Shown piece after piece: positions 1 to 64,000 of a stretch of DNA of 64,000 bases. Position 1 is the stretch's first letter. Every line of letters starts with the position of its first letter. The notes under the pieces are model-generated. The model saw nothing but the letters and a program-made list of their open reading frames with translations, was not told the origin of the DNA and made no database searches. The stretch is from Gemmatimonadota bacterium (GTDB lineage: Bacteria > Gemmatimonadota > Gemmatimonadetes > Gemmatimonadales > Gemmatimonadaceae). The position numbers and the translations under genes were made by a program. The stretch covers positions 186,001-250,000 of the forward strand of contig JAQBPX010000015.1 of assembly GCA_028287305.1 (NCBI GenBank). Direction: 5' to 3'.

Positions 1-2
1 CG

Positions 3-2462
3 GTCGGCCTCGACATCAAGAAGTCCGCCGGGTTCTCGACCACGGATGTCGCCACGCGCATCAAGGCGCGCGTGGACATCCTCCAGAAGACCATGCCCCC
101 GGGCACGAAGATCGAGCTGGTGAAGGACGCGGGCATCCGCGTGTCCGCCGCGGTCCGCAACGTGGTGGAGGCGCTCATCGAGGGCGCCCTGCTCACCGTG
201 CTGGTCGTGTTCCTCTTCCTGAATTCCTGGCGCTCGACCGTGATCACCGGCCTCGCACTGCCGGTGTCCGTGCTCGCGAGCTTCATCGCCGTGTGGGTCA
301 TGGGCTTCAAGCTCGAGACCATGTCGCTGCTCGGGCTCTCGCTGGCGATCGGCATATTGATCGACGACGCCATCGTGGTGCGCGAGAACATCGTGCGACA
401 CGTGGAGATGGGAAAGGATCACTACACGGCGGCCATGGAGGGCACCGACGAGATCGGGCTCGCCGTCGCCGCCACCACCTTCTCGATCCTCGCCGTGTTC
501 GTGCCGATCGGCTTCATGCCGGGCATCGGCGGGCAGTGGTTCAAGCCCTTTGCACTGACCATCGCCTGCTCGGTGCTCGTGTCGCTCTTCGTCTCCTTCT
601 CGCTCGACCCCATGCTGTCGGCCTACTGGCCCGACCCGCACGTGCCCGAGCACCAGAAGAAGTGGATCACGCGCAAGCTCGACACCTTCAACAACTGGTT
701 CAACCGGCAGGCCGAGAACTATCGCGGCGTGATCGCGTGGGCGCTCGACCATCGCACCGCGATGTTCGTCATCGCCATCGGCACCTTCTTCGCGTCGTTC
801 ACCCTGCCCACCAAGGGGATCCTGGCGCTCCTCGTGGCGCTCGGCGCGATCCTCGTGATCGTGTACGCGCTGAGCAGCAAGCGGCTCGTGACTCCCATGC
901 GCTGGATCCTCGCCCTCGCAGGCGCGGCGCTGTTCTATGTCGGTCCCAAGCTCGTGCCCGAGTACCGCAAGGTCGGCACGGGCTTCATCCCCGAGGATGA
1001 CCGCAGCGAGTTCGTCATCTCGCTCGAGACTCCCCCGGGCTCCAACCTCGCCTACACGCGACTGAAGGCCGAGGAGGCCGCTCGCCTGGCGCGCGCCCAC
1101 AAGGAGGTCGCGTACACCTACACGACCATCGGTGACCCCACGGCCGGCACGGTGGACGTGGGCACCATCTACGTCCGCATGATTCCCAAGGGCGATCGCG
1201 CGATCGGCGTCGAGCAGTTCGCGCAGGACTTCCGCGCCGAGACCAAGAAGGTCGCGGGCGTCACGCTCTCCGTGTTCACGGCTGGCATCGGCGGCGGCCG
1301 CAAGATGCTGGCGCTGCAGCTGCGTGGCGACGACCAGGGTGCGCTGAACATCGCGGCCGAGCAGGTAAAGGGAATCGTGGAGGGCGTGCCGGGCGCGGTG
1401 GACGTGAGCCTCTCGACCAAGGGACAGAAGCCCGAGCTCAACGTCGAGCTCAATCGCGGCGTTGCCGGCTCGCTTGGCATCACGGCCGGGCAGGTTGCGC
1501 AGGCACTGCGCCCGGCCTTCGCCGGCGTGGACGTGGGCGACTGGCAGGATCCGAGCGGCGAGATGCGCGACGTCTACATCCGCCTGTCACCCGATGCGCG
1601 CAAGCGCGCCGAGGACCTGCGGCAGCTGCCGCTCACGGTGCAGGGGCCGAACGGCACGACCAGCACCGTGCCGCTCGGCCAGGTGGCCACGGTTCGCGAC
1701 AGCCTTGGACCGGCCATCATCAACCACCTCGATCGCGACCTGGTGGTGAACGTCGAGCTGAACACCGCGGGGCGCGCGACGGGAGACGTGACCGAGGACA
1801 TCAAGGCGCGCATGACGAAGGTCACGCTGCCACCGGGCGTGCGCCTCAGCTACGGCGGCGACGCACAGAACCAGAACGAGGTGTTCGGGCAGATCTTCTT
1901 CGCGCTCGGCGTGGCGGTGCTCCTGATGTACCTGATCCTGGTGGTGCAGTTCGGGTCGTTCCTCGACCCGCTGGCGATCATGATGTCGCTGCCGCTGTCG
2001 CTGATCGGCGTGATGCTGTCGCTGGCGATCACGAACAACAGCATCAACATCATGTCCATGATCGGCGTGATCCTGCTGATGGGCATCGTGGCGAAGAACG
2101 CCATCCTGCTGATCGACTTCGCGAAGTGGTCGCGCGAGAAGCAGGGGCTGCCGCTGCGAGAGGCGCTCATCGAGGCTGGCGCGATCCGCCTGCGTCCCAT
2201 CCTCATGACGACGTTCGCACTCGTGGCCGGCATGATCCCGGTGGCGCTCGGTCGCGGCGAAGGCGCGCAGTTCCGCGCCCCGCTCGGCGTGGCGGTGATC
2301 GGTGGCGTGCTGACCTCGACGCTGCTCACGCTGCTCGTGATCCCGACGTTCTACGAGATCATCGACCAGGCGCGCCAGGGACTCGCCCGCCGCTTCGGCT
2401 TCAAGCCGCCGATGACGGCGGAACATCCCGTAGTTGCAGGGGCTGGGGGGCTCGGGAGCTGA
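3..2462 (+). CDS. RND (HAE1/AcrB-type) efflux pump permease, 5'-truncated
   Basis: This is an inner-membrane pump subunit that would export substrates using the proton gradient together with an adaptor and an outer-membrane channel. The frame is open from the window edge, so the first roughly 200-250 residues are missing; about 819 remain of the usual 1030-1080. The TM4 proton-relay motif is visible as GILIDDAIVVREN (DNA about 348-390). Porter-domain sequence follows, then a C-terminal bundle including LLMGIVAKNAILLIDFA and LRPILMTTFALVAGMIPVALG. Unusually, the region between the two halves has three hydrophobic stretches (about 759-957) where RND pumps normally have one helix, TM7. The adaptor gene should lie outside the window. 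The family call is secure; the substrate is unknown. Confidence 0.95.
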   Translation, partial: VGLDIKKSAGFSTTDVATRIKARVDILQKTMPPGTKIELVKDAGIRVSAAVRNVVEALIEGALLTVLVVFLFLNSWRSTVITGLALPVSVLASFIAVWVMGFKLETMSLLGLSLAIGILIDDAIVVRENIVRHVEMGKDHYTAAMEGTDEIGLAVAATTFSILAVFVPIGFMPGIGGQWFKPFALTIACSVLVSLFVSFSLDPMLSAYWPDPHVPEHQKKWITRKLDTFNNWFNRQAENYRGVIAWALDHRTAMFVIAIGTFFASFTLPTKGILALLVALGAILVIVYALSSKRLVTPMRWILALAGAALFYVGPKLVPEYRKVGTGFIPEDDRSEFVISLETPPGSNLAYTRLKAEEAARLARAHKEVAYTYTTIGDPTAGTVDVGTIYVRMIPKGDRAIGVEQFAQDFRAETKKVAGVTLSVFTAGIGGGRKMLALQLRGDDQGALNIAAEQVKGIVEGVPGAVDVSLSTKGQKPELNVELNRGVAGSLGITAGQVAQALRPAFAGVDVGDWQDPSGEMRDVYIRLSPDARKRAEDLRQLPLTVQGPNGTTSTVPLGQVATVRDSLGPAIINHLDRDLVVNVELNTAGRATGDVTEDIKARMTKVTLPPGVRLSYGGDAQNQNEVFGQIFFALGVAVLLMYLILVVQFGSFLDPLAIMMSLPLSLIGVMLSLAITNNSINIMSMIGVILLMGIVAKNAILLIDFAKWSREKQGLPLREALIEAGAIRLRPILMTTFALVAGMIPVALGRGEGAQFRAPLGVAVIGGVLTSTLLTLLVIPTFYEIIDQARQGLARRFGFKPPMTAEHPVVAGAGGLGS

Positions 2463-2572
2463 GGGTGTGAGGAGTTGATCGGAGGGCCGGCAGCTTGCTG
2501 CCGGCCTTTCCTTTTTCACCCCACATCCCCAGCCCCCGCTGTCCCCAGCTCCTGCCGTCCTCAGCCCCCCAC
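2437..2572. repeat. Imperfect inverted repeat of GGGGCTG/GGAGCTG words around a terminator
   Basis: A G-rich arm (2437-2476), made of variants of GGGGCTGGGG and GGAGCTGAGG, faces a C-rich arm (2519-2572) made of the complementary words. The left arm encodes the last residues and stop of the RND gene. The right arm contains the stop of the convergent gene. A perfect terminator hairpin sits between them. Pairing is by repeated word rather than base for base. Confidence 0.6.
2485..2516 (+). terminator. Rho-independent terminator after the RND gene
   Basis: GGCCGGCAGC (2485-2494) pairs perfectly with GCTGCCGGCC (2497-2506) and is followed by TTTCCTTTTT. It lies 22 nt after the RND stop codon and between two convergent genes. 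Confidence 0.85.
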
Positions 2573-3751
2573 TTCCCGCAGTGCGTTCCCCCACACCCTC
2601 ACCACCACGTTCCAGTACACGTCCATCGCCTCACCCGGCCGCGAGGTGAATCTCGACTCGAGGCGGCGCCACCAGTCGAGCAGCGCGGTGCGCTGGTAGC
2701 GCGGCATCGCGCCGCCTACGTCGGCGAAGTCTCCCGCCAGGTAGGCGCCGAGCGTGGAACCGGTGGTGCGCACGATCGCGGGGAAGCTTGTCGGGAATCC
2801 CTGCGCTGAAAGCCGCTGCCGTCCGACGCTGTCCACGTGCAGCTGGTAGTTGGCGAGCACCACGCCGTTCGACGCCGGCGCAATTCCCGAGAACCAGTAC
2901 CAGTACGGGCGCCCGCTCGCGGCACCCTGCACGAGCGGGTCGTTCGGCTTCACGATCTCGATCGTCACGGGGAAGCGGTCGGTGAAGTGCGCCTCCTCCA
3001 CCACGGCGATCGCATCGCTCGCCTCGTTGAACAGCACGATTCCCGGCCCGTGAAAGTCCCAGGCGGCGTCGTACTTCTTCACGAAGCGGTCGCGCATCCA
3101 GCGTGGCACCTCGTCCGTGCTCGAGAGGTCCTTGTACCAGCGACCCAGCCAGCCGAGGTACACCGCCCCCACGAGCCTCTCGACGATGGGCGCCGCGGAC
3201 GTGCCCGACGTCGGGCTCTCGAGGGTGTTGAACTCCGCCACGATCCCCCCACCCCGCGCCGCGAAGCGCTCCATGACCTGTGCCTCCGACAGCGTCACGC
3301 CCCCGAACAGCTTCTCCGAATGCTCGACCGCCGTGGTGTCGGCGGCGACACGCGCGCGCGACGTGTCCGCATAGTCGCCGCTGTACACGCCGTATGCGTC
3401 GGCGACGTAGAGCAGCGACGTGTAGGCCAGCGCCGAGTCCGTGAGCAGCGTTCCCCGCTTCGCGACGGGGTCGTAACCCACGTAGTTGCGCCGGGCATTC
3501 CAGCTCGGCGCCGAGTCGGGACGCAGGTGGTCGTGGTTCATCCACCAGAACAGCGCCTCGTGCTCCTGCCAGTTCTCGTGCGCCACCGTCTTGTCCATCA
3601 CGGCGAGCGCGACCGTTCGCCGCGCGGTGAACTGCCAGACGATCCACGGACTCGCCAGCACGAGCAGCGCGAGGATCAGCCCGAGCAGCAGGCGCCGGTC
3701 CCACCGCCGCAACTCCGACGCGCGATCGTCCACCGCGGCGGCCGGGATCAT
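2561..3751 (-). CDS. Membrane-anchored hypothetical protein, about 396 aa
   Basis: I do not recognise the family. The protein has a short basic N-terminus (ELRRWDRRLLL), one strong membrane helix at about residues 18-40, and a large soluble domain, presumably periplasmic, rich in Trp, Tyr and Asp. That domain includes WWMNHDHLRP, GGGIVAEFNTLESPTSGTS and YWYWFSGIAP. The start is taken as the ATG at 3751; an in-frame GTG at 3793 would add 14 residues, and neither has a clear Shine-Dalgarno. The gene is divergent from the DedA gene and convergent with the RND gene. No catalytic motif is certain. Confidence 0.75.
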   Translation of the reverse strand: MIPAAAVDDRASELRRWDRRLLLGLILALLVLASPWIVWQFTARRTVALAVMDKTVAHENWQEHEALFWWMNHDHLRPDSAPSWNARRNYVGYDPVAKRGTLLTDSALAYTSLLYVADAYGVYSGDYADTSRARVAADTTAVEHSEKLFGGVTLSEAQVMERFAARGGGIVAEFNTLESPTSGTSAAPIVERLVGAVYLGWLGRWYKDLSSTDEVPRWMRDRFVKKYDAAWDFHGPGIVLFNEASDAIAVVEEAHFTDRFPVTIEIVKPNDPLVQGAASGRPYWYWFSGIAPASNGVVLANYQLHVDSVGRQRLSAQGFPTSFPAIVRTTGSTLGAYLAGDFADVGGAMPRYQRTALLDWWRRLESRFTSRPGEAMDVYWNVVVRVWGNALREVGG

Positions 3752-3925
3752 CACCGAAGAACGCGGTCCGGGCGACGACGAGTGATGGCTCACGAAGTAG
3801 GGGCGGCGGGGTAGATTGAGCGGGCGCGCAGGCAGGGCGCACTGCGGAGGGATAGGCTCATCGTCGATCTGTCGCAATACCTCCCCGCCGAAGGGGCGGG
3901 CAACCTGGGGTATCTCTGGGCCTAC

Positions 3926-4477
3926 GTGAGCCTCGGGGCGAGCGCCATCCTCGTGGAGGAAGCGGCGCCGCTCGTGGGCGGCCTCGGCGCGGAGGAGGGT
4001 CATCTCGCGTTCGCGCTGGTGGTCCTCTCGATCTCGATCGCCACCTGGTCGTTCAGCCTGTTGCTCTACTTCATCGGCCGCTGGCACGGGGACTGGGTGC
4101 GCGAGCGCTTCCCCCGGATTCGCGCCCCGCTGCTGCGTACACTGCGCTTCGTTCGCAACCATCCCTGGCGCTCCGGCTTCGCCGTGCGCTTTGCCTTCGG
4201 CCTCCGCCTGGCGCTGCCCATCTCGTGCGGCGCTGCGGGGCTGCGCCTGTGGGTGTTCATGGTGGCCACCGCGGTTGGGTCGGTCGTCTGGTCCACCATC
4301 TTCACCGGAATCGGCTGGGCCTTCGGCGACGTCGCCCTCCGCCTGCTCGGTGAGGTGAAGCGCTATGAGAAGTGGCTCGCGCTCGCGATCGTCATCGGGG
4401 TGGCGATCGCCTTCTACGTCGCGCGCCGCCGCCACATCCCCGAGCGCACCGTCGAACACTTCGAGGACGTCCCATGA
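3926..4477 (+). CDS. DedA-family integral membrane protein
   Basis: DedA/VTT-fold proteins are polytopic inner-membrane proteins linked to lipid carrier flipping and membrane homeostasis. The EEAAPLVGG re-entrant-loop motif, the R-F-GLR-L-P core (FAVRFAFGLRLALPISCGA) and a C-terminal GWAFGD stretch are visible. GTG 3926 is the first conventional start, but the open frame upstream (to about 3815) reads like a normal DedA N-terminus (LSQYLPAEGAGNLGYLWAY), and a GGAGGG Shine-Dalgarno lies at 3846-3851. The true start may therefore be a rare codon such as ATC 3860. The stop overlaps the next gene as ATGA, implying coupling. Confidence 0.88.
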   Translation: MSLGASAILVEEAAPLVGGLGAEEGHLAFALVVLSISIATWSFSLLLYFIGRWHGDWVRERFPRIRAPLLRTLRFVRNHPWRSGFAVRFAFGLRLALPISCGAAGLRLWVFMVATAVGSVVWSTIFTGIGWAFGDVALRLLGEVKRYEKWLALAIVIGVAIAFYVARRRHIPERTVEHFEDVP

Positions 4478-4986
4478 TTCGTGACACGCTCACCGCCATC
4501 GTGCTGCGCGAGCTGCGCGCCCTCCGTCGCGAGGTGGAGGAATATGCCGACGAGGCCAGCCTCTGGGCGGTGCCCCAGGGCATCTCGAACAGTGGCGGCA
4601 ACCTGGTGCTGCACCTCTGCGGCAACCTGCAGCACTACATCGGGGCCGTGCTCGGACGCACCGGCTACGTGCGGCAGCGCGACCTCGAGTTCTCGCGTCG
4701 CGACGTGCCGCGCGCGGAGCTCCTGCGCGAGATCGACGCGACCATCGCGGCCGTGGAACGCTCCCTCGCAGGAATGGACCTCGCGGTGCTCGCCGATCCC
4801 TACCCGGAGCCGATCGGCGGCAACACCGTGAACGGGGAGGAGTTCCTGGTGCACCTGGTGTCGCACCTGGCCTATCACCTGGGGCAGGTGGACTACCATC
4901 GCCGCATCGTGACGGGGAGCGCGGGCACCGTCAGCAACGTCAGCGTGAAGGAGCTGCCCTCCGCCAGGCCCCAGCCCGCGCGCTAA
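4474..4986 (+). CDS. DinB/YfiT-like four-helix metalloprotein
   Basis: A 170-aa member of the DinB superfamily, whose members bind one divalent metal through three histidines and often act as thiol-dependent S-transferases or have unknown roles. The triad is visible as His47 (LVLHLCGN) and His131/His135 in HLAYHLGQ, with further His residues at 54, 127 and 142. ATG 4474 lies inside the DedA stop codon region (ATGA), so translation is probably coupled. No substrate can be inferred. A second DinB-type gene lies at 38457-38981. Confidence 0.88.
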   Translation: MIRDTLTAIVLRELRALRREVEEYADEASLWAVPQGISNSGGNLVLHLCGNLQHYIGAVLGRTGYVRQRDLEFSRRDVPRAELLREIDATIAAVERSLAGMDLAVLADPYPEPIGGNTVNGEEFLVHLVSHLAYHLGQVDYHRRIVTGSAGTVSNVSVKELPSARPQPAR

Positions 4987-5008
4987 CGGTTGTGGCCGCG
5001 CGTGCGTA

Positions 5009-5314
5009 TCAGGGCTGCGGCCTGCGGGCGCGCGACGTGGGCGGGGCGATCATGCGGCGGAATTCGGGATGCTTGTCGATCCACCCGCGCACGAAGGTGC
5101 ACGTGGGAATGATCTTCGAGCTGGTGGCCTTCGCATGGTCCAGGGCGGCGCGCACCAGCGATTCCCCCACGCCCTCACCTTGTGCCGAGTCGGGCACCAC
5201 GGTGTGCTGGAGGTCGATCACGTCGCCATCTTTCTGCTCGTAGGCCAGGTACGCCAGTCCGTGGGCGGTGCGCACGAAGAATCGCCGTGCCTGGGCATCG
5301 TGCTCGACCGTCAT
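5009..5314 (-). CDS. Small YidJ-type GNAT N-acetyltransferase
   Basis: A single short GNAT-like domain of about 101 aa, as in the YidJ/Gcn5-related mini-acetyltransferases. The sequence shows the strand leading into VVPDSAQGEGVGESLVRAAL, which contains the acetyl-CoA pyrophosphate loop (Q/R-x-x-G-x-G/A). A C-terminal half, IIPTCTFVRGWIDKHPEF, matches the conserved CxFVxxYIxxHPE end of this subfamily. Start ATG 5314 aligns with the usual N-terminus; ATG 5341 would add nine residues. It is transcribed divergently from the haem c lipoprotein gene. The acceptor substrate is unknown. Confidence 0.85.
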   Translation of the reverse strand: MTVEHDAQARRFFVRTAHGLAYLAYEQKDGDVIDLQHTVVPDSAQGEGVGESLVRAALDHAKATSSKIIPTCTFVRGWIDKHPEFRRMIAPPTSRARRPQP

Positions 5315-5401
5315 GAGAAGCGCAGGATTTTCATGCCCCATCAGCAAGGCAAGGCTCAGGCCTTGCGAGCGACCCCACTGAAACCAGGAACCGGAGACCT
5401 C

Positions 5402-5986
5402 GTGACTCACTCGTCCCGCCGCATCCTCGTCACCCTCGTTGGGGGCGCGCTCGCGGCAGCGTCGTGCACCCGTGCCGCCAGCAGCGGCACTGCCACCACC
5501 ACGCCGTCGCCCAGCTCGGCCGCGGCCAGCACGCGTCCCCCCGTGAACCCGAATGAGCATCGCTACGCCCAGGCGGAATCGGACAGCGCCGCGGGCGAGT
5601 ACCTGGTGATGGTCGGCTCGTGCAACGATTGCCACACCCAGGGCTGGATCGACAGGCGCGGCGAGGTTCCCGTGGCCGATCGCCTGGCGGGCAACAACGT
5701 GGGCTATCGCGGCTCGTGGGGAACGGTGTACGCGGCCAACCTGCGCAACCAGGTCTCGCGCCAGTCCGAGGATCGGTGGGTGCAGATTCTCTCCACGCAG
5801 GATGGCGGCGACGGACGGCCCCCGATGCCCTGGTGGAACATGGCCAAGATGAGCGATCGCGACCTGCGCAACATGTATCGCTACATCAAGACGCTGGGCG
5901 CGAAGGGCACTGGCGTGCCGCGCGGAGTGCCGGCAGGCCGCGAGCCCACCACGCCGGTGATCACCTACCCGCCGAAGGCGCCGTGA
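5402..5986 (+). CDS. Lipid-anchored class I cytochrome c-like protein
   Basis: A 194-aa exported protein with one CxxCH haem-binding site (GSCNDCHTQG, about residues 75-84). The N-terminus is basic, then hydrophobic, and ends in LAAASC, a lipobox, followed by a Ser/Thr/Ala-rich linker. A late Met-containing segment (RPPMPWWNMAKMSDRDL) could give the sixth haem ligand, and the YRYIKTLG helix is typical of class I c-type cytochromes. GTG 5402 is chosen because GGAG stands 5 nt upstream and the signal peptide begins there. The stop overlaps the msrA start (GTGA). It is probably a periplasmic electron carrier or part of an oxidoreductase; the partner is not visible. Confidence 0.88.
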   Translation: MTHSSRRILVTLVGGALAAASCTRAASSGTATTTPSPSSAAASTRPPVNPNEHRYAQAESDSAAGEYLVMVGSCNDCHTQGWIDRRGEVPVADRLAGNNVGYRGSWGTVYAANLRNQVSRQSEDRWVQILSTQDGGDGRPPMPWWNMAKMSDRDLRNMYRYIKTLGAKGTGVPRGVPAGREPTTPVITYPPKAP

Positions 5987-6510
5987 GCACCGAGGTCGCA
6001 ACGCTGGGGGGCGGCTGCTTCTGGTGCCTGGAGGCTGCCTTCCGCGAGCTGCCCGGCATCCTCAGCGTGACCAGCGGATATGCCGGCGGCCACGTGGAGA
6101 AGCCCTCGTATCGCGCCGTCTGTGACGGCGCCACGGGGCACGTGGAAGTGGTGCAGGTCGAGTTCGACAACGAGCAGCTCGCGTATCGCACGCTGCTCGA
6201 GGCGATGTTCGCCATTCACGACCCGACCACGCGCGACCGGCAGGGGAATGACGTGGGGCCGCAGTACCGCTCGGTGATCATGTACCACACGGCGGAGCAG
6301 GAGCGCACCGCGCGGGACCTGATCGCGGAGCTGGACCGCGATGAGACCTTCGGCGCGCCGATCGTGACGGACGTGCTGCCGGCGCCGAAGTTCTGGCCGG
6401 CCGAGGACTACCACCAGGAATATTTCGCGCGCAACGGCGGGCAGCCCTACTGCCAGTTCATCGTTGCGCCGAAGGTGGCGAAGCTGCGAAAGGCGTTCGC
6501 TAGGGGTTGA
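5983..6510 (+). CDS. msrA: Peptide-methionine (S)-S-oxide reductase MsrA
   Basis: Reduces methionine-S-sulfoxide in proteins or free, using thioredoxin-type reductant. The 175-aa protein begins with the hallmark GGGCFWCLEAAF motif, with the catalytic Cys at residue 12. It continues with SGYAGG, GHVEVVQVEFD, HDPTTRDRQGNDVGPQYRS and FWPAEDYHQEYF, the complete MsrA core. No C-terminal resolving-Cys extension is obvious beyond PYCQF. It is translationally coupled to the cytochrome c-like lipoprotein, suggesting shared expression in redox protection. Its last 11 bases overlap the convergent GGDEF gene. Confidence 0.97.
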   Translation: MSTEVATLGGGCFWCLEAAFRELPGILSVTSGYAGGHVEKPSYRAVCDGATGHVEVVQVEFDNEQLAYRTLLEAMFAIHDPTTRDRQGNDVGPQYRSVIMYHTAEQERTARDLIAELDRDETFGAPIVTDVLPAPKFWPAEDYHQEYFARNGGQPYCQFIVAPKVAKLRKAFARG

Positions 6511-8215
6511 TGCGAGTGCCCTTCACGGGCGATGGTCGGCTGACGCCCTTCCGCTTGTAGAGCGCCGCGTCGGCGCGGTCGATGGCGTCAGCCAGGGACT
6601 CGCCGTCGGTGGCCTGCAGCATGGTGGTGCCGACGCTCGCGCGCACGGCGAATGGCATCGCCGATGATTCCGCCGCGAGCGCGGCGGCCAGCCGGTCGCT
6701 CATGGTCTCGGCCATCTCCTCGCTGCCGTCGAGCAGGAGGGCGATGAATTCGTCGCCGCCCCAGCGCGCCACGATGTCCGAGTCGCGCACGATGCTGCGC
6801 AGCGCGCGCGACATGGCGCGAATCGCCTCGTCGCCCGCGGCGTGGCCATGCTCGTCGTTGATCATCTTGAGGTAATCGAGGTCGGCGAAGAGCAGCAGCG
6901 GCGAGCGCTGGTAGCGCCGCGCGCGCGCCACTTCCTGCTCGGCCAGCAGCGTGAAGCCGCGGCGATTGTGCAGGCCGGTGAGGTCGTCGAGCAGCGCGAG
7001 CGCCCCGAGGTCGCGCTCGACGCGAAGCTGCGACGTGATGTCGCGCGCGAGCAGCACCGTGGCCTCCTGGTCGTGATAGCGGCAGGGGCTCATCGTGACC
7101 TCGACGTCCACCACCGAGCCGGACGCCGGATGCAGCTGCCCACGCACGCGGGAGACGGCGCCCGGCTGTCCCGGATCCCACGTGCCCCTGGGGCGCACGA
7201 GCTCCAGGGATTCCTCGCTGAGCATCTCGGCCAGGTTGCGGTCGACGAGTGCATCGGCGTTGGCGACGCCGAGCATCTGCGCGGCCGCCGGGTTGCCGAA
7301 GAGGATGGCGCCGTCGGAGTGCACGATCACCGCGTCGGGCGAGAGGTCGAGCAGCTGCTGGTAGCGCGCGTTGGTCTCGCGCAGCGCGCGACGGTTGCGT
7401 CGCGCGCCAATGCGAAGGGCACCGAGGAGCAGGAGCAGCGAGGTGACGATGCCCACGCCAAGGCGGCCGAAGCGCTCGCTGAGCGGCACCGGGTCGAGTC
7501 GCACGACGTCGGCGGCGGTGCGCGGCACCAGCTGCCAGATGACCGGGTCCTCGGGATTGTCACGGTATGGCGTGATGATGCCGGTGGCGCTCACGCTGTC
7601 GGCGCCGGACATGGCATCGAGCGGGATCACCCCGCCGTGATTCGCGTTCACCCACACCGTGATGCTGCCGGAGTCGCCGGGCTGCGTGCCGACGAGGCGC
7701 AACCACTTGCCGCCCTCACTGTGGCCGGAGCTGGCGACGGCGCCGCGCAGCGTGACGAGGCGCGCCTCATTGGCGGCGATGGCGCTGGCGACGAGCCGCA
7801 GCTTGATCGGCGCCACGGTGCGCGTGGGGGCGGGCACCACCGTGACCGTAGTGGCGAACAGCTCGAGCGTGCCGCGATAGGGACGGATGACGCCGCGCGC
7901 CACCACGCTGTCGCCCTCGCGGACGGCAGCCTGGAAGGTTCGCGAGTAGACGCGGAGGGCGCCGGTGCCGTCGTCGACGGCGATGTCGAGGGCGCCGCTC
8001 TGGAGGAGGCCGACGTCCACCGTGGCGCGTCCGGCCACGGTGACGGTGTCGCCCTGCATGCCGCGAGCGGCGATGGCCTGGGAGATGGGCGTGACCGCAG
8101 GGGTGCGGGGCACGCTATCCGGCGCGGCGAGAACGACCAGCGCCAGTGAGAAAAGGGGCAGCATGAGGAAGGGAATGAGGCGCCGCAAACATAGCACGCC
8201 GGCTGAAGCCGGCAT
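6500..8215 (-). CDS. Periplasmic OB-fold / PAS / GGDEF diguanylate cyclase
   Basis: A predicted membrane-bound c-di-GMP synthase of about 571 aa. Order: N-terminal signal anchor (about 11-32); two tandem beta-rich segments (about 45-130 and 135-240) that read like OB folds (VAGRATVDVG, VARGVIRPYRGTLELFATTV, VSATGIITPYRDNPEDP); a helix (about 253-270); PAS (about 283-400); GGDEF domain. The active site is intact (RWGGDEF, motif 486-490) and an RxxD inhibitory site (RDSD, 477-480) lies five residues before it. The start is uncertain: ATG 8215 keeps the basic n-region; TTG 8188 and ATG 8164 are alternatives. Tandem OB folds as the outside sensor are unusual. Confidence 0.88.
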   Translation of the reverse strand: MPASAGVLCLRRLIPFLMLPLFSLALVVLAAPDSVPRTPAVTPISQAIAARGMQGDTVTVAGRATVDVGLLQSGALDIAVDDGTGALRVYSRTFQAAVREGDSVVARGVIRPYRGTLELFATTVTVVPAPTRTVAPIKLRLVASAIAANEARLVTLRGAVASSGHSEGGKWLRLVGTQPGDSGSITVWVNANHGGVIPLDAMSGADSVSATGIITPYRDNPEDPVIWQLVPRTAADVVRLDPVPLSERFGRLGVGIVTSLLLLLGALRIGARRNRRALRETNARYQQLLDLSPDAVIVHSDGAILFGNPAAAQMLGVANADALVDRNLAEMLSEESLELVRPRGTWDPGQPGAVSRVRGQLHPASGSVVDVEVTMSPCRYHDQEATVLLARDITSQLRVERDLGALALLDDLTGLHNRRGFTLLAEQEVARARRYQRSPLLLFADLDYLKMINDEHGHAAGDEAIRAMSRALRSIVRDSDIVARWGGDEFIALLLDGSEEMAETMSDRLAAALAAESSAMPFAVRASVGTTMLQATDGESLADAIDRADAALYKRKGVSRPSPVKGTRINP

Positions 8216-8368
8216 AGAGCGGTTTGCGGTTTGTGGTGTGCGGTATGCGGACTGCGCATCTTTGTGCAGACGCAGGCGTCCTGAGCGAAGCGAAGGACCT
8301 GCCGTTGCAGTTGCAGGTCCGCAAACCGCACCCCTCAAACCACACACCGCGGTCCAACCGCACACCGC
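8216..8368. repeat. Intergenic inverted word-repeat region
   Basis: The left part (about 8218-8250) repeats GCGGTTTG/GTGTGCGG words. The right part (about 8320-8376) repeats their complements (CCGCAAACCGC, CCGCACACCGC). The middle holds a near-palindrome at 8278-8298 (CCTGAGCGAAGCGAAGG core). The region lies between divergent genes. I cannot assign a promoter within it. Confidence 0.55.
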
Positions 8369-8596
8369 ATCCGCTCCTCCATCCTCGTCCAGAGCGCCGC
8401 CGGCGGCGCCCTCCTCGGCCTCCTCGCCGGCATCCTGCTCGTGGCCGTGGTGATCCTCGCGCGCGAGGTGGTGCCCGAGGGGATGGTGCGCGTGCTCGAG
8501 CGCATGCGCACCATTGCGCTGGTGGTCGGACTGCTGTTGCTGCCGCTCATCGGCGGCTGGCTGGGCTACCTGGAGGGGAAGCTCAAGCTCGACTGA
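8369..8596 (+). CDS. Small two-helix membrane protein, start uncertain
   Basis: The frame ending at TGA 8594-8596 encodes two clear membrane helices: GGALLGLLAGILLVAVVIL and IALVVGLLLLPLIGGWLGYL. They are joined by a charged amphipathic linker (REVVPEGMVRVLERMR), and the protein ends GKLKLD. Open frame continues upstream to a stop at 8282, but there is no ATG, GTG or TTG before the first helix. The first conventional start, GTG 8441, would cut that helix. The coordinate given starts at an ATC and is only approximate. The hydrophobic pattern makes a real protein likely. Its function is unknown. Confidence 0.5.
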   Translation: MRSSILVQSAAGGALLGLLAGILLVAVVILAREVVPEGMVRVLERMRTIALVVGLLLLPLIGGWLGYLEGKLKLD

Positions 8597-8612
8597 CCGG
8601 CGGACGCAAAAG

Positions 8613-8642
8613 AGCCCGCGACGCTCGGGAGCGTCGCGGGCT
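8613..8642 (-). terminator. Terminator of rpsU (bidirectional hairpin)
   Basis: AGCCCGCGACGC (8613-8624) pairs perfectly with GCGTCGCGGGCT (8631-8642) around a 6-nt loop. On the minus strand it is followed by CTTTTG, serving rpsU. It also closes the small membrane gene on the plus strand. Confidence 0.85.
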
Positions 8643-8682
8643 TCGCGCGATCAGGATCGGTGCGGCGCGAGGCCGCACCCGG

Positions 8683-8871
8683 TCAGCTGGCGCCGCGGGT
8701 GCGCTTGCGACGCCGGGCGGCAGACGCCTTGAGCTGGCGTGCCTCGCTCGGCTTCACGTAATGGCGGCGGCGGCGCAGCTCCTGGAGCACGCCCGCGCGC
8801 TGGATCTTCTTCTTGAACTTCTTGAGCGCCCAGTCGAGGCGATCGTTTTCGTCGATCGTTACTTCGATCAC
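8683..8871 (-). CDS. rpsU: 30S ribosomal protein bS21
   Basis: A 62-aa basic protein of the small ribosomal subunit, needed for base-pairing of mRNA with the anti-Shine-Dalgarno region. The bS21 pattern is complete: acidic N-terminus ([22 protein letters not shown] begins it), then [19 protein letters not shown], and a Lys/Arg-rich tail ending RRRKRTRG. The start codon is GTG at 8871. It stands alone, without the dnaG/rpoD neighbours seen in proteobacteria, and is followed by a strong terminator. Confidence 0.97.
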
Positions 8872-8932
8872 AAACTATCCCGCGTAAAGGTTCAGGCCAG
8901 ACCCTAAAAATAGGCAGGCCCGTGATTCCCCG

Positions 8933-9033
8933 CAAGCCGTGAAGTGCGGGGGCACAGGAGGTCGGGGGCTGAAGGGCTGGGGTCCCCAGCCCCTCACACC
9001 CTGAGCCCCTCAGCCCCTGCCCTTCACGGCTTG
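8933..9033 (-). repeat. Long imperfect hairpin at the end of the plug-domain gene
   Basis: A perfect 12-bp outer stem (CAAGCCGTGAAG, 8933-8944, with CTTCACGGCTTG, 9022-9033) closes arms made of GGGGGCTGAAGGGCTGGGG and CCCCAGCCCCTCA words. The outer stem contains the stop codon of the 9024 gene. It may act as a terminator or transcript-stabilising hairpin; there is no T-run. Confidence 0.6.
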
Positions 9034-9491
9034 TCGTGCAGCGCGTCCACCGGGATCAGCTGGATCACCGCGGCGCCGTCGCTCACGTTCAGCCGGACCA
9101 CCGCCTCGGAGGGCTTGTAGTAGCGCACCTCCTTGATCCGGTCGGCCGTGTAGTTCTTGAGGGCATCGGAGGTGCCCATGGCCTGCCCCTCCAGGAACAC
9201 CTGGACCTGCGGGCGCATCCCGGCGCCCATGCCGCCATTCATCGGCGGGACCATCATCTGCGGGCGGGCACGGGAGACCACGTCGAAGAGGTTCGAGGCG
9301 CCGTACTCCGCCAGCTCCTCACGGGTGATCTTGTACCGGTCCTGCTTGATCGGCTTCTTGTCCGGCGTCGCCTGCTGCTGCGTGGCGGGCGCCGGGTCAC
9401 GCATGGACTGGGCGTGGGCCGAGGACAGCAGGCCGCCGGACACCACGCAGGCGGCACCGGCAATCAGTGAACGGGTGGTCGAGATACGCAT
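9024..9491 (-). CDS. Secreted TonB-plug-like domain protein without a barrel
   Basis: A 155-aa exported protein. It has a signal peptide (residues 1-28, ending SSAHAQ) and a Gln/Pro-rich linker. The rest of the domain resembles the plug of TonB-dependent receptors: LFDVVSRARPQMMVP, then VQVFLEGQAMGTSDALKNY, IKEVRYYKPSEAVVR and a final GAAVIQLIPVDAL strand. No beta-barrel follows, so it cannot itself be a receptor. ATG 9491 is supported by GGGAGAAG 4 nt upstream. It is probably periplasmic or outer-membrane associated. A second plug-bearing protein without barrel lies at 29553-30896. Confidence 0.8.
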   Translation of the reverse strand: MRISTTRSLIAGAACVVSGGLLSSAHAQSMRDPAPATQQQATPDKKPIKQDRYKITREELAEYGASNLFDVVSRARPQMMVPPMNGGMGAGMRPQVQVFLEGQAMGTSDALKNYTADRIKEVRYYKPSEAVVRLNVSDGAAVIQLIPVDALHDKP

Positions 9492-9584
9492 GACTTCTCC
9501 CAATGGGGGGCGATAAGCGATACTACCCCCGTTCGTTCCGCCGCGCCAGACGCGCGTTGGCTCCCGCACCACAGGGTACCCGGC

Positions 9585-9791
9585 ATGACACAGAGTGGTC
9601 CCATCTACCAGGGCGACCCCGGCCGTCCCACCGTGGTCCATCGCACGGTCGCGGCCGCCAAGGCCGGCGTCAGCTTTGGCAGCGCCCTCGCCATCGCCAT
9701 CAGCTGGAGCCTGCACAAGTCCATCCTCTGGGCGATCGTGCACGGCTTCTTCGGCTGGCTCTACGTGATCTACTACGCGCTCACCCGGTGA
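9585..9791 (+). CDS. Small membrane protein, 68 aa
   Basis: A short protein with a polar N-terminus (residues 1-30) and hydrophobic segments (about 31-45 and 48-65: FGSALAIAISWSLHKSILWAIVHG and FFGWLYVIYYALT in outline). The pattern resembles the small membrane proteins found beside many genes in high-GC diderms. I assign no function. It sits between two minus-strand genes, and ATG 9585 is the only sensible start. Confidence 0.7.
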   Translation: MTQSGPIYQGDPGRPTVVHRTVAAAKAGVSFGSALAIAISWSLHKSILWAIVHGFFGWLYVIYYALTR

Positions 9792-9829
9792 GCACGTGCG
9801 CGCAGTTCCCGCGCGTCGGTACTGCGTAG

Positions 9830-11236
9830 CTACTGCGCGTAGCGCAGCACGTCGTACAGGAACCTGACGCCGAATCCCAGGTTCTCGAGCGAGATCCGCT
9901 CGTCGTTGCCATGCATGCCGCGCTGCGACTCGGCCGGCGGCACCTTGAAGGGGTCGAACCCATACGTCACGATGCCGAGCCGGCGATACGTCGGCCGGTC
10001 GGTCGCGGCGGTGAGCATCGGCGTGGTCACCATCACGCCCGGGTCGCGCTCGCGCGCCGCGCGCTCGATCGCGCGAAACAGGTCGGTGTCGATGGGACTC
10101 TCGAGCGGCGTCTTGGGTTGCAGCAGCGTCTCGAAGTGCACCGCGGTGTCGCCCGCCACCTTCTTCAGCTCCGCCAGGAAGGTCGGCACGTCGGTGTCGG
10201 GCAGCAGCCGGATGTCGAGCTCCGCGGTCGCCTCCGGCGGGATGACGTTGGTCTTGTTCGACCCCTGCAGCGCGGTGAGCGAGATCGAGTTTCGCAGGAT
10301 CGAGTTCCAGTAGACGTTGCTGGTGATCCACTCGCGCGCCCGCGCATTCTTCACCGCGACCTTCACGTTCGACAGCCAGCGACGCTGGTCGCCGGCGTAG
10401 GTGACGGAGATGTCGCGGAAGTACTTGTCGACGCCGGGCGTGACGTGCAGGGGCGTCTCCCATTTCGCGATCCGGTCGAGCGCGGCCACGAGCTTGGGCA
10501 CCGGGTTGAGCTTCGTCGGGCGCGAGCCGTGCGAGGGCGTTCCCTTCACGCTGAGCTTCTGCCAGAAGGTGCGCTTCTCGGCCACGCCCACCGAGTACCA
10601 CGCCACCTTGCCGCTCGCGTCGACCTGGTTGTCGGCGCCCTCCGTCATCAGGAACTCGACGTCCTTCAGCAGGTCGGCGTGCGACTTCACGAACTCGAGA
10701 CCCCCGCTGGAGTTGAGCTCCTCGTCGGCGTTGCCGATGAACACGATGTCGCGCGTGAGGGGCAGGCCACTGCGCTTGATCGCGATCATCGCCATGAGGT
10801 GCGCGATGCCCTGGTCCTTCATGTCGATGCTGCCGCGGCCGTACAGGTAGCCATCCTTGATGGTGCCCGCGAAGGGGTCCACGCTCCAGAAGGCGGGCGC
10901 CGCCGGCACCACGTCCATGTGGTGCACGAGGGCGATGGCCTTCTTGCTCCCGTCGCCGCGGAGGCGTGCGTAGAAGTTCGCGCCGTGCCGCGCGCGGAAG
11001 GCCACGGTGTCCAGCACCTGGTTCTCGATCCCCTCGCGGTCGCAGATCCGCTTGAGGAACATCGCCGCATCGAGCTCGTTGCCCGGCGGGTTGGTGGTGT
11101 TCACCCGGATGTAATCGGCGAGGACCTGCGTGGTCTCCTCCTTGAGCTTCGCCCAGTCCACCGGCTGCTGGGCGGCGAGGGGCTGGCCGAGGGCCACGAG
11201 GGACAGTGCGAGGGCAAGCGAGGAGCGACGGGTCAT
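9830..11236 (-). CDS. Secreted M20-family metallopeptidase (DapE/ArgE/carboxypeptidase S type)
   Basis: A 468-aa zinc exopeptidase or deacylase with a cleavable signal peptide (ends PLAAQQ, about residue 23), so it probably acts in the periplasm. Conserved M20 elements are in order: LVHHMDVVP (zinc His), YGRGSIDMKD (bridging Asp), IGNADEE (catalytic Glu pair), a lid/dimerisation domain with GTPSHGSRP, and a late MHGNDERISLENL region holding the last zinc ligand. The length fits the carboxypeptidase-S/ACY1 branch. The substrate is probably an N-acyl amino acid or dipeptide, but the sequence does not decide it. It is transcribed alone. Confidence 0.93.
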   Translation of the reverse strand: MTRRSSLALALSLVALGQPLAAQQPVDWAKLKEETTQVLADYIRVNTTNPPGNELDAAMFLKRICDREGIENQVLDTVAFRARHGANFYARLRGDGSKKAIALVHHMDVVPAAPAFWSVDPFAGTIKDGYLYGRGSIDMKDQGIAHLMAMIAIKRSGLPLTRDIVFIGNADEELNSSGGLEFVKSHADLLKDVEFLMTEGADNQVDASGKVAWYSVGVAEKRTFWQKLSVKGTPSHGSRPTKLNPVPKLVAALDRIAKWETPLHVTPGVDKYFRDISVTYAGDQRRWLSNVKVAVKNARAREWITSNVYWNSILRNSISLTALQGSNKTNVIPPEATAELDIRLLPDTDVPTFLAELKKVAGDTAVHFETLLQPKTPLESPIDTDLFRAIERAARERDPGVMVTTPMLTAATDRPTYRRLGIVTYGFDPFKVPPAESQRGMHGNDERISLENLGFGVRFLYDVLRYAQ

Positions 11237-11316
11237 CGGGATGCGTGAGGGGGATGGTCCAGGCGATTAATCGCCGAGGGAAGCTCGGTTCGCAATGGAG
11301 AGCCTTGAGGAAATTG

Positions 11317-11417
11317 CACGCCGAAACGCGCCGAAACGGCCGAAAGGGCCAACCAAAAAACAGGGCTCTGTTCTCGCAGTTCGGCGCGTTTCGGCTCTTT
11401 CAGCGCTTTTCGGCGTG
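11317..11417. repeat. Long imperfect hairpin of CGCCGAAA words
   Basis: Between two divergent genes (gap 11237-11549), an arm at 11317-11350 is mirrored at about 11383-11417. The shared pattern is CACGCCGAAA, GCGC, GAAA, GCCGAAA, with a few mismatches. The loop carries an A-run and ACAGGGCTCTGTTCT, a small hairpin. A GCGAGCGAAGCGAGC near-palindrome follows at about 11418. Nothing else recognisable lies in the gap. Confidence 0.6.
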
Positions 11418-11549
11418 GCGAGCGAAGCGAGCGCGCGGTCGTGCGGCCCCCCGCGCCGGAAGCCGGCAAGGCCACGCCCGAAACCCGGACTGAACGGGCG
11501 TCGTACCACCCAGTGAGACTCGCGCGCCCCCACCCCTGCCGCCCGCCGC

Positions 11550-13943
11550 ATGCTGCTTCCCCTGCTCGCCGCCGCCGCGTTCGCCCTGCAGGTGCAGGTC
11601 AAGGTCGACTCCCACAGCGACAGCACCGCGAGCAGGACCGGAGAGAAGAAGAAGAACACCAACGTGAACGTGCAGATCGGCATCGGCGGGGGCGGCACGG
11701 ACGGCCACCGGCAGGCGCCGCGCCGAACGCCCGTCACCGCCAGCCATCTCGCGACCGCCTTCCGCGATCCCGCCGCGCGCACCCTCCTGCTCAACGCCCG
11801 CGCGTCCCGCATGGCGCAGGATTCCGCCCTCATGGGCTACGACGCCACCGCCTACCAGCGCATCAGCGCCGGGCTCGGCTTCTCCGCCATCGGGCGCGAC
11901 CGCCTGGCCTTCCGCACCGAGAGCGTGGCGCGCGTGCAGTGGCAGCGCAACGTGGGCGCCTGGGTCGAGCTCAAGGGACGGCGCACGGTCGTGCCCATCG
12001 GTGCTCCCGACGATGACATCAACGACGGCGACCCCGACTTCGAGGGCACCGACGTCATTCCGTACTATCCGGGTTACGAACCGCTCTTCATCGGCGGCGG
12101 AATGGCCAAGGCCAACGTGGACGAGCGCGAGATGGTCCATCCACTCGCCGAGGGCGCCGAGGCCTACTACCAGTACGAGAGCGGCGACTCAGTGAGCTTC
12201 CGCCTCCCCGACGGCAAGAGCATCCAGCTCCGCGAACTGCGCGTGCGTCCGCGTGAGCCGAAGTGGAACGTGGTGGTGGGATCGCTCTGGTTCGATGCCT
12301 CGAGTGGGCAGCTCGTGCGCGCCGCCTTCCGCCTGGCGATACCCATGGACGTCTGGTCGGTGGTCCAGGCGGAAGACTCCACCGCGATGGGCGACGTGCC
12401 CGTCTGGGTGAAGCCGATGCTCACTCCCATGCACGCGCAGGTGAAGGCCATCGCGATCGAGTACGGCCTGCACCTCGGCCGCTTCTGGCTGCCGCGCCTG
12501 CAGGCGGCGGAGGGCGACGCGCAGGTCAGCTTCATGCACGTGCCCTTCAAGATGGAGCGCAGCTTCCGCTACGCGTCGGTGAACGCGCCGGACACGCTGC
12601 CGCAGATCGTGCTTCCCCCGCCCCCGCCGGCGCGCGACAGCGCCACAGGCGATTCCGCGTACAAGCAGTGGCGCGACTCGGTGCGTCACGAGCGCGTTGC
12701 GCGGCGCGACTCCGTGAAGCAGGGACTGGTGAAGCCGGAGCCGCGCTGTGATGCCGCGGGTTTCCAGGTGACCATGCGTCGCCAGTACAACGACGCACAG
12801 ATGCCGCTCGCCACCCGCGTGCCCTGCGACGAGCACATGCTGCAGACGTCCCCCGAGCTTCCCAAGTCGATCTACGATGACGGGGAGGAGATCTTCGGCG
12901 CGAAGGAACGAGCCGAGTTGATGAAGCAGGCGGTGTCGCTCGGCGCGCAACCCGACTGGGCGCCGCAGAAGCCGGTCGTGAGCTACGGGCTCGAGTTCAC
13001 CCGCTACAATCGCATCGAGGGACTCTCGACGGGTGCGGCGGTCGACCAGCAGTTCGGCGGCGGATACTCCGCGCGAGTGGTCGGTCGCATCGGGCTGGCC
13101 GACCTCGAGCCGAACGTCGAGGCCACCTTCTCGCGCAGCGACCTCACGCGCACGTTGCGAGTCGGCGCGTACAATCACCTGGTGAGCGCCAGCGACTGGG
13201 GCAACCCGCTCAGCTTCGGAAGCTCCGTGTCCGCGCTGCTGTTCGGTCGCGATGAGGGCTACTACTATCGTTCGAGCGGCGTCGAGCTCGGCTGGAATCA
13301 TGACGGCCGCGCGCACGTGGACTTCCGGGTGTTCGCCGAGCGCGAACGGTCGGCGAAGCTGGAGTCCGACTTCTCGTTGAGCGGGCATCACTTCCTGCCC
13401 AACCTCACCGCGCGCGCGGGCAACTACGCCGGTGCGGCGTTCACGCTCAGCCACAGTCGCGGGCTGGATCCGCAGGGGCTGCGCGTCTTCACCGACCTGC
13501 GGCTCGAGGCGGCGTCCGGCGATTCGTCGTACGGTCGCGGCGCGCTCGACATGACCGTGACGCACAGCCTGCTGGCCTCGGTGGATGGCGCACTGCGCCT
13601 GGCGGGCGGCAGCTCGGTGGGCGCCCTGCCGGCGCAGCGGCTGTGGTACCTGGGTGGCTCGCCAACGGTGCGCGGCCAGAGTCCCGACCTCGCGCAACGT
13701 GGCAACGCGTTCTGGCTGACGCGGGCCGAGATCGGCCGTCCCTATCCATTCACGCGCGTGGTGATCTTCGAGGATCTCGGCTGGACTGGCGATCGCGCGA
13801 AGATGTCGCAGGTGGGGCGCCCGTTGAGTGGCGCCGGCGTGGGCGCATCATTCATGGACGGACTCGTGCGCGCCGACGTCTCGCGCGGCATCTATCCGCG
13901 CAGGCAGGTCAAGTTCGACCTGTACGTGGAGGCGAAGTTCTGA
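11550..13943 (+). CDS. Outer-membrane beta-barrel protein with Omp85-like C-terminus
   Basis: A 797-aa exported protein. After a short signal peptide (MLLPLLAAAAFALQ) comes a large soluble region (about 30-450) with a proline-rich linker near residue 355 (LPPPPPARDSA). A C-terminal barrel of alternating strands follows from about 475. The strand-loop YLGGSPTVRGQSP resembles the VRGF lid-lock motif of Omp85/TpsB proteins, and the protein ends FDLYVEAKF with a terminal aromatic. This suggests an Omp85-superfamily-like or patatin-associated barrel, but no POTRA repeats are obvious. The first ATG is used; no Shine-Dalgarno is visible. Its role could be secretion, assembly or surface display. Confidence 0.8.
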   Translation: MLLPLLAAAAFALQVQVKVDSHSDSTASRTGEKKKNTNVNVQIGIGGGGTDGHRQAPRRTPVTASHLATAFRDPAARTLLLNARASRMAQDSALMGYDATAYQRISAGLGFSAIGRDRLAFRTESVARVQWQRNVGAWVELKGRRTVVPIGAPDDDINDGDPDFEGTDVIPYYPGYEPLFIGGGMAKANVDEREMVHPLAEGAEAYYQYESGDSVSFRLPDGKSIQLRELRVRPREPKWNVVVGSLWFDASSGQLVRAAFRLAIPMDVWSVVQAEDSTAMGDVPVWVKPMLTPMHAQVKAIAIEYGLHLGRFWLPRLQAAEGDAQVSFMHVPFKMERSFRYASVNAPDTLPQIVLPPPPPARDSATGDSAYKQWRDSVRHERVARRDSVKQGLVKPEPRCDAAGFQVTMRRQYNDAQMPLATRVPCDEHMLQTSPELPKSIYDDGEEIFGAKERAELMKQAVSLGAQPDWAPQKPVVSYGLEFTRYNRIEGLSTGAAVDQQFGGGYSARVVGRIGLADLEPNVEATFSRSDLTRTLRVGAYNHLVSASDWGNPLSFGSSVSALLFGRDEGYYYRSSGVELGWNHDGRAHVDFRVFAERERSAKLESDFSLSGHHFLPNLTARAGNYAGAAFTLSHSRGLDPQGLRVFTDLRLEAASGDSSYGRGALDMTVTHSLLASVDGALRLAGGSSVGALPAQRLWYLGGSPTVRGQSPDLAQRGNAFWLTRAEIGRPYPFTRVVIFEDLGWTGDRAKMSQVGRPLSGAGVGASFMDGLVRADVSRGIYPRRQVKFDLYVEAKF

Positions 13944-13953
13944 CGAAGGCGGG

Positions 13954-14898
13954 CTAGCGGTCGCGCGCGGCCACGTGCGCGCCGCCCTGCTTCCTCAGGT
14001 GTGGACTGGGCTCGTGACGGACGAGCTCATCGAGCTCGCGGGACTCGAGGTTCAGGTGGTACCTGGTGCCCACCACGCCGAGCCGCAGGTGGCTGAGCGT
14101 GAGCTGTCGCCCGAACTCGAGGTCGTCGGCGTTGTCGAACCTCACCGTGTCGCGTCCGTCGATGAAGGTCACGCCACCGGCGCCGCAGACCTCGCCCACG
14201 GCGCCATGCACCACGAGCGCCGTGTCCTCGTCGATGCCCAGCCCCATCAGCTCGGGATAGCTGCCGATCACCACGAACAGCCGCTGCAGCCGGCGACGCT
14301 GCGAGAAGTGCGTGTCGATGATGCAGTTGTAGCCGAGCAGGCCGAGGCCGGGCCCGATGTACTGCTGCACGTTGTTGCCTTCCTCGTCCATCTCGCCGCC
14401 AGCCATCGTGAGCTCGGTGCAGGCTGCCGCGCCGGCACTCGTGCCGCAGACCACGCCGCCGCGCTGGAAGAGCGCGCGAATCTGCCGCTCGGACTCGGTG
14501 CCGGCGAGCGTCGCCACGAGCTTGACCTGGTCGCCCCCGCCGAGAAAGACGGCGTTCGCGTCGGCGATGCGCGCGGCCAGCTCACGGTCCGCGCGCGCAT
14601 CGCCGCGCGTGATCTGGGGCACGCAGAACGTCTTCGCGCCGGCTTCGGCGAAGTCTTCCTCCCAGAGTGCCGCTGCCTCGAGCGGCACCCCGCTGGCGGC
14701 GGTGATTCCCACCACGCTCCCGTTGCCGCGTGCGTCGGCCAGGTGCATGAAGCTCTCGAACGCCTCGCCGGTGGTGCGCAGGGCCCCGCCGATCAGCACG
14801 AGCGTGCCGCTGGCCGTTGCGGAGCGGCTCTGCTCACTGCGCTGGATCGTGGGAGTGTCGCGTGCCGCGTCGTTCCTGTTGCCGCCGCGAGCGCTCAC
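13954..14898 (-). CDS. cphB: Cyanophycinase (S51 peptidase)
   Basis: Hydrolyses cyanophycin, the multi-L-arginyl-poly-aspartate storage polymer, to beta-Asp-Arg dipeptides. The 314-aa protein carries the S51 nucleophile elbow CGTSAGAAA (Ser154), the N-terminal LVLIGGAL strand, FLGGGDQVKLV and the IDTHFSQRRRLQRL block with the conserved His and Arg, and IGIDEDTALVV-like sequence (GLGIDEDTAL). The GTG start at 14898 overlaps the stop of the upstream CphA-like gene as GTGA, placing degradation in the same operon as synthesis. There is no signal peptide, so it acts in the cytoplasm. An isoaspartyl dipeptidase gene is not adjacent. Confidence 0.94.
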   Translation of the reverse strand: MSARGGNRNDAARDTPTIQRSEQSRSATASGTLVLIGGALRTTGEAFESFMHLADARGNGSVVGITAASGVPLEAAALWEEDFAEAGAKTFCVPQITRGDARADRELAARIADANAVFLGGGDQVKLVATLAGTESERQIRALFQRGGVVCGTSAGAAACTELTMAGGEMDEEGNNVQQYIGPGLGLLGYNCIIDTHFSQRRRLQRLFVVIGSYPELMGLGIDEDTALVVHGAVGEVCGAGGVTFIDGRDTVRFDNADDLEFGRQLTLSHLRLGVVGTRYHLNLESRELDELVRHEPSPHLRKQGGAHVAARDR

Positions 14899-15980
14899 TC
14901 GCGCGGCGCCCCGCGCCGGTCATCGAGGCGCTCGCGATGCGTCTCGGCCGCCACCGCGGCCGCCACCTGGCTGGCGATGGGCAGCGTGCGGTCCAGTGGG
15001 CCGCCGTCGCGCCGCTCGCCCCCGAACTCGAGCACGATCGAGTCGTTTTCGACCCATCCCGCGGCGCGCGCGTGCTTCTTGTCCTTGCGCGTGACGCGGT
15101 CGTCGCTGGCGAACGCCGCCACGCGACAGTCCAGGTCGCGCGCGTAGTCCTGCAGCTCCCACTCGTGCGCGGGGCAGATCACCAGCCCATCGCGGCGCAC
15201 CGCCTCCATGAGCGTGGTCATCAGGCGCTGCGCGCGCTCCGGGTCGCGGTAGCGCTCGGGTACATCCACTGGCTCGATGTCGAGGATGATTGCCATGTCC
15301 GATGAACGGTAAGGCACACCCCCAAGCAGCAGGAACCCCGGCGCCACATCCACGATGAGCGCCGCCGGGTCACCGAGCCGCCGGATCATCTCCGCCTGCG
15401 CCTCGGCGCGCCCGCTGCCACCGATGATCCCGCAGAGCACGTGCTGGCGCAGCGGCGGCATGTCGTGCGACTCGGCCATCGCCCGCAGCTCGCTCACCAT
15501 GGGCGCCACGCCGTCCAGCGTCCCGGCGAAGGCACGCTGCACGGCCTGCAGCGCGAGCGCGGCGGCGCGCAGCCCCACCAGCTCGTGCTGGTGCTCGAAC
15601 ACCAGCGTGTACTCCCCCTCCACGTCGCCGCCGCGCGTGCGCCCGTAGCCCACGTCGTGTCCCATCATGGTCTGCAGCTCGAGCGCCACGTGCTCGATGA
15701 TGTGCGGTGCGTACGTGCCGCGCCGCAGCCGGATCACGAACCCCCCGCGCTCGCCGATGCTGCAGCGATGCTCCGCCAGTCCCGGCATCGCGGCGAGCAG
15801 TGATTCCGTCATGCCGGGGACGTCGGCGGAGGAGATGTCCTCGTACGCCCCCACGTGCAGGTCCATGCGCGTCACGGGACGGCGCGACCAGTAGTTGATC
15901 CCGCGCGTGGCGTGCAGCGTGGTCATCCGGATTTCCGTGGCCGGGTCATGCAGCGACACGGCCTGCGGGGCAGTGCTCAC
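14895..15980 (-). CDS. Degenerate cyanophycin synthetase-like protein lacking ATP sites
   Basis: A 361-aa paralogue of CphA that keeps its N-terminal domain (about 20-160: ATRGINYWSRRPV, VPGMTESLLAAMPGL, IIEHVALELQTMMGHDVGYGR begins the match). It has lost the whole ATP-grasp domain. The remainder aligns with the Mur-ligase half of CphA, but the P-loop GTNGKTTT is replaced by GGSGRAEA (187-194) and the DVGIVLNVSADHLGL core by MAIILDIEPVD. It therefore should not ligate. GTG 15980 starts 4 nt after cphA; ATG 15926 is an alternative that better matches the CphA N-terminus. It sits between cphA and cphB. It is probably a structural or regulatory partner, by inference only. Confidence 0.8.
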   Translation of the reverse strand: MSTAPQAVSLHDPATEIRMTTLHATRGINYWSRRPVTRMDLHVGAYEDISSADVPGMTESLLAAMPGLAEHRCSIGERGGFVIRLRRGTYAPHIIEHVALELQTMMGHDVGYGRTRGGDVEGEYTLVFEHQHELVGLRAAALALQAVQRAFAGTLDGVAPMVSELRAMAESHDMPPLRQHVLCGIIGGSGRAEAQAEMIRRLGDPAALIVDVAPGFLLLGGVPYRSSDMAIILDIEPVDVPERYRDPERAQRLMTTLMEAVRRDGLVICPAHEWELQDYARDLDCRVAAFASDDRVTRKDKKHARAAGWVENDSIVLEFGGERRDGGPLDRTLPIASQVAAAVAAETHRERLDDRRGAPRE

Positions 15981-15984
15981 GAGC

Positions 15985-18663
15985 TCACTGTCCCGGCGAG
16001 TGCACGGCATGGGCGCGCACCTGCGCGAGCGTCGCCGGCACCTTCTCGGCATGGATCACCATGATGTCGTCCTCCTGCATCATCGCGAAGCCGCGCTCGA
16101 TCGCGTTGGCCTCCCCCTGGACGAACTCCACCTGGCCTTCCGTCATGCCACCCTCGAGCAGCCCTTCCTTGATCAGCGCGCTGATCTCGCCCGGCTTCCT
16201 GCCGCGCAGGTCCTTGTCTTCCTTGAGGATGATGTAGTCGAGCTTCGACGTGAGGCGCCCGGCGTTGCGGATGTCGTCGTCGCGCCGGTCGCCCGGCACG
16301 GTGAGCACCGCGAAGCGCCGCCGCGCCGGCATGCGGAGCACCATGTCGACCAGCCCGGCGATCGCCACCGAATTGTGCGCGTAGTCCACCACCACGCGCC
16401 CGCCCTCGCGAACGGGGATGATGTTGAGGCGCCCCGGCGTGAGCGAGGGCGACGGGAAGAACGACAGCAGCCCGGCGCGGATGTCGTCGTAGCGCATCCC
16501 CTGCACGTAGGCGGCGGCGATCGCGGCGAGCACGTTGTCGCGCTGGAAGCGCGCGGAGCCGCCCATCATCAGCGGCACGTCGCGCTCCGCCGCGATCGGG
16601 ATGCGGAGGCGCCCGCGCCGGATGACGAATGCGCCGTCTTCCATGCATGCCGCGATGCCGCCGCGCCCCACGTGGTCCTGCAGCATGGGACTCTCGTCGG
16701 CGTCGTCGCGCGCCGAGAAGAGCACGATGTCGCCGTGCGTCTTCTCGCGCATCGCGTAGACCAGCGGGTCGTCGGCATTGAGCACGGCGTGCCCCTCGCG
16801 CTTCACCACCTGCGCGATCACGCTCTTCACGTCGGCCAGCTGCTCCACGGTGTGGATGCCGCGCAGGCCGAGGTGGTCGGCGGAGACATTGAGGACGATG
16901 CCCACGTCGCATTCGTCGAAGCCGATGCCGGCGCGGAGGATGCCGCCGCGCGCCGTCTCGAGCACGGCGACCTCGATGGACGGGTTCGAGAGGATGATGT
17001 TCGCGGCGAAGGGGCCGGTCATGTCCCCTTCCATCACGAGGCGGTTCTGGATGTACACGCCGTCGGTGGTGGTGTAGCCCACGCGATGGCCGTTGTTGCG
17101 GAAGAGGTGCGCCACGAGGCGCGTGGTGGTGGTCTTTCCGTTCGTGCCGGTGACCGCGATCACGGGGATCGTGGACTCGACGCCGGGTGGGTAGAGCATG
17201 TCCACGATCGGCGCGCCCACGTTGCGCGGCGTGCCCTGCGCCGGGTGCGTGTGCATGCGGATCCCGGGCGCGGCGTTTACCTCGAGGATCACCGCGCGAT
17301 TCTCGCGGAAGGGCACCGAGATGTCGCTCGTCATCACGTCGATGCCGGCGATGTCGAGGCCCACCGCGCCGGCGGCCATCTCGCAGGCCGTGACATTCTC
17401 GGGATGCATCTCGTCGGTGCGGTCGATCGAGGTGCCGCCCGTCGAGAGGTTGGCGGTCGCGCGCAGCGGCACCACCTCGCCCGCCGCGGGCACGAAGTCC
17501 ATCGAGCGGCCGGCCAGGCGCAGGTGGTCGACGGTGAGCGCATCGGCCGCGAGGTGCGTGAGAACCTTGGTGTGCCCGACTCCCCGGCGCGGGTCGCGGT
17601 TGGCGTGATCGATCAGCGACTGGATCGAGTGCTCGCCGTCGCCGACCACGTGCGCGGGCACGCGCTCCGCGCAGGCCACCACCTTGCCCGCCACCACCAG
17701 CACGCGATGGTCGTTGCCGTCGGCGAACTGCTCGATCACCACGCGCGAGCCGAAGGCCGCGGCGTTGTCCCACGCGCGGCGCAGCCCCTCCTCATCGTCG
17801 ATGCGCCCGGAGATGCCGCGGCCATGCGATGCATCGAGCGGCTTGAGCAGCACCGGGAAGCCGATCTCGTTGGCCACCTCGATGGCGCCGTCGAGTGTCC
17901 GCACCACGTCGCCTCCGGGCACCGGGAGGCCGATCTCGCGCAGGACGCGCTTCGTCTCGTCCTTGTTCTGCGCAATCTCGACGGCGATGGAACTGGTCTG
18001 GTCGGTGACCGTGGCCTGGATGCGGCGCATGTTGCGGCCGAGTCCGAGCTGCACCAGCGAACGCGAGTTCAGCCGGCGCACGGGAATGCCGCGACGCCGC
18101 GCTTCCTCCACGATGGCGAACGTCGAGGGGCCGAGCCGCACGCTCTGGTAGAGCGAGGTGAGGTCGCGCACCATCTCCGCGTGGTCGACGGGCGAGGCGT
18201 CGATGCAGGCGCGCACCAGGCGCACGGCCTCGTGCATGCTCTCGACGCCCACGACCTCCTCCTCGTAGGCGACGATCACCCAGGTGACGTCGGGATCGCC
18301 GGAGGCTACCACGCGGCCGAAGGAGACGTCGCTGCCGGCGAGGGTCTGCAGCTCGAGCGACACATGCTCGAGGATGTGGGGAATCCGCGTCCCCTCCCGC
18401 AGGCGCTCGACGAAGCCACCGGCGGTGCCGCGCGTGCACGGGTGCTCCTGCAGCGTGGGGAGCGCGGCCATCAACCGGTCGCAGAAGCCGGGGATCTGCG
18501 ACGAACGGACTTCGTCCAGCGCGCCGAGTCGCACGTCGCAGGCAATGACCGGCGCCAGGCGCCAGTAGTTCGGACCGCGCAGGGCACGGACGCGAGTGAC
18601 GCGCAGCTGGCTGGGGTCGAAGCGCGTTTCGCGTTCCGGGGCGACGGGAGCCGTGGTGGTCAC
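15985..18663 (-). CDS. cphA: Cyanophycin synthetase
   Basis: Polymerises aspartate and arginine into cyanophycin, using ATP at two ligase sites. The 892-aa protein has the N-terminal domain (RALRGPNYWR, about 26-160). Its ATP-grasp domain (about 215-490) has KPLDASHGRGI and the metal-binding EVNAAPG at 461-467. A Mur-ligase domain follows, with the P-loop GTNGKTTTT near 506 and the ETARGGILRAGIGFDECDVG block. Both active sites look intact. GTG 18663 is taken as the start because it gives a normal CphA length; no clear Shine-Dalgarno is present. It is the first gene of a cphA, CphA-like, cphB operon. Storage of N and C as cyanophycin is the likely role. Confidence 0.95.
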   Translation of the reverse strand: MTTTAPVAPERETRFDPSQLRVTRVRALRGPNYWRLAPVIACDVRLGALDEVRSSQIPGFCDRLMAALPTLQEHPCTRGTAGGFVERLREGTRIPHILEHVSLELQTLAGSDVSFGRVVASGDPDVTWVIVAYEEEVVGVESMHEAVRLVRACIDASPVDHAEMVRDLTSLYQSVRLGPSTFAIVEEARRRGIPVRRLNSRSLVQLGLGRNMRRIQATVTDQTSSIAVEIAQNKDETKRVLREIGLPVPGGDVVRTLDGAIEVANEIGFPVLLKPLDASHGRGISGRIDDEEGLRRAWDNAAAFGSRVVIEQFADGNDHRVLVVAGKVVACAERVPAHVVGDGEHSIQSLIDHANRDPRRGVGHTKVLTHLAADALTVDHLRLAGRSMDFVPAAGEVVPLRATANLSTGGTSIDRTDEMHPENVTACEMAAGAVGLDIAGIDVMTSDISVPFRENRAVILEVNAAPGIRMHTHPAQGTPRNVGAPIVDMLYPPGVESTIPVIAVTGTNGKTTTTRLVAHLFRNNGHRVGYTTTDGVYIQNRLVMEGDMTGPFAANIILSNPSIEVAVLETARGGILRAGIGFDECDVGIVLNVSADHLGLRGIHTVEQLADVKSVIAQVVKREGHAVLNADDPLVYAMREKTHGDIVLFSARDDADESPMLQDHVGRGGIAACMEDGAFVIRRGRLRIPIAAERDVPLMMGGSARFQRDNVLAAIAAAYVQGMRYDDIRAGLLSFFPSPSLTPGRLNIIPVREGGRVVVDYAHNSVAIAGLVDMVLRMPARRRFAVLTVPGDRRDDDIRNAGRLTSKLDYIILKEDKDLRGRKPGEISALIKEGLLEGGMTEGQVEFVQGEANAIERGFAMMQEDDIMVIHAEKVPATLAQVRAHAVHSPGQ

Positions 18664-18938
18664 GATGAGAGTGGGAAGTGGGGACTGCCGGGAGGGGCAA
18701 GCGCCATGCCTTGTGCCGCAGCGCACAACGCAATGTGTGGCGAATCGAACGGTAGCGTGCAAAGCGCCACAAAACGGATGGTGCTGCGCATCACATAAGG
18801 TTTTCCAACCCGTTGTGGCACAAGTGCTTGCGTTGATGGCTGCGTCTGGCATGGCTGTAGCCATTCGCCATGGTGCAGCCACCGCGCGCCGTGCAGGCGC
18901 GGTCGACGGACCGACGATGGTCCCCGAGGCCCAACGAC
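18664..18938. promoter_or_regulatory. Divergent promoter region of cphA and a GGDEF gene with operator-like palindromes
   Basis: This 275-bp gap separates two divergent genes. It contains TTGTGCCGCAGCGCACAA (18711-18728), with 6-bp half sites, and TTGTGGCACAA (18814-18824), both using TTGTG/CACAA halves. They could be binding sites for one regulator. No promoter hexamers can be assigned with confidence. Confidence 0.4.
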
Positions 18939-20177
18939 GTGACTCCAGACGTTCGCGCCCGAATCGATTCCGATGCCACCGTGCTGCTCTCGCAGCGACG
19001 CCTCCGCACGAGCGTTGCCGCCGGCGCGGGACTGGTGTGGCTCGCGCTGGTCGGCCTCTGGCGCAGTGCCGATGCGTCCGCGCAGGTCGCGATCATCGTC
19101 GGCTCGTACATCGCCGCGGTCTGGGCCATCGGGTTCTGGGTGAGCCACGTGCAGCGGACGCGTGGCTGGAGCGTGGCCGCCACGGTGCTGGCGGACCTGG
19201 CCCTGATCTTCGCGCTCGCGCTCGCGCTGTCGCCGCCCAGCTACTACGACCGCATCCTCATCTTCTCCTTCTTCGTGCTGCACCTGACGGAGTTCTACTT
19301 CGGCAGGTCGTACTCGATGATGGCGGTGCTGATGGTCATCGCGTGCTACCTGGTGGTGGTCGCTTCTGCCATCGCCCAGGGCGCGCCCCTGGTGTGGGGC
19401 GAGGAGCTCTGGTCGCTGGCGGTGTTCGCAATTGCCGCGGCGGTGTTCGTCTTCGAGCTGGGGAACCGCCGAAGCCGGCTGTACGGCATCGTGGGACTGT
19501 TCGAGCGCGCGGAGGAGGGCGACTTCACGCAGGAGTACGACGTGGACTCCGACAAGCGCTCCGACGCGATCACGGCAGTCGGCAGCGCGTACAACCGGGT
19601 GCGCTCCCAGCTTGCGAGCATGGTGCTCACCGACCCGCTCACCGGCTGCCTCAACCGGCGCGGCTTCGACCAGGCGCTGGCCCGGGAGGTCTCGCGCGCC
19701 AGCCGCGCGAAGAGCGAGCTCTCGATGCTCGCGCTCGACCTCGACCACTTCAAGCGCGTGAACGACACGCTCGGCCACATGGCGGGCGATGACGTGTTGC
19801 GCCGGATCGGCGAGCTGCTCCTGCAGACGGCCCGTGGAGGCGACGTGGTGGCACGCACGGGCGGCGAGGAGTTCAGCATCCTGCTGCCGGACACCGGCGC
19901 GGCGGGCGCCTACATGCTCGCCACGCGCCTGTGCGAGACAGTGCGCGAGCGACCCTTCCAGGCGGGGAGCGAGCAGGTGGGGATCACGGTGAGCATCGGC
20001 GTGGTCTCGGCGACGCCCGGCCTCGTGCCCCCCACGAGCGCCGAGGAGCTCGCGCGTCGCGCCGATGAGGCGCTGTATGGCGCGAAGCGCGGCGGCCGTG
20101 ACCGGACGCGCGTGTGGACGGAAGACGAGTCGCAGCCGCGGCCGAGCGTGGAGTTGAGGGGGCTTCGGTGGGAGTAG
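18939..20177 (+). CDS. Membrane-bound diguanylate cyclase (six-helix sensor + GGDEF)
   Basis: A 412-aa inner-membrane c-di-GMP synthase. Six hydrophobic segments (about 25-41, 49-68, 78-98, 103-121, 126-147, 156-173) form a MASE-like sensor, followed by a linker with HAMP-like character (180-228) and a GGDEF domain opening with LTDPLTGCLNRRGF. The active site reads RTGGEEF (motif 308-312) and the RxxD inhibitory site (RGGD) stands five residues before it, so product feedback is expected. GTG 18939 is preferred; an upstream ATG at 18870 would add 23 residues of non-coding-like Arg/Pro-rich sequence. It is divergent from the cyanophycin operon. Confidence 0.9.
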   Translation: MTPDVRARIDSDATVLLSQRRLRTSVAAGAGLVWLALVGLWRSADASAQVAIIVGSYIAAVWAIGFWVSHVQRTRGWSVAATVLADLALIFALALALSPPSYYDRILIFSFFVLHLTEFYFGRSYSMMAVLMVIACYLVVVASAIAQGAPLVWGEELWSLAVFAIAAAVFVFELGNRRSRLYGIVGLFERAEEGDFTQEYDVDSDKRSDAITAVGSAYNRVRSQLASMVLTDPLTGCLNRRGFDQALAREVSRASRAKSELSMLALDLDHFKRVNDTLGHMAGDDVLRRIGELLLQTARGGDVVARTGGEEFSILLPDTGAAGAYMLATRLCETVRERPFQAGSEQVGITVSIGVVSATPGLVPPTSAEELARRADEALYGAKRGGRDRTRVWTEDESQPRPSVELRGLRWE

Positions 20178-20314
20178 GGGGGCAGGGGCTGAGGGGCTGA
20201 GGAGTTGAGGGGCTGAGGAGTATGGTGAAACACCCCATCCGCTGAGCCGTCGTGGTAGTGCGTTCCGAAGTTCCGCAGCTCCTCAGCTCCTCAGCCCCCG
20301 TACTCTCGTGCTCC
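20171..20314. repeat. Inverted word-repeat of GGGGCTGAGGAG between GGDEF and permease genes
   Basis: The left arm (20171-20220) is a run of GGGGCTGAGGAG and GGAGTTGAGG words. The right arm (about 20275-20314) is a run of CAGCTCCTCAGC and CTCAGCCCCC words. The left arm includes the GGDEF stop codon. The right arm includes the GTG start of the permease. The separating sequence (20221-20274) has no feature I recognise. Confidence 0.6.
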
Positions 20315-21558
20315 TGCCGTCCCTTCGAGTGGGTTTCGAGACCCTCCGCATCAACCCGCTCCGGACGCTGCTGTCCACGCTCGGGATCATCATGGGCGTC
20401 GGGTCGCTGGTGAGCGTGCTGTCGCTCGGCGACGGCGTGGAGAGCTACGCGCGGCGGCAGATCGACCGCACCACCGACGTGCAGACGATCGGCCTGTCGT
20501 CGAAGACCTACGAGGTGATCGACGACGTGCCCTTCCCGGTCACCGACTATCCGGTGTTCACCCTGGCCGACATCGACTCACTGCGCGCACTGATTGGCGG
20601 CGGGGTGGAGGGGTCGATGACGTCCACGGGGCAATCGGTCATCACCGGTGGTGACAGCGCGAAGCAGCAGCACGCGGCCATGGTCACTGGCACCCTGGCC
20701 AACGCGCTCAGCATGCAGCACGTGTCGATAGGCAAGGGGCGCTACTTCACCGCCGAGGAAGTGCGCGCCGCGGCGCCGGTGGTGGTGCTGTCGCATCCGC
20801 TGGCGGTGGCGCTGGCGGGCACGCGCACGCCGGGTTCACTGCTGGGCAGAACGATTGCGCTGCAGGGGCGCGCGCTCACGGTGGTGGGCATCATGGACAC
20901 CGTGGCCGGCGACAAGTCCAAGCGCGCGGCCGTGCCGATCAGCATCATCGATTCGGTCACCACGGGCGGCTACTTCGGGAAGGAAGGGCGGCTGCCACGC
21001 GTGCAGCTCAAGGTGGCGAACGTGGATTCCGTGCAGGCGGTCAAGCTGAAGGTCGAGCACTGGCTGGCGCGTCGCTACGGCATGAAGTGGAAGTCGCGCG
21101 TGAACGTCTCGACCAACGAGGGACGCCTCGCGAACATCCAGCAGGCGATGCTCATCTTCAAGCTGCTGATGGGCGCGATCACCGGGATCTCGCTGCTCGT
21201 GGGCGGGATCGGGATCATGAACGTGCTGCTCGCGAGCGTCTACGAGCGCACGCGCGAGATCGGCATTCGCAAGGCGACGGGCGCGCGCGACAGGGACATC
21301 CTCGCGCAGTTCCTCGGCGAGAGCGTGGCCATCACGGGCATGGGGAGCTTCGTGGGGCTCGGCCTGGGCGTCGCCACGGCGTTCGCAGTGACCGCGGTGA
21401 TGCGCGCGAAGACGAAGGCTGAGGTGTACGCCGGACTGTCGGTGAGCACCGTGCTGGTGGCCGTTGCCGCCGCGGGAATCGTGGGGATCCTGTTCGGGCT
21501 CTATCCCGCGCTACGGGCAGCGCGGCTGTCGCCGATCGATGCGATCCGGCACGAGTGA
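20308..21558 (+). CDS. MacB/FtsX-type ABC transporter permease
   Basis: A 416-aa permease of the MacB (type VII ABC) fold: an N-terminal helix (LLSTLGIIMGVGSLVSVLSL, about 24-43), a large periplasmic MacB_PCD-like domain (about 45-275), and three C-terminal helices starting with the diagnostic block GGIGIMNVLLASVYERTREIGI. The last part, ALRAARLSPIDAIRHE, is typical. No ATPase or membrane-fusion gene is adjacent, so its partners are encoded elsewhere. GTG 20308 lies inside a repeat arm; GTG 20329 is an alternative start. The substrate is unknown. Confidence 0.92.
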   Translation: MLLPSLRVGFETLRINPLRTLLSTLGIIMGVGSLVSVLSLGDGVESYARRQIDRTTDVQTIGLSSKTYEVIDDVPFPVTDYPVFTLADIDSLRALIGGGVEGSMTSTGQSVITGGDSAKQQHAAMVTGTLANALSMQHVSIGKGRYFTAEEVRAAAPVVVLSHPLAVALAGTRTPGSLLGRTIALQGRALTVVGIMDTVAGDKSKRAAVPISIIDSVTTGGYFGKEGRLPRVQLKVANVDSVQAVKLKVEHWLARRYGMKWKSRVNVSTNEGRLANIQQAMLIFKLLMGAITGISLLVGGIGIMNVLLASVYERTREIGIRKATGARDRDILAQFLGESVAITGMGSFVGLGLGVATAFAVTAVMRAKTKAEVYAGLSVSTVLVAVAAAGIVGILFGLYPALRAARLSPIDAIRHE

Positions 21559-21565
21559 GGCGGGA

Positions 21566-21856
21566 CTAATCGAGATCGGTGAACGTCACGTCGGTATCGA
21601 TCGGCTTCCCATGCAGCCACACACCAGCGCCTGACTCGGCGCGCGGGGGGGTCACCACCTCGAAGCGCACCTCGAGGTGCTGTGGCGAGTCCGCGAAGGT
21701 CGGCTTCAGGTCCTCGAGCACGATGCAGTACGCATCCTCGTGGTCGCTGGCCGACACGATGCCCACGTGGATCGGATGCGCGAATCGCTGCATCTCCATC
21801 GCCCCCTCCACCTTCTCGGCGATGTAGTAGATGTAGGTGTACTTGCGGTCTGCCAT
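21566..21856 (-). CDS. Hypothetical protein, 96 aa
   Basis: A small soluble protein with no signal peptide or membrane helix. It begins MADRKYTYIYYIAEKVEG and is rich in beta-prone segments (VGIVSASDHEDAYCIVLED, LEVRFEVVTPP). It ends with an acidic TDVTFTDLD tail. I do not recognise the family. ATG 21856 is the first start and the coding pattern is clear over its full length. It is convergent with the ABC permease, 7 nt apart. Confidence 0.65.
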   Translation of the reverse strand: MADRKYTYIYYIAEKVEGAMEMQRFAHPIHVGIVSASDHEDAYCIVLEDLKPTFADSPQHLEVRFEVVTPPRAESGAGVWLHGKPIDTDVTFTDLD

Positions 21857-21944
21857 TCGCGCTCGTCCGGTGGTCGTGGGGAATCCCTGCTCCCCTTGCA
21901 GACCAGTGGACGCCCGCCGAGGTCACGATTGCTAGCTTTGGGGC

Positions 21945-23096
21945 ATGAGCGTCGCCGCCAGCCTCGTCGCGCGACTCGCGAAACGCGCCGGGCGGGTTGC
22001 CCCCATGCCGGCCGCCGAGGTGCGTGCCCTGTACGAGGGGCAACTCTCGCCCCTCCTCCAGCGATTTCCCGGCTTGCAGGGCCGGCTGCCCTGGATGCCG
22101 ATCGCCGACCTGCCCACGCCGGTTGGTCGCCTTCCCGACCCCGGGATGGCGGCCGCCGGCTCGCTTTGGGTGAAGCGTGACGACCTCACGAGCTCGCTCT
22201 ACGGCGGCAACAAGGTCCGGAAGTTCGAGCACGTGCTGGCGCACGCTCGCCTCGTGGGTGCGCGCTCGCTGGTGACGATCGGCGGGCTCGGCTCCAACCA
22301 GGCCCTCGCCGCGTCGCTGCATGGACGGACACTCGGCCTCAAGGTCGCGCTGGCACTGTCCAGCCAGCCAGTCACGGCGAATGTCGAGCGAAATGCGCGT
22401 GCCGATGCAGCGGCCGGTGCGCAGATGCACTTCGGCGGCGGGTTCCTCGGCACGCTGCTCACGGCGCGGCGCGTGATGAACCGCCTGCGTGCCGGCGGCG
22501 ATTCTCCGTACTTCATCACCGTGGGGGCTACGTCGCGGCTCACCACGGCGGGATACGTGAACGCGGCGCTCGAGTTGGCCAGCCAGGTGCGGGCCGGACT
22601 GTTGCCCGAGCCGGACCGCCTCTTCGTCGCGGCGGGCACGTGCGGCACCGCTGCCGGCCTCGTTGCCGGGCTGCGCATCGCGGGACTTCGAACGCGCGTG
22701 ACGGCGGTGCGAGTGGTGGACCCGCTGATGTCCAACGCACACATGATCGCGGCGCTGGCGAACGAGACCATCCAGTGGCTACACGAGCTCGACAATGGCG
22801 TACCGAGCGAGCGGATCCTCGAGCGCGATTTCGAGTATGATGGTGGCTGGTTCGGCGACGGCTACGGACACGCGACGCAGGCCGGTCGTGACGCCGTCGC
22901 GTGGGCCGAGCCGGCGCTGCACCTCGAGACCACGTACACGGGAAAGGCGCTCGCCGCCTGCCTCGAGTGGTGTCGCGGTGAGGGCGCGAGCCAGGTGGGC
23001 CTCTTCTGGAACAGCTACAACTCGGCGGAGCTGGCCGAGGTTGCCTCGCTGGCACAGCTCCCGCTTGAAATACGGCAGGCACTGACAACGCACTGA
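21945..23096 (+). CDS. PLP-dependent D-cysteine desulfhydrase / ACC deaminase family enzyme
   Basis: A 383-aa fold-type II PLP enzyme. The family signature WVKRDDLTSSLYGGNKVRKFE is present, with Lys90 as the Schiff-base lysine. It is followed by IGGLGSNQALAASLHGR (phosphate/substrate loop), AGTCGTAAGLVAG (PLP-phosphate cup) and a C-terminal LETTYTGKALAA block typical of D-cysteine desulfhydrase. Members deaminate D-cysteine, 1-aminocyclopropane-1-carboxylate or related D-amino acids; the sequence alone does not decide the substrate. The N-terminus is about 40 residues longer than in DcyD. A transglutaminase-like gene follows after 12 nt. Confidence 0.9.
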   Translation: MSVAASLVARLAKRAGRVAPMPAAEVRALYEGQLSPLLQRFPGLQGRLPWMPIADLPTPVGRLPDPGMAAAGSLWVKRDDLTSSLYGGNKVRKFEHVLAHARLVGARSLVTIGGLGSNQALAASLHGRTLGLKVALALSSQPVTANVERNARADAAAGAQMHFGGGFLGTLLTARRVMNRLRAGGDSPYFITVGATSRLTTAGYVNAALELASQVRAGLLPEPDRLFVAAGTCGTAAGLVAGLRIAGLRTRVTAVRVVDPLMSNAHMIAALANETIQWLHELDNGVPSERILERDFEYDGGWFGDGYGHATQAGRDAVAWAEPALHLETTYTGKALAACLEWCRGEGASQVGLFWNSYNSAELAEVASLAQLPLEIRQALTTH

Positions 23097-23108
23097 CTTC
23101 GGAGACGC

Positions 23109-25127
23109 ATGCTGCTTCGTTCCACGACCATCGCCTGCACTGTCGCATTCGCCCTCGCCGCGCACGCCGCCGCGCAGGGCACCACGGCACCGCGACCGTC
23201 CACTACGCGCGCCCTGGCTTCCTCTGCCTTTCCCCTCATCACGCCGCGCGGGGACCCGAGCGTCAAGGTCGACTCGATCCTGAAGCTCGCGGTGAACCCG
23301 AAGGACTATCCTGATGAGAGCGTCGCGCTGCTCCTCGACGACGGCGTCATTCGCCTCGACGCCGACGGTCGCGGCAGCAAGACGTACCGGCAGGTGGTGC
23401 AGATCCTCAAGCCGGGCGCGGTGGAGCAGTACCAGGAGCAGCGCTTCAGCTACGCGCCGAAGCACGAGAAGCTCACGGTGAACTGGATCCGGGTGCTCAA
23501 GCCGAACGGTGAGGTGATCAGCTCGACGCCCTCGCACGTGCAGGACTCCGACACGCCCGCGCAGATGGGCGACCCGGTCTACAGCGATCGCAAGGTGCGC
23601 CGCATGTCGCTCACCGGCGTGGCCGAGGGAACGATCATCGACTACAGCTACACCACCGAGGAGCTGAAGCCCTTCCTGCCCGGGGACTTCTTCCTGCCGT
23701 GGAGCGTGAGCACCGGCGCGCGCGTCGGGCGTTCGCGCTACATCCTCGACGTCCCCGCCTCGCTCCCGATCCGCATCAGGGAGGAGAACCTCAACTTCCC
23801 GCGCCAGGTGGTGGAGTCCAACGGCCGCAAGACGTACATCTGGGCCGCGCGCGACCTGCCGAAGATCAAGCCGGAGCCGCTCGCGGCCACCGACTCGAAC
23901 GGCGTGTTGATGTCCGTGACGATCAGCGCACCGATGACGTGGCCGCAGATCGGGAAGTGGTTCACCGACATCGCGAAGGGTCGCTTCGCGCTCGGGCCCG
24001 TTGCCGAGGCGAAGTTCCGCGAGATCGTGAGCGGCGCGAAGACGCACGACGACTCGATCCGCGCCGTGCATCGCTGGGTGGCGCAGGACATTCGCTACGT
24101 CTCGATCGCGCTCGGCATGGGCGGCTACATCCCGCGCTCGCCCGATGAGGTGGTGCGCACGGGCTTCGGTGACTGCAAGGACAAGGCGACGCTGTTCATC
24201 GCGGCGATGAGCAAGATGGGCGTCACCGCGTATCCGGTGATCCTGAACAGCTCCGGAGGCGTGAAGCGCGACCTGCCCTCCATCGAGCAGCTCGACCACA
24301 TGATCGCGGCGGTGCAGACGGATCACGGGCTCCAGTTCGTGGACCTCACCGCGAACCTCACGCCGTACGGCGAGCTGCCCTACTCGGAGCAGAACGAGTT
24401 CGGGTACGTGATCCATCCCGACGGCTCGGGCGAGGAAGTCACCTTCCCCATCGTGGCGATCGAGGCGAACCGCAGCGAGACGATCATTCGTGGAGCGCTC
24501 GCGACCGACGGCACGTTCAGCGGATGGTACGAGGAGCGCGGCACCGGCACGTCGCAGTACTCGCTGCGCGAGGCGTTCGAGAATCCGCTCGACTCCGCCG
24601 CGCGCGCCGATGCCGCGAACAACATCGCCCGGAAGCTGTTCGACAACGCGGAGGGTGACTCACTTTCCGGCTCGAACGGCAAGGACCTGCAGGCGGCGCC
24701 GGTGATGCGCTTCCGCATCCGCAACGGCAAGGCCGCGCAGATGATGGGGGGCACCATGCTGCTGCAGGTGCCGCTCGCGAACATGTCGGTGATGACGGCG
24801 GCCGCGCGCGAGCTCGAGGTCGCGACGCCGCGCAAGTTCCCCATCGATCCCGAGCGCTTCTTCGGGTACCGCACCTCGCGCGTGGAGTTGCGCGTCATGC
24901 TGCCGGCAGGCTGGAAGGCGAAGCTGCCCGCCGGCGTGAAGGCCGAGAGCGAATTCGGCAGCTTCGAGTCCAGCTACGCGCAGGTCGGCAACGAGCTCGT
25001 GATCACGCGCAGCACGCGCGGCGCCCGCGGCCGCCGCGCGCCGGACAAGGTGGCCGCCATGAGCGCCTGGATGCGCGACATGGCGAAGGACGACGCGAAG
25101 ATGATCGTGCTGGAAAAGGGAGCGTAG
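23109..25127 (+). CDS. Secreted DUF3857 / transglutaminase-like protein
   Basis: A 672-aa exported protein with a signal peptide (ends AAHAAAQG). An N-terminal DUF3857 beta domain (about 60-280) contains SYTTEELKPFLPGDFF. A transglutaminase-like core follows (about 285-440) whose Cys-His-Asp triad is visible: GFGDCKDKATLF (Cys), IEQLDHMIAAV (His) and FVDLTANLTPYGELP (Asp). The C-terminal third is beta-rich. Such proteins are cysteine peptidase or cross-linking candidates at the cell surface. The triad is complete, but activity and substrate are not predictable. It is convergent with the O-antigen ligase-like gene at only 12 nt. Confidence 0.9.
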   Translation: MLLRSTTIACTVAFALAAHAAAQGTTAPRPSTTRALASSAFPLITPRGDPSVKVDSILKLAVNPKDYPDESVALLLDDGVIRLDADGRGSKTYRQVVQILKPGAVEQYQEQRFSYAPKHEKLTVNWIRVLKPNGEVISSTPSHVQDSDTPAQMGDPVYSDRKVRRMSLTGVAEGTIIDYSYTTEELKPFLPGDFFLPWSVSTGARVGRSRYILDVPASLPIRIREENLNFPRQVVESNGRKTYIWAARDLPKIKPEPLAATDSNGVLMSVTISAPMTWPQIGKWFTDIAKGRFALGPVAEAKFREIVSGAKTHDDSIRAVHRWVAQDIRYVSIALGMGGYIPRSPDEVVRTGFGDCKDKATLFIAAMSKMGVTAYPVILNSSGGVKRDLPSIEQLDHMIAAVQTDHGLQFVDLTANLTPYGELPYSEQNEFGYVIHPDGSGEEVTFPIVAIEANRSETIIRGALATDGTFSGWYEERGTGTSQYSLREAFENPLDSAARADAANNIARKLFDNAEGDSLSGSNGKDLQAAPVMRFRIRNGKAAQMMGGTMLLQVPLANMSVMTAAARELEVATPRKFPIDPERFFGYRTSRVELRVMLPAGWKAKLPAGVKAESEFGSFESSYAQVGNELVITRSTRGARGRRAPDKVAAMSAWMRDMAKDDAKMIVLEKGA

Positions 25128-25139
25128 CGCGCGGACTGC

Positions 25140-26753
25140 TCAGCGGCAGTTCGCCAGCAGGCGCCTGGGGGCCGGTGCATTCGGGAACAGCGAATGCGCC
25201 GCGCCCCCCTGCTCGTTCACCCCCTTGCACTGCCCCTGGTCGTAGAAGGCCTGCGCGGCACGAATGCGCAGGCGATAGTTGCCGGGGTCCATGCGCGCAG
25301 CGCGAGCGAGCGTGCTCGCCCGGGAGGACTTCGAGTAGAGGTCCATGGCCGTGAGCTGGCCGGTGCTGCGCAGCACCATCAGCGCGCCGACCAGCAGCAC
25401 CAGGATGGTGCCGCCGCGCGCGGCGGCGGGAGCGACCTGCACCTCCTTCTCCGGGGACGGCGCGCCACACGCCGACATGGCGCCCAGTGCCGTCCACACC
25501 AGCAGCGAGGGCGCCGCGAGCAGGAGCACGGCGTCGAATGCCCCAACCACCAGTGCGGCCGCGAGCGTCGCGAGCAGTCCCATGGCCATCGCGACCGCCT
25601 CCTCGTCATCGTGCCGCCGCAGGGTGCCGAGCGCGCTCCACGCCATCAACGCCAGCGCGCCGATCAGCGCAATGAATCCGGGCAGCCCTCGCTCGGCGAG
25701 GAACGCGACGAGGTCACTGCTCGGCCAGGGATTCGCGGTCATCCCGTTCTCGTCGCTCAGGCTTGGATCGTCGGGCGAGGCGAACCTCGGGTATGTCACG
25801 GCCCAGTTGCCCGGGCCCACGCCAAGCACGGGATGCGCGAGCGACATGCGCACCGAGTTCGCATACTGCACCAGGCGACCCTTGCCGCTGCCCTTGCGAT
25901 AGTTGACCAGCCCCTTGGCCGAGTCGAGGTAGGGCGAGTCGCTCTTCCAGTCGAGCGTATTGGGAACGACGACCGCCACGGCCGCGCCGAGCACCGCGCT
26001 CGCGAGCAGCGGCAGCACGCGTCGCACGCCGCGCACGCGGCCATGCGCGACCTTCGCGCAGGCGAGCAGCACGAACGCCGCGGCTCCCACGGCCAGGTAC
26101 GCGCCTCGGCTGCGCGAGAGGATCAGCGCTGCCGCGAGCACAGCCGACCCCGCGCAGGCGAGCACGGTGCGGCCCGCCGAGCGTCCCCTCAGCGCAACGG
26201 TCACCATCAGCGGGATGCCGATGGCAGCGAGGTGCGCCACGAAGTTGCGATTGCCGAGCGTGCCGCCCGGCGCGCGATTGAGGCTGAACCAGCTGCTGTG
26301 CACTCCGTAGGTCTGGAGCAGCGCCGTGATCGCGGCCGCCATGGTGCCGACGGCGATCGCGGCGACCACGGCTCCATCGAGCCCCTTTCGCCCGAGCGCG
26401 CGGGCCACCCAGAAGAGCGCGATGCCGGACACGGTGATCGCGAGGCTGCGGGTGGCGAGCCAGCGATTCGTGGCGAAGACTGACGAGGCCAGTCCCAGCA
26501 CGAGGAATGCGGCGAGAAGCAAGTCCATCCGTCGCACATGCAGCCGTCGCGCGCGTTCGATGAGTGCGAGGAGCGCGATCGCCGCCGTGGCGTGCAGCAC
26601 CAGCTCCTTCGGCACGAAGAACCGGTCGAGCTCGAACAGCTTGTACGGTGATGCGAGCACGATGACGCACAGGGCGCCGAGCGCGATCACGCCGAGCGAG
26701 AAGCGCTCGGCGCGCGTAACGGACAGGGCTGCGTTGGCGGGGTTGGTGGCCAT
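25140..26753 (-). CDS. O-antigen ligase-like (Wzy/WaaL family) membrane protein
   Basis: A 537-aa polytopic membrane protein with about 12 hydrophobic segments and a large central periplasmic loop (about 255-355: WKSDSPYLDSAKGLVNYRKGSGKGR in part, then HPVLGVGPGNWAVTYP). The RxGxxQY-like segment and HPVLGVGPGN are characteristic of the Wzy_C/O-antigen ligase superfamily. A C-terminal tail carries a TPR-like stretch (ARAARMDPGNYRLRIRAAQAF). It may polymerise or ligate surface polysaccharide, but no glycan genes are nearby. ATG 26753 is chosen by the length of the first helix. It is divergent from the DUF5916 gene. Confidence 0.85.
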   Translation of the reverse strand: MATNPANAALSVTRAERFSLGVIALGALCVIVLASPYKLFELDRFFVPKELVLHATAAIALLALIERARRLHVRRMDLLLAAFLVLGLASSVFATNRWLATRSLAITVSGIALFWVARALGRKGLDGAVVAAIAVGTMAAAITALLQTYGVHSSWFSLNRAPGGTLGNRNFVAHLAAIGIPLMVTVALRGRSAGRTVLACAGSAVLAAALILSRSRGAYLAVGAAAFVLLACAKVAHGRVRGVRRVLPLLASAVLGAAVAVVVPNTLDWKSDSPYLDSAKGLVNYRKGSGKGRLVQYANSVRMSLAHPVLGVGPGNWAVTYPRFASPDDPSLSDENGMTANPWPSSDLVAFLAERGLPGFIALIGALALMAWSALGTLRRHDDEEAVAMAMGLLATLAAALVVGAFDAVLLLAAPSLLVWTALGAMSACGAPSPEKEVQVAPAAARGGTILVLLVGALMVLRSTGQLTAMDLYSKSSRASTLARAARMDPGNYRLRIRAAQAFYDQGQCKGVNEQGGAAHSLFPNAPAPRRLLANCR

Positions 26754-26877
26754 GCGGAGGGTGAAGGCTGGGAGAAGGTAGCGCCCGCGTGGCCCGCTGA
26801 CACTTTCCGGACGACGAAAAGGTTGTCGGCCCTCGCCTGGCCGCGCTACGATAGCCGTGTCGTCCTTCCCCCAGGCC

Positions 26878-29568
26878 ATGACAGTCACCCCACTCCTCCT
26901 CGTCGTCGCGCAGCTGGCCGTCACGGCCACGCGCACCTCACGACCGCCCTCGATCGACGGCCGGCTCGATGATGCCGCGTGGTCCACCGCACCCGTCGTG
27001 AGCGGCTTCGTGCAGTCGAACCCGCGCGAGGGAGAGCCCGCGAGCGAGCGGACCGAGGTGCGAATCCTCTACGACGACGCAGCCCTCTATGTGGCCGCCC
27101 GCATGTTCGAGCGAGATCCGGCACGCATGCGATCCGTGCTCACGCGGCGCGATGATTCCGGGGCGCCGAACGACCTGTTCACGATCGCGCTCGACACGTA
27201 CCACGACCACCAGACGGCCATGCAGTTCTCGGTGAACCCGGCGGGCGTGCGCTTCGACCAGCTCAGTGCGGGCGACCAATCCTCAGGCGATGAGGGATGG
27301 GATCCCGTCTGGGAGGCGGCGACTCGCGCGGATTCCGGGGGATGGACCGCCGAGCTGCGCATTCCACTCTCGCAGCTGCGCTTCGCGCAGGTGGACGTGC
27401 AGCAGTGGGGGATCAACCTCTTCCGCACGCTGTCCACGCGCAATGAGCTCGACGCGCTGGTGCTGGTGCGGCAGAACGAGCAGGGCTTTGCGTCGCGCTT
27501 TGCGACGCTGGACGGCATCCGCGGGGTGCCCGCGCCGCGTCGCCTCGAGCTGCTGCCGTACGCGCGATCGCAGATGGAGACGCGACGGGCCACGCCAGGA
27601 GACCCGTTCTTCGACGGGAGCCAGGTGGGGCGTGGCGCGGGGCTCGACCTCAAGTACGGGCTCACCTCCAACCTCACCCTCGATGCCACGGTGAACCCCG
27701 ACTTCGGGCAGGTGGAGGCGGATCCGGCACAGCTCAACCTCTCGGCGTTCGAGAGCTTCTTCGAGGAGCGGCGCCCCTTCTTCGTGGAGGGATCGCAGAT
27801 CTTCTCGTTCGGGCAGGGACCGCTCAATGCGGGCGAGATCTTCTATTCGCGCCGCGTAGGACGGGCGCCGACGCTCTCGCCCAACCTCTCTGGCGTCTAT
27901 GCCGGTTCGCCCGATGACGTCGTGGGCCCGTTCATGGACGTGCCCAAGGCCTCGACGATCCTCGGCGCGGCGAAGGTGAGCGGCAAGCTCGCCGGCGGCA
28001 CGTCCGTCGGGCTGCTGCACGCGGAGACGGGACTGACGAATGGGCGCGTGGAGGCCGAGCAACTGTTCGGGCCGCGTACCGTGAATGGCGTGACCACGTA
28101 TGACCAGCGCGCAGAGGTGGCGTACCGGGACGTGCTCGAGCCGCGCTCGCACTACTCGCTGGCGCGCCTGCGCCAGGATTTTCGTGGCGGGCAGACGAGC
28201 ATCGGCCTGATCGCCACGAGCGTGGTGCGCGACCTGAACTCGAACCGGCTCGACTCGCTCTTCCGGCGTGACGCGCAGGTGGCGGGACTCGACCTGCAGC
28301 ACCGCTGGAACCACAACCGCTTCAACCTGGGCGCCACGCTGGCGGGGAGTCGCATCGCCGGGAGCACCACCGCCATCTCGGCGGCGCAGCGCTCGAGCGC
28401 CCGCTACTTCCAGCGACCCGACCAGGACTACGCGGTGTTCGACCCCACGCGCACGTCGCTCACGGGATACACGGCGAACGCGCGGCTCCGCTACGACGGG
28501 CCGCGCGGCTATGGCTTCGGCGTCACCGCCAACAGCACCACGCCCGGCTACGAGCTGAATGACGCGGGCTTCATCGGGCAGGCGGACTTCCGCCGCCTGG
28601 TGCTCAGCACCAGCTGGTTCCGCCCGAAGCCGACAAAGTACCTGCGCCGCCTGGGGGGAGAGCTGGTCTGGCAGGGCAGCTGGAACTTCGGCAATGAGCG
28701 CACCGGCCGCACAGCGGCCTTCAACACCGTCGCGCAGTTCCAGAACGGATGGGGCACGTCGCTGAACCTCGCGCGCGGCAGTCGCATCGTGAGCGCCTCT
28801 GCCACGCGTGGTGGACCGCCCATCATCAGCACCCCGAACGTGAACGCGAACTTCAACCTCTACAGCGATTCCCGGAAGCGGTTGAGCGGCTCGTTCTTCT
28901 CGTACGGCTTTCGCACGCAGTTCGGGACGCATGTCTGGGGCGGTGGCGGCTCGCTCACCTGGCGGCCGGTGTCGAACGCGAGCTTCAGCGTGAGCCCCAG
29001 CTACGACGACACGCACGATCGGGGCTACCTGGTGACCAAGGTGCCGGACGCGCTCGCGACGGGCACGTTCGGCGTTCGCTACATCGCCGGGGCGCTGGAC
29101 CAGAAGACGATCGACGTGGGCACGCGCGCCGCCTTCACCTTCACGCCGAAGCTCAGCTTCCAGCTCTACGCCGAGCCATTCACGAGCGGCGCGCAGGTGG
29201 AGGGGAAGGACCTGCGAGAGATCCGCTTCCCCAAGCAGGTGAACTTCACCTACTACGCGAGCGATCCCGATGTGCGGCTCACCCGTGACGCGGCGGGCAA
29301 CTACGGCGTGACCATCCTCAAGGATGGACAGGCGATCCGCAACTTCACGATCGCCAACCCGGATGCCTCGTTCCGCTCGCTGCACGGCAGCGCCGTGCTG
29401 CGCTGGGAGTACCGCCCGGGGAGCACGATGTTCGCCGTGTGGACGCATAATCGCGGCCGCTTCGACACCGGCTACACCTATGGCGGGATCGACGACCTGC
29501 GCGCACTCTTTGCAGATGCGCCGGAGAACGTCTTTCTCCTCAAGGTGAACTATTGGCTGAGTCGCTGA
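26878..29568 (+). CDS. DUF5916 outer-membrane protein with N-terminal CBM9-like domain
   Basis: An 896-aa exported protein. After a short hydrophobic start comes a CBM9-like sugar-binding fold (about 20-200: PSIDGRLDDAAWSTAPV, FVQSNPREGEPASERTEVRILYD in part, ALYVAARMFERDP). The DUF5916 region follows, with LDATVNPDFGQVEADPAQLNLSAFE (split here) and FFEERRPFFVEGSQIF, the usual family fingerprint, then a long beta-barrel ending FLLKVNYWLSR. It is thought to reside in the outer membrane; its function is unproven. It heads a four-gene run: the next gene overlaps by 16 nt and encodes a plug-domain protein, then a small secreted protein and an M1 peptidase. Confidence 0.9.
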   Translation: MTVTPLLLVVAQLAVTATRTSRPPSIDGRLDDAAWSTAPVVSGFVQSNPREGEPASERTEVRILYDDAALYVAARMFERDPARMRSVLTRRDDSGAPNDLFTIALDTYHDHQTAMQFSVNPAGVRFDQLSAGDQSSGDEGWDPVWEAATRADSGGWTAELRIPLSQLRFAQVDVQQWGINLFRTLSTRNELDALVLVRQNEQGFASRFATLDGIRGVPAPRRLELLPYARSQMETRRATPGDPFFDGSQVGRGAGLDLKYGLTSNLTLDATVNPDFGQVEADPAQLNLSAFESFFEERRPFFVEGSQIFSFGQGPLNAGEIFYSRRVGRAPTLSPNLSGVYAGSPDDVVGPFMDVPKASTILGAAKVSGKLAGGTSVGLLHAETGLTNGRVEAEQLFGPRTVNGVTTYDQRAEVAYRDVLEPRSHYSLARLRQDFRGGQTSIGLIATSVVRDLNSNRLDSLFRRDAQVAGLDLQHRWNHNRFNLGATLAGSRIAGSTTAISAAQRSSARYFQRPDQDYAVFDPTRTSLTGYTANARLRYDGPRGYGFGVTANSTTPGYELNDAGFIGQADFRRLVLSTSWFRPKPTKYLRRLGGELVWQGSWNFGNERTGRTAAFNTVAQFQNGWGTSLNLARGSRIVSASATRGGPPIISTPNVNANFNLYSDSRKRLSGSFFSYGFRTQFGTHVWGGGGSLTWRPVSNASFSVSPSYDDTHDRGYLVTKVPDALATGTFGVRYIAGALDQKTIDVGTRAAFTFTPKLSFQLYAEPFTSGAQVEGKDLREIRFPKQVNFTYYASDPDVRLTRDAAGNYGVTILKDGQAIRNFTIANPDASFRSLHGSAVLRWEYRPGSTMFAVWTHNRGRFDTGYTYGGIDDLRALFADAPENVFLLKVNYWLSR

Positions 29569-30896
29569 GGCGGCGCACCACTCGCCTCCTTCTCGCGGCA
29601 GGGCTCGCTGCATCCACCCGGGTCTCCCAGGCACAGGGAACCCGGGTGCTCGGCGTAGTCTATGACAGCATCTCGCGGGCGCCCTTCCGGGGCGCCACCG
29701 TGCAGATCGCCCAGCAGTCGGCGGGATCGAGGGTGTACACCACGCAAGCCGACTCCGATGGCCGCTTCATCATCGAGAACGTGCCCCCCGGCCGGTACCT
29801 CGCCGGGTTCTTTCACTTCGCGCTCGATACGCTGGGACTCGAGCCACCGGTACGGCTGATCGACGTTGGCGGAACGGACCAGCAGCGGCTGAGTCTGGGC
29901 ACGCCGTCCCCGCGGAGCGTGGCGCGCGCGCTCTGCGGTCGCGCGTCCGGGGACTCGATCGGCGCGCTCTACGCGCGCGTCTACGATGCGCGCAGCGGAG
30001 AGCCGGTCGTGGGCGCCACGCTGGTTGCCACCTGGCACGAGCTGGTGAACTCCGGGGAGGTGGTACGGCACGAGGAGCCCACGCTCGACGCACGATCGAA
30101 CGTGGACGGATGGGCGGTGGTGTGCGGCCTGCCGGGCGGATCGCCCGTGTCCGCACGGGTAAACAGGGGCCCGGACACCTCCGGGGTCGTGATGGTGAAC
30201 GTGCCGGGCGGCGGCTTCCTGCGACGCGATTTTCGCATGGGCGGATCGACCCGCCTGGCCGGAGTGGTGAAGGGGGTCGCCGGTGCGCCGCTGGCGAACG
30301 CGCAGGTGCGCTTCGCGGGTGGCGGAGCGGTGGTGCGCACCGACGCCAGCGGCGCCTTCAACCTTCCATCGCATCCCGCGGGCTCGCAGACGCTCGAGGC
30401 CCGCGCCGCCGGCTACGCTTTGCTGCAGCGCACCATGGACATAGAGGCCTCGCGTCCCCAGCCCGTGGAGCTCACGCTCAGTGTGCTGCCGGAGTTGCCC
30501 GACTCCGCGCGCCCGGCGACTGGCGCGAGTGGATTCGAGGAGCGGCGTCGTGCGGGTGCCGGCAGGTACGTGAGTGCACACGATCTCGACCTGCTGGATC
30601 CCTTCGGCGTCTCCGACATCCTGCGTGGAATGCCGGGCGTGGCGGTGAGCGACGAGGGGCTCAATCACGTCGTGACGTTCGCGGCGTACGGGGGACGATG
30701 CATTCCCGCGCTGCTCCTGAACGGGTCTGCAATTCACCTGGATGCGCGCACGAACCTCGACTCCCTGGTGCGCCCGGACGATGTCCTTGGGCTGGAGGTG
30801 TACACCCATGACGTCCAGCCGCCATCCGCCTATCAGTCGGCCGCCGGCGAGTGCGGCACCATCGTGATCTGGACGGGAAGGACGCGACACCGGTAG
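29553..30896 (+). CDS. Carboxypeptidase-regulatory-like + TonB-plug protein, no barrel
   Basis: A 447-aa secreted protein from a TTG start that overlaps the end of the DUF5916 gene by 16 nt. The signal peptide ends about residue 28 (VSQAQG). Two or three carboxypeptidase-D regulatory-like beta-sandwiches follow (GVVYDSISRAPFRGATV, ARVYDARSGEPVVGATL, LAGVVKGVAGAPLANAQV). A C-terminal plug-like domain comes last (LDLLDPFGVSDILRGMPGV, VFVNGS-like LLLNGSAIHLD, LGLEVYTHD, CGTIVIWT). This is the N-terminal half of a SusC/TonB receptor without its barrel. It may lend a plug to another barrel or act as an outer-membrane adaptor (inference). Confidence 0.85.
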   Translation: MAESLRRRTTRLLLAAGLAASTRVSQAQGTRVLGVVYDSISRAPFRGATVQIAQQSAGSRVYTTQADSDGRFIIENVPPGRYLAGFFHFALDTLGLEPPVRLIDVGGTDQQRLSLGTPSPRSVARALCGRASGDSIGALYARVYDARSGEPVVGATLVATWHELVNSGEVVRHEEPTLDARSNVDGWAVVCGLPGGSPVSARVNRGPDTSGVVMVNVPGGGFLRRDFRMGGSTRLAGVVKGVAGAPLANAQVRFAGGGAVVRTDASGAFNLPSHPAGSQTLEARAAGYALLQRTMDIEASRPQPVELTLSVLPELPDSARPATGASGFEERRRAGAGRYVSAHDLDLLDPFGVSDILRGMPGVAVSDEGLNHVVTFAAYGGRCIPALLLNGSAIHLDARTNLDSLVRPDDVLGLEVYTHDVQPPSAYQSAAGECGTIVIWTGRTRHR

Positions 30897-30916
30897 TCAC
30901 GGGACTATCTTCCAGC

Positions 30917-31384
30917 ATGAAGGCCGCCGCGCTGCTGATGTTCCTCGCCACTTCGGGGCTCGCGCAATCGGCTCCCGTGCCCCTCCCCGCGGTGCGAGAG
31001 CTCCTCGAGGCGCCGACGGTCGTGATGATCGCCGGCAGGCAGGTGCGCCTCGACGCCTATCTCTGGCGCGACTTCATGCCGATCGCCGCCTCGAACGGTT
31101 CGCCGCTGGGCGCCGTAGTCCGGGCACGCACTTCCGACGGCACCACCTTTCCCGCGGGAGCGCGCATCGAGGCCGTCTGGATCGTGCGCGCGCCCGACGT
31201 CTGGACGGCGGTCGTCACCGATCGCTCCGACGAGCTCGAGCCCGCCACCAGGGAAGTGGTCGCCAGTGGCGGCCCGAAGTGGGGACCCGGCATCACCGTG
31301 GAGGTGATCGCCCGCATTCGCAGCGTTGACGGCACGACGATCCTCGTCCGTGCTCCTTCCCGCAGGATCAACCGCACCGACTGA
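30917..31384 (+). CDS. Small secreted hypothetical protein, 155 aa
   Basis: An exported protein with a signal peptide (MKAAALLMFLATSGLAQS). A single beta-rich domain follows, of about 130 residues: VVMIAGRQVRLDAYLWRDFMP, IEAVWIVRAPDVWTAVV, ITVEVIARIRSVDGTTILVRAP. It resembles small immunoglobulin-like secreted domains but I cannot name a family. It lies 20 nt after the plug-domain gene and directly abuts the M1 peptidase gene (TGA then ATG), so it belongs to the same transcription unit. Function unknown. Confidence 0.75.
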   Translation: MKAAALLMFLATSGLAQSAPVPLPAVRELLEAPTVVMIAGRQVRLDAYLWRDFMPIAASNGSPLGAVVRARTSDGTTFPAGARIEAVWIVRAPDVWTAVVTDRSDELEPATREVVASGGPKWGPGITVEVIARIRSVDGTTILVRAPSRRINRTD

Positions 31385-33487
31385 ATGATGCTCACGCGAA
31401 CGATCGCAGGACTCTTCCTCGCCGCCGCCACGCTCGCGGGTCCGGCCGCAGGCGCCCAGGCCGCGAAGTCAACGAAGGCGACGAAGCCCGCCACCGCGCC
31501 GTGGCCTGCGCGCGCCATCCGGCACGACGTGCCGATGACCAACATGATCCGGCGCGCATTCGCCATGGGAACGCGCGATTCCACCGGGCATCCGGGCCGC
31601 AACTACTGGCAGCTCAGGACCGACTACGTGATCTCCGCGCGCCTCGACGAGGCGACGCACACCGTGAGCGGTCGCGAGCGGGTCGTGATCCACAACAACA
31701 GTGACAGCGCGCTCACGTCGCTCCAGCTGCGGCTCGACCAGAACATCTTCGCCTCCAACGTGCCGCGCGGCGAGACGGTGCCCGAGATCACCGACGGAAT
31801 GAAGATCTCGTGGATGAAGCTCGACGGCGCCGACGTCGCGCTGGTCGCGCCGCAGTCGGGGCGCCTGCGTGGCGCTGGCGGTGCGGTCACGCAGCCCACG
31901 GTCGCGAACATCAAGGAGACCACCACGCGCGTCTCGCTGCCCAAGGCGATCGCCGCCGGCGCATCGGTCACGCTCGAAGCCGAGTGGAGCTTCCGCGTGC
32001 CGCAGTCGGAAGGCGTGCGCGGCGAGCGCATGGGGCGATGGACGGACTCGCTCTACCAGGTGGCGCAGTGGTATCCCCGCGTCGCGGTCTACGACGACCT
32101 GCGCGGCTGGGACACCGATCCCTATCTCGGCCTCTCGGAGTTCTACAACAACTTCGGCAGCTTCGACGTCACGATCGACGTGCCGGCAGCATGGGTGGTG
32201 GGTGCGACCGGCGTGCTGCAGAACGCGAGCGACGTCCTCACGCAGCCCGTGCGTGACAGGCTCGCCGCCGCGATGCAGACCGACAGCGTGCAGGTGGTGC
32301 TCGCCGCCGGCGAGCGCGGCACGAATGCGGGCACCAACGGCCGGCAGCAGTGGCACTTCACCGCCGACAGCGTGGCCGACTTCGCGTGGGGCACGAGCGA
32401 TCGCTACATGTGGCGCGCGACGCACGCGAACATCCCGGGCGGCAAGGGCCCGGTGCTCGTGAGCAACCTGTTCACGCCCGGGCGCCTCGCCGCGAATGTG
32501 GAGGCCGCCAAGCTCGGGCGTCACGCGCTCGAGTTCTACTCGAAGCTCTGGATGCCGTACGCATGGTCCACGCTCACGATCGTGGACGGCCCCGAGGGCG
32601 GGATGGAGTATCCCACCTTCATCATGTCCACCGCCGGCGCAGCCGATCACGAGACGGGCCATCAGTGGTGGCCCATGATGGTCGGCGTGAACGAGACCTG
32701 GTACGGGTGGATGGATGAGGGCTTCAACAACTGGATGAACACGCTCTCCGCCGCCGATCGCGCCGGGCGGGCGCTGCCGAACAACGGCGGGCAGGGCTAC
32801 GGAAACACGAGCGGCAATGAGCGCGAGGCGCCGCTGATGTGGGATGCCAACTACGGTGGGCCGAACTACAGCTTCCAGGCGTACGGCAAGTCGGGGCCGA
32901 TGCTCTCGATGCTCGGCGGCATGGTGGGCGACAGCGCGGTGTTCCGCGCGCAGAGCGAGTACGCGAAGGCGTGGCGCTTCCGCCATCCGTCGCCGTGGGA
33001 CTACATGTTCTCGATGCAGCGCTCGCTCGGCCGCGACCTCGGCTGGTTCTGGTACTACTGGCTGTTCACCACGGAGAGCGTCGAGGGAAGCATCGCGAAC
33101 GTGAAGACGGCGGGCCGCACGACCACGGTCACGGTGCAGCAGGACGGACAGATGCCCTCGCCCGTCGTGATTCGCGTGACGTTCGCACCGACCGGCGCGA
33201 AGCTGCGCCCCATGGCGAATGCGGTGATGACGGACAGCGTGACGGCGGTGGTCACGTGGCCGGTGGACGTCTGGTTCGGTGGGAAGAAGACCTTCGACGC
33301 GGCCCTCGACTTCGGTGGGCGGAAGATCGAGAAGCTGATGCTGGATCCGCAGTGCCGGTTCCCCGATCGCAATCCCGAGGACAACGTCTGGCCGCGCGAG
33401 CCGGCATGGGTTGCGCCGGCGCGAACGCAGGGTCCGCCGGACCCGAATGCCCCCATTCGGCCGGGGACGTGTCGAGTCGTCAGGTAA
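31385..33487 (+). CDS. Secreted M1-family zinc metallopeptidase
   Basis: A 700-aa gluzincin with a signal peptide (ends AAGAQA). The active site is visible as HETGH (422-426) with the third zinc ligand Glu445 in WMDEGF, exactly the H-E-x-x-H-x18-E spacing of M1 enzymes. The exopeptidase motif reads GGMEYP (405-410). A large N-terminal beta domain (about 75-340) precedes it. The protein is shorter than aminopeptidase N because the C-terminal ARM domain is small or absent. It follows the small secreted protein without a gap. It is probably a periplasmic aminopeptidase acting on peptides. Confidence 0.94.
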   Translation: MMLTRTIAGLFLAAATLAGPAAGAQAAKSTKATKPATAPWPARAIRHDVPMTNMIRRAFAMGTRDSTGHPGRNYWQLRTDYVISARLDEATHTVSGRERVVIHNNSDSALTSLQLRLDQNIFASNVPRGETVPEITDGMKISWMKLDGADVALVAPQSGRLRGAGGAVTQPTVANIKETTTRVSLPKAIAAGASVTLEAEWSFRVPQSEGVRGERMGRWTDSLYQVAQWYPRVAVYDDLRGWDTDPYLGLSEFYNNFGSFDVTIDVPAAWVVGATGVLQNASDVLTQPVRDRLAAAMQTDSVQVVLAAGERGTNAGTNGRQQWHFTADSVADFAWGTSDRYMWRATHANIPGGKGPVLVSNLFTPGRLAANVEAAKLGRHALEFYSKLWMPYAWSTLTIVDGPEGGMEYPTFIMSTAGAADHETGHQWWPMMVGVNETWYGWMDEGFNNWMNTLSAADRAGRALPNNGGQGYGNTSGNEREAPLMWDANYGGPNYSFQAYGKSGPMLSMLGGMVGDSAVFRAQSEYAKAWRFRHPSPWDYMFSMQRSLGRDLGWFWYYWLFTTESVEGSIANVKTAGRTTTVTVQQDGQMPSPVVIRVTFAPTGAKLRPMANAVMTDSVTAVVTWPVDVWFGGKKTFDAALDFGGRKIEKLMLDPQCRFPDRNPEDNVWPREPAWVAPARTQGPPDPNAPIRPGTCRVVR

Positions 33488-33498
33488 GGACTGACTTC

Positions 33499-33774
33499 GT
33501 CGCGCTCCACGCGTAGGGGCCTGGTGGCGTAAGGACGTCCGTGGTCTCCTCGGAGACGACCGCGGACGAACTGATACGGAATTCCGCGGATACGGCAACG
33601 ACAACTGATCTCTTGTAAACAGCACACCCATCGAGCTCGAGCCCGATGGGTGTGCTGTTTCAAAAGCTCTGCAGCTGTCGTGTCCGCGCTGTCCGCATCA
33701 GTTCGTCCGCGGCTGTCTCCGAGGAGACCAAGAACGCCATTACGCCACGAGAACCCCGACGTGTGGAGCGCGAC
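33499..33774. repeat. 276-bp nested inverted repeat with 56-bp near-perfect arms
   Basis: The outer stem GTCGCGCTCCAC (33499-33510) pairs perfectly with GTGGAGCGCGAC (33763-33774). Inside, 33524-33579 and 33693-33748 are inverted copies with 49 of 56 positions identical, including uninterrupted 16-bp blocks (TGGTCTCCTCGGAGAC and CCGCGGACGAACTGAT). A perfect 17-bp terminator stem sits in the centre. It occupies the whole gap between the M1 peptidase gene and a convergent small membrane gene. The size and nesting recall a miniature element or a stabilised 3' structure, but no terminal duplication or transposase is visible. Confidence 0.85.
33617..33660. terminator. Bidirectional rho-independent terminator
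   Basis: AAACAGCACACCCATCG (33617-33633) pairs perfectly with CGATGGGTGTGCTGTTT (33644-33660) around a 10-nt loop. It gives a U-run on the plus transcript and a matching U-run on the minus transcript. It sits at the centre of the large inverted repeat between convergent genes. Confidence 0.9.
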
Positions 33775-33785
33775 GGACCAAGCCC

Positions 33786-33953
33786 CTATGACTCCAGCAG
33801 CTGCTCCGCCCACTTGCGGCCGTAGAAGATGCCGATGCCGGTGAAGATCATGCTGAAGATGAACGACGTCATGAAGCCGCCGAGCAGGGAGCCGATGTAC
33901 CAGCCCACGTAGCTGAGCACGAACGAGACGAACCACCCGAGCGTCTTGGCCAT
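33786..33953 (-). CDS. Small membrane protein, 55 aa
   Basis: The minus-strand frame from ATG 33953 to TAG 33786 encodes a 55-residue protein starting MAKTLGWFVSFVLSYVGWYI. It has two glycine-rich hydrophobic segments and a basic-acidic tail (GRKWAEQLLES). The alternation GSLLGGFMTSFIFSMIFTG suggests a tightly packed helical hairpin. I know no family for certain, though such 50-60 aa membrane proteins are common. No clear Shine-Dalgarno is present. Confidence 0.65.
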   Translation of the reverse strand: MAKTLGWFVSFVLSYVGWYIGSLLGGFMTSFIFSMIFTGIGIFYGRKWAEQLLES

Positions 33954-34013
33954 GCTGCAATCTTGCAGGGTGCGCGCTGGGGCGCGAGGAATTTCTTCGT
34001 CCCGCCGGTCGCC

Positions 34014-34532
34014 CTACCGCACGATCCAGGGCATGCTCCCCAGCAGGATGGAGATCGTCACGCCCGCGAACGACATCTTCGGGTTGAGGTTGCCGAGCGC
34101 CTCCAGGGACAGGTGCGGGGTGCGCCAGGAGAGCATCTGGACCCCCACCGCCAGCCCCACGGTGTTGACCTTCTCGGCGGTTCCGCCGGCGCGGTCGCGG
34201 CTGCCCGTCACCCAGCCAGCGCCGGCCGTGATCGCGCCATAGTTGCCGGCCAGCACTGGAGCGCCCTTCCCGTAGAGGAAGCTCAGTTCCATCACGCTCG
34301 CCTGCTTCGCCTCGAGGTTGAGGCCGCCCCCCAGGTTGTTGTGCGCGCTGAACCGCCCTCGCCAGATGCGCCCGCTTTCTGCATGGTTGAAGTCGAGCAG
34401 CAGCCCCAGGCCGGCCGTACTGACGCCCACGCCGGCGCCGCCCCAGAGGCTGGCGGTGTTGTTCTGGGCATCGAGCCGCGCGAGGGGCGCGACCAACAGG
34501 CAAAGCAGGGCAATCGTCGACGTGAAGCGCAC
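34014..34532 (-). CDS. Outer-membrane beta-barrel-like secreted protein, 172 aa
   Basis: A GTG start at 34532 with GGGAG 7 nt upstream, then a signal peptide (LLCLLVAPLARLDAQ). The mature part alternates glycine-rich amphipathic strands (GAGVGVSTAGLGLLLDFNH, GGGLNLEAKQASVMELSFLYG, GAITAGAGWVTGS, VGLAVGVQMLSW), as in small 8-strand barrels. It ends SMPWIVR. The function is unknown. An upstream in-frame ATG at 34628 would add Arg/Gly-rich non-coding-like sequence and is not used. It is divergent from the desaturase gene. Confidence 0.75.
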   Translation of the reverse strand: MRFTSTIALLCLLVAPLARLDAQNNTASLWGGAGVGVSTAGLGLLLDFNHAESGRIWRGRFSAHNNLGGGLNLEAKQASVMELSFLYGKGAPVLAGNYGAITAGAGWVTGSRDRAGGTAEKVNTVGLAVGVQMLSWRTPHLSLEALGNLNPKMSFAGVTISILLGSMPWIVR

Positions 34533-34672
34533 GGTAACTCCCGGGAATGCATGGCTTTGGCTCCCTGACCCTTGCAAGAACAGGGGAACGCCGCCCCGGT
34601 AGCGGGCTCTACCCATGAAAATTTTCATTTGACGACTGTACGAACTCGCGCTGGGGAGGGAAATTGACGGTC

Positions 34673-35641
34673 ATGACAGACATTGAGCGGGAGACACTGG
34701 CGCGCGTCGAGGTGCTCTCCGACCTCGAGGAAGTGGTGCACGAGCTGATGGTCGTGCACGAAGCCAAGCGCATCCTCTGGTTCCCGAGCGAGCTGCTGGC
34801 GCCCGAACCCGGCACCGACCCGGCAGAGTACGTCCGGATCCTCAAGGAGCGGGCGAAGGGAATAAGCCTCCCGGCCCGCGTGGCGCTCGCCCTCAACCTG
34901 CTCACCGAGGAGGGGCTGCCGCACTTCCACCGGCTGCTCGCCGTCTACCTGGGCGGTGACACCTTCTGGTCGAAGTGGACCAACCTCTGGACCGCCGAGG
35001 AGGACCGCCACGGCGCCGTGCTCCACGACTATGCGCGGGACAGCAGCGTGTTGAACAACCCGATCCTCGAGCGGATGCAGTTCGAGTATCTCAAGGCGGG
35101 GTTCGAGCCGAGCTGGGACAAGGACCCGTATCGCGTGTTCGTCTACACCACGCTCCAGGAGCGCGCCACGCAGGTCAGCCACGCGAACACCGGCAAGCTC
35201 GCGAGCGAGTACGAGCCGCTGATCGGCGAGGTGCTGTCGAACGTCGCCAAGGAAGAGGCCCGTCACTACACCTTCTACCGCACGATCTTCAAGGAAGTCC
35301 TGAAGCGCGACCCCAACCGCGGCCTCCTCTCGGCGGTGGAGATCATGCCGGCGATCGACATGCCGGGGATCAACATGCCGGGCTTCCGCGAGATGGCGGA
35401 CGTCGTGCGTCGCGCTGGCATTTATGGGCCGAGGGATTATCTCAAGATCGTGGAGGAGCAGATCCGCTTCTGGGCCATCGACGCGCTCGAGGGGTTGAAC
35501 GAGGCGGGGAAGAAGGCGCAGGAGAAGATCATGGGCATCCCGGCGCGCCTCGAGCGCGTCGCCGATGCCATGGAGTCGCGCACGCGGGCGAAGACCTTCA
35601 CCTTCGCGGTGGCGTTCGAGAAGGAGTTCTCGATGGAGTGA
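34673..35641 (+). CDS. Acyl-ACP desaturase (ferritin-like di-iron)
   Basis: Introduces a double bond into acyl-ACP with O2 and reduced ferredoxin. The 322-aa protein is a four-helix-bundle di-iron enzyme of the plant stearoyl-ACP / mycobacterial DesA type. Its carboxylate ligand motifs are visible as TAEEDRHGAV (EExxH) and VAKEEARHYTFY (EExxH), with an additional Glu in LTEEGLPHFH and the GDTFWSKWTNLW helix. ATG 34673 is used; TTG 34664 is closer to the strong GGGAGGG at 34654-34660 and could be the real start. It stands 23 nt before an M1 peptidase gene. It is likely to set membrane unsaturation. Confidence 0.92.
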   Translation: MTDIERETLARVEVLSDLEEVVHELMVVHEAKRILWFPSELLAPEPGTDPAEYVRILKERAKGISLPARVALALNLLTEEGLPHFHRLLAVYLGGDTFWSKWTNLWTAEEDRHGAVLHDYARDSSVLNNPILERMQFEYLKAGFEPSWDKDPYRVFVYTTLQERATQVSHANTGKLASEYEPLIGEVLSNVAKEEARHYTFYRTIFKEVLKRDPNRGLLSAVEIMPAIDMPGINMPGFREMADVVRRAGIYGPRDYLKIVEEQIRFWAIDALEGLNEAGKKAQEKIMGIPARLERVADAMESRTRAKTFTFAVAFEKEFSME

Positions 35642-35664
35642 CGCCCGCGGAGTAGTTTTTCCGC

Positions 35665-38223
35665 ATGGCGTACTCCATCCTGCTGCTCCTCGCGGCGCTC
35701 CACGCGCCGGATTCCCTCATGGCGAAGGGCGTGTCACACGCCCTCGCCATCCATCGCGCCGCGCAGCTCGACAGCGTGAGCTACGCGATCGACCTCGACG
35801 TCACGCGACACGACACCGCGTCAGGCCACGTGCGCATCGGCTTCGTGCGGCGCGGTGGCGGTGACGTCATCCTCGACTGGCGCGGGCTCGCGCTCTCGAA
35901 CGCGCGCGTGAAGGGTGCGAGCGCGCCGGCGATCACCACGAACGGCTCGCACATCCGGATTCCCGCCGCCGCGCTGCAGGATGGCGCGAACGTCGTGGAC
36001 CTCGACTTCAGCGCTGCCATCGCGCCTGCAGGAGCGAGCGTCATCCGCTATCACGACTCGACTGACGGCGCCGACTACCTGTACACGCTGCTCGTGCCGT
36101 CGGATGCGCACGCACTCTTCCCCTGCTTCGACCAGCCCGACCTCAAGGCGCGCGTCACGCTGTCGCTCACCACCCCGCTCGGCTGGAAAGCGCTCGCCAA
36201 TGGACGACTGGCGCGCGCCGACAGCACGCCGCTCACCGTGCACCACCGCTTCACGGAGACGGAACCGATCAGCACCTACCTGGTCGCGTTTGCCGCGGGG
36301 CCGTGGGCCACCGAAACGCGCGTGATCGACGGGCGCGGGATCACGATGTGGGTGCGTGCGTCGCGGGCCAAGGAGGCGGAGGCGGACTCGCTGATCGGGA
36401 TGAACGGCCGCGCGCTCACCTGGCTCGAGGAGTACACGGCCCACCGATACGCGTTCGGGAAGTACGACTTCCTGCTCGCGCCGGCGTTTCCCTTCGGCGG
36501 CATGGAGCATCCGGGCGCCGTGTTCTACAACGAGGACCGCTTCATCTTTCGCGAGAAGCCGACGACGAGCCAGCTGCTCGGCCGCGAGGCCACGATCTTC
36601 CACGAGGTCTCGCACCAGTGGTTCGGCGACCTGGTGACGATGCGCTGGTTCGACGACCTCTGGCTCAAGGAGGGATTCGCGACGTACATGGCGGCGGTGA
36701 TGCAGAGCCAGATCGACCCCGCCGCGAACGCGTGGAAGACCTTCTTCCTCGGCAACAAGCCGGTGGCGTATGCGACGGATGCCTCGCGTGGCACGACGCC
36801 CGTGTGGCAGGAGCTCGCGAACCTGGACCAGGCGAAGAGCAACTACGGTCCGATCGTCTACCAGAAGGCGCCGTCGATCCTCAAGCAGCTGAACTACCTG
36901 GTGGGCGACACCGCGTTTCGCGATGGACTGCGCGCGTACGTGAAGGCGCACGCGTACGGCAATGCGACGTGGCGTGACCTGCTGTCGGCGGTCGGACGTG
37001 CGGGGCACCAGGATCTCACGGCGTGGGGGAGGCAGTACATCCTGAGGGCGGGGATGCCGGTGGTGACGCAGTCGGTGGTGCGCACTGCGCAGGGATGGCG
37101 ACTCGAGCTCACGCAGCAGCCGGCACAGTCGCTCTCGGGCGCCGAAGCGTGGCCCATCCGGTTCGACATCGGCGTGCCGAGTGGGGACTCGACCTATTCC
37201 ATTCCCGTCTACATGACGGAGCGCACGAAGTCCCTTTCGTTCACGTCGGACTATCCCGCGCTGGTGTTCCCGAATCTCGGCGACAAGGCGTACGCGCTCG
37301 TGCACCTGGACGACGCGAGCGTGCGCTGGATCGAGCGCAACGTCTCGTCGGTGAGGGATCCACTACTGCGTCCGATGCTCTGGGGCGCGATGTGGGACCT
37401 GGTGCGTGACGCCAGGCTCCCGCCCGCCCGATTCGTGCGCGCAGCGATCGCACAGCTGCCCCGCGAGCGCGACGACCAGGTTGCGCCGTTCGTGATCGCC
37501 CGCCTGCGCCGCGCGGTGGACGCCTACCTCTGTGACGGAGATGCCGTTGCCGTTCGGCCGGCGCTCGAGCGCATGCTGCTCGCTGGCGCCGCCGACAGCT
37601 CACGCGCGTACTCGGTGCGAAAGGCACACCTCGACGCGTACATCGGTGCGGCGCGCTCACCCGCCGCGATCGCGCGGCTCGATGCGTGGCTGGACAGCAG
37701 TTCAGCGGCGGGCATTCCGTTGCGCCCCCCGACACGGTGGTCGCTCGTGAGCACGCTGCTGTCCCGCCGCGCGTCGGGCGCCGAGGCGCGGCTCGCTGGC
37801 GAGACCAGGCGCGACTCGACGAGCGAAGGGAAGCGCCTCGCGTTCGTCGCGGGCGCAGCGCGACCCGACTCGGCCACGAAGGCAGCGTACTGGGCGCGCT
37901 GGTTCAACGACCCCTCGCTCAACGAGGACTGGGTCACCGCGAGCCTCGGCGCATTCAATGACGTGGACGCCGGTGCGCTCACGAGACGCTACCTCACCCC
38001 GGCGCTCGACACGCTGCCGTGGATCCAGCGCAACCGCCGGATCTTCTTCCTCGGCTCGTGGATCGGCGCGTTCATGTCGGGCCATCGTGATGCCGCGTCG
38101 CTCGCGCAGGTCAACGACTTCCTCGCGAAGCACCCAGCGCTGCCGAAGGACCTGCGCGACAAGATCCTGCAGTCGTCGGATGAGCTGGAGAGGGCGGTGC
38201 GGATTCGGAAAAACTGCAGGTAA
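35665..38223 (+). CDS. M1-family aminopeptidase N-like metallopeptidase
   Basis: An 852-aa gluzincin with the aminopeptidase N layout: N-terminal beta domain (about 25-215), catalytic domain with GGMEHP (278-283, substrate N-terminus recognition) and HEVSHQWF (zinc ligands His313 and His317, Glu336 in LWLKEGFATY), then a beta-sandwich and a long helical C-terminal domain. The spacing of metal ligands is canonical. A weak signal-like start (MAYSILLLLAALHAPDS) suggests export. It probably trims N-terminal residues from peptides. It follows the desaturase by 23 nt. Confidence 0.95.
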   Translation: MAYSILLLLAALHAPDSLMAKGVSHALAIHRAAQLDSVSYAIDLDVTRHDTASGHVRIGFVRRGGGDVILDWRGLALSNARVKGASAPAITTNGSHIRIPAAALQDGANVVDLDFSAAIAPAGASVIRYHDSTDGADYLYTLLVPSDAHALFPCFDQPDLKARVTLSLTTPLGWKALANGRLARADSTPLTVHHRFTETEPISTYLVAFAAGPWATETRVIDGRGITMWVRASRAKEAEADSLIGMNGRALTWLEEYTAHRYAFGKYDFLLAPAFPFGGMEHPGAVFYNEDRFIFREKPTTSQLLGREATIFHEVSHQWFGDLVTMRWFDDLWLKEGFATYMAAVMQSQIDPAANAWKTFFLGNKPVAYATDASRGTTPVWQELANLDQAKSNYGPIVYQKAPSILKQLNYLVGDTAFRDGLRAYVKAHAYGNATWRDLLSAVGRAGHQDLTAWGRQYILRAGMPVVTQSVVRTAQGWRLELTQQPAQSLSGAEAWPIRFDIGVPSGDSTYSIPVYMTERTKSLSFTSDYPALVFPNLGDKAYALVHLDDASVRWIERNVSSVRDPLLRPMLWGAMWDLVRDARLPPARFVRAAIAQLPRERDDQVAPFVIARLRRAVDAYLCDGDAVAVRPALERMLLAGAADSSRAYSVRKAHLDAYIGAARSPAAIARLDAWLDSSSAAGIPLRPPTRWSLVSTLLSRRASGAEARLAGETRRDSTSEGKRLAFVAGAARPDSATKAAYWARWFNDPSLNEDWVTASLGAFNDVDAGALTRRYLTPALDTLPWIQRNRRIFFLGSWIGAFMSGHRDAASLAQVNDFLAKHPALPKDLRDKILQSSDELERAVRIRKNCR

Positions 38224-38236
38224 TTCGCTCTACCCG

Positions 38237-38425
38237 TACGGCAGGTCTGTGGTCTGTGGTCTGTAGCATGAGCAAAGACAGCGAAGGCGGGCGCCTGCGG
38301 CGTCCGCCTTTGTCATTGGCGCGTAGTTCAACATGTTGACTGCAAACCGATGACGAGGCGGCGGCGAATGCCGCCGCTACCGCATCATCTCTGGACCACA
38401 GACCACAGACTACAGACCTGCAGTA
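38237..38425. repeat. Inverted repeat of GTCTGTGG words enclosing two hairpins
   Basis: Arms 38237-38266 and 38396-38425 match at 27 of 30 positions and consist of three tandem GTCTGTGG-type words. Between them lie a hairpin around 38276-38313 (AAGGCGG with CCGCCTT) and GCGGCGGC-GAAT-GCCGCCGC at about 38360-38379. The whole 233-bp gap between the convergent M1 and DinB genes is filled by these structures. No gene is seen in it. Confidence 0.75.
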
Positions 38426-38456
38426 CCGATAGAGGGGCCGGTGGCAACGTAAATGA

Positions 38457-38981
38457 CTACACCCGCAAATACTTCTCCTTCAACGCCATGTAGTGCCGCA
38501 TCTCATGCGCCACCATGTGAAACGCGAGCCCTCGCACGGTAACCGAGAATCCATTCGCAGTCCCGCGCCGCATCCACTCCTCCTCCACCAGCGGCCGGAA
38601 CAGCGCGATCGACGCAGCCCTCCCCGCGCGGTACTGATCGAGCAACTCCGCGAGCGGCCGCTGCTCGAATCGCGCCCCCGCCACGTACTGCTTTTCGTCG
38701 AATCCCGGCAGCGGGCGCTGGTCGCCTCGCGCAATGCAGAGCGCGCGATACGCATAGATGCGCTCGTCGTCCACCAGGTGGCCAAGCACCTCCTTCACCG
38801 TCCACTTCCCGGGCGCATAGCGGAGGCTGGCCACACGCTCGTCGCTGAGTCCAGACAGCAGCGCCAAGGTCGAACCCGCCTGCTCGGCGAGCGCCCCCAC
38901 CGCATCGTTGCCCGGCACGCGCCCCATGTCGTCCTGGATCTCATCGGCGTACTCGCCGGCCTGCGGACGTCCCGAGATCAT
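38457..38981 (-). CDS. DinB-family (DUF664-like) four-helix protein
   Basis: A 174-aa DinB-superfamily protein. The fold pattern is clear: LRYAPGKWTVKEVLGHLVDDERIYAYRAL holds the first metal His (in KEVLGHLVDDER). AFHMVAHEMRHYMALKEKYL holds the paired histidines of the triad (HMVAHEMRH). The metal site is intact, but the reaction is unknown; related proteins are thiol transferases or damage-induced proteins. ATG 38981 overlaps the stop of the AAA ATPase gene as ATGA, so the two are coupled. Confidence 0.88.
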   Translation of the reverse strand: MISGRPQAGEYADEIQDDMGRVPGNDAVGALAEQAGSTLALLSGLSDERVASLRYAPGKWTVKEVLGHLVDDERIYAYRALCIARGDQRPLPGFDEKQYVAGARFEQRPLAELLDQYRAGRAASIALFRPLVEEEWMRRGTANGFSVTVRGLAFHMVAHEMRHYMALKEKYLRV

Positions 38982-40477
38982 TCGGCCGGCACCGTCCGCT
39001 CGTTCGCCCAGCTCCGCAATGCGCCGAGCCGCTCGCCCATGGTGCGCGACAGCGGGCGGGTGCGCGTGAGCTCGTCGTTCAGTGTCCTCGTATCGAGCAT
39101 CGCATTTCCCGTGAACGCCGAGAACAATCCGGACACCACGGCCTGCTCGATCTCGGCGCCGCTGAATCCATCGCTCGAGCTTGCGAGCGCGGCCAGGTCG
39201 AAGCGCGCGGGATCCTGCTTCCGCTTCTTCAGGTGAATGCGGAAGATCTCCTCGCGGCTCGGCGCACCGGGGAGGTCCACGAAGAAGATCTCGTCGAAGC
39301 GCCCCTTGCGAATGAACTCGGGCGGCAGCTTCGCGACGTCGTTCGAGGTCGCGACGACGAAGACGTCGCCCTTGCGGTCCTGCAGCCAGCTGAGGAAGGT
39401 GCCGAAGATCCGGCGCGAGACGCCTCCGTCCTCCTCGCCCCCGCTCGCGAACGCCTTCTCGAGCTCGTCGATCCAGAGGATGATCGGCGCGAGGCGCTCC
39501 GCCGTCTGCATGGCGCGCTTGAAGTTCTTCTCGCTGTCGCCGATGTACTTGTCGTAGAGGTTCGCGGGGTCGAGCTTGAGCAGCGGCAGCCCCCACTCGC
39601 ACGCCACCGCCTTTGCGCAGAGGCTCTTGCCGCAACCGGGGACGCCCAGCAGCAGCACGCCCTTCGGATACTGCAGCCCGAAGTCGGCGGCGCGCTGCGG
39701 GTCGGAGATCACGAGCTTCCGCTTCGCGAGCCAGCCCTTGAGCCCCGCCAGCCCGGCCACGCTCGACATGCTCTCCTCGGCCGGGTGATACTCGAGCAGG
39801 CCGTCCTGCTCTACGGCTTCGCGCTTCGCGACGATGACGCGGCCGACGTCATCAGCGCGCAGCGAGCCGTCTTCCATGATGCACTTGGTGATGATCTTCT
39901 CGGCCTCGATCAGCGTGAGGCCGGTGAGGTTGTTCACGATGCGCATGCGCTCCTGCGCCGTGAGCTCGACCCGCACCGGCATGCGCGCGGAGAGGTCGCG
40001 AATCACGCGCTCCGTCATCGCGCGGTAGTCCTCGTACTCCGGGCCGGCGAGTCGCAGCGTCGTGGCGTGCGGCCGCAGCGCGTCGGGGATGCGCACGTTC
40101 TGGCCGGTGATGATCAGCGCGCCGCGCCGCACCGCGAACAGTCCCACGACGTCGAGCACGTGGCTGGCGATCAGCGGGTCATCGAGGAAGCCACCCAGCT
40201 CGCGGAAGAGGAAAATCCCGGCGCCCTCGCGCTCCGCCTCCGCCAGCGCCTTGCTGGGCTCCTGCGTGCCGTCGATCATTCCGTCGGCGGGCATCGGCCC
40301 GGACATCCCGCGGCGCAGCCCCTTCGAGCGGTTCCACTCGAAGTAGTGCAGCGACTGGGCGGAGGCGATCTCGCGAACCATCTGTGACGCGAGCGCCGGC
40401 TCGACCGTGTCGAGGATGATGAGCGCGTAGCGGGAGCGGATGAGCAGCTCGAGCTGCGCCTGGGTGTCGGATCGCAT
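38978..40477 (-). CDS. Ycf46-type AAA+ ATPase
   Basis: A 499-aa AAA+ protein with the architecture of cyanobacterial/plastid Ycf46: a divergent N-terminal NTPase-like half (about 1-225, including IFLFRELGGFLDDPLI and GALIITGQNVRIPDAL), followed by an active AAA domain. Walker A is GVPGCGKS (278-285), Walker B is IILWIDELE (332-340). ATSND as sensor 1 and RKGRFDE as the second region of homology are also present. Such proteins are soluble remodelling ATPases of uncertain substrate. It is coupled to a DinB-type protein and divergent from a GspF-like gene. Confidence 0.92.
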   Translation of the reverse strand: MRSDTQAQLELLIRSRYALIILDTVEPALASQMVREIASAQSLHYFEWNRSKGLRRGMSGPMPADGMIDGTQEPSKALAEAEREGAGIFLFRELGGFLDDPLIASHVLDVVGLFAVRRGALIITGQNVRIPDALRPHATTLRLAGPEYEDYRAMTERVIRDLSARMPVRVELTAQERMRIVNNLTGLTLIEAEKIITKCIMEDGSLRADDVGRVIVAKREAVEQDGLLEYHPAEESMSSVAGLAGLKGWLAKRKLVISDPQRAADFGLQYPKGVLLLGVPGCGKSLCAKAVACEWGLPLLKLDPANLYDKYIGDSEKNFKRAMQTAERLAPIILWIDELEKAFASGGEEDGGVSRRIFGTFLSWLQDRKGDVFVVATSNDVAKLPPEFIRKGRFDEIFFVDLPGAPSREEIFRIHLKKRKQDPARFDLAALASSSDGFSGAEIEQAVVSGLFSAFTGNAMLDTRTLNDELTRTRPLSRTMGERLGALRSWANERTVPAE

Positions 40478-40501
40478 GAGCCTATTTCACATCAATTCGT
40501 G

Positions 40502-41323
40502 ATGACGTCAATCCTCGCCGCCTCCCATGCCGTGACCGACGCCCGCCAGCGGGCGGAGCTCTATCGGCAATGGCACCAGGCGCATCACATGGGGATGACG
40601 CATCCCACCTTCTTCCAGGAGAGCGGGTTGCGACTCTCGGGCAGCGCCGATCGCGTTCGCGCGGCGTTCAGCAAGGCGACCGCCGAGGGCCGAACGCTCA
40701 CGAGCGTGACGCACGAGCACACCCGGTTGTTCGAGCCCTTCGAGGGGGCGCTGATCGAGCTGGGAGAGGAAAGCGGGGCCCTCGAGCAGTCGCTGCGGCT
40801 GCTGGCCGACTGGTTCGTTCGCCAGCACAAGCTGCTCCTGGCGATCTCGAAGCAGCAGGCGTACCCGATCTTCCTGCTGCTGGCGGCGGCGGTGATCGGC
40901 CCGCTGCCGCTCCTCTTCAAGCAGCGCGAGCGCGAGTACTTCTGGATCGCGGGGCTCGGCCTGGCCGCATGGTGGTTCCTGGGCGGCACGATCATAACGC
41001 TCGTCTCCCGAAACTCCGCCCTGCGCACGCGCTTCGCGCAGGCGCGGCTGCTGCGCGCGCTCACCACCGCGCAGGAGGCGGGACTGCCCCTGGATCGCAC
41101 CATCGACCTCGCGGTGCGAGCGTGCGCCAATGAAGCGTTGACGGCGCACGTCGCGCGAATCCCCGAGAGCCGGCGTCGCTCGCAGTCGCTGGCGCAGACC
41201 TTCGACGGCTGCTCCATGGTGACGCCCGCGATGCTCGGCGTGATGAAGGTGGCCGAGCAGACGGGAGACTATCGGACGACCCTGGGGCGAATGGCGGAGC
41301 TGTTCGAGGATGGGTTCAAGTAG
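40502..41323 (+). CDS. GspF/T2SF-domain inner-membrane protein, short
   Basis: A protein of about 274 aa from the type II secretion/type IV pilus F family. One T2SF-like helical unit (residues about 15-100, ALIELGEESGALEQSLRLLADWFVRQ) is followed by two membrane helices (QQAYPIFLLLAAAVIGPLPLL and YFWIAGLGLAAWWFLGGTIIT). A second cytoplasmic unit (RFAQARLLRALTTAQEAGLPLDRTID in part, VAEQTGDYRTTLGRMAELFE) completes it. It lacks the third helix of canonical GspF (about 400 aa). No other pilus or secretion gene is adjacent. GTG 40499 immediately precedes ATG 40502; either may start. Confidence 0.82.
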   Translation: MTSILAASHAVTDARQRAELYRQWHQAHHMGMTHPTFFQESGLRLSGSADRVRAAFSKATAEGRTLTSVTHEHTRLFEPFEGALIELGEESGALEQSLRLLADWFVRQHKLLLAISKQQAYPIFLLLAAAVIGPLPLLFKQREREYFWIAGLGLAAWWFLGGTIITLVSRNSALRTRFAQARLLRALTTAQEAGLPLDRTIDLAVRACANEALTAHVARIPESRRRSQSLAQTFDGCSMVTPAMLGVMKVAEQTGDYRTTLGRMAELFEDGFK

Positions 41324-41397
41324 CGCGTGAGACGCTGCGTGAGGGGAAAGTTTTCCGAACGTATTGCCGGCGCTGGCGATCGCACTAATTGTTGAGG

Positions 41398-42009
41398 ATG
41401 ACTTCAAACATCCGCCATATCGCCGCTTTTCTCGCCTCCCCCGTTGTAGTCGCCTGCGCCGCGCACAAGCCGGTCGTCGAGAACCACCAGACGATGATCG
41501 TCGGCGTACAGCACACCCCGCCAGGGCGTGCGCACTACGGTCCTGCGGCGTTGGCAGCCTTTCATGCCGATGTGCTGCCCGTCGACTCGGCAGGTGAGTG
41601 CTCAGTCCAGAAGTCAATCGCTGGCGGGCCGAACCTCGTCTACTCCGTCGCGTACCCAAGCCGAAAGGCGGGATTGTCGCATGTCGCCATCACGATCGAT
41701 TCCGGCGGACGGATGATCAGGGCGTCAGAAATGCGAGGCCATGTGAACTTTCCCAATCCCAAGGGGATGGCTGACACGACGCTATCGAGGATGATGCGAG
41801 AGGCACAGGACGCGACGCGCCGCACCTACGTCTACCTCGACTACACACAGGGCGAAGGCCACGTGAGCAACGAGGGCGGAGGACTGCCGTCAGAGATGGT
41901 GATGGCGAAGTCCGCGGACATCGAAATGAGCGCGTCGGTCGGCGAGCCGGGAGCGCGCATCAAGCGCGCGATGGCGCTCTGCAAGGAGCACGCGACTTTA
42001 CGGCCCTGA
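41398..42009 (+). CDS. Putative lipoprotein, 203 aa
   Basis: It begins MTSNIRHIAAFLASPVVVAC, a lipoprotein signal with the lipobox Cys at residue 20. The mature part has no family I recognise. Segments such as GGPNLVYSVAYPSRKAGLSHVAITID and YVYLDYTQGEGHVSNEGG suggest a beta-rich domain. Base composition is visibly less GC-biased than in neighbouring genes (for example the opening 60 bases), which may mark recent acquisition. TTG 41389 is an alternative start three codons earlier. It stands alone. Confidence 0.7.
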   Translation: MTSNIRHIAAFLASPVVVACAAHKPVVENHQTMIVGVQHTPPGRAHYGPAALAAFHADVLPVDSAGECSVQKSIAGGPNLVYSVAYPSRKAGLSHVAITIDSGGRMIRASEMRGHVNFPNPKGMADTTLSRMMREAQDATRRTYVYLDYTQGEGHVSNEGGGLPSEMVMAKSADIEMSASVGEPGARIKRAMALCKEHATLRP

Positions 42010-42037
42010 GCAGTACGCGCCGGAGCGCAAGGACCCA

Positions 42038-42322
42038 TCACCCCCGCCGCATCACCACCAGCCACAACACCATCGCCAGCGCCCAGCACGTCACGCCCAC
42101 CACGGCCCACGCCGACGCGCCTCGCTGGTGCAGCAGCCCCTCGTCCGTGAACAGCTCGGCGCGGCGCCAGCCGCCATCCAGGCGCATCGTCGCCTGCCAG
42201 TAGCTCACGCCCGGCTGGCGGAAGCGATGCATGCGTCGCTCACAGACCAGCGCGTACGCGATCGCCAGCGAGCCGAGCGCCGCGAACATGTCGCCCAGCA
42301 CCACCATGGCAAATGTCGACAT
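42038..42322 (-). CDS. Small two-helix membrane protein, 94 aa
   Basis: Two membrane helices (MVVLGDMFAALGSLAIAYALV at residues 6-26 and WAVVGVTCWALAMVLWLVVM near 71-90) flank a polar loop rich in Arg and aromatic residues. The family is not known to me. It starts 3 nt after the stop of the TetA-like MFS gene and is probably the last gene of that operon, perhaps a small transporter-associated protein (inference). Confidence 0.72.
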   Translation of the reverse strand: MSTFAMVVLGDMFAALGSLAIAYALVCERRMHRFRQPGVSYWQATMRLDGGWRRAELFTDEGLLHQRGASAWAVVGVTCWALAMVLWLVVMRRG

Positions 42323-42325
42323 CGG

Positions 42326-43642
42326 TCACGCCACTGGGGCCTCGACGGGCTCGGTGAACGGAAGGCCTCCGCCACCATCAACGCCACCGCCGTCTCGCAT
42401 CCCTGACGGGTCCGGCTCGCGACGCGTAACGCGCAGCGCCAGCAGGAACGCCGAAAAGGTCAGCGCGGCCGCCAGCAGGTAGGGCGCGCCGGGCAGGTGC
42501 AGCCCCGCCCGCGCCCCGATGAAGCTCGCGAAGGTGTAGGTGAACAGGGTCGGGCCCACCATGCCCGTGAGGCCCATGAGGCTCGTGTTCGCACCCTGCA
42601 GCTGCCCCTGCTCCGACGCGCTCACGTGCCGCGACATCATCCCCTGGATCGAGGGCCCGAACAGGCCCATCAACGCGCCGAACGGAATGCCCAGCCAGAA
42701 CAGGCGTCCGGTCGGCGCCCACGCCCAGATGAGGAATGAGGTCGTGCCGAAGCACAGCCCCGCGAGCAGCGCGCGGCGCTCCCCAAGCCGCGCAACGATC
42801 GGCTTGATCAGCCCACCCTGCACGATTGCGCTGCAGATGCCCACCAGCGCCAGCGTGAATCCCACCATGCGCGTGGACCATCCATATCGATAGCTGGCGT
42901 ACAGCACGAACACGCTCGGCAGCACCTGGTGCGCCACGAAGTACAGCGTCGCCACGCTCGCCAGCCCGAACAGCTCACGGTGCGATCGCAGCAGGCGCAG
43001 CGACCCGATCGGGTTCGCCTTCGCGAGCGTCACGCTGTCGGTGCGCTTCTCGCGCGGCAGCGACTCCGGCACCACGAAGAACCCGTAGAGCGCATTCAGC
43101 AGCGAGAGGCTAGCGGCCACCCAGAAGGGGAGCCGTGGATTCGATGCGCCGAGCAGCCCGCCGAGCGCCGGACCGAGGATGAAGCCGAGCCCCCACGCGG
43201 CGCCGATCATCCCGTACGACTGCGCGCGCTTCTCCGGGGGCGTGACGTCGGCGATGTACGCGGCCGCCGTGGTGTAGCTCGCGCCGGCAATGCCCGAGAT
43301 GATGCGCCCCACGAACAGCCAGCGGAGCGACGGCGCGAGCGCCATGAAGCAGTAGTCGAGGCCCAGCCCGGTGATCGAGAGCAACAGGATGGGACGTCGC
43401 CCGAAGCGATCGGAGAGGACGCCGAGCAGTGGCGAGAAGACGAACTGCATCAGCGCCCACACGGTGCCGAACAGCCCGTACATCCGCGCGGCCTGCTGCG
43501 TGTCGCCGCCCAGGAAGCTCTCGACGAGCTTGGGCAGCACCGGGATGATGATCCCGAGCGACAGGACGTCGAGGACGACGGTGATGAAGATGAACGCGAC
43601 GGCGGCGCGGCGTGGCGCGGGGGCTGGCACCGGTGGACTCAA
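42326..43642 (-). CDS. MFS drug/H+ antiporter of the TetA (TCR) type
   Basis: A 438-aa 12-helix major facilitator. Motif A between TM2 and TM3 reads GVLSDRFGRRPILL, TM1 has the LDVLSLGIIIPVLPKL sequence typical of tetracycline-type exporters, and antiporter motif C-like GLGFILGPALGGLLG lies in TM5. The TCR/Tet subfamily exports drugs or acts as a general proton antiporter; resistance to tetracycline is not implied. The TTG start at 43642 overlaps the stop of the upstream lipoprotein gene (TTGA); GTG 43630 is an alternative. A Gly/Pro-rich C-terminal tail is present. Confidence 0.93.
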   Translation of the reverse strand: MSPPVPAPAPRRAAVAFIFITVVLDVLSLGIIIPVLPKLVESFLGGDTQQAARMYGLFGTVWALMQFVFSPLLGVLSDRFGRRPILLLSITGLGLDYCFMALAPSLRWLFVGRIISGIAGASYTTAAAYIADVTPPEKRAQSYGMIGAAWGLGFILGPALGGLLGASNPRLPFWVAASLSLLNALYGFFVVPESLPREKRTDSVTLAKANPIGSLRLLRSHRELFGLASVATLYFVAHQVLPSVFVLYASYRYGWSTRMVGFTLALVGICSAIVQGGLIKPIVARLGERRALLAGLCFGTTSFLIWAWAPTGRLFWLGIPFGALMGLFGPSIQGMMSRHVSASEQGQLQGANTSLMGLTGMVGPTLFTYTFASFIGARAGLHLPGAPYLLAAALTFSAFLLALRVTRREPDPSGMRDGGGVDGGGGLPFTEPVEAPVA

Positions 43643-44526
43643 CGCATCCCGTTCCAGTTTCGCGCGTCGCTGTCCCGTACGTGCGCGACCCGCCGGCAGT
43701 TGAGCTCCGCGGGGCGGTACGCCACCTGGGGACCCACCTGCACCAGCGTCGCTCGCAGGCGCGTGAGGAGGGGCTCATCGGCCTCCGACACGGCATGGAA
43801 ACTGTCGAGGTCCATCCGGCCGAGCGTGTCCACCACGAACGTCACCAGGAGTGACGAAGCGCTTGTCGTGATGGGCTCGTACATCCGCGTACGGGGGCGG
43901 GCCGTGCGATTGCCGATCCCCTCCGCGGCCTTCTCCTGCACCGCAAACCGCGCGACACCTTCCCCGGCGCGCGGCTCCTGTCCCCAGGCAATCACCAGGA
44001 TCAGCGAATCACCCACGAACCCGCGCGGCAGCTCCTTGGGCATGGTGTCGCGCGCACGATCGAGCATCACGCCGCTCTGCATGGCGTTGAACGTCGCGAA
44101 CCTCGCGGCGCGACGGAATCCGGAATTGCCCGACTCCTCGACCGCCTCCGGCATGCGCACGGACCCGTTGCGACGCAGCACCATCCGCAACGTCTCACGC
44201 TGGTCCGGCTCGAAGTCCCACCCGGCGCGCGAGAGCAGCGTGCTGCCGGGGAAGCGCCACGTGGGAGGAATGTCGTTCGCCACCACCGACAGCTCCTGTT
44301 CGGCGCGCACCCCGCGCCAGGTGCCGCCCACCGCAAGCGCCACCTGCGTGAGGTATTGCTCGCTCACGCTCACGCCCTCGGCGCGAACCGTCACCGGGTA
44401 GCCGCGCGCGCCCCCTGGCAGCGGGCAGGATTGGCTGGCGTACACTGTCTCCGCGCTGCGCACCGCGTGCGAGCACGAGATGACCGCGGGAACGAGGGGA
44501 AGGGCGAACAGGGTGCGGAGGCGCAT
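43639..44526 (-). CDS. Lipoprotein with TonB C-terminal-like domain
   Basis: A 295-aa exported protein with a lipobox (VPAVISCSHA, Cys about 18). The central part is unfamiliar (residues 20-200). The C-terminus LLVTFVVDTLGRMDLDSF...LLTRLRATLVQVGPQVAYRPAE resembles the TonB_C fold found in energy transducers and in many free-standing exported proteins, where FVVDTxGRVD is the hallmark. There is no membrane anchor, so it is not a TonB. It is coupled to the MFS gene by TTGA. A shorter lipoprotein with the same VDTLG motif lies at 46870-47283. Confidence 0.75.
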   Translation of the reverse strand: MRLRTLFALPLVPAVISCSHAVRSAETVYASQSCPLPGGARGYPVTVRAEGVSVSEQYLTQVALAVGGTWRGVRAEQELSVVANDIPPTWRFPGSTLLSRAGWDFEPDQRETLRMVLRRNGSVRMPEAVEESGNSGFRRAARFATFNAMQSGVMLDRARDTMPKELPRGFVGDSLILVIAWGQEPRAGEGVARFAVQEKAAEGIGNRTARPRTRMYEPITTSASSLLVTFVVDTLGRMDLDSFHAVSEADEPLLTRLRATLVQVGPQVAYRPAELNCRRVAHVRDSDARNWNGMR

Positions 44527-44607
44527 GCGGAGGGGGAGGCGGGATTTGTATACAACCACTGGTGCAGTAATGGCGTCACCTCCGGCGGCCGTCAAGGCGC
44601 GCCATGC

Positions 44608-45132
44608 TCAATACAGGCGGCGGCCGAACACCTGGACGAAGTAGGTCTTCCGCGACGCGCTCACCGCGTAGCCCACGCCCATATCGCGGAAATCCGGTGC
44701 GAGGATGTTCGCGCGGTGCGGCTTCGATGCCATCCAGCCCGGGAGCACCTCCATTGGGCTGCGCTGTCCCCAGGCGAGGTTTTCACCGGTGGATGCGTAG
44801 CGGTATCCTGCTGCCTTGAGCCGGCTCACGAGCGTGGGGTACTTCTGGCCGGGGAGCTCGTGCGCCATCCGGTCGAGGCGCGCCATCTGGTCTGCCTGGA
44901 GTTGCGCGGCACAGGTGAGGGAGGAGTCCGCGCTGAGCGAAGCCAGGTTGGCCGCCGTTCGCTCCCGGTTCGTCAGCGTGATGATCGTGGCCCCGATCGA
45001 GGCCGCATTCGCCAGCTGCACAACGGGGCACGACGCCGGCTTCGCCGCGGGCGTGGGCGCCACCGGTGGCACCGGCACCACGCACGACAGCGCGAGCGAC
45101 AGCAGGAGCCACGCATGGCGCCTCAGAGGCAC
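44608..45132 (-). CDS. Secreted CAP/SCP-domain protein
   Basis: A 174-aa exported protein, probably lipid-anchored (LLSLALSCVVP). The CAP (SCP/PR-1) fold is clear: IITLTNRERTAANLASLSAD, ADQMARLDRMAHE (active-cavity His), TGENLAWG (cavity Glu), PGWMASKPHRANIL (second His, W-x4-HR-N-I-L) and MGVGYAVSASRKTYFVQVFG. All four cavity residues appear present. Bacterial CAP proteins are extracellular with poorly known roles. The GTG start at 45132 overlaps the end of the preceding gene by 10 nt. Confidence 0.92.
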   Translation of the reverse strand: MPLRRHAWLLLSLALSCVVPVPPVAPTPAAKPASCPVVQLANAASIGATIITLTNRERTAANLASLSADSSLTCAAQLQADQMARLDRMAHELPGQKYPTLVSRLKAAGYRYASTGENLAWGQRSPMEVLPGWMASKPHRANILAPDFRDMGVGYAVSASRKTYFVQVFGRRLY

Positions 45133-45548
45133 TTGAACACGCGTGGGTTCTGTCCTCGTCGAAGCGAGTACGACTGCGCCGGGATGGATTGGTCGGTGAC
45201 CGTGACGGTGACGTCGAGCACCTTGCCGTTCAACCGGCCCGAGTAGCGCGCGGCGTGCGCGTCTTCCGGCTCGCCGACCCGAATGGGACCCCCATGCCCG
45301 CGCACGAAGACACCGGCCACGTCGAACCGGCCAGCGCCATCCAGTACCACCACGCCGGGCATCCGGCCCGTGGCGCAGTCGTACTCGATGGTGGTGGCCG
45401 AGTCGGCGACGACCAATCCCATGTGGTCGCCGCCGTACTGGTCGGCCGGCAGCTGCGATGGCCCGCCCGACGGGCAGGTGCCTGACGCACCGATGAGCAC
45501 GAGCCCACCCGCCAGCATCATCACGGTTCGTACGATCGTCGCTCCCAT
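45123..45548 (-). CDS. Small secreted hypothetical protein, 141 aa
   Basis: Start ATG 45548 has GGAGGGACC directly upstream, a strong Shine-Dalgarno. The signal peptide (VRTVMMLAGGLVLIGASGTC) may end in a lipobox-like Cys at about 25. The beta-rich mature domain (about 110 aa) has MGLVVADSATTIEYDCATG, GRFDVAGVFVRGHGG and LNGKVLDVTVTVTDQS. This looks like a small barrel or sandwich of the kind that occurs alone in secreted proteins. No named family is recognised. It overlaps the CAP-domain gene, so they share a transcript. Confidence 0.75.
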   Translation of the reverse strand: MGATIVRTVMMLAGGLVLIGASGTCPSGGPSQLPADQYGGDHMGLVVADSATTIEYDCATGRMPGVVVLDGAGRFDVAGVFVRGHGGPIRVGEPEDAHAARYSGRLNGKVLDVTVTVTDQSIPAQSYSLRRGQNPRVFKCL

Positions 45549-45653
45549 GGTCCCTCCGGGGTGCTGCGTGATCCTACCCTCAATATGCCCAACGGTGCCG
45601 GCGCGTCCCGGGTCACCCTCGCCGCACCGGTCACCGCATGACAAATTGCGCCC

Positions 45654-46796
45654 ATGAGCTCCACCCACTTCGACGTCGCCGTCGTCGGACTCGGCGCCAT
45701 GGGTTCCGCGACGCTGCGCCAGCTCGCGAAGCGCAAGGTTCGCTGCGTCGGCATCGACCAGTACGAGCCCCCGCACACCCTCGGAAGCACGCACGGGCGC
45801 TCGCGCATCATTCGCGAGGCGTACTACGAGCACCCGCTCTACGTGCCGTTCATCCAGCGCGCCTACGAGCTCTGGGATGAGCTGGAGCGGGACAGCAAGC
45901 GATCCCTGTTCTCGCGCACGGGCGGGATCATGTGCGGTCCCGAACAGGGCGTGCTCTTCCAGGGGGCGCTGGCGAGCGCGCGCACGCACGGCCTGCGGCA
46001 CGAGGTGCTGACCGCGCGCGACGTGCGGCATCGCTTCCCCGCGTATGCGCCGAACGACGACCATGTCGCATTGTACGAGCCGCGCGCGGGGGTGCTCAAG
46101 CCGGAGGCGATCGTCGAGGCGAACCTGGACCAGGCGGTATTCGGGGGCGCGAAGATGCTGACGAACACGCTCGTCCGCGGCTGGTCGTCGCGTCGCGACG
46201 GCATCGAGATCCGCACCTCGAGTGGACTGGTGCAGTGCGAGACGCTGGTCCTCGCGATGGGGCCGTGGCTCCCGGCGATGATCGCGGAGCTGAAGCTGCC
46301 GCTGGTGGTGGAGCGGCAGCTGTCGCACTGGTTCGAGCCGCTGGTGGACGACGATCGCTACGGTCCGGGGAAGTGCCCGATCGGCTTGTTCGAGGATGAC
46401 GCCGGGCACCTCTTCGCCACCTTCCCCGACATGGGCGATGGCGTGAAGTGCGGCGCTCACCACGACGGGGCATTCGTCACGCCGGACACGGTCAATCGCG
46501 TGGTGGGGCTGGTGGAGCAGGACGAGGCGCGCAAGCAGTTGCGATCGGTGATGCCGGGCGCGGCGGGGAAGCATCGCGAGAGTCGCGTCTGCCTTTACAC
46601 CGACACGCCCGACGCGCACTTCATCCTCGACCGCCATCCGGGCGAGTCACGCGTGCTGCTCGCGAGCCCGTGCTCGGGTCACGGGTTCAAGTTCTCGAGC
46701 GCCGTGGGTGAGGTGATGGCTGACCTCGCCACGGGGCGGACGCCGTCGGTGGATATCTCGGCGTTTGCGGTGTCGAGGTTTGCACGAGCTGTGTGA
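45654..46796 (+). CDS. solA: SolA/monomeric sarcosine oxidase-type flavoenzyme
   Basis: A 380-aa FAD-dependent amine oxidase (N-methyl-L-tryptophan oxidase / monomeric sarcosine oxidase family) that demethylates N-methyl amino acids and makes H2O2 and formaldehyde. The FAD-binding VVGLGAMGSAT motif (10-20), STHGRSRIIREAYYEHPLY block and SGHGFKFSS C-terminal motif are present. Cys313 in RVCLYTDTPDAHF corresponds to the cysteine that holds FAD covalently in this family. The exact N-methyl substrate cannot be told. It is transcribed divergently from the 45123 gene. Confidence 0.93.
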   Translation: MSSTHFDVAVVGLGAMGSATLRQLAKRKVRCVGIDQYEPPHTLGSTHGRSRIIREAYYEHPLYVPFIQRAYELWDELERDSKRSLFSRTGGIMCGPEQGVLFQGALASARTHGLRHEVLTARDVRHRFPAYAPNDDHVALYEPRAGVLKPEAIVEANLDQAVFGGAKMLTNTLVRGWSSRRDGIEIRTSSGLVQCETLVLAMGPWLPAMIAELKLPLVVERQLSHWFEPLVDDDRYGPGKCPIGLFEDDAGHLFATFPDMGDGVKCGAHHDGAFVTPDTVNRVVGLVEQDEARKQLRSVMPGAAGKHRESRVCLYTDTPDAHFILDRHPGESRVLLASPCSGHGFKFSSAVGEVMADLATGRTPSVDISAFAVSRFARAV

Positions 46797-46811
46797 CACT
46801 GAAAGGGCTTC

Positions 46812-46859
46812 AACTGCAACAGCCTTGAGACACGGATCTCACTGAGCCGCTACGCGGCT
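46812..46859. repeat. Short intergenic hairpin region between convergent genes
   Basis: AGCCGC-TAC-GCGGCT (46845-46859) forms a small hairpin between the SolA gene and the convergent lipoprotein gene. The 12-mer AACTGCAACAGC at 46812-46823 recurs at 61614-61625, in the left arm of another intergenic inverted repeat. There is no T-run. Confidence 0.5.
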
Positions 46860-46869
46860 GGCACGGGTA

Positions 46870-47283
46870 CTACCTCGCGGCCTGTCGATAGACTGCGGCG
46901 ACGTTCCTGCCGGCCTTTCGCGCGGGCTGAAAGCGCATCCTGCTCACGAGGGCCGGAAATTCTTCGCGGATCATGTCCGCATCGCGTCCGCTGAGGTGCA
47001 GCGTAGAGATGTCTGCATGCCCGAGCGTGTCGACGAGCACATCCCAGGCGTAGGAGAGGGTCCGCTTCGAGCCGGTTCCGGGACCCGTGGAGCTTCCACT
47101 GACACGCTCCACCGCAATCGTCAGTCGCGTTGGCGCCCCCCCAACGCCGGCAAGGATCATTGGCGGCGTATCGTACTCGGCGGTGGACGGTTTCCCGGTG
47201 CTCCCTTGCTGATTCGCGCACCCCGTCCCAATGGTCGAGAGGATTGCGCCCGCCAGCATCAGAATTCGCGTGCGGTGGATCAC
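46870..47283 (-). CDS. Small lipoprotein with TonB C-terminal-like motif
   Basis: A 137-aa exported protein starting GTG 47283 with GGAG 7 nt upstream. The signal peptide ends in a lipobox (LSTIGTGCANQ, Cys about 21). The C-terminal half contains YAWDVLVDTLGHADISTLHL and a downstream LVSRMRFQPARKAGRNVAAV strand-turn, reminiscent of the TonB_C / peptidyl TonB-like fold seen in many exported proteins. Function is unknown. Compare the longer lipoprotein at 43639-44526. Confidence 0.72.
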   Translation of the reverse strand: MIHRTRILMLAGAILSTIGTGCANQQGSTGKPSTAEYDTPPMILAGVGGAPTRLTIAVERVSGSSTGPGTGSKRTLSYAWDVLVDTLGHADISTLHLSGRDADMIREEFPALVSRMRFQPARKAGRNVAAVYRQAAR

Positions 47284-47452
47284 GGTATTGCTCCATGGGG
47301 AAGGAGGATCGCCCAACCTGTGACACACTCTCCGCCCGGACAATCACCCCGGCAAAGGTTTCCCTCACGCAGCGTCTCATCTCATGGATGACAGCCGCCA
47401 CCCCAACCCCCATATTGGTCGTTCAGCACGATCCTCCGAGGAGCCGCAGAGA

Positions 47453-47998
47453 ATGGACGACAAGGACTACACCAAGCTTTCGCCGATGGACGCCTTCCAG
47501 GCCGAAAAGGCGCGCGCCCAGAGCGTGCGCAGCGCGAACCATGCGCAGCTGCTGGCCGAGGCGAAGGCCGCATTCGACAAGCTGATGGCCGATGGCCAGG
47601 CCGCGAGAAAGAGCGGCCGTCCGCGCAAGAATCCGGTGCCCGCGCCGAAGCCGGTCCCGATCAGCACCGAGTCCCTGCGCACCACGGCTTCCGCCAAGGC
47701 CGCGACCGCAGCCAAGCCGGCTGCGGCCGCCACAAAGTCCGTCGCGCCCGCTAAGGTCGCGCCGGCCAAGGCTGCTCCCGCCAAGGCTGCCGCCAAGGCC
47801 GCGCCCGCCAAGGCCCCTGCGAAGACGGCGGCGAAGGCTCCGGCGAAGACGGCGGCGAAGGCTCCCGTGAAGAAGGCGGCTGCCCCCGCGAAGAAGCCGG
47901 CCCCGGCGAAGAAGGCTGCGCCTGCCAAGTCCCCGAAGAAGATGGGGAAGCCGTCGAAATCCGTCCCGAAGAAGCCTGCGCCGAAGAAGAAGCACTAG
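47453..47998 (+). CDS. Histone H1-like protein with AT-hook motif
   Basis: A 181-aa basic protein. The N-terminal part (1-50) is a short helical domain, followed by an AT-hook core GRPRK (55-59, SGRPRKNP). The rest (about 80-181) is low-complexity Ala/Lys/Pro repeat (PAKAAPAK, PAKTAAKA, PAKKPAPAKK), as in AlgP and other H1-like bacterial proteins that bind and bundle DNA. ATG 47453 has GAGGAG upstream; an in-frame ATG 47384 would add 23 residues. It probably acts in the nucleoid. A related tail is found in the SWIB protein at 60286. Confidence 0.85.
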   Translation: MDDKDYTKLSPMDAFQAEKARAQSVRSANHAQLLAEAKAAFDKLMADGQAARKSGRPRKNPVPAPKPVPISTESLRTTASAKAATAAKPAAAATKSVAPAKVAPAKAAPAKAAAKAAPAKAPAKTAAKAPAKTAAKAPVKKAAAPAKKPAPAKKAAPAKSPKKMGKPSKSVPKKPAPKKKH

Positions 47999-48107
47999 GC
48001 ACGGTGGCGCGCTCGCGTGACCTCGGTCACGCCACGCGCGCGCAGCACGTCGCAGGGTTGTCGTGATCATTCTCCATTCAGGGCACGGCGGCACTGACAT
48101 GGCGTAG

Positions 48108-48145
48108 GTGAAGTGCGCAGCAGGAGGACACAATGCGCACTTCAC
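48108..48145 (+). promoter_or_regulatory. Perfect hairpin presenting the Shine-Dalgarno of the CBM48-barrel gene
   Basis: GTGAAGTGCGCA (48108-48119) pairs perfectly with TGCGCACTTCAC (48134-48145). The 14-nt loop (48120-48133) contains the AGGAGG Shine-Dalgarno (48122-48127). The A of the ATG start is the last loop base, while its TG is the first pair of the stem. This could expose or block ribosome binding, like an RNA thermometer or a protein-bound leader hairpin. Confidence 0.7.
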
Positions 48146-49284
48146 GTCACGCAGCACTGACAATCGCACTCGCCACCCGCGCGCTCTCGGCGCAGCAGCC
48201 CGAGGCGTCGCTCTCGATCTCGGGTGGCATGGCCACCGACCAGCGCGGTGTGCGCTCGAGCGCGGTGGCGATCGCGCCATCGCTCGTGGTGCGCCCCGCC
48301 ACCGGCGTGACGTTCGGCGCCGGTGCGAGTGCAACGCGCTTCGCGCAATCCGAGTGGGCGGCAGCCGGGGGCGCATCGGCGTCGCTGCGCGCGCCGCTCG
48401 CGACGCACCTCGCACTCACCGTTGATGGCGCGGGCAGCTACACCAGCACCTCCTGGAGCGCGACGTACGCGCTTGCAGATGTCACGCCGGCCGCCGAGGC
48501 CGCGTTGGGGCCAATCACGTTCTTCGGCGGCGCGCATGCGCAGGCCGCCTCGGTCGCCGAGCGGCTCTCCTCGAGCGCCACGCCATTCGGCGGCCCCGTG
48601 CGCGAGCAGCGGCTGCGTCGCTCGCGCTCTGCGCTGGCGCCGCTGGCGGGCATCGTCGCCCGGTTCGCCGACGATGCCGGTGGGCTCATGACGATCGGCG
48701 TGCGCGCCGAGCGCGCGCGATTCGACAGCGTTGTGGTGATGGATCGCTCCGTCTCGCTGTCCAGTGAGCGCGGTCCCGTGCGCGTGGCATTCCTGGCGGC
48801 GCAGCGCAGCGCGCTCGATGAGCATCGCATGTTCGGGAGCGCGTCGCTGTCGTTCGCGCTGCCCGGCTCAACGTCGCTCGAGCTCGGCGCCGGCACGTAT
48901 CCATCCAGCCGCATGACCGGGTCTCCCGCCGGCAGCTACGCGAGTGCCGGGCTTTCCATTCGCGTGGGGGGCGGCGCTGCTGCCTCAGCCGCGCCGGTCG
49001 GTGTCTCGCAACCCATCGTGGGCGCGACACGACTCACCATTCGCGCGCCGGACGCCGCGCGCGTGGAAATAGCCGGCGACTTCAATCGCTGGCAGCCCGT
49101 TCCTGCGACGCGCGCGGAGAACGGGGTGTGGTACGCGGACCTTCGCATCCCGCCAGGCGAGTATCGCTACGCCTTCCGGGTGAATGGTGCGGAGTGGCGC
49201 GTGCCCAGCGGTGCCACCGCCGTGGATGACGACTTCGGTGGCAAGTCGGCCTGGCTCACCGTACCTGCGCCACGGCCGCGGTAG
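48133..49284 (+). CDS. Secreted beta-barrel-like protein with C-terminal CBM48 (glycogen-binding) domain
   Basis: A 383-aa exported protein. The signal peptide (ends about ATRALSAQ) is followed by a long run of alternating glycine/serine-rich strands (about 25-285) suggestive of an outer-membrane barrel. The C-terminal E-set domain matches CBM48/AMPK-beta glycogen-binding modules: TRLTIRAPDAARVEIAGDFN, NRWQPVP, GVWYADLRIPPGEYRYAFRVNG, VDDDFGGKSAWLTV. The combination suggests a surface protein that binds alpha-glucan or feeds another domain. Start ATG 48133 sits at the edge of a hairpin with the Shine-Dalgarno in its loop. The next gene, Ala-rich and secreted, follows at 23 nt. Confidence 0.85.
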   Translation: MRTSRHAALTIALATRALSAQQPEASLSISGGMATDQRGVRSSAVAIAPSLVVRPATGVTFGAGASATRFAQSEWAAAGGASASLRAPLATHLALTVDGAGSYTSTSWSATYALADVTPAAEAALGPITFFGGAHAQAASVAERLSSSATPFGGPVREQRLRRSRSALAPLAGIVARFADDAGGLMTIGVRAERARFDSVVVMDRSVSLSSERGPVRVAFLAAQRSALDEHRMFGSASLSFALPGSTSLELGAGTYPSSRMTGSPAGSYASAGLSIRVGGGAAASAAPVGVSQPIVGATRLTIRAPDAARVEIAGDFNRWQPVPATRAENGVWYADLRIPPGEYRYAFRVNGAEWRVPSGATAVDDDFGGKSAWLTVPAPRPR

Positions 49285-49307
49285 TTCACTCAACGGAGGA
49301 AGCACAC

Positions 49308-49859
49308 ATGCACAAGACGATCGCAATCATCGCCCTCTCGCTCGCCCCGGCCGCGCTCGCAGCGCAGCAGGTGAACGCGAGCGCATCCGCGCGGGCCTCA
49401 GTGAGCGCCGAGCGCCGCGAGGAGCCGAAGGCGGAATCGAAGTCGGAGCCGAAGTCGGAACCGTCGCAGCCCGGAGCGCAGTCGCAGCTCTCGGCCGAGT
49501 CACGTACCCGGCTCGAGGCGCAGGTCCAGCGTGCGAAGGCGCGCGGCGCGAATGAGGAGGCGATGCGCCGCCGCGTCGCCGAGGGTGAGGCGAAGGGCGC
49601 CAGTGAGGCGCAGATCAGCGCCTCGCTCTCGAAGCTCGCCGCCAGCGGCAACGCATGGCAGCGCGCGGAGGTGCAGGGTCGTGGCCGCTCGACCGCCGCG
49701 CAGGTGAGCGGCGCGGCCGGGACAGCGCTGAACGGCGCGGCGACGACCTCCGTGAATGCCGCCACCTCGACCACGGCTGCGGCCTCGGCCGGCCATGGCA
49801 CCGTATCGGCCGCTGGCAGCGTGACCGGCGCGGTGACCGGAATCGTGAAGAAGCCGTAG
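49308..49859 (+). CDS. Secreted Ala/Ser-rich protein, 183 aa
   Basis: A good Shine-Dalgarno (GGAGGAAG) precedes ATG 49308. The signal peptide ends ALAAQQ (about 20). The mature protein is low-complexity: an acidic/basic repeat (KAESKSEPKSEPS) and a helical region (RTRLEAQVQRAKARGANEEAMRRRV, split). A Thr/Ala/Ser-rich C-terminus (ATTSVNAATSTTAAAS) ends in GIVKKP. No family is recognised. It is probably exported and expressed with the CBM48-barrel gene. A strong terminator follows at 49879. Confidence 0.75.
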   Translation: MHKTIAIIALSLAPAALAAQQVNASASARASVSAERREEPKAESKSEPKSEPSQPGAQSQLSAESRTRLEAQVQRAKARGANEEAMRRRVAEGEAKGASEAQISASLSKLAASGNAWQRAEVQGRGRSTAAQVSGAAGTALNGAATTSVNAATSTTAAASAGHGTVSAAGSVTGAVTGIVKKP

Positions 49860-49878
49860 TCGCGGCTGCCGCAACGAG

Positions 49879-49913
49879 AAAAACCCTGGTGGCTTTTGGC
49901 CACCAGGGTTTTT
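49879..49913 (+). terminator. Strong rho-independent terminator
   Basis: AAAACCCTGGTGGC pairs with GCCACCAGGGTTTTT around a 5-nt loop, giving a 14-bp stem with a U-run, 20 nt after the secreted Ala-rich gene. It also fits the opposite direction. Confidence 0.92.
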
Positions 49914-50005
49914 CACACCTTCCTACCCCTTTCCTTCGGTACTTCTCGAGAGTTCCCCAACTCTCATCCAGTGAGACGCCGCTCGCTGGGGAGTGTTAAG
50001 GAGCT

Positions 50006-50647
50006 TCAGCGACCGCCGGAGAAGGGCCGAATGATCGGGTACCGGCCGCCGCCGACGCCGCCCGGGTTGGGCGAGTAGACCCCGCCACCGCGACGGTTGC
50101 GCGGGCTGCCCTGCGGCTCGCAGTGATCGCCGTCCACGCCGCCACCGCGAATCACGACTCCGATGATTCCGCCGCCGCGACCGCCGAAGATGCCGCCGCC
50201 GTCACGGCCGTATTCGCCGCCGCCGCTGTTGCCGGCCGGCACCGAGACGGGCACTGGCGAAGGGCGCGGCGCGTTGGCGACCGGCACGCTGGTGGGCTGC
50301 GGGACCGGCACCGATTCCTCGGTGGTGGTCTCGGGCATGCTCGTCACCTCGGCGGCCACCTCTTCCGTGGGCGCGGCCTTCACGGTCGGCGCCTGCGAGC
50401 GGACCGCCTTCGGTCCCTCGGGTGCCTTCCGGATGGTCGGGGCCTTTTCCTGCGAGCTGGTGGGCGCAGTCTCGGTCAGCGCATACTGGGGCGCGGTCCG
50501 CTGGTTGGCGGCGAGGTCGATGGACGTCGACGCCTGCTGCAGGTCCCGCTGCAGGTCGCTGTTGCTGGCCGTAGTCTCGGAGTGCTTGCTGCACGCGGCG
50601 CTGAGGATGGCGACCGCGGAGAGCGAAGCGAGGGTTGATGCGCGCAC
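50006..50647 (-). CDS. Glycine/proline-rich lipoprotein, 213 aa
   Basis: GTG 50647 has GGGAGGACCC directly upstream, a strong Shine-Dalgarno. The signal peptide ends in a lipobox (AILSAACSKH, Cys about 19). The mature protein is low-complexity: Thr/Pro/Val/Glu-rich (about 90-140) and then strongly Gly-rich (RDGGGIFGGRGGGIIG, RRGGGVYSPNPGG), so probably an extended or surface polymer-like region. No family is recognised. Divergent from the 50834 gene. Confidence 0.75.
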   Translation of the reverse strand: MRASTLASLSAVAILSAACSKHSETTASNSDLQRDLQQASTSIDLAANQRTAPQYALTETAPTSSQEKAPTIRKAPEGPKAVRSQAPTVKAAPTEEVAAEVTSMPETTTEESVPVPQPTSVPVANAPRPSPVPVSVPAGNSGGGEYGRDGGGIFGGRGGGIIGVVIRGGGVDGDHCEPQGSPRNRRGGGVYSPNPGGVGGGRYPIIRPFSGGR

Positions 50648-50833
50648 GGGTCCTCCCTGGAGCACGAGAAGTGACGACTGCCTGACTGAACGTACCCTGC
50701 GGACCTCACCAGCGGTGAATCCGGCGTGGCACGCACCTCTTGTGAGTAGCATCACACGAGCCATGCTGAACCGCCGGAAATCGCAGCTTTACTGCACGCC
50801 CCGTCCCGAAATGCGGACACTTACGTCCACGAA

Positions 50834-51406
50834 ATGAGACTCATGACTACCACTGGAAACCGTAGCCGGCCACTGCCATCGCGGTGGCTTGTCCTGCTGC
50901 TGGTCGCCGCTGCCGCATGCAGCCCGGCCCCCGATTCGGCGCCATCGCCCGCTGAGCGCCGCGCGATCGCCGACTCGCTGGTGTCGCTCGTGAAGTCCGC
51001 GTACGACCTCTCGAAGCCGGATCCCGCCAGGGGAATGCTCTCGTTGTACCCCGACAGCGGGCGTGTTGTTTCCGCCAGCGGCGGCCGTGTGGTGATGACG
51101 CGCGATTCCCTGGCCGCCGGCATCCGGTACTTCTGGACGTACATCGGGTCGAACATGAAGAACGCGTCGTGGAACTGGCAGGACTTCCACATCGACGTGC
51201 TCTCGAGAGACGCGGCCGTGATGACCGCCACCTATCGAATCCCGCACCTCACGCCCCGCGGGCTGCCGCACGAGCTCGGCGGCGCGTGGACGGCGGTGTG
51301 GTCACGGCGCGATGGCCGATGGATGGTGATCCAGGAGCACCTCTCCGACCTCCCGCCGGCGCCGGCCGACTCACTCGCGGCCATGGACATGGCGAAGGGC
51401 CACTGA
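50834..51406 (+). CDS. SnoaL-like (DUF4440 / NTF2-fold) lipoprotein
   Basis: A 190-aa exported protein with a lipobox (LLLVAAAACSPAP, Cys about 29). The mature domain has the NTF2/SnoaL/DUF4440 pattern of a cone-shaped sheet: DSLVSLVKSAYDLSKPDP, GRVVMTRDSLAAGIRYFWTY, NWQDFHIDVLSRDAAVMTATYR, TAVWSRRDGRWMVIQEHLSD. It is often a small-molecule-binding or unannotated enzyme domain. The ligand is unknown. A small DUF6174-like gene follows after 37 nt. Confidence 0.85.
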   Translation: MRLMTTTGNRSRPLPSRWLVLLLVAAAACSPAPDSAPSPAERRAIADSLVSLVKSAYDLSKPDPARGMLSLYPDSGRVVSASGGRVVMTRDSLAAGIRYFWTYIGSNMKNASWNWQDFHIDVLSRDAAVMTATYRIPHLTPRGLPHELGGAWTAVWSRRDGRWMVIQEHLSDLPPAPADSLAAMDMAKGH

Positions 51407-51443
51407 CCTGTGACCTGACACCCGGCGTGCCGGTTTGATCATC

Positions 51444-51890
51444 ATGCGACGCCTCGTGCTCCTCATCGCCCTGCCAATCGCCATGTCCTGCGAGCAGCCC
51501 ACCGCGGCCAACGTGCTGCAGACCCGGCTCGATGCGGCGCGCGCCGCCTGGACGCGACAGAAGATCACGTCCTACAGCTTCCTGCTCAGCACCGAGTGCT
51601 TCTGTTCTCCCGACGTGGCGGGCCCGAACCGCGTGACGGTGACGAATGGTGTCGTCACCGGCGTGGTGCGCGCTGCGGATGGCGCCGTGCTCGACGTGCG
51701 AAATGGCCGCACGATCGACCAGCTCTTCGACTTCATCGCCAGCACCCTCGACGGCCCGTTCGGCCGCCTCACCGTGCAGTACGACATCGCGCGCGGCTAT
51801 CCGAGTTCCATCGATGCGGACCCCGTGAAGAACGCGACGGATGACGAGGTGCGCTACTTCTCCTCCGCCCTGGTGGTCACGCCGCCGTAG
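51444..51890 (+). CDS. DUF6174-like lipoprotein, 148 aa
   Basis: A small exported protein with a lipobox (LPIAMSCEQP, Cys about 16). The domain shows the DUF6174 pattern: YSFLLSTECFCSPD (Cys-x-Cys near the strand), PNRVTVTNGVVTGV, TIDQLFDFIASTLDGPFG and QYDIARGYPSSIDADP. It is an uncharacterised family of secreted proteins. ATG 51444 is used; TTG 51435 is an alternative. Its last 14 bases overlap the end of the convergent CPBP protease gene. Confidence 0.82.
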   Translation: MRRLVLLIALPIAMSCEQPTAANVLQTRLDAARAAWTRQKITSYSFLLSTECFCSPDVAGPNRVTVTNGVVTGVVRAADGAVLDVRNGRTIDQLFDFIASTLDGPFGRLTVQYDIARGYPSSIDADPVKNATDDEVRYFSSALVVTPP

Positions 51891-52575
51891 CCGCCAGGCG
51901 CCGCGCGGTGCGCCAGCTCGCCGCCAGGTCGTAGGCGACGTGCACCACCATGGACACGAGCAGCGTTCCCGTGAGCAGCACGAGGGCATGCTTCAGGAGT
52001 GCCATCACGAAGATGGTGACCATCGAGCGCGCGCCCTGCGGGTAGTGCACCAGGGCGAAGTCCACCGAGCAGATGATTGCCGCGGCCGCGAGACTTCCGG
52101 TGACCAGCGCCAGCAACTGGAAGAGCGCGCCGCGAAACGCGAGCTCCTCGCACGTGCCGGCCGCAAGGATCACGAGCGCGAACAGCGCGCGCTCGCGCGA
52201 TGACCGTGGCAGCAGCATGCGCGTGAACAGCTCCTTCCGCTCGGACTCGGGCCGCGTGCGCCATGAGAGTTCAGCCAGCAGCACCAGCAGCGCAAGGCAC
52301 CCCGCGCCGTAGAGCCAGTGCACGGCCGTGAGCTCGCGCGCCGGGCGCGTGCCGATCAGCGGGATCCACTGCGCACGGCACACCGCGAACGCCATCAGTC
52401 CAAGCACGGCCTGCAACGCGAGCGTGGAGGCGTAGAGCTTCGTGCGCGACGCGAATGGCTCGCCGTGCGGCGCGCGCGACGCGCGCACGCGGCGCGCGGT
52501 TCGCACGGCGGCAAGGGGAAAGGCGATGAGCATCCAGGCGATGAACAGCCAGCCCGGAACGCTCACGCTGCTCAC
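51877..52575 (-). CDS. CPBP-family (CAAX-like) intramembrane metalloprotease
   Basis: A 232-aa polytopic membrane protein. The CPBP/Abi active-site motifs are visible: CEELAFRGALF (motif 1, EExxxR), FALVHYPQG (motif 2, FxxxH), and HVAYDLAAS (motif 3, HxxxD/N). Related proteins process prenylated peptides, bacteriocins or act as anti-sigma proteases; the substrate cannot be assigned. Start GTG 52575 overlaps the PhzF gene stop as GTGA, implying coupling. Confidence 0.9.
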   Translation of the reverse strand: MSSVSVPGWLFIAWMLIAFPLAAVRTARRVRASRAPHGEPFASRTKLYASTLALQAVLGLMAFAVCRAQWIPLIGTRPARELTAVHWLYGAGCLALLVLLAELSWRTRPESERKELFTRMLLPRSSRERALFALVILAAGTCEELAFRGALFQLLALVTGSLAAAAIICSVDFALVHYPQGARSMVTIFVMALLKHALVLLTGTLLVSMVVHVAYDLAASWRTARRLAATAA

Positions 52576-53483
52576 GAGCCGACTTCCATGTGGCCCTCAC
52601 TCACCAGCACCGTCGCGCCACCCACGCGCACCGCGACGATGCGGCCCGCGCTGCGATCCACCTCGATGTCGAGCAGGCTCGGGCGCCCCATCTCGAAGCC
52701 CTGCTCCGCGCGCCAGCGGAGGGTGCCCTCGCGATCGTCGCGCTGCGCGAGGTAACCGCCCAGGCAGGTCATGGCACTGCCGGTCGCGGGATCCTCGGGC
52801 ACGTTGAGCCCGGGCACGAACACGCGAGCGCGCAGGTCGCTCCCCTCGCGCTCGCCGCCGCGCGCGAAGACGCACGGCTCCGACGCCCACGCGCCGCGAA
52901 GGGTGCGCTCCCATGCGTCGAGGTTCACCCGCGCGCGCGCGACGGCGTCGCGATTGCGCAGCGGTACGACCAGGAACGGCAGGCCGCACGAGACGCCCTG
53001 CGCCCCCCACTTTCCGTCGAGCAGGTCATCGGCTGACAGTGAGAGCACCGCCGCCAGCTGCTCGCGCGAGGGGGGCGGTGGCCCGAATTCCGGGAGCTGC
53101 GCCACGCTGAGCTGCGAGAATGTCGGGATGCCGTCCGTCGCGCGGATCATCACCGGCACCGGGCCCACGCCCTCCTCGAAGGTGATGCGCGTCTCGGGGC
53201 CGGTGAGGGGAACCTCCCCGATGCTCGCGAGCACGAACGCAGTGCCGACCGTGGGATGGCCCGCGAACGGGACCTCGCCTCCCGGCGTGAAGATCCGCAC
53301 GCGGCGCGTGTGTCGCGCGTCCACGGGCGGATAGACGAACGTGGTCTCGGAGTAGTTGAATTCGCGCGTGATCGAGAGCAGGTGCTGCTCGGAAATGGCG
53401 CGCGCGTCGGGAAAGACCGCGAGCTGGTTCCCGCCGAAGCGCTCACTGGTGAACACGTCGGCGGTGAGGAATCGATGTCGCAT
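52572..53483 (-). CDS. PhzF-family isomerase
   Basis: A 303-aa protein with the double-hotdog PhzF/diaminopimelate-epimerase-like fold. The active-site acid Glu46 lies in NYSETTFVYP, the substrate-anchoring loop reads PFAGHPTVGTAFVL, and the second-half loop reads EDPATGSAMTCLGGYL. Members isomerise small acids, such as trans-2,3-dihydro-3-hydroxyanthranilate in phenazine synthesis, but most genomic copies have no phenazine genes; none are here. It is coupled to the CPBP protease gene. Confidence 0.93.
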   Translation of the reverse strand: MRHRFLTADVFTSERFGGNQLAVFPDARAISEQHLLSITREFNYSETTFVYPPVDARHTRRVRIFTPGGEVPFAGHPTVGTAFVLASIGEVPLTGPETRITFEEGVGPVPVMIRATDGIPTFSQLSVAQLPEFGPPPPSREQLAAVLSLSADDLLDGKWGAQGVSCGLPFLVVPLRNRDAVARARVNLDAWERTLRGAWASEPCVFARGGEREGSDLRARVFVPGLNVPEDPATGSAMTCLGGYLAQRDDREGTLRWRAEQGFEMGRPSLLDIEVDRSAGRIVAVRVGGATVLVSEGHMEVGS

Positions 53484-53495
53484 GGGTGCGGCGCG

Positions 53496-53834
53496 TCAGG
53501 CGCCGTCGGGAGGGGAAGGCTGTCGGCGGCCGGCGCCCGAGCTGCGGGTCACCGCGGCTCGGGAGAGGAGCTCGAGCATGGCTTCATCGGGCAGGGCGTG
53601 CCAGCCAGCGGGAATCGGCACGAGGCGCCGCTTCTCACCCTCGCACTGAAAGGCAAGCCAGCCCTTGGCGAACTCGGAATCGATCTTGGAGCGCGGGCTG
53701 GCGACATGGCGGCGGTCCGGCGCCCGGCGACTGCCCGTGCGCCGGTCATGGCGGCGACGCTCAGCGGATTGCGGCTGGACGTCCCACGCCTGCCACTCCA
53801 CCCCCTTCGCATCCTGGAAGCTCCGATGCGCCAC
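53496..53834 (-). CDS. Hypothetical protein, 112 aa (paralogue of the 53898 gene)
   Basis: Unrecognised family. The protein matches its neighbour over its full pattern: HRSFQDAKGVEWQAWDV at the start, FAKGWLAFQCEGEKRRLVPIP in the middle and WHALPDEAMLELLSRAAVTR at the end. An additional Arg-rich insertion (about 22-48: PQSAERRRHDRRTGSRRAP in part) is absent in the neighbour. Its tail is Ser/Pro-rich. Both genes are minus-strand and close behind the PhzF gene. Confidence 0.65.
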   Translation of the reverse strand: MAHRSFQDAKGVEWQAWDVQPQSAERRRHDRRTGSRRAPDRRHVASPRSKIDSEFAKGWLAFQCEGEKRRLVPIPAGWHALPDEAMLELLSRAAVTRSSGAGRRQPSPPDGA

Positions 53835-53897
53835 CGCGCTGGCTCCTGTTCGTCGTGTGGGAAATGCTACGACGGCCGGGTCCGCTGGAAAAGGGGG

Positions 53898-54173
53898 CTA
53901 CTCGGCGTCCGGCCGGTCGTCCCGCGTCAGCTCACGAGCCGGGACGCTGCCCGTCGGGGCCGGTGCTGCCCGCTGCAGCAGGTCGGCGAGGTCCACATTC
54001 GGGAGCTCGCGCCAATTCTCGGGATACTTCATCAGGCGCCGCTTGCCGCCGCGCGACTCGAAGCAGAGCCATCCATTGCCGTAGCCCGTCGGCAGCACCG
54101 AGGCGCGACCGTAGTCGCGCTTCACCTCGAACACCACCCACTCGCTACCGTGTCCATCCTCGAACGACTTCAT
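53898..54173 (-). CDS. Hypothetical protein, 91 aa (paralogue of the 53496 gene)
   Basis: Unrecognised small soluble protein. It shows the shared pattern MKSFEDGHGSEWVVFEVKR, NGWLCFESRGGKRRLMKYP and WRELPNVDLADLLQRAAPAP. Identity to the paralogue is concentrated in EW, GWL-F, KRRL-P, W-LP and LL-RAA, which suggests one fold with a basic ligand site. No signal peptide. It lies 64 nt upstream of the other copy on the same strand, consistent with tandem duplication. Confidence 0.7.
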   Translation of the reverse strand: MKSFEDGHGSEWVVFEVKRDYGRASVLPTGYGNGWLCFESRGGKRRLMKYPENWRELPNVDLADLLQRAAPAPTGSVPARELTRDDRPDAE

Positions 54174-54262
54174 CTATGACGGCGATCCGGCTGAGTGCGT
54201 TTGACCCCTGGAACTGGGACGTGAGCGTCCCCACTCCTAACGCACGCCAGATGCCATCTACG

Positions 54263-55912
54263 TCATTCTTCAGCCATGAACGGGTATTCGAATCGCGTCG
54301 GCGGCGAGAACGTTTCCTTGATGGAGCGCGCACTCACCCAGCGGACAAGGTTGAGCTTGGAGCCCGCCTTGTCGTTCGTGCCCGATCCGCGCGCGCCGCC
54401 GAACGGCTGCTGCCCCACCACCGCGCCCGTCGGCTTGTCGTTCACGTAGAAGTTGCCGGCCGCGTTGCGCAGCGCGAGCATCGCCTGGTTCACCGCGCCG
54501 CGATCGGTCGCGAACACCGCGCCCGTGAGCGCGTACGGTGACGTGGAGTCCACCACGTGCAGCGTCTCGGTCCACTTCGCATCGTCGTACACATGGGCCG
54601 TGATGACCGGTCCAAAAATTTCCTCGCAGAGCAGCTTGTAGCCCGGATCGTCGGTCTGCACGAGCGTCGGCTGGATGAAGTAGCCCTCCTTCATGTCGTA
54701 CCCCCCACCCGCGACCACTTTCGCGTGCTGCTTTGCGTGGTCGATGTAGCCGCTGATCTTCGTGAATGCCTTCTCGTCGATGACGGCGCTCGTGAAGTTG
54801 CGGAAGTCGGTCGGCGCGCCCTGCTTCATCTCGCCCATGATCGCCACCACGCGGTCGCGCACGTCGTTCCAGAGCGACTTCGGCACGTACACGCGGCTCG
54901 CGGCCGAGCACTTCTGTCCCTGGTACTCGAACGCACCGCGCGCGATCGCGACCGCGAGCGCGGCGGGGTCGGCGCTCGGGTGCGCCACGATGAAGTCCTT
55001 GCCGCCCGTCTCGCCCACGATGCGCGGATACGAGTAGTAGTTCGCCATGCTGGCGCCGATCGTCTTCCACATGTTGTTGAAGACGCCCGTGCTGCCGGTG
55101 AAGTGCACGCCGGCCAGGTCGCGATGCGGCAGCAGGATGTCGGAGATCTCGCGCGCGTCGCCCGACACCAGGTTGATCACGCCCGGCGGCATGCCGCTCG
55201 CCTCGAGCAGCTTCATGATGTAGTACGCGGACAGCATCGCGCTCGACGCGGGCTTCCATACCACCGTGTTGCCCATCAGTGCGGGCGCGGTGGGCAGGTT
55301 GCCGCCGATCGAGGTGAAGTTGAAGGGCGTCACCGCATAGACGAATCCCTCCAGCGCGCGATAGTCGAGCTGGTTCCACATGGCGCTGTTCGAGAGCGGC
55401 TGCTCGCGATAGAGCTCCTGCGCATACGCCGGGTTGAAGCGCCAGAAGTCGATCAGCTCGCACGCGGCGTCGATCTCCGCCTGGAAGACGGTCTTCGACT
55501 GGTTGAGCATCGTCGCGGCGTTGAGCGTCTGGCGCCACGTAGTCGCGAGCAGCTCGGCCGCCTTGAGGAACACCGCCGCGCGATCTTCCCACGCCCAGTT
55601 GCCCCACTCGGCGCGCGCAGTGATGGCCGCCGCCACCGCCTGCTCGACATGGGCCCTGTCGGCACCGTGATACTCGCCGAGCACGTGCCGGTGATCGTGC
55701 GGCATGATCACCCTGCTCTTCTTCCCGGTGTGCACTTCCTTGCCGCCGATGATGAGCGGGATGTCGACCTTCTCGCCACTCATCGTCTTCAGGCGCGCCT
55801 TGAGCTCGGCGCGCTCCGCCGAACCGGGGGCGTAGCCCTTGATCGGCTCGTTGACGGGCGGTGGAACCTGGCGCGTGCCGGAAAAGCCGGCGAGGGGCTT
55901 GAGGGATGTCAT
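54263..55912 (-). CDS. pruA: L-glutamate gamma-semialdehyde dehydrogenase (1-pyrroline-5-carboxylate dehydrogenase)
   Basis: Oxidises glutamate semialdehyde, the hydrolysis product of P5C, to glutamate in proline/arginine catabolism, using NAD+. The 549-aa protein is a monofunctional ALDH of the ALDH4A1 type. Glu301 in VGETGGKDF, the catalytic Cys335 in GQKCSAASR, the nucleotide-binding FTGSTGVFNN loop and FGGARGSGTNDKAGS (ALDH4 signature) are visible. The length fits PutA-independent PruA. ATG 55912 is used; longer upstream frame is Ala/Pro-rich and not coding-like. Cyanophycin breakdown to arginine could feed this enzyme, but that is only inference. Confidence 0.94.
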   Translation of the reverse strand: MTSLKPLAGFSGTRQVPPPVNEPIKGYAPGSAERAELKARLKTMSGEKVDIPLIIGGKEVHTGKKSRVIMPHDHRHVLGEYHGADRAHVEQAVAAAITARAEWGNWAWEDRAAVFLKAAELLATTWRQTLNAATMLNQSKTVFQAEIDAACELIDFWRFNPAYAQELYREQPLSNSAMWNQLDYRALEGFVYAVTPFNFTSIGGNLPTAPALMGNTVVWKPASSAMLSAYYIMKLLEASGMPPGVINLVSGDAREISDILLPHRDLAGVHFTGSTGVFNNMWKTIGASMANYYSYPRIVGETGGKDFIVAHPSADPAALAVAIARGAFEYQGQKCSAASRVYVPKSLWNDVRDRVVAIMGEMKQGAPTDFRNFTSAVIDEKAFTKISGYIDHAKQHAKVVAGGGYDMKEGYFIQPTLVQTDDPGYKLLCEEIFGPVITAHVYDDAKWTETLHVVDSTSPYALTGAVFATDRGAVNQAMLALRNAAGNFYVNDKPTGAVVGQQPFGGARGSGTNDKAGSKLNLVRWVSARSIKETFSPPTRFEYPFMAEE

Positions 55913-55973
55913 GGCGATGGAGAGGTCGGGGTCGGCGAGTGCCTTAATGATAGCGCGGCGATTATCCTCCGGC

Positions 55974-56786
55974 ATGCGCCGCATCGGCCCGCCAATGCTC
56001 CTGGGAATGCTGCTCCTGCCGGCGTGTGAAGGGCCACCGGTGGAGTGGGCGGAGCCGCACGTGGCATCGGCGCCCGGCACCACCGACGCGCTCGCGCTCG
56101 CCGTGGACGCCGGCCGCGAGGTTCGGCTGGTGGCCGTCGAGGCGCAACGCGCGCCGTCACCGGCCGGCGCGTGCGCGGGCACGGTGCAGGTGGTGCCGGG
56201 AGCCGGCGCGCGCCGGTTTGCGGCGTGGTGGTCCGGACGCCCTGATGGCGGCGCAACGCTGGTCGCGTCCCGCTCCGATGACAGTGGCGCCACCTGGAGC
56301 CCCGCGGTGCGCGTGGACACCGCGGACGCGGGAGGCACGGGATGCGCGCGCCCAGCACCGGCCATGGCCGTGCAGGGCGACGTGGTCTACCTCGCGTACG
56401 CCATGCGCGCGCGCGAGGGGCCGGGGGTGTTCTTCGCCCATTCCATGGATGCGGGCGCCATGTACCACTGGCCAGTGGCGGTGGTCTATGGAGCCCATCC
56501 GCTGCAAGTGGCGATCGCCGCGGAGGGCGACCGCGTGGCCGTCGCGTACGACGACCCGAACTCGGCCACGCCGCGCGTGGCCCTCGCGCTCTCGCGCACG
56601 CAGGGGCACATTTTCGAGGAACGGATGACTGCGTCCACCGACGTCGGTGCGGCAGACGACCCGCGCGTCGCGCTGCGCGGCGGCGTGATTGCCGTGGCCT
56701 GGCGGCAGAACACGCGGTCCATGGAACGAAATGCGGCGGCCGCGTCGGCTGCTGCATGGTGGGTGCGGTCAGGCACGCTGCGCTGA
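55974..56786 (+). CDS. Sialidase/BNR-fold lipoprotein with Asp-box repeats
   Basis: A 270-aa exported protein with a lipobox (LLLPACEG, Cys about 16). The body consists of repeated four-stranded blade-like units. Asp-box motifs are visible as SRSDDSGATWSP and the degenerate HSMDAGAMYHWP, with AVAYDDPNSATPRVALALS between them. This is typical of sialidase-like beta-propellers with no enzymatic residues I can confirm. Role unknown, perhaps surface glycan binding. It heads a run with the receiver-DHp gene 31 nt downstream. Confidence 0.78.
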   Translation: MRRIGPPMLLGMLLLPACEGPPVEWAEPHVASAPGTTDALALAVDAGREVRLVAVEAQRAPSPAGACAGTVQVVPGAGARRFAAWWSGRPDGGATLVASRSDDSGATWSPAVRVDTADAGGTGCARPAPAMAVQGDVVYLAYAMRAREGPGVFFAHSMDAGAMYHWPVAVVYGAHPLQVAIAAEGDRVAVAYDDPNSATPRVALALSRTQGHIFEERMTASTDVGAADDPRVALRGGVIAVAWRQNTRSMERNAAAASAAAWWVRSGTLR

Positions 56787-56817
56787 CCCGCCCCGCACCC
56801 AAGGAGCTGATTCACCG

Positions 56818-57483
56818 ATGCGAGTCCTGATCGCCGACGACGACGCCATGAGTCGCGCGCTGCTCGGCCACGTGGTGGCCGCCATGGGGCACGAGCACGT
56901 TTCGGCCGACGACGGCGAGCTCGCGTGGACCACCTGGCGCGAGCAGCGCCCATCCCTGGCGATCGTGGACATCGAGATGCCGCAGCTCGACGGCCTCGCG
57001 CTGAGCCGGCGCATTCGCGAGGTGGACATGGCCCGCGAGACGTTCATCCTGGTGGTGACGGGCCGCGAGGACGAGGGCGTGCTCGAGCAGGTGCTCGATG
57101 CCGGCGCCGACGACTACATGGCGAAGCCCGTGACGCCGGAGAACCTGCAGGCGCGGCTCAAGATCGCCGAGCGTCGCATCGCGCAGGACGAGCTCCGGCG
57201 GCGGGCCGAGCGTGAGCTGCAGCAGGCGCGCTGGCTGGCGGGCATCGGCGAGACGACGATCGCGCTGCAGCACGAGATCAACAACCCGCTCTCGGCGCTG
57301 CTCGGCAACGTGGAGCTGATGATGATGGACGCGAAGGACGCGGGCAATTCGGATGAACGGCTGGCGGTGATCCTGGAGCAGGCGAAGCGCATCGCCGACG
57401 TGGTGCGGCGCATTGCGAGGCTGCGAAACCCTCAATCGGTCGAGTACGCGAGGGGCTCGCGAATGATCGACCTCTCGGAGTGA
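56818..57483 (+). CDS. Receiver-DHp protein lacking a kinase ATPase domain
   Basis: A 221-aa protein with a complete receiver domain: acidic pocket Asp7-9, phospho-acceptor Asp51 (IVDIEMP), Thr81 (VVTGRE) and Lys103 (MAKPV). It is followed by a helical linker and a histidine kinase dimerisation helix with His152 in ALQHEINNPLSALLGNV. The second DHp helix ends at the stop; no HATPase_c domain is present, and the next gene starts 4 nt later. It can probably be phosphorylated and dimerise, passing phosphate between Asp and His with an outside kinase, or titrate one (inference). Shine-Dalgarno AAGGAG is 11 nt upstream. Confidence 0.88.
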   Translation: MRVLIADDDAMSRALLGHVVAAMGHEHVSADDGELAWTTWREQRPSLAIVDIEMPQLDGLALSRRIREVDMARETFILVVTGREDEGVLEQVLDAGADDYMAKPVTPENLQARLKIAERRIAQDELRRRAERELQQARWLAGIGETTIALQHEINNPLSALLGNVELMMMDAKDAGNSDERLAVILEQAKRIADVVRRIARLRNPQSVEYARGSRMIDLSE

Positions 57484-57487
57484 CGAG

Positions 57488-58378
57488 ATGACCCGCTACA
57501 TCGGCGCGCACACGATCGACAATGGCGGCATCCACATGGCGGCGCGCCGCGCGGGCACCGGCGGCATGCGCGCGCTGCAGGTGTTCACCGCGATTCCCAA
57601 GTACTACGGCGAGAAGGTGGGCGTGAAGCCGGAGCGGCTCGAGCGCTTTCGCGAGGCGCTGGCCGCCGCGAAGATCGACGGCGAGCGGGTGGTGTCGCAC
57701 GCCGCCTACGTGCTGAACACGGCGAGCCCGGACGACGCCAAGTGGCCGCGCGCGCGTGATGGGCTCACCAAGGAGTACGAGCGCTCGGTGACGCTCGGCA
57801 TCGGCTCGGTGTGCTTTCATCCCGGTGCGGCCACGGACGGCGATCGCGACGCGGCGGCGGAACGCGTGGCCGCGGCGATCACATACGCGCTGGAGAAGGT
57901 GGCGGGCGACACGCGGCTGCTGATCGAGAACACGGCCGGCGCGGGGAACACGTATGCGCGCACGGCGAGTGAAGTCGCGAACGCGCTCAGGCACGTGCCG
58001 AAGAAGCTGCGCGCGCGCACGGGTTACGGCCTGGACACCTGCCACCTGCACGCCTCGGGGTACGACATCACGTCGTCGCCGGCCGCGTTGAAGGCGGTGC
58101 TGGATGAATTCGAGGAGGCCACTGGCGAGCCGCCCGGATTCTTCCACCTGAACGACAGCGAGGGCGCGTGCGCGTCGAACGTGGACCGTCATCGCCTGAT
58201 CGGCGAGGGCACGATTGGCCCGGACACCTTCAAGTGGCTGCTCCACGATTCGCGAAGCGGCGGGATTCCGCTGATCCTCGAGACTCCGCAGCTCGACTAT
58301 GAGATCGCCGAGGATGATGACGCGCCCGATCCGTACGACCTCCAGATGTTCGCGCTCCTCTCGAGCTTCGTGGCGTGA
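57488..58378 (+). CDS. nfo: Endonuclease IV (AP endonuclease)
   Basis: Cuts DNA 5' of abasic sites in base excision repair. The 296-aa TIM-barrel protein contains the trinuclear-zinc ligand set: His in VVSHAAYVLN, His in SVCFHPGA, Glu in LIENTAGAG, Asp/His in GYGLDTCHLHASGYD, His in FFHLNDS, Asp/His in NVDRHRLIGEG, and Glu in LILETPQLD. All nine-ligand motifs of the Nfo family are recognisable. It starts 4 nt after the receiver-DHp gene, so it is probably in the same transcription unit. Confidence 0.96.
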   Translation: MTRYIGAHTIDNGGIHMAARRAGTGGMRALQVFTAIPKYYGEKVGVKPERLERFREALAAAKIDGERVVSHAAYVLNTASPDDAKWPRARDGLTKEYERSVTLGIGSVCFHPGAATDGDRDAAAERVAAAITYALEKVAGDTRLLIENTAGAGNTYARTASEVANALRHVPKKLRARTGYGLDTCHLHASGYDITSSPAALKAVLDEFEEATGEPPGFFHLNDSEGACASNVDRHRLIGEGTIGPDTFKWLLHDSRSGGIPLILETPQLDYEIAEDDDAPDPYDLQMFALLSSFVA

Positions 58379-58382
58379 GGTG

Positions 58383-59972
58383 ATGCGCGGGGGAGGGATC
58401 GCGCTCGTTGCGACGATGGTGGCGTCGGGCGTCGCGCAGGCGCAGCTCACCTCCCTCGCCACCGAGCGCAGCAACTACGTGCTGCTCCTGGGCAAGGACA
58501 CGCTCGGGCTGGAGCGCGTGCAGCGCACGCCGGGGCACTTCGAGGGCGAGCTGCTGGTGAAGGTTGGCGGCGTGCGCGTGCGGTACGATGGCGACGTGAG
58601 CGACAATGGGCTGGTGACGCGCGTGCGGCTCCTCACCGCGCGCACCAACACCACGGACACGAGCGTGTACCAGGCCGCGGAGTTTCGCCTGGTGGGGGAC
58701 AGCGTGCTGGCGGACATCACGCCGCGCGGGGGCAGCACCGTGCACCAGTCCCGCGCGATCGAGCGCGGCGCGCTGCCGTACCTGAACCCGTCGGCATTCT
58801 TCCTCGAGCTGGCGGTGCGGCGGGCGTTGATGGTGGGTGGCGACAGCGTGACCTTCCCGAGCCTGCAGGCGGCAGGGGGCGCGGTGGTGCCGATGACGGT
58901 GCTGCGCCTGGCGAAGGATTCCGTGCGGTTGCTGGTGGGGCAGGGCGTGATGACGATCGCGCTATCGCGGGATGCGCGGCTGGTGGGTGCGCTGGAGTCG
59001 AGGCAGGGCTTCCGCATCGTGGCGGTGGATCACGAGGTCTCCATGACCACGGAGCGCGCGGATTACTCCGCGCCCGCGGGGGCGCCGTACACCTCAGAGG
59101 AGGTGGTGGTGACCACGCCAGGCGGGCTGCACCTGTCGGGCACGCTCACGCTCCCGCGAGTGAAGGCGGGCGTGAAGGTGCCGGCAGTGCTCACGCTGAC
59201 CGGCAGCGGACCCGAGGATCGCGACGAATACATCGCGACGGTGAGTGGATATCGGCCATTTCGCACCCTGGCTGACTCGCTGGGGCGCCGCGGGATTGCC
59301 GTGCTGCGCCTGGACGACCGCGGCGTTGGTGGATCGGACGCGGGACCGGCGTCGTTCACCACCGAGGATTTCGCGGCTGATGCAGTGGCGGCGCTGGAGT
59401 GGCTCCGTCACCGGCCTGAGGTGGACGCGCGACGCCTTGCGCTGCTCGGTCACAGCGAGGGTGGGATGACGGCGCCGCTCGCTGTGCTGAGGGACCCTCG
59501 CGTGCGGGCGATGGTGCTGATGGCGCCGCCGGGAATGCTCGGCCAGAAGATCCTCGACTACCAGGTGCGCCACCCCCTCGAGCTCGATACCAGCCTCAGC
59601 GTCGCGCGGCGCGACTCGCTGATCGCGGCCGGGAACAGGTCGATCACGGAGTCGGCGGCGCACAACCCGTGGTTGCGGTTCCTGCTCGACTACGACCCTG
59701 GTCCCACTGCGAGAAAAGTGCGAATTCCCGTGCTGATCGCGCAGGGCGCCACTGATCGGCAGGTGACGGCTGAACAGGCCGCGATGCTCGCGCGAGCGTT
59801 CCGGGCAGGGGGAAATCGCGACGTGACGGTGAAAATTTTCCCGGCGACGAATCACCTTTTTCTCGCCGATCCCAGCGGTGAGGGCTCGGGATATGCCGCG
59901 CTGCCGGTGCACGTGATGCGACCGGAAGTGGTGGGCGCGGTGGTGGACTGGCTGGTGAAAAAGCTGCGCTGA
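58383..59972 (+). CDS. Secreted alpha/beta hydrolase
   Basis: A 529-aa exported protein. The signal peptide ends GVAQAQL (about 21). An N-terminal beta-rich region (about 25-235) precedes an alpha/beta hydrolase domain (about 240-529). The nucleophile elbow is GHSEGG (LLGHSEGGMTAP), the acid Asp lies in QGATDRQV, and the His in ATNHLFL. The layout resembles S9-type prolyl oligopeptidase relatives and acetyl-xylan-esterase-like proteins. The substrate is unknown. It begins 4 nt after nfo with GAGG upstream. Confidence 0.88.
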   Translation: MRGGGIALVATMVASGVAQAQLTSLATERSNYVLLLGKDTLGLERVQRTPGHFEGELLVKVGGVRVRYDGDVSDNGLVTRVRLLTARTNTTDTSVYQAAEFRLVGDSVLADITPRGGSTVHQSRAIERGALPYLNPSAFFLELAVRRALMVGGDSVTFPSLQAAGGAVVPMTVLRLAKDSVRLLVGQGVMTIALSRDARLVGALESRQGFRIVAVDHEVSMTTERADYSAPAGAPYTSEEVVVTTPGGLHLSGTLTLPRVKAGVKVPAVLTLTGSGPEDRDEYIATVSGYRPFRTLADSLGRRGIAVLRLDDRGVGGSDAGPASFTTEDFAADAVAALEWLRHRPEVDARRLALLGHSEGGMTAPLAVLRDPRVRAMVLMAPPGMLGQKILDYQVRHPLELDTSLSVARRDSLIAAGNRSITESAAHNPWLRFLLDYDPGPTARKVRIPVLIAQGATDRQVTAEQAAMLARAFRAGGNRDVTVKIFPATNHLFLADPSGEGSGYAALPVHVMRPEVVGAVVDWLVKKLR

Positions 59973-59986
59973 CGCGAGCGCAAAAA

Positions 59987-60175
59987 ATGCGGTTCTCATA
60001 GGGGAAAACGGGGTGCGCCGCTGTCGGCGCACCTCGTTGTTCAACATGGTGATGCAGCGCACCGACTCGTGTCCAGCGAGGGCGGATGCCGTACTCCTCA
60101 TGGGGGAAATGCGCACCGTCGCAGCGTCGGCCATGCGTGCGCCAAGGTGAAAATGCGCCGTTCTCATAGGGGAAA
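59987..60175 (+). promoter_or_regulatory. Three leader repeats upstream of the SWIB/H1-like gene
   Basis: The motif (A)ATGCGNGTTCTCATAGGGGAAA occurs as near-exact copies at 59987-60007 and 60153-60175, and as a diverged copy at 60086-60109 (CCGTACTCCTCATGGGGGAAA). A perfect hairpin (GGTGCGCCG, CTGT loop, CGGCGCACC, 60012-60033) sits between the first two. The region fills the 313-bp gap before the gene at 60286. No other feature is seen in this gap. Confidence 0.65.
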
Positions 60176-60285
60176 TCGCGAATATTCCCTATTGCGCAGG
60201 GTGCGGATGATTTTACCTTACCGCGCGACGGACAAAGTTCGTTCCGGGCGATTCAATCCGTTTTCCATTCTCAGGGAGAGAAAGC

Positions 60286-60675
60286 ATGGCCGCTAAAAAG
60301 GGCGCGAAGAAGGGCGCTGCGAAGAAGTCCGCCGCGAAGAAGGCTCCGGCAAAGAAGGCCGCCGCAAAGAAGGCGCCGGCAAAGAAGGCTGCGAAGAAGG
60401 CCGCCAAGAAGGGCGCCAAGCGCACGCCGAACGCCGCGTTCATGAAGGCGATGAACCCGACCCCCGCGCTCGCCGCCGTCGTGGGCAACAACGCGATGCC
60501 CCGCACGGAAGTCACCAAGAAGCTCTGGGCGTACATCAAGCGGAAGGGCCTCCAGGACGCCAAGGAGCGCCGCATGATCAACGCCGACGACAACCTCAAG
60601 GCCGTCTTCGGTGGCAAGACCAAGGTCTCGATGTTCGAGATGACGAAGCTCGTCAACAAGCACCTCAAGGACTGA
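60286..60675 (+). CDS. H1-like / SWIB-MDM2 domain protein
   Basis: A 129-aa protein. The first 45 residues are Lys/Ala repeats (AAKKGAKKGAAKKSAAKKAP begins it), like the chlamydial Hc and other bacterial H1-like tails that bind DNA. The rest is a SWIB/MDM2 fold (about 50-129): MNPTPALAAVVGNNAMPRTEV, KKLWAYIKRKGLQD, RRMINADDNLKAVFGGK, MFEMTKLVNKHL. SWIB domains bind peptides in eukaryotic chromatin remodellers. ATG has AGGGAGAG at the right distance. It probably acts in the nucleoid. A terminator follows at 60700. Confidence 0.93.
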   Translation: MAAKKGAKKGAAKKSAAKKAPAKKAAAKKAPAKKAAKKAAKKGAKRTPNAAFMKAMNPTPALAAVVGNNAMPRTEVTKKLWAYIKRKGLQDAKERRMINADDNLKAVFGGKTKVSMFEMTKLVNKHLKD

Positions 60676-60699
60676 GCTGCTCGCCTGCTGAATGGGAAG

Positions 60700-60734
60700 G
60701 GGGCGCGCCTCACGGCGCGCCCCTTTTCGTTTTC
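60700..60734 (+). terminator. Terminator of the SWIB/H1-like gene
   Basis: GGGGCGCGCC (60700-60709) pairs perfectly with GGCGCGCCCC (60714-60723) around TCAC, followed by TTTTCGTTTT. It lies 25 nt after the stop codon. Confidence 0.92.
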
Positions 60735-60790
60735 CGCCACTAGATTCCAGTCGTACGCCCCTCCCACCGCTCCCCTTCGTCATCACGCAC

Positions 60791-61615
60791 GTGGCCGCTC
60801 CGAAGCGCACAGGCAAGTCGCCGCAGAACGTCGTTTCCCAGGCCCGGTCGAAGGGCTCCGGTGGCCCCTCCGGCATGCGCGTGGTGTGGGAGAACGTGAA
60901 GTCGCTCGCGGGCGCGCTGCTGATCTTCCTGCTCATCAAGACGTTCGCGGTCGAGGCGTTCCGCATCCCGAGCGGCTCGATGATCCCCACGCTCCAGGTG
61001 GGCGACTGGCTGTTCGTGAACAAGATCGTGTACGGCCCCACGGTTCCCTTCGGGCACAAGCCGCTCTTCCACGGCTACCAGGAGCCGAAGCGCGGAGAGG
61101 TGATCGTGTTCGAGTCGCCGTACCAGGCAGACCAACCCGAGGATCCCACCCCCACGCTGGTGAAGCGGATGGTGGGTGCGCCGGGCGACACGCTCTACAT
61201 GCGCGCGGGATTGCTCTACCTCAACGGGCTGCCGCAGCGACAGGGTTACGCAGCCGCCAGCAACCACAAGGGCGACGCCAACGAGGCCAACCCGCTGTTC
61301 GACTGGCAGCACAAGGTCGAGATCAGGGGATCACGCTTCGGCGCGCCGCCCGCCACGCCGCTGCACGACGAGTGGGGCCCGATAGTGGTGCCCGCCGGGC
61401 ATTACATGATGATGGGTGACAACCGGTACTGCTCGAAGGACGGCCGCTACTGGGGACTCGTGCCGCGCGACAACATCCGCGGCCGCCCCATCTTCGTGTA
61501 CTACTCCTACGTGCCCGGTGGCGTGGACGACCCGTGCAGTGGTGACGCGAGCAACCGCCCGCTGTCGTTCCTCACCGACATTCGCTGGTCGCGGATCGGG
61601 ACCGTGATTCGGTAA
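60791..61615 (+). CDS. lepB: Signal peptidase I
   Basis: Cleaves signal peptides from exported proteins at the outer face of the inner membrane. The 274-aa protein has one N-terminal helix (about 36-53) and the S26 catalytic residues: Ser63 in IPSGSMIPTL and Lys125 in TLVKRMVGAPGD. The conserved boxes VGDWLFVNK, RGEVIVFE, YMMMGDNRYCSKDGRYWG and RPIFVYYS follow in order. GTG 60791 gives a basic N-terminus; ATG 60875 is a possible shorter start. The only upstream gene is the SWIB protein, separated by a terminator. Confidence 0.95.
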   Translation: MAAPKRTGKSPQNVVSQARSKGSGGPSGMRVVWENVKSLAGALLIFLLIKTFAVEAFRIPSGSMIPTLQVGDWLFVNKIVYGPTVPFGHKPLFHGYQEPKRGEVIVFESPYQADQPEDPTPTLVKRMVGAPGDTLYMRAGLLYLNGLPQRQGYAAASNHKGDANEANPLFDWQHKVEIRGSRFGAPPATPLHDEWGPIVVPAGHYMMMGDNRYCSKDGRYWGLVPRDNIRGRPIFVYYSYVPGGVDDPCSGDASNRPLSFLTDIRWSRIGTVIR

Positions 61616-61795
61616 CTGCAACAGCGAACACGAATGACACGAAGGGGCCGCTAACGCGGCCTCACGAGCCAGCTGCGCCGGCGGCACGAAGTGGCCACCA
61701 CCGACCTTCTTGGTGTTCGCCGGCGTTAGCCGGCGCTGGTGGCAGTTCTTCGTGCAGGCCGCGCAGCGGCCCTTCGTGTTCATGCGGTTGCAGTT
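61614..61795. repeat. Long imperfect inverted repeat between lepB and a penicillin acylase gene
   Basis: The left arm (61614-61668) and right arm (about 61745-61795) pair over AACTGCAAC, CACGAAGGG, CCGCT and CGCGGCCT blocks with small gaps. The left arm carries a GGCCGCTAACGCGGCC hairpin, and the centre carries GCCGGCGTTAGCCGGC. The left arm starts at the lepB stop. The 208-bp gap holds no gene I can support. Confidence 0.7.
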
Positions 61796-61823
61796 GTGGT
61801 GAACCGCGGACCATATTCGCCGA

Positions 61824-64000
61824 GTGAGAACACTCCTTATCCTCGCGGCACTCATCCCCGCGATCGCCGGCGCGCAATCCCAGTACGCCAACCTCGACTC
61901 GGCCCGCGCGCGACTGTCGCAGATCGACGGATCCCTGCGGGCCCCGGGGCTCGACTCGGCGGTGGAGGTCTTACGCGACACGTGGGGCGTGCCGCACATC
62001 TACGCCCGCACCGCGCACGACCTGTTCTTCGCGCAGGGTTTCGTGGCCGCGCAGGACCGCCTCTTCCAGATGGAGATGTGGCGCCGCAATGGCGAGGGAC
62101 GACTGGCCGAGGTGCTCGGCCCCGGCTACGTGGAGCGCGACCGCTTCGCGCGACTGATGCGCTATCGCGGCGACATGAACGCCGAATGGGCCGCGTATTC
62201 ACCCGATGCGCGCGAGATCTCCCGCGCGTTCACCAGCGGGGTGAACGCGTGGATTCGCCAGGTGCGAGAGCGGCCGCCGATCGAGTTCGCGCTGCTCGGC
62301 GTCGCGCCGGACGAATGGGACGAGACCGTTCCACTCAACCGCCTGGCCGCGCTCGCGATGACCGGCAACGCGGATTACGAGGCGATGCGCGCGCAGCTCG
62401 TCACGATGGTCGGCCCGAAGCGCGCGGGTGAGCTGTGGCCCACCATCCCGCATCGCGAGCTGGATCCGGTCCCCGGCCTCGACCTGGCCGGCATCAACAT
62501 CTTCTCGGTGGGCGCTTACTCCTTCGCGGTCGGCGGCATCGGCTACCCGAAGGTGGTGGGATCGAACAACTGGGTGGTGAGCGGCGCGAAGTCGGAGACC
62601 GGCAAGCCGATCCTCGCGAACGATCCGCATCGCACGATCAAGAATCCGTCGCTCCGCTACCTCACGCACCTCGTGGGGCCGGGCTGGAACGTGATCGGCT
62701 CCGGAGAGCCCGCAGTCCCTGGAGTGGCCGTGGGGCACAACGAGCGCGTGGCGTTCGGGCTCACGATCGTGGGCATGGACCAGCAGGATCTCTATGTGGA
62801 GCGCGTGGCCGCGTGCCCGAGCGCGGTCCAGCGCCCGGGCGACCAGTCGGCGCGCTGCAGCTGGTTCAATGGGCGCTGGACGCCGCTGCGCACCATCATC
62901 GACACCATACGCGTGCGGAATGCGGAGCCGCGCGTGGTGCGACTCGAGTTCACGTCGCATGGCCCGCTGGTCGCCCTGGACCCGAAGCGCAACCGCGCCT
63001 TCGCGCTCCGCTTCGTGGGCAGCGAGCCGGGCACAGCGGGGTACCTCGCGCAGCTCTCGCTCGACCGCGCGCATGACTGGCCCAGCTTCCAGCGCGCGGC
63101 CGCGCGCTGGAAGCTGCCCACCGAGAACCTCATCTACGCGGACGTGGACGGAAACATCGGCTGGGCAGCGAGTGGCCTGATGCCGAAGCGCTCGTGGTCC
63201 GGCTTGCTCCCCGTGCCGGGCGACGGGCGCTTCGAGTGGAGCGGCTTCCGCGATGCGAGCGAACTGCCGTCGAGCTACAATCCGCGCTCCGGATTCATCG
63301 CCACGGCGAACAACGACATCCGGCCGAAGGGCTACGCGCCGGCGCTCAACTTCGACTTCGCAACGCCCTTCCGCGTGCAGCGCATCACCGAGGTGCTGCA
63401 GTCGCGGAAGAAGTTCAGCGTCGCGGACTTCATGAAGCTGCAGCACGACGAGCTCTCCATCCCCGCGCGCACGCTGGTCCCGCTGCTCCTTGCGGCCGCC
63501 CGGCGCAACGGCAGCGCCCGCGATCGCGAGTCCATCGGCGCGCTGTCGCGCTGGAACTACGTGATGAGCCAGGACTCGGCCGCCCCCGCGATCTTCGAGG
63601 CGTGGTCGACCTCGATGGGCCACCGCATGCTCGCCGCCCTCGCGCGCGACACGATCGCGGCATTCGTGGAGGAGCTGAATGTCTCCGAGTGGGCGCAGAT
63701 GCTGGGCGAGGTGAAGCTCGCGGGACGTGACTCCCTGATGCTTGCCGCGCTCACCGACGCCGACAACTTCCTGGTGAGCAAGCTCGGCGCTGATCGCAGC
63801 GCCTGGCGCTGGGGAGCGATTCACCGCGCGAGCTTTCCCCATGCGATTGCGAGCGCCTTCGACCCGCCGTCCGTGGCGCGCGGCGGAAATGCGAACACCG
63901 TGAACTCGACATCGGGCGCGAACTACCAGCAGAGCGATGGCGCGAGCTATCGCGAGATCATCGATGTCGGCAACTGGGATCGCTCGGTGGCCACGAGCGT
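61824..64000 (+). CDS. Penicillin acylase family (S45 Ntn-hydrolase) protein, 3'-truncated
   Basis: The frame is open from GTG 61824 to the window edge (about 725 codons), so the end is missing. A signal peptide (VRTLLILAALIPAIAGAQ) precedes the alpha-subunit region (LRDTWGVPHIYARTAHDLFFAQGFVAAQD in part). Autocatalytic activation to an N-terminal nucleophile is expected at Ser247 in VVGSNNWVVSG, the S45 signature. The LANDPHR and SHGPLVALD regions follow. The family includes penicillin, AHL and cyclic imide acylases; the substrate cannot be inferred. It acts in the periplasm. Confidence 0.93.
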   Translation, partial: MRTLLILAALIPAIAGAQSQYANLDSARARLSQIDGSLRAPGLDSAVEVLRDTWGVPHIYARTAHDLFFAQGFVAAQDRLFQMEMWRRNGEGRLAEVLGPGYVERDRFARLMRYRGDMNAEWAAYSPDAREISRAFTSGVNAWIRQVRERPPIEFALLGVAPDEWDETVPLNRLAALAMTGNADYEAMRAQLVTMVGPKRAGELWPTIPHRELDPVPGLDLAGINIFSVGAYSFAVGGIGYPKVVGSNNWVVSGAKSETGKPILANDPHRTIKNPSLRYLTHLVGPGWNVIGSGEPAVPGVAVGHNERVAFGLTIVGMDQQDLYVERVAACPSAVQRPGDQSARCSWFNGRWTPLRTIIDTIRVRNAEPRVVRLEFTSHGPLVALDPKRNRAFALRFVGSEPGTAGYLAQLSLDRAHDWPSFQRAAARWKLPTENLIYADVDGNIGWAASGLMPKRSWSGLLPVPGDGRFEWSGFRDASELPSSYNPRSGFIATANNDIRPKGYAPALNFDFATPFRVQRITEVLQSRKKFSVADFMKLQHDELSIPARTLVPLLLAAARRNGSARDRESIGALSRWNYVMSQDSAAPAIFEAWSTSMGHRMLAALARDTIAAFVEELNVSEWAQMLGEVKLAGRDSLMLAALTDADNFLVSKLGADRSAWRWGAIHRASFPHAIASAFDPPSVARGGNANTVNSTSGANYQQSDGASYREIIDVGNWDRSVATS

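Follow-up and report, generated by a model that had tools for sequence, protein, structure and literature searches.

The window, a 64,000-nucleotide stretch of a Gemmatimonadota contig, carries on its reverse strand a gene for a 361-aa protein placed between cphA and cphB. The genes, together with the domains and residues of the 361-aa protein discussed below, are as follows.

15985..18882, (-) strand: cphA, cyanophycin synthetase 1, with the N zinc motif, ATP-grasp, P-loop and DH all intact
14895..15980, (-) strand: gene of interest, 361 aa, a CphA1 N domain plus a catalytically dead Mcore, without ATP-grasp (G) domain and without Mlid
15528..15932, (-) strand: N domain, residues 17-151 (PF18921, E 3.6e-36), of the endo-cyanophycinase type; superposes with SuCphA1 from residue 1
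15690..15764, (-) strand: putative zinc site Cx19HxxEH, residues C73, H93, E96 and H97 (SuCphA1 C59, H79, E82 and H83); motif in all members, function from PMC9262961
15609..15635, (-) strand: R116 and Y124 (SuCphA1 R102 and Y110), cleavage-cleft residues kept in the 361-aa family and lost in the partner CphA
14928..15455, (-) strand: Mcore remnant, residues 176-351, with a Mur-ligase middle-domain fold; ATP-binding and catalytic residues gone
15399..15422, (-) strand: degenerate P-loop GGSGRAEA, residues 187-194 (CphA GTNGKTTT); Walker lysine changed to Arg in 20/21 members
15264..15269, (-) strand: V238-D239, where the M-domain catalytic pair D585-H586 stood, from aligned M-domain residues
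15204..15206, (-) strand: E259 (SuCphA1 E607), an M-domain acid; Asp or Glu in 21/21 members and in 0/22 partner CphAs
13954..14898, (-) strand: cphB, cyanophycinase (peptidase S51), TIGR02069

The frame opens with GTG, contains no internal stop, begins 4 nt past the cphA stop and overlaps the start of cphB by the GTGA at 14895-14898; a sequence-only reading had described this CphA paralogue and its spacing, and the coordinates were confirmed. Both neighbours are genuine by curated models, the cphA product scoring 1103 bits with TIGR02068 (cut-off 850) and the cphB product 159 bits with TIGR02069 (cut-off 126.6); the true start of cphA probably lies downstream of the listed GTG. The 361-aa protein reached 165.6 bits with TIGR02068, far under the CphA equivalog cut-off, and its sole Pfam match was the CphA N-terminal domain, which the sequence-only reading had recognized. 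The Pfam search yielded no match to ATP-grasp, as that reading had also held, and none to PF08245; PF03575 and TIGR02069, the models for S51 cyanophycinases, likewise gave no match. The best solved relatives were CphA1 structures, aligned over residues 20-150. Because many antisense ORFs in the window are longer, the open frame alone is not evidence of a gene; that evidence is homology, 29 distinct family members and purifying selection. The earlier argument from an intact frame to selection was therefore right in its conclusion, which homologues and omega bear out, and wrong in relying on frame length.

All 29 distinct homologues came from Gemmatimonadota, except one on a contig of an unidentified bacterium, and the gene was found in 24 of 179 genomes of the taxonomic family. 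When 84,980 species genomes were scanned with the C-terminal half, a search that reaches close relatives only, matches came from Gemmatimonadota and one unidentified-bacterium contig alone; no relatives were found on viral contigs, and in plasmid records only CphA and N-M ligases matched. Wherever the contig reaches, cphA lies directly upstream (with a gap of 1.2 kb in L066), and in 20 of 22 loci cphB follows directly, whereas in L041 it is on the opposite side of cphA; in many loci neighbouring genes are separated by a few bases or overlap. The family had a single origin (support 100/99). For the closest pairs, pairwise omega was approximately 0.03-0.26 (N half) and 0.06-0.36 (C half); these values are rough, because dS approached saturation in several of the pairs. 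Purifying selection acts on both halves, and neither the lack of homologues nor the relaxed selection that the sequence-only reading had jointly named as a refutation was observed.

These data bear on whether the gene might be a functionless, decaying fragment of a duplicated cphA. Every ligase motif has been lost, and the rate of evolution in the C half is about double that in the N half, as such decay would predict; however, 29 members with open frames occupy the same place, omega is low in both halves, the zinc motif is invariant and the fold is confidently predicted, and the sole broken case, L068, has a broken cphA too. We regard decay as extremely improbable, and a pseudogene was ruled out by conservation and omega. 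In L068 (87-4779) both cphA and the 361-aa family gene are split into several frames, probably through sequencing errors.

The N-terminal half shares 39% identity with the N domain of the neighbouring CphA. A feature overlooked at first reading is that this half carries a complete Cx19HxxEH motif, spaced C73-x19-H93-II-E96-H97, with supporting residues H71, F81, R84 and E101 corresponding to SuCphA1 H57, F67, R70 and E87. The motif was present in 23/23 members first tabulated and in 29/29 distinct members found later; equivalents of H57, F67 and R70 occurred in 23/23, and that of E87 in 91%. In SuCphA1 (Synechocystis), experiment has shown that this zinc site is an endo-cyanophycinase, which cuts cyanophycin internally and slowly, mostly to tetramers, and so supplies primers; the isolated N domain, added in trans, works on a primer-dependent CphA (PMC9262961). 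The first description of this primer site, as a part of CphA1, dates only from 2022. Judged by its residues, the N half of the 361-aa protein appears to be an intact hydrolase domain. The sequence-only reading had suggested a passive polymer binder, a primer holder or a regulator without chemistry; given an intact and invariant hydrolase site, an active endo-cyanophycinase that makes primers or chain ends is the better reading, and a purely binding or regulatory role is less likely.

The C-terminal half, also unrecognized at first, corresponds to CphA Mcore alone. It aligned with the CphA Mur-type domain in local hhalign (84%, E 7e-6), whereas global hhalign gave a weak match, so that its identity as Mcore rests on the local alignment together with structure. 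Its chemistry has been removed comprehensively: the K499 position is Arg in 20/21 members, leaving GGxxR in place of the GxxGK[ST] P-loop, T500 is unconserved, the segment bearing T522 has been deleted, E558 has become Asp in 20/21 members, D585-H586 are substituted in every member compared (n=21), and the NADDP motif is replaced. Loss of the P-loop and the impossibility of ligation, both claimed from the sequence, are thereby upheld, and an intact but cryptic ATP site was ruled out, since every motif is replaced. The acid at the E607 position is retained in the family though the surrounding ligase residues are gone.

An AlphaFold2 model built from 17 family sequences without templates had a mean pLDDT of 88.7. 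The intact ATP-binding motif that the sequence-only reading had named as a refutation was not observed, the ATP site being gone in nearly every member compared. The model superposed as one body on SuCphA1 E82Q with bound cyanophycin (7txv) over 328 residues (3.4 A, Z 30.7), spanning SuCphA1 chain residues 1-710, with N joined directly to Mcore; Foldseek placed it on 7lg5 (TMq 0.74), and residues 176-351 of the model matched MurC/E/F with Z of 14-16. N and Mcore are thus predicted to be placed as in the synthetase, with the G domain and Mlid deleted.

Why a dead Mcore should be kept would be explained by three properties of CphA1: Mcore touches the N domain (PMC9427784), the N domain of SuCphA1, when excised, became soluble only after mutation of its M-facing loop, and polymer in the N-domain cleavage site is touched by S603 and E607 of the M domain (PMC9262961). 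By analogy, Mcore may serve as a scaffold for the N domain. The retained fold without chemistry would also suit a non-catalytic accessory subunit, docked on CphA or granules, whose zinc is structural and whose role is limited to binding or anchoring polymer. In the TeCphA1 tetramer Mcore makes contact with three Gcores, including those of other protomers (PMC9427784), which would offer such a subunit a docking surface, and the near-adjacent or overlapping genes suggest co-expression. However, the family shows no variation at the general base E96 or at the polymer-cleft residues, a constancy beyond what a structural zinc would require, and the N domain can persist without the motif, as in the L051 CphA and the N-M protein of the window's own genome. 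We consider an accessory subunit unlikely.

A complementary pattern was found in the partner CphAs, those adjoining the 361-aa gene. Equivalents of R102 and Y110, the latter a polymer contact in SuCphA1 (PMC9262961), occurred in 23/23 members of the 361-aa family versus 0/20 partner CphAs, and the E607 position in the partners was Ala in 20/22 and Met and Gln in the other two. R102, Y110 and the E607 acid are usual in CphAs of genomes or operons without the 361-aa gene, the E607 position there being mostly Glu, with some exceptions. When the N domain was scanned without preselecting positions, R102 and Y110 alone were conserved in outgroup CphAs and the 361-aa family and lost in the partner; six positions showed the reverse pattern, none of them a listed polymer contact. 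The sites are few, and by shared ancestry the complementary loss of R102, Y110 and E607 is a single evolutionary event. Partner CphAs retained Cx19HxxEH in 20/20 complete N domains, and a full hand-over of the cutting function therefore does not follow. A further polymer contact of SuCphA1, E90, is not conserved in the 361-aa family. The idea that CphAs of genomes without the 361-aa gene lack the zinc motif was rejected, as aligned sites were present in 8/9; most of these CphAs carry a two-residue insertion, giving Cx21HxxEH. A second full-length CphA in one operon-bearing genome (L051 1173-3656, G196:C329) has lost the N-domain zinc motif and has Gln at the E607 position.

Taking sequence and model together, we propose that the 361-aa protein is probably a separately encoded, trans-acting endo-cyanophycinase carried on a dead Mur scaffold. 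The N domain would bind cyanophycin across the zinc site (C73/H93/H97, with E96 as general base) and cut the poly-Asp backbone inside the chain, while the dead Mcore would keep the N domain natively folded and, through E259, add an acidic contact from the opposite wall of the substrate cleft. Short segments released by the cut would act as primers extended by the neighbouring CphA, the new chain ends would be shortened by the neighbouring CphB, and tight coupling of the three genes would keep supply in step. Hydrolase activity, metal, the scaffold role of Mcore and the physiological role are here what we infer for the protein. As the partner CphA keeps Cx19HxxEH, cleavage by its N domain may persist, which could make the free-standing copy redundant. 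It is conceivable, at somewhat less than even likelihood, that there has been a division of labour, in which one Gemmatimonadota lineage moved the primer-making cut from the polymerase into a dedicated trans enzyme on a dead Mur-ligase scaffold, the polymerase N domain losing cleavage-cleft contacts.

The position between cphA and cphB fits both priming and the making of ends, so that sequence does not choose between them. One form of the proposed trans-acting endo-cyanophycinase would be a mainly catabolic endo-cutter that, rather than making primers, opens chains in granules to the exo-acting CphB; its likelihood overlaps with that of the proposal as a whole, and we consider this form possible, though less likely than not. 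The gene directly precedes and overlaps cphB, and in operons of Deinococcus, Rhizobium and Sphingobium the same slot is filled by an isoaspartyl peptidase, a degradation gene; yet coupling to cphA is equal, and in L041 cphA lies between the gene and cphB.

Compared with known systems, the 361-aa protein shares with CphA1 (SuCphA1, 7txv; PMC9262961) the N-domain fold, Cx19HxxEH, the supporting residues, the N-Mcore arrangement, the polymer contacts S60, R70 and Y110 and the acid at 607, but it has no G domain or Mlid, its Mcore is dead, the E90 contact is absent and it is encoded by its own gene. CphA2, a beta-Asp-Arg polymerase of the CphA family (7ta5, 8fxi), has the same N and M folds but is the reverse case, with the N-domain motif absent (PMC9262961) and the M domain active. 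Proteins annotated as 'Mur ligase family' (Legionella adelaidensis WP_058462805; G000:C4) likewise combine N with a Mur middle domain and have no ATP-grasp, but keep the P-loop and are about 250 aa longer, the G000:C4 copy having no zinc motif. The Mur ligase middle domain shares its fold with the C half, where the P-loop and a PF08245 match are missing. Action on the cyanophycin backbone would be common to the 361-aa protein and CphB (peptidase S51), although the families are unrelated, with no S51 match; CphB uses a serine mechanism and is exo-acting. A search of openly available papers found no description of such a free-standing protein. If there has been a division of labour, cutting and building could be set separately through expression, which is not possible in the fused enzyme (PMC9262961). 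The existence in nature of such a free-standing cutter would demonstrate that the N-domain activity works as a separate enzyme and would test whether cutting serves priming or degradation. It would also give a soluble tool for making primer-dependent synthetases primer-independent, cyanophycin production in heterologous hosts being sometimes primer-limited (PMC9262961), and a clean case of a ligase domain retained as scaffold after loss of its chemistry.

Several related loci were noted. The genome of the window encodes a 614-aa CphA-like protein without an ATP-grasp domain (L070 7422-9266 (+), G000:C4), in which the N-domain zinc motif is lost and the P-loop and DH of the Mur part are intact; it is a mirror image of the 361-aa protein. 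On Legionella adelaidensis plasmid 19 (L089 6001-7869), an N-M protein with zinc motif and P-loop present and ATP-grasp absent adjoins a cyanophycinase and an isoaspartyl peptidase, in a stretch from which a full cphA is absent. Operons with the order cphB-cphA-'Mur ligase' occur in other Gemmatimonadota (L046, L048, L049, L050, L052) and in Ruegeria (L088); their Mur protein, of 540-620 aa, has an N-terminal extension of about 200 aa that begins like a diverged CphA N domain (RRLxGPNLW...). In L033, L035, L055, L056 and L060, a second, divergent cyanophycinase, with about 31-35% identity to the window CphB, is encoded close to the operon, on the opposite strand.
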